This document shows, one piece after another, positions 1 through 6,778 of a stretch of DNA of 6,778 nt. This DNA is from Chloroflexi bacterium RBG_19FT_COMBO_48_23. GTDB taxonomy: Bacteria; Chloroflexota; Dehalococcoidia; GIF9; UBA5620. A program made the translations under genes and the position numbers. The notes beneath the pieces are model-generated. The model saw only the letters and a list, made by a program, of their open reading frames with translations, made no database searches and was not told the DNA's origin. The stretch's first letter is position 1. Every line of letters starts with the position of its first letter. Location: positions 163 to 6,940 of the forward strand of contig MGOH01000016.1 of NCBI GenBank assembly GCA_001795315.1. Direction: 5' to 3'.

Positions 1-134
1 AACGCCGGCGATGCTAAAGCCATTTTTCAAGCTGCCTGCTGAATCGGCCAAAAGCACAGGCAAGCCTTTACAGCAAGAGGAGTAGGCATTTTGAGCGCTC
101 ACTTCAGAGCACGAATTGCCTAGGTTGTAAAAGG

Positions 135-163
135 TTGCCAAATAGGGCAGCAGTGTTTAAAAT
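135..163 (+). promoter_or_regulatory. Sigma-70-type promoter for tRNA-Arg, possibly for the whole operon
   Basis: A -35 box TTGCCA (135-140, 5 of 6 consensus) and a -10 box TAAAAT (158-163, 5 of 6) are separated by 17 bases, the optimal spacing. The predicted start, about 7 bases after the -10 box, falls at about 170, right at the first base of tRNA-Arg (171). No terminator-like hairpin and U-run lies between the tRNA and the first protein gene, and there is no room for another promoter in the 11-base gap. This promoter may therefore also drive the oxidoreductase operon. An additional promoter inside the tRNA or further upstream cannot be excluded. Confidence 0.6.
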
Positions 164-170
164 AACCAAA

Positions 171-242
171 GCCCCTGTAGCTCAGGGGATAGAGCACCGG
201 CCTCCGGAGCCGGGCGCGAGGGTTCAAGTCCCTCCAGGGGCG
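171..242 (+). tRNA. tRNA-Arg, anticodon CCG (reads CGG)
   Basis: The full cloverleaf folds by eye. The acceptor stem is GCCCCTG (171-177) with CAGGGGC (235-241). The D stem is GCTC (180-183) with GAGC (192-195). The anticodon stem is CCGGC (197-201) with GCCGG (209-213) around loop CTCCGGA, giving anticodon CCG at 204-206. The T stem is GAGGG/CCCTC around TTCAAGT (223-229). The discriminator is G242, normal for arginine tRNAs. The 3' CCA is not encoded (TTT follows), so it must be added after transcription. The first coding gene begins only 11 bases downstream on the same strand, suggesting co-transcription. Confidence 0.97.
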
Positions 243-246
243 TTTT

Positions 247-251
247 AAGGA
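247..251 (+). promoter_or_regulatory. Ribosome binding site of the first operon gene
   Basis: AAGGA at 247-251 is the only good Shine-Dalgarno match in the tRNA-to-CDS gap. It lies just 2 bases before the first in-frame TTG (254) but 11 bases before the second in-frame TTG (263). The site therefore argues mildly for initiation at 263. A second purine run, GAGGA (256-260), is too close to 263 to help. No in-frame ATG exists near the conserved N-terminus, so a TTG start is required either way. Confidence 0.45.
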
Positions 252-253
252 AA

Positions 254-1150
254 TTGAGGAATTTGAAAAAAAGAGACGAGATAATCGAAATTCGTTGGCA
301 CGGAAGAGGTGGTCAAGGGGCAGTAACATCGGCTGAACTGCTGGCACTGGCAGCTATAGAAGAAGGCAAATTTGCCCAGGCATTTCCCAGCTTCGGCCCG
401 GAAAGAAGGGGAGCCCCGGTGCTGGTTTTTAACCGTGTTAGCAATACCACCCCCATCAGAGCCAGAGTTTCGGTAACAAATCCTGACATCGTGGTAATCT
501 TAGACCCGGGCCTAATTTATATCACAGATGTCACTGCGGGACTAAAGGAAGGCGGCGTTCTAGTAATCAACACCACCAAAACTTTGGTTGACATAAAGTC
601 GGAATTGAACGGCCCATGGAAGCTTGCTGTAGTTAATGCCGCTTCTATTGCCCGAGAGACAATCGGCGTTCCAATCGTCAACACTACAATGCTCGGTGCC
701 CTGATCAAGGCTACAGATATAATAGGGCTAGAATCGCTAACAGAGCCTCTAAAGGAGCGCTTTGGTGCCAGAGCCAAGGGCAACAGCGACGCCTGCCGCA
801 GAGCCTATGAAGAAACTGAAGTAGCTGAACTTAGCGGCGTTGTTAAAAAGTCAAGCAAAACGTTCGAAACGGAAACATTTCCATCCTGGCGGGAATTACT
901 ACCCGGCTGTGTTATCACTGAGGCGGGAAATGCCAAGCAATATCGTACCGGAGATTGGAAATCAGAACTTCCAGTATGGGACCAACAGAAATGCATTAAA
1001 TGTGGAATTTGTTACCTTTTCTGCCCAGAAGGGTGCATCGGACAAAATAAGGACGGCTACTTCGAAGCCAATCCGTACTACTGCAAAGGATGTGGTATTT
1101 GTGCCCGCGAGTGCTGGACAGAAGCTATAAAGATGGTAGAGGAAGAATAG
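254..1150 (+). CDS. porGD: Pyruvate/2-oxoacid:ferredoxin oxidoreductase, fused gamma and delta subunits
   Basis: This is a cytoplasmic subunit of a multi-subunit 2-oxoacid:ferredoxin oxidoreductase. Residues 10 to about 195 form the gamma domain. The glycine-rich HGRGGQGA stands at 16-23, and the family signature AFPSFGPERRGAP at 43-55. Residues about 228-298 form the delta ferredoxin domain, opened by the typical TGDW...PV segment. It has two CxxCxxCxxxC motifs, C247/C250/C253/C257 and C277/C280/C283/C287, for two [4Fe-4S] clusters that carry electrons from the beta subunit outward. The second motif ends in Cys-Trp rather than the usual Cys-Pro. Gamma and delta are separate genes in many archaea but fused here; 298 residues fits the sum. 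The start is TTG at 254 or 263, both 5' of the conserved region. The gene lies 11 bases after tRNA-Arg and 2 bases before the alpha gene. Family assignment is firm; pyruvate as the substrate is inferred from the alpha and beta subunits. Confidence 0.95.
   Translation: MRNLKKRDEIIEIRWHGRGGQGAVTSAELLALAAIEEGKFAQAFPSFGPERRGAPVLVFNRVSNTTPIRARVSVTNPDIVVILDPGLIYITDVTAGLKEGGVLVINTTKTLVDIKSELNGPWKLAVVNAASIARETIGVPIVNTTMLGALIKATDIIGLESLTEPLKERFGARAKGNSDACRRAYEETEVAELSGVVKKSSKTFETETFPSWRELLPGCVITEAGNAKQYRTGDWKSELPVWDQQKCIKCGICYLFCPEGCIGQNKDGYFEANPYYCKGCGICARECWTEAIKMVEEE
1139..1145 (+). promoter_or_regulatory. Ribosome binding site deciding the alpha-subunit start
   Basis: GAGGAAG lies 7 bases before the ATG at 1153, inside the last codons of the gamma/delta gene. 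The reading frame is open further upstream, back to an ATG at 1090, but those residues overlap the delta ferredoxin motif and are not conserved-looking. The site and the family N-terminus both favour ATG 1153. Confidence 0.75.
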
Positions 1151-1152
1151 AG

Positions 1153-2328
1153 ATGGCAATAAAGCGAATAGGCATGGAGGGCTCCTTCGCCATAGCCGAG
1201 GCTATCAAATTGGCCCGTGTCGAAGCTGTAGCCGCTTATCCAATTACACCTCAAACTCATATCGTGGAGCGGTTAGCCGAGTTTGTAGCTAACGGTGAGC
1301 TAGATGCCGAATATATTCCAGTGGAATCAGAACATTCAGCAATGAGCGCCTGCCTGGGGACTTCGGCTGTAGGTGCCAGAACTTTTACTGCTACCGCCAG
1401 TCAGGGACTGGAACTTATGCACGAGGTACTATATGTGGCCTCAGGACTAAGATTGCCAATAGTCATGACAGTAGCCAACAGAGCACTCTCAGCACCATTA
1501 AGCATCTGGACAGACCATTCTGATGCGATGGCAATCCGAGACTGCGGTTGGATTCAGATATTCGCCGAAAATGCTCAACAAGCCTTTGACTTGATGTTGT
1601 GTGCCTTTCGTATTGCTGAAGACCACACTGTCTTGCTACCAACAATAGTCCACATCGACGGATTTTACATTTCACACACAATCGAATCTGTCGAACTTTT
1701 AGAGCAAGAAGTGGTAGATAAATTCCTTCCTGAATACCGGCATCCTTATCCTCTCAATCCAGATAAGCCAGTAACCATGGGCGCATTTGGTCCTCCAATC
1801 ATTTACACCGAGACCAAAAAGGCACATGAGGTCGCATTAAGAGACTCTAAGAAAGTAATTCTCAAAGTGTGGCAAGAGTTTGGTAAGCTTTCAGGGCGTC
1901 ATTACGCACCAGTAGAAAGCTACAAGACAGAAGATGCTGACGTTTTGCTGCTGTGCATGGGGAGCTTCAGTGAAACAGCCATGATGGCCATTGATAAAAT
2001 GCAGGCAGAGGGTCAAAAGGTGGGACTGGTAAGGTTGCGTCTATGGAGGCCATTTCCAACTGAGGAGCTACGCCAGGCCGTAGGCAAAGCCCAAGTGCTT
2101 ATCATCTTCGACCGAGCTCTTTCTCTCGGAGGACCACCACCGGTCTGTTCTGAAATACAAGCAGCACTTTACCCACTAAAGACCAGGCCGAAGATTGTAA
2201 GTTTTGTAGGCAGCCTCGGCGGAAGGGAAGTTTCAGCCAAAGGTTTTGAGGATATGATTCTTCATGGGATGGATAAAGCGAAGCAAGGTAAGCTTGATGA
2301 ATTCGAGATGATAGGAGTCAGAGAGTAG
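1153..2328 (+). CDS. porA: Pyruvate:ferredoxin oxidoreductase alpha subunit
   Basis: This 391-residue subunit carries the first TPP-binding half and the CoA/substrate side of the active site. The family signature YPITPQT sits at 29-35; T32 corresponds to the threonine, and R110 (in NRALSAP, 109-115) to the arginine, that hold the pyruvate carboxylate in the Desulfovibrio africanus enzyme. E60 in VESEHSA matches the glutamate that activates TPP. Further family marks are the WTDHSD stretch (119-124) and the ALSLGGPPPV-type segment near the C-terminus, the domain equivalent to transketolase C. Length is normal for PorA. Its ATG has a good ribosome site; its stop overlaps the beta start by one base (TAGTG), implying translational coupling. 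Retention of both pyruvate-contacting residues favours pyruvate. A branched-chain 2-oxoacid (Vor) role is the main alternative, since these families are close. Confidence 0.95.
   Translation: MAIKRIGMEGSFAIAEAIKLARVEAVAAYPITPQTHIVERLAEFVANGELDAEYIPVESEHSAMSACLGTSAVGARTFTATASQGLELMHEVLYVASGLRLPIVMTVANRALSAPLSIWTDHSDAMAIRDCGWIQIFAENAQQAFDLMLCAFRIAEDHTVLLPTIVHIDGFYISHTIESVELLEQEVVDKFLPEYRHPYPLNPDKPVTMGAFGPPIIYTETKKAHEVALRDSKKVILKVWQEFGKLSGRHYAPVESYKTEDADVLLLCMGSFSETAMMAIDKMQAEGQKVGLVRLRLWRPFPTEELRQAVGKAQVLIIFDRALSLGGPPPVCSEIQAALYPLKTRPKIVSFVGSLGGREVSAKGFEDMILHGMDKAKQGKLDEFEMIGVRE
2313..2317 (+). promoter_or_regulatory. Ribosome binding site for the GTG-started beta subunit
   Basis: AGGAG lies 10 bases before GTG 2328 and inside the alpha coding region. 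It supports the GTG that shares its first base with the alpha stop codon as the true start of the beta gene. Confidence 0.65.
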
Positions 2329-3257
2329 TGGAAAGTCTAGCCATATATGTCCCACGATTAGTAACGACCAAAGAATACTTTGCCCCGGGACATCGCGCCT
2401 GTATGGGCTGCGGTGAAGCCTTAGCTGTAAGGCTTGTGTGTAAGGCTCTGGGTCGAAATGTAATCATAGCCAATGCAACCGGATGTATGGAAATAGTTTC
2501 CTCGCCACTTCCTACCACCTCCTGGGAAGTTCCCTGGATTCATACTTTGTTTGAGAATACCGCGGCAGTGGCTTCCGGAATAGAAGCCGGAATAAAAGTC
2601 CTGACCCGCAAGGGTAAGTACACCAGGAAAACCAAGGTGGTAGCTATGGGTGGTGACGGCGGCACTGCCGACATCGGCTTTCAAGCTCTATCCGGTGCCC
2701 TCGAGAGAGGCCACGACTTTATATATATCTGTTTTGATAACGAGGCATATATGAATACCGGCATTCAGCGCTCCAGTGCCACTCCATTTGGTGCCTCTAC
2801 CACGACCTCACCAGCAGGCAAGTTTAGCATCGGGCAGACCACATGGAAGAAAAATTTGCCAGCTATCGCTGTAGCTCATGACATACCCTACGTAGCTACA
2901 GCTTGCCATAGTTATCCTTTTGACCTTATGAACAAAATTAGTAAAGCCATGGAAGTCAAAGGGCCGTCGTACATTCATATATTGTCGGTTTGTCCCACCG
3001 GCTGGCGACTACCTTCCGATTTAACTATCAGGGCAGGGCGACTAGCTGTTGAGACAGGCATTTTCCCTCTCTATGAGGTGGAAGAAGGCAAATATACGCT
3101 GAATTTAGATTTCCCGAAGTTGCGTCCTGTAGAGGATTACTTCAAACTGCAGGGAAGATTCAGGCATCTTTCGAAAGAGACGATATCACAAATCCAAGAA
3201 AGGGTAGCTGCTAAATATGCCAAACTCAAAGAGAGCGCTACCAGAAATAATTACTAA
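2328..3257 (+). CDS. porB: Pyruvate:ferredoxin oxidoreductase beta subunit (TPP and [4Fe-4S])
   Basis: This subunit binds TPP pyrophosphate through Mg and holds the cluster nearest the cofactor. The TPP signature starts at GDGG (109-112) and closes with N138/N143 in the NEAYMNTG stretch (138-145). Four conserved cysteines, C25 and C28 (CMGCGEA), C53 (TGCMEI) and C222 (SVCPTGW), match the proximal [4Fe-4S] ligands of PorB proteins. The PTTSWEVPWIH stretch (62-72), followed by FEN, is typical of pyruvate and isovalerate beta subunits and differs from 2-oxoglutarate enzymes. Length (309) is normal. It starts at GTG on the last base of the alpha stop and ends 2 bases before the NuoE-like gene, so the POR genes run directly into the NAD-linked genes. 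With the gamma/delta protein, the enzyme has three [4Fe-4S] clusters, as expected for a complete POR. Confidence 0.96.
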   Translation: MESLAIYVPRLVTTKEYFAPGHRACMGCGEALAVRLVCKALGRNVIIANATGCMEIVSSPLPTTSWEVPWIHTLFENTAAVASGIEAGIKVLTRKGKYTRKTKVVAMGGDGGTADIGFQALSGALERGHDFIYICFDNEAYMNTGIQRSSATPFGASTTTSPAGKFSIGQTTWKKNLPAIAVAHDIPYVATACHSYPFDLMNKISKAMEVKGPSYIHILSVCPTGWRLPSDLTIRAGRLAVETGIFPLYEVEEGKYTLNLDFPKLRPVEDYFKLQGRFRHLSKETISQIQERVAAKYAKLKESATRNNY

Positions 3258-3259
3258 CA

Positions 3260-3709
3260 ATGAATAAAAAGGTTAATTCTATTATAAACAAATACAATGG
3301 GGACAAAGGTCAACTGGTTTCTATACTTCAGGATATCCAGACTGAATACCATTATCTTCCCAAAGAGGCACTTATTCAGGTAAGTGAAACCATGGGCATT
3401 CCTGCAAGCCGAGTGTACGACGTAGCTACTTTTTTTAGAGCTTTCAGCCTCGAAGCCAGAGGTAAACACCTAATTAATGTTTGCCTGGGTACTGCCTGTC
3501 ATGTCAGAGGTGCCGCCAGAATACTAGAAGGGATTGAACGAGATTTAGCTATCAAGCGAGGTGCAACTACCAAAGACAGCAAATTCACATTGGAGACAGT
3601 CAACTGCATGGGATGTTGTGCCGTAGGGCCAGCCGTGAAGATCGACGGTGAATATTTCGGACATATGAGCACAGACAAAGTAGACAGTGTGCTTACCAAA
3701 TTTGAGTGA
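3260..3709 (+). CDS. nuoE: NuoE/HydC-like [2Fe-2S] thioredoxin-fold subunit
   Basis: This 149-residue protein belongs to the 24-kDa family of complex I (NuoE), also found as HydC/HndA in NAD-linked hydrogenases. An N-terminal helical bundle (about 1-68, with the LPKEAL and ASRVYDVATFF family stretches) precedes a thioredoxin-like domain whose C75-x4-C80 and C116-x3-C120 ligate one [2Fe-2S] cluster (N1a type). C119 is an extra neighbouring cysteine. In relatives the protein packs against the NADH/FMN subunit, which is the next gene here and overlaps it by 4 bases. No clear Shine-Dalgarno sequence precedes ATG 3260, only 2 bases after the porB stop. Translation probably depends on ribosomes finishing porB. 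No other complex I genes follow apart from NuoF- and NuoG-like ones, so this is a soluble diaphorase subunit, not respiratory complex I. Confidence 0.95.
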   Translation: MNKKVNSIINKYNGDKGQLVSILQDIQTEYHYLPKEALIQVSETMGIPASRVYDVATFFRAFSLEARGKHLINVCLGTACHVRGAARILEGIERDLAIKRGATTKDSKFTLETVNCMGCCAVGPAVKIDGEYFGHMSTDKVDSVLTKFE

Positions 3710-5586
3710 GTGCTAACAAAAACGAAATGCCAAAAAAATTCCGTTCGAAACAAGACTTAGAGGCTCTGCAAAAAGAGCTAATAAATGGAAGAAAATCAGA
3801 CAAGGCACTGATTGCGGTCTGCAACGGTACCGCTTGCCATCCTTATGACTGCGCCCATATCATACAAGCCTTTAAGCAAGAAATATCACAACAAGGTCTG
3901 GAAAATAAGACAGAGTTGAGAATAACAGGTTGTCATGGTCTCTGTGAGAAAGGCCCCATTGTAGTCATTCAACCGGGTGATATTTTCTACCAACAAGTGA
4001 AGTTGGAAGACGTGCCTGAGATATTGCGTGAGACGGTCAGTAAAGGCAATATTATTGACAGATTACTTCACGCCGACCCCACAAGCGGCAAAAAGATTGT
4101 ACATAGGAACGAAGTCCCGTTCTACCAGAAGCAAAAGCGAAACATCCTCGGCAATAACACTGAAATAGACCCGATTAAGATAGGTGATTATATCGCTATT
4201 GGTGGCTACACAGCTTTAGCCAAAGCTCTATCCGAAATGACTCCAGAAGAGATAATAGGAGAAATCAAACGCTCAGGTTTAAGGGGACGAGGTGGCGCAG
4301 GATTCCCCACAGGAACGAAGTGGGAATCCTGCCGTCATGCACCTGGAGATATAAAGTATGTCATCGTGAACGCTGATGAGGGTGACCCTGGAGCTTACGC
4401 TAACGAAGGTCTACTTTCCGGCAATCCTCACAGTGTACTTGAAGGTCTAATCATCGGTGCCTATGCCATCGGGGCTAATCAAGGCTATATTTACGTGCGC
4501 AACGAATATCCCTTAGCATTAGCTAACATAACAATTGCTCTAAACCAAGCACAACAGCTAGGATTGCTCGGAGAAAATATACTAGGCTCAGGGTTTGACT
4601 TTAATGTGCGCATAACCAGAGGTGGAGGTGCCTTCGTTTGCGGTGAGTCTACTGCACTAATGGCATCCCTCGAAGGCAAGGTTGGAGAGCCAAGAGCTAA
4701 ATATGTCCATACAGTGGAAAAGGGCCTATGGGATAAACCTAGTAACTTAAACAATGTAGAAACCTGGTCTAATGTACCCGTGATAATCAATAAAGGCGCT
4801 GATTGGTACCGTACCTTAGGCACTGATGGCAGCAAGGGTACAAAAATTTTCTCTCTGGTGGGTAGGATTAAAAACACAGGACTGGTAGAAGTACCAATGG
4901 GCATAACCTTAAAGGAAATCATCTATGATATTGGCGGCGGTATCCGGGAAGGGAAGAAATTCAAGGCAGTACAAACCGGTGGACCTTCTGGTGGCTGCCT
5001 CCCAGAAAGCCTGCTTGACTCACCAGTAGATTTCGACGAGTTGACTAAAGCTGGCTCGATGATGGGATCAGGTGGCATGATTGTCATGGATGAGACCACA
5101 TGCATGGTAGACATCGCTAAGTACTTTCTCACCTTCCTCGAAGAGGAATCTTGTGGTAAGTGCGTGCCATGCCGTGAGGGAATAAAGCGAATGCGGCAAA
5201 TTCTGGATGATATCACTGAGGGGAAGGGCAGCGAAGAAGATATCGACCTTCTGGAACGGCTTTCCGCCACCCTCGTAGACAGCTCTCTCTGTGCCCTTGG
5301 TAACACGGCACCAAATCCTGTTATTACCACTATCCGCTATTTCAGAGATGAGTATGAAGCACATATTAAGGAAAAGAGATGCCCCGCAGGTGTCTGTAAA
5401 GCTTTAATCCATTACTACATAATAGAAGAAAAATGCCCGGGCTGTGGACTTTGCGTTAAAGCTTGCCCTCAAGATGCTATAACTTTCCTAGGCAAAAAGA
5501 AACCGGTTGCCCTGGATGAGTCGAAGTGTATCAAGTGTGGAGCTTGTTACGACGTCTGTAAACTAGGAGCTGTAGGTAGAGAGTAA
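3706..5586 (+). CDS. nuoF: HydB/NuoF-like NADH-binding FMN and Fe-S subunit with N- and C-terminal extensions
   Basis: This 626-residue subunit exchanges electrons with NAD(H). Four parts are visible. The N-terminal thioredoxin-like [2Fe-2S] domain has C39-x4-C44 and C76-x3-C80, a paralogue of the domain in the preceding gene. The NuoF core has the FMN loop RGRGGAGFPTGTKW (193-206), NADEGDPGAY (222-231) and the glycine-rich NADH region from GGGAFVCGES (306-315). After an SLBB-type segment comes the N3-type [4Fe-4S] site C483/C486/C489 plus C529. The C-terminal ferredoxin domain has C577/C580/C583/C587 and C608/C611/C614/C618. C466, C559, C564 and H569 could form the zinc site known from HydB relatives. 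This order matches HydB of electron-bifurcating hydrogenases, whereas complex I NuoF lacks both extensions. GTG 3706 overlaps the previous stop by 4 bases (GTGA) without a clear ribosome site; ATG 3727 is an alternative start. No hydrogenase gene follows in this operon. Confidence 0.95.
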   Translation: MSANKNEMPKKFRSKQDLEALQKELINGRKSDKALIAVCNGTACHPYDCAHIIQAFKQEISQQGLENKTELRITGCHGLCEKGPIVVIQPGDIFYQQVKLEDVPEILRETVSKGNIIDRLLHADPTSGKKIVHRNEVPFYQKQKRNILGNNTEIDPIKIGDYIAIGGYTALAKALSEMTPEEIIGEIKRSGLRGRGGAGFPTGTKWESCRHAPGDIKYVIVNADEGDPGAYANEGLLSGNPHSVLEGLIIGAYAIGANQGYIYVRNEYPLALANITIALNQAQQLGLLGENILGSGFDFNVRITRGGGAFVCGESTALMASLEGKVGEPRAKYVHTVEKGLWDKPSNLNNVETWSNVPVIINKGADWYRTLGTDGSKGTKIFSLVGRIKNTGLVEVPMGITLKEIIYDIGGGIREGKKFKAVQTGGPSGGCLPESLLDSPVDFDELTKAGSMMGSGGMIVMDETTCMVDIAKYFLTFLEEESCGKCVPCREGIKRMRQILDDITEGKGSEEDIDLLERLSATLVDSSLCALGNTAPNPVITTIRYFRDEYEAHIKEKRCPAGVCKALIHYYIIEEKCPGCGLCVKACPQDAITFLGKKKPVALDESKCIKCGACYDVCKLGAVGRE

Positions 5587-5587
5587 G

Positions 5588-6307
5588 ATGGTAACCTTAA
5601 ATATTGACGGACGTGAACTTAAGGCTGAAAAAGGGCAAACAATACTTCAGGTAGCCAGAGAAAACGGTATTGATATACCCACTTTATGCCATAATGAAGC
5701 GTTAGAACCATACGGCGCCTGCAGACTGTGTATCGTAGAAATTTCCAAAGGAAAGCGTACGAGAATAGTCACATCATGTCTTTATCCTGTGGAAGCAGGA
5801 TTGAAAGTAAAAACTGATTCTTCCAGGGTTATAAGTAATCGTAAAATGCTTTTGGAGTTATTACTGGCAAGATGCTCTAAAAATAAGGTGATACTGAAAC
5901 TCGCATCACAGATGGGCATTGAGCAACCATCTTTTAAGTCTGAGTATCTAGAAGACAACGACTGTATTGTATGTGGTTTATGCGTTAGAGCCTGCGAGCA
6001 AGTTGTTGGTGTCAGCGCTATTAGCCTGGTCAATAGAGGCATAACTAAAGAACCTGCCTCCCCCTTCTTAGAACCAGCCGCAGATTGCATAGGCTGTGGT
6101 TCCTGCTACTATATATGCCCAACCGGCGCCATAAAAATGGAGGACAGAAAAGACTCCAGGATAATCTACAACTGGAAAGTGGAATTCAAACTTAAGAAAT
6201 GTAAAGTGTGCGGGAATTACTGGGCACCGGAAAAGCAATTAGAATACATCAAGAAAAAGTGGAACCTGCCTGAGGACTTCTTCGATACCTGTCCCACCTG
6301 CAAATAG
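5588..6307 (+). CDS. NuoG/HoxU-like small Fe-S subunit ([2Fe-2S] plus two [4Fe-4S]) with C-terminal four-Cys motif
   Basis: This 239-residue relay subunit resembles the N-terminal part of NuoG, HoxU and HydA. Residues 1 to about 78 are a plant-type [2Fe-2S] ferredoxin fold with C34, C45, C48 and C64. Residues 126-136 and 167-177 carry CxxCxxCxxxC motifs for two [4Fe-4S] clusters. Between them and the [2Fe-2S] domain, NuoG and HoxU have a His-Cys3 cluster site ending near GNCELQ. Here that segment (about 88-113) holds only C96 and no ligand His, so this cluster is absent. The C-terminus adds C205xxC208 and C235xxC238, a possible zinc or cluster knuckle. There is no H-cluster or molybdopterin domain. 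ATG 5588 is 1 base after the previous stop, with a weak AGGT at 5574-5577. It probably links the HydB-like subunit to POR or to free ferredoxin. It is the last operon gene. Confidence 0.9.
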   Translation: MVTLNIDGRELKAEKGQTILQVARENGIDIPTLCHNEALEPYGACRLCIVEISKGKRTRIVTSCLYPVEAGLKVKTDSSRVISNRKMLLELLLARCSKNKVILKLASQMGIEQPSFKSEYLEDNDCIVCGLCVRACEQVVGVSAISLVNRGITKEPASPFLEPAADCIGCGSCYYICPTGAIKMEDRKDSRIIYNWKVEFKLKKCKVCGNYWAPEKQLEYIKKKWNLPEDFFDTCPTCK

Positions 6308-6337
6308 CTACACCAGCCGATAACTGCGCATGACTCC

Positions 6338-6367
6338 TTGACTATATCAAACTAATTGAACTATACT
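6338..6367 (+). promoter_or_regulatory. Sigma-70-type promoter for tRNA-Pro
   Basis: TTGACT (6338-6343, 5 of 6 consensus) and TATACT (6362-6367, 5 of 6) are 18 bases apart. Transcription would start about 6374, a few bases before the tRNA at 6378. The T-run at 6367-6372 directly after the -10 box has no hairpin before it, so I do not read it as a terminator of the preceding operon. Confidence 0.7.
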
Positions 6368-6377
6368 TTTTTCGTTG

Positions 6378-6453
6378 CGGGGTGTAGCGCAGTGGCTAGC
6401 GCGCATGGTTTGGGACCATGAGGTCGGAGGTTCAAATCCTCTCACCCCGACCA
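6378..6453 (+). tRNA. tRNA-Pro, anticodon TGG (reads CCA), CCA encoded
   Basis: The acceptor stem CGGGGTG (6378-6384) pairs with CACCCCG (6443-6449). It starts with the C1-G72 pair that marks bacterial proline tRNAs and has discriminator A6450. The anticodon stem CATGG/CCATG encloses loop TTTGGGA, giving anticodon TGG at 6411-6413. The T loop TTCAAAT is present. CCA at 6451-6453 is encoded, unlike in the tRNA-Arg of this window. It has its own promoter, 70 bases after the end of the operon, with no clear terminator between. Confidence 0.97.
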
Positions 6454-6483
6454 TAGATATAAAATAAGAAGTTTAGGCTTCGT

Positions 6484-6527
6484 TGCCCTTTCATAACAAA
6501 CATGTAACATCTGTTTGAAGAAGGGCA
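6484..6527 (+). other. Nested hairpin between tRNA-Pro and the next gene
   Basis: The outer stem TGCCCTT (6484-6490) pairs perfectly with AAGGGCA (6521-6527). Inside it, CAAACA (6497-6502) pairs with TGTTTG (6512-6517) around a 9-base loop. No U-run follows on either strand close to the stem, so it is not a standard intrinsic terminator. It may end tRNA-Pro transcription in a non-canonical way, protect a 3' end, or act in the leader of the next gene. Confidence 0.4.
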
Positions 6528-6579
6528 CAAAACTGATGGTGATAGTCCCACATCAATGTAACTGAAATAAATTCCTAGA

Positions 6580-6778
6580 ATGAACGACTACACAAATCCT
6601 GATTATAATAGGGTCGTGCTGCTTACTATTGATGTGCAGCATGATTGTACGATTCCCGGCGCCCCATTTGAGATTCCTGGTACAATTGATATCCTGCCTA
6701 AAATACAAAGCCTTGTACAAGCTTTCAGAAGCTCCCAGAAACCAATAATACATGTCGTCAGACTTTATTTGCCCGACG
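6580..6778 (+). CDS. Isochorismatase-family cysteine hydrolase, N-terminal part (runs off the window)
   Basis: The first 66 residues are visible, and the frame stays open to the right edge. The stretch VVLLTIDVQHD (12-22) is the first beta strand and catalytic-Asp motif of the isochorismatase-like hydrolase family; D18 is the expected triad aspartate. It continues into IPGAPFEIPGT, then a helix and the second strand (KPIIHVVRLY). The catalytic Lys and Cys lie beyond the window, so activity and substrate (nicotinamide, isochorismate, carbamoyl amides or others) cannot be told. ATG 6580 is the only sensible start, since an in-frame stop lies at 6568-6570. The ribosome site is weak. Its family has no known link to the POR operon. 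Confidence 0.85.
   Translation, partial: MNDYTNPDYNRVVLLTIDVQHDCTIPGAPFEIPGTIDILPKIQSLVQAFRSSQKPIIHVVRLYLPD

Follow-up and report, generated by a model that had tools for sequence, protein, structure and literature searches.

Phenylglyoxylate dehydrogenase Pad (phenylglyoxylate:NAD oxidoreductase) is a non-bifurcating OFOR that comes with an NAD-linked flavoprotein of its own. In the Bfu family, by contrast, the hallmark is that a third substrate reduces NAD+ and ferredoxin in a coupled fashion (Schut et al. 2022, PMC9304861). The family is defined by a BfuB with FMN, SLBB, NADH_4Fe-4S and 4Fe-4S domains, a BfuC with a 2Fe-2S_thioredx domain and a BfuA with 2Fe-2S and 4Fe-4S domains; the B2 histidine is absent from just 8 of 1,558 BfuB, and non-bifurcating homologues lack B2–B5 (PMC9304861). 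Type 2 members have extra catalytic subunits and a BfuA with A1, A2 and A4 but without A3 and A5. In NiFe-HydABCSL (PDB 7t2r/7t30) and the HydABC FeFe-hydrogenases the third substrate is hydrogen, and the longer HydA carries either additional clusters or the H-cluster. In Wor-Bfu (PDB 9mqx, probably AmWOR1 of Acetomicrobium mobile; Feng et al. 2025, as cited in PMC13328260) it is an aldehyde, handled by tungstopterin subunits.

The closest described system is Por-Bfu, which would couple pyruvate oxidoreductase (POR) to BfuABC and was predicted in 2022 for Dehalococcoides mccartyi 195, where the genes are ‘sandwiched between two tRNA genes’ (PMC9304861); its BfuB is clade 45 of the published BfuB tree. 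A POR–diaphorase complex, proposed in the initial annotation of the DNA studied here, is thus not new as a kind. The same authors asked whether such operons encode one enzyme or two, and the sections consulted describe no relatives in which the module is swapped or lost. Our literature search, with subscription papers mostly outside its reach, found nothing on module exchange.

The por-bfu locus

The window, a stretch of 6,778 nucleotides from Chloroflexi bacterium RBG_19FT_COMBO_48_23, carries six tightly packed, co-oriented genes, porGD-porA-porB-bfuC-bfuB-bfuA, between two tRNA genes, all on the forward strand. The 5′ anchor is tRNA-Arg (ccg) at 171–242 (ARAGORN, Rfam) and the 3′ anchor tRNA-Pro (tgg) at 6378–6453 (ARAGORN; Rfam match 6378–6450), a frame that the initial annotation did not mention. 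The gene porGD (254–1150; TTG start at 254, uncertain) encodes the POR gamma subunit (PorC_KorC, residues 10–189) fused to the delta subunit, a 2x[4Fe-4S] ferredoxin (PorD_KorD, residues 222–298), by Pfam and NCBIfam. It is followed by porA (1153–2328; alpha subunit; Pfam, NCBIfam and PDB 9bt4_B, E 1.1e-108) and porB (2328–3257; beta subunit with a TPP domain and one [4Fe-4S]; Pfam, NCBIfam and PDB matches). Pfam, PDB matches and ligand positions identify bfuC (3260–3709; HydC/NuoE-like), bfuB (3706–5586; HydB/NuoF-like with extra ferredoxin domains) and bfuA (5588–6307), a NuoG/HydA N-terminal part of 239 aa.

Open reading frames, Pfam and NCBIfam thus agree with the six-gene set of POR and HydBC-like diaphorase first annotated at 254–6307. 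The junctions are, in order, a 2-base gap, a 1-base overlap, a 2-base gap, a 4-base overlap and a 1-base gap, so that the 0–2 bases given for them originally hold for four of the five, bfuC/bfuB being the exception. The best PDB match of each protein has an E-value of 4.1e-44 or better and the same order recurs in other loci, which makes the set more than a chance assembly.

Pyruvate is the presumed substrate. PorB scores above the cut-off of PRK11865 (pyruvate synthase PorB; 428.3 bits vs 405), whereas PorA and PorG fall under those of NF040682 (489.9 vs 550) and NF040683 (202.5 vs 270). The POR 9bt4 is the best PDB match of both, as it is of PorB, and is also a relative of PorD; its matched chains are POR subunits only and its acceptor, by name, is ferredoxin, in which it differs from the present locus. 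Against the NCBIfam models of Pad, the POR subunits of the window score between 36 and 54 percent of the cut-off.

Ligand inspection gives the set eight [4Fe-4S] and four [2Fe-2S] clusters; the earlier count of eight and three had overlooked B2 of BfuB. The delta part of PorGD, a complete two-cluster ferredoxin domain by Pfam, has Cys 247/250/253/257 and 277/280/283/287 as ligands, PorB has C25, C28, C53 and C222, and the C1 [2Fe-2S] of BfuC has C75, C80, C116 and C120. BfuB runs from an N-terminal [2Fe-2S] (B5) through the FMN/NAD(H) domain and B1 [4Fe-4S] to B2 [2Fe-2S] and the B3 and B4 [4Fe-4S], with C466, T504, H553, C559 and C564 at B2. BfuA has A1 [2Fe-2S] and two [4Fe-4S] (A2, A4), without A3 or A5/H-cluster, and a C-terminal CxxC...CxxC site (C205, C208, C235, C238) that leaves C96 as its lone further cysteine. 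These ligands are widely kept: the B2 Cys and His and the B1, B3 and B4 Cys in every one of the 34 complete BfuB, of which 30 are POR-linked and 4 are not (residue 504 being T in 25, S in 2 and I in 7), B5 in 36/36 frames and C1 in 36/36 BfuC, 32 of them POR-linked.

The Pfam models matched (PF01512, PF10531, PF10589 and PF12838 in BfuB; PF01257 in BfuC; PF13510 and PF12838/PF14697 in BfuA) presumably correspond to the InterPro numbers of the Bfu definition. The domain content of BfuA, BfuB and BfuC fits that definition, B1, B2, B3, B4, B5 and C1 are all present, and with POR genes alongside and a BfuA that lacks A3/A5 the module is a Type 2 BfuABC. The locus is a Dehalococcoidia member of Por-Bfu with a gamma–delta fusion. 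It shares with the D. mccartyi system the POR and BfuABC cluster between two tRNA genes, the Type 2 BfuA (A1, A2, A4) and the phylum Chloroflexi, and differs in that gamma and delta form one polypeptide rather than two of four POR subunits (PMC9304861).

Solved structures point the same way. The two top-scoring BfuB relatives of solved structure, 7t2r_B, its best match, and 9mqx_B, both come from bifurcating enzymes, which share the BfuBC core in the first case and BfuABC in the second. The BfuA of 9mqx has a similar length (247 aa) and the C-terminal CxxC...CxxC; the sequence alignment to 9mqx_A spans residues 4–239. Among 50 matches listed for the AlphaFold model of BfuA, 9mqx_A is the sole one across residues 1–239, albeit as a loose fit (190 aligned, rmsd 10.3). 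As the model is poor (mean pLDDT 63.4), we dropped it as evidence beyond this match. Where Wor-Bfu takes an aldehyde via tungstopterin, the window enzyme would take pyruvate via TPP.

The H-cluster domain is indeed missing, as first annotated: a Pfam scan finds no PF02906 in the 239-aa BfuA, which sets the protein apart from HydABC FeFe-hydrogenases. A hydrogenase hidden nearby is likewise rejected for the six genomes (G001–G006) that host the loci L001–L006, none of which has a PF02906 match. A second set of 13 genomes, with G001 common to both, gave no match in 10; in the other three (G019, G055, G104) PF02906 lies about 400 kb or more from the por-bfu operon.

Variation among related loci

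A close PorB occurs in at least 66 genomes of the class, in 63 of them nearly full-length with ≥65% identity and in 3 partial; 53 of these genomes were surveyed and 13, mostly with short contigs, left out. Across the 58 Dehalococcoidia POR loci, the slot after porB holds BfuCBA in 33, nothing in 16, an FdhB/GltD-like flavoprotein with BfuA in 5, BfuA alone in 2, and a BfuA stub and a BfuCBA of other origin in 1 each. L094, whose contig ends just after porB, is outside this count; L090, whose contig breaks off within BfuB, and L071, with a BfuA frame that ends early (224 aa), are scored as BfuCBA.

The six-gene order, with gamma and delta fused or split, was found in 31 further loci in the first survey, two of which (L042 and L044) have a broken bfuB frame. 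The order is therefore not confined to one genome, and POR with an NAD-linked BfuABC recurs as one genetic unit across the class, as the initial annotation would have it. The tie is not strict: 16 of the 58 loci have no module, so POR evidently also works alone. Among the 20 loci selected by PorB, nothing follows porB in 16, and L094 is undecided. Two module-less loci are close relatives (L082 and L083, PorB 77% and 75%), and both carry the gamma–delta fusion, which for that reason was rejected as a sign that POR is linked to a Bfu. In L088 only the [4Fe-4S]/C-terminal half of BfuA is kept, directly 3′ of porB. The BfuA of L096 (211 aa) lacks the C-terminal CxxC domain, which rejects an absolute need of POR for it.

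Could the genes after porB have landed there by chance, at an insertion hot spot anchored by tRNA genes? The tRNA genes frame the locus, and the best POR tree has 11 changes in what the slot holds; well-supported branches force fewer changes (5 for BfuCBA, 4 for none, 3 for the FdhB-like state), and such counts cannot separate gain from loss. A hot spot should, however, also collect unrelated cargo, and in 47 of the 50 tRNA-closed slots every frame of ≥80 aa could be assigned. The remaining three contain, in L042 and L044, frames within the broken bfuB regions and, in L093, a 103-aa antisense frame. The other eight slots have no tRNA within the fetched stretch, among them L091 (5.5 kb fetched), which has a 262-aa antisense frame after porB; L099 has tRNA-Ile downstream in place of tRNA-Pro. 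We consider chance cargo highly improbable and reject it on the clean slots. In the loci seen, the slot is filled by electron-transfer modules only, and the lack of unrelated frames argues for a real coupling of POR and module.

Phylogeny and module exchange

Trees of POR were built without L051 and L072–L074 (no POR) and L067 (POR split over two contigs), and the BfuB tree without L042, L044 (broken frames) and L090 (partial). A single origin of the FdhB-like replacement was rejected, since its four rows on the tree do not group together (AU p 0.0004). The tree has long branches, was computed under LG+G4 with no mixture model, and the AU test was picked once the quick tree had been inspected. 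The diaphorase was accordingly replaced on more than one occasion, with POR and BfuA left in place. In the BfuB tree (n = 35), 30 complete POR-linked rows lie on one side of a branch (97/97), opposite four non-POR rows and L096. The BfuB of L096 groups with non-POR BfuB (100/99), which makes this a second gain of a Bfu by POR. The rooted quick POR tree has two BfuA-only loci deepest, with long outgroup branches (2.1–2.5), and the careful POR tree is unrooted and warns of long-branch joining; we consequently draw no order of events.

The FdhB-like replacement in the five relatives has a GltD/Nfn-type pyridine-nucleotide domain. A domain scan at E 1e-5 found no FMN, thioredoxin-like [2Fe-2S] or Fer4 dicluster domain in the FdhB-like proteins of L065 and L068. 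Pfam PF10589 and PDB sequence matches relate the N-terminus to the iron-sulphur domain of NuoF/BfuB; three of the four B1 positions are Cys, and four of the five proteins (not L066) have a further Cys three residues past the last B1 position. For P0002, a relative from outside the surveyed loci, the model (pLDDT 77.2) is better than that of BfuA, but the fold comparison barely probes residues 1–157.

Such a flavoprotein would suit a non-bifurcating, NAD-linked POR in which pyruvate oxidation reduces NAD+ only and no ferredoxin is needed, with Pad as precedent, and for L065 and L068 this is the natural reading. For the window it appears improbable: its B2, B3, B4, B5 and C1 ligands are complete and kept in all 34 complete BfuB, whereas homologues of that kind are reported without B2–B5 (PMC9304861).

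We lean slightly towards seeing the tRNA-Arg/tRNA-Pro por locus of Dehalococcoidia as an electron-acceptor socket, with BfuA as the POR-side adaptor. Lineages would then differ in what the same POR is wired to: bifurcating BfuBC via BfuA; an NAD(P)-linked, non-bifurcating flavoprotein of the FdhB type, again via that BfuA; BfuA on its own; a BfuA stub lacking the [2Fe-2S] domain that faces the diaphorase; a Bfu acquired independently; or free ferredoxin.

Discussion

The most likely reading of the window, which we hold to be probable, is a bifurcating or confurcating Por-Bfu in which POR (gamma–delta fusion, alpha and beta) is coupled to a Type 2 BfuABC. The B2–B5 Cys/His ligands speak for it, as do the presence of BfuCBA at 33 of the 58 POR loci and the persistence of BfuA where the diaphorase is swapped or gone. 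Electrons would pass from TPP in PorAB via the PorB [4Fe-4S] to the two PorD clusters, and from there via the [4Fe-4S]/C-terminal half of BfuA and A1 to B1-FMN of BfuB, where they would be split between NAD(H) (at FMN) and ferredoxin (via C1, B2, B3 and B4), in either direction. The L088 stub retains the half of BfuA that is expected if that half faces POR, although L096 speaks against a strict docking role of the CxxC domain.

The operon may instead encode two separate enzymes, a ferredoxin-dependent POR and a soluble BfuABC working with NAD(H), ferredoxin and another partner, co-transcribed for redox balance with ferredoxin as the sole link. POR without a module in 16 of 58 loci fits this, as does PorD, already a complete two-cluster ferredoxin domain. 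Further BfuB paralogues occur in the genomes with POR-linked Bfu, and the BfuCBA of L051, without POR, adjoins a molybdopterin oxidoreductase, so Bfu need not serve POR. We nevertheless think two enzymes unlikely. BfuA has no catalytic domain and remains beside POR in the 5 loci with BfuBC replaced and the 2 loci with BfuBC absent. L096 aside, the 30 complete POR-linked BfuB keep to one side of the 97/97 branch, and the genes of D. mccartyi are reportedly expressed at similar levels throughout the growth phases tested (PMC9304861).

Read as Por-Bfu, the enzyme would most likely convert acetyl-CoA and CO2 to pyruvate in relatives where it is the only POR-type enzyme found; in G019, G055 and G104 the only other POR_N match is a frame of 628–638 aa (64–68 bits) that is IOR-like by length. 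Half of the electrons for pyruvate synthesis would come from NADH, sparing reduced ferredoxin; under an excess of pyruvate the enzyme would run in the oxidative direction and give NADH and reduced ferredoxin. From published potentials, a 1:1 NADH/ferredoxin donor lies at -390 mV vs -500 mV for pyruvate, which makes synthesis cost +21 kJ/mol unless [AcCoA][CO2]/([pyruvate][CoA]) exceeds about 5e3. The 1:1 mixture is a weaker reductant than ferredoxin alone and would economise rather than drive pyruvate synthesis; reductive carboxylation driven by NADH with reduced ferredoxin, as initially suggested, is the thermodynamically weaker option.

Organohalide respirers, which are starved of energy, and their uncultured relatives enter biosynthesis by making pyruvate from acetyl-CoA and CO2, and we know of no measurement of the electron donor of pyruvate synthesis by Por-Bfu. 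Since POR stays constant while the diaphorase varies, the question of one enzyme or two can be tested by comparing loci, and if the socket reading is true, these loci would form a natural series for testing the costs and gains of bifurcation at the pyruvate step. If Por-Bfu works as proposed, half of the reductant for this step could be NADH in place of scarce reduced ferredoxin.

Results

The window holds six genes in one orientation, porGD-porA-porB-bfuC-bfuB-bfuA. Pyruvate:ferredoxin oxidoreductase (POR) is encoded by porGD (254-1150; gamma and delta as a single chain), porA (1153-2328; alpha) and porB (2328-3257; beta). The NAD-linked HydABC/Nuo-like module BfuABC follows as bfuC (3260-3709; NuoE/HydC-like), bfuB (3706-5586; NuoF/HydB-like, with a [2Fe-2S] domain at its N terminus and two [4Fe-4S] at its C terminus) and bfuA (5588-6307), the N-terminal part of NuoG/HydA without the catalytic domain. 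Gene families and coordinates thus confirm the POR operon joined to BfuCBA-type genes that the initial annotation had observed. A tRNA-Arg(ccg) lies 12 bases upstream of the operon and a tRNA-Pro(tgg) 71 bases past its end. Antisense to tRNA-Arg is a probably spurious 75-aa frame (120-347, minus strand), and past tRNA-Pro an isochorismatase-like gene starts (6580-6777; Pfam 26.2 bits versus a cut-off of 27) and runs out of the window. The nearest loci come from Chloroflexota/Dehalococcoidia metagenome-assembled genomes: L001 (CP070642.1) shares 90% BfuA identity with the window, and 92% over PorA, PorB and BfuA columns combined, and five further loci share 73-89% in BfuA.

By ligand count the window has eight [4Fe-4S] clusters (PorD 2, PorB 1, BfuB 3, BfuA 2), the total given earlier, and four [2Fe-2S] clusters (BfuC 1; BfuB 2, namely B5 and B2; BfuA 1) rather than three, B2 of BfuB having been overlooked. 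Schut et al. (PMC9304861) describe B2 as ligated by Cys and His and typically not predicted, with the His absent from non-bifurcating homologues and with Thr replacing the second B2 Cys in about two-thirds of BfuB. The window BfuB has C466, T504, H553, C559 and C564 (alignment with 7t2r_B plus a position check). Among 36 BfuB frames checked (32 linked to POR and four from POR-less loci), the B2 Cys and His are present in all 34 that are complete; those of L042 and L044 are broken. BfuA keeps the Cys of clusters A1, A2 and A4 in 43 of 43 and a C-terminal CxxC...CxxC in 39, the exceptions being L072-L074, with no POR within the fetched stretch, and L071, whose BfuA frame stops early. The interrupted frames of L042, L044 and L071 lie in otherwise complete operons and may reflect sequencing error or decay. 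Residues 122-239 of the window BfuA (its C-terminal 118) match NF009053, the model for the iron-sulphur subunit of formate hydrogenlyase, at 41 bits, far below the cut-off of 204, which hints at a metal-binding docking domain shared with HycF-like proteins.

A BfuA search of 294 Dehalococcoidia genomes gave, among the matches listed, 43 genomes reaching BfuA residue 235 or beyond (G274 as two pieces). From such or similar matches 33 neighbourhoods were taken, 32 with POR and one (L051) without, plus three loci with another BfuA type; the 32, L001-L006 and the window form a first survey of 39 POR loci. BfuC-BfuB stands between porB and bfuA in 32 of these, a single 638-649-aa protein takes its place in five (L065-L069), and bfuA directly follows porB in two (L064, L070). 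L003 and L005 also have a second PorG-like frame (223 aa, 26-29% identity) outside the operon within the same 16-kb locus. In L051 (1-7374), three genes other than POR precede a BfuCBA with a CxxC-type BfuA, perhaps a further Bfu type; their products are a CCG-domain protein (1-717), the molybdopterin oxidoreductase encoded at 837-2897 and an Oxidored_FMN protein (2988-4226).

The replacement protein, scanned in L065 and L068, has an NADH_4Fe-4S domain at its N terminus, together with a Fer4_20 domain and pyridine-nucleotide oxidoreductase domains. In both NCBIfam and the PDB it comes closest to GltD/Nfn-type proteins, and 'formate dehydrogenase beta subunit' is among the names given to the best 120 of 5525 entries in the pooled database. 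Since neither scanned protein shows FMN, thioredoxin-like [2Fe-2S] or Fer4 dicluster domains at E 1e-5, the replacement is expected to act as a non-bifurcating NAD(P)H diaphorase. The four FdhB-like rows of the 38-row PorA+PorB+BfuA tree do not form a single clade (AU p 0.0004), with two changes on the best tree.

To lessen the bias of selection by BfuA, the same genomes were searched with PorB. The matches listed cover at least 63 genomes near-full-length at 65% identity or more, plus at least three partial. Twenty further neighbourhoods were taken that had no full-length BfuA match or (G225) had BfuA on another contig; in 16, porG-D-A-B is followed by nothing, 12 of them showing both tRNA-Arg and tRNA-Pro and four just one. 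The loci that are informative number 58 in all (from 53 of the 66 listed genomes, minus L094, plus the window and L002-L006). In these the slot after porB holds BfuCBA in 33, nothing in 16, FdhB-like protein with BfuA in five, BfuA only in two, a BfuA stub in one and a distinct BfuCBA with short BfuA in one. On the best POR tree (57 rows) slot labels change 11 times and module presence/absence six times; well-supported branches alone force fewer label changes. The trees behind these counts are unrooted, and most of the relatives are draft genomes. Among 50 tRNA-closed slots, unassigned frames of at least 80 aa are absent from 47; in two of the other three they lie where bfuB is broken, and in the third the frame is antisense.

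In 28 of the 39 first-survey loci the operon has tRNA-Arg upstream and tRNA-Pro downstream, both on its own strand. In seven, one or both tRNAs were not scored: L004, L006, L066 and L067 (region or contig ends), L002 (tRNA-Arg hidden beneath an over-long porGD frame), L048 and L064. In four (L040, L043, L046, L047) the operon points the opposite way with respect to the tRNAs; with L048 they form one clade (100/100, 38-row tree), which the likewise inverted L090 joins on the POR tree. Given this clustering, one in-place flip of the por-bfu operon is the simplest reading.

Discussion

In the loci surveyed, the slot is filled by electron-transfer modules only, and the POR of this clade does not need one. 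BfuA, which has no catalytic site, is kept beside POR where BfuBC is replaced or missing. In L088 the BfuA directly after porB is 124 aa long: the A1 domain at its N terminus is gone, and both [4Fe-4S] motifs remain, as does the CxxC domain at the C terminus; this one locus suggests that the [4Fe-4S]/C-terminal half faces POR and A1 the diaphorase. L096 carries a BfuCBA whose BfuA lacks the CxxC domain, which speaks against a strict need for it. Since the BfuB of L096 clusters with those of L072-L074, which are not linked to POR (100/99), and the other 30 complete POR-linked BfuB lie on one side of a branch (97/97), POR gained a Bfu at least twice.

PMC9304861 (Table 1) gives potentials of -280 mV for NADH, -500 mV for ferredoxin and -500 mV for reductive carboxylation, so that a 1:1 NADH plus ferredoxin donor averages -390 mV. 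Reductive carboxylation would therefore cost +21 kJ/mol and require [AcCoA][CO2]/([pyruvate][CoA]) above about 5e3. With ferredoxin alone the ratio needed is about 1 if its potential is -500 mV and about 5e2 if it is -420 mV. On these ratios, the Bfu module would save ferredoxin while pyruvate is drained, or render pyruvate oxidation strongly downhill. A metabolic model (PMC2930330) has POR as the sole acetate-to-pyruvate pathway in Dehalococcoides. Three genomes of the class, each a single contig of 1.4-1.5 Mb (G019, G055, G104), have just one further POR_N match, a weak one within a frame whose length of 628-638 aa is IOR-like.

Schut et al. 2022 (PMC9304861) predicted a Por-Bfu enzyme in Dehalococcoides mccartyi, with the POR and Bfu genes lying between two tRNA genes. 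A full-text literature search for 'Por-Bfu' found no other paper. With that prediction already in print, the window operon is another example of its kind, and the earlier interpretation of an NAD(H)-linked pyruvate oxidoreductase complex, partly supported here, was largely anticipated in 2022. No description of exchangeable modules at POR was found in the literature searched, and this pattern is the most useful addition of the analysis.
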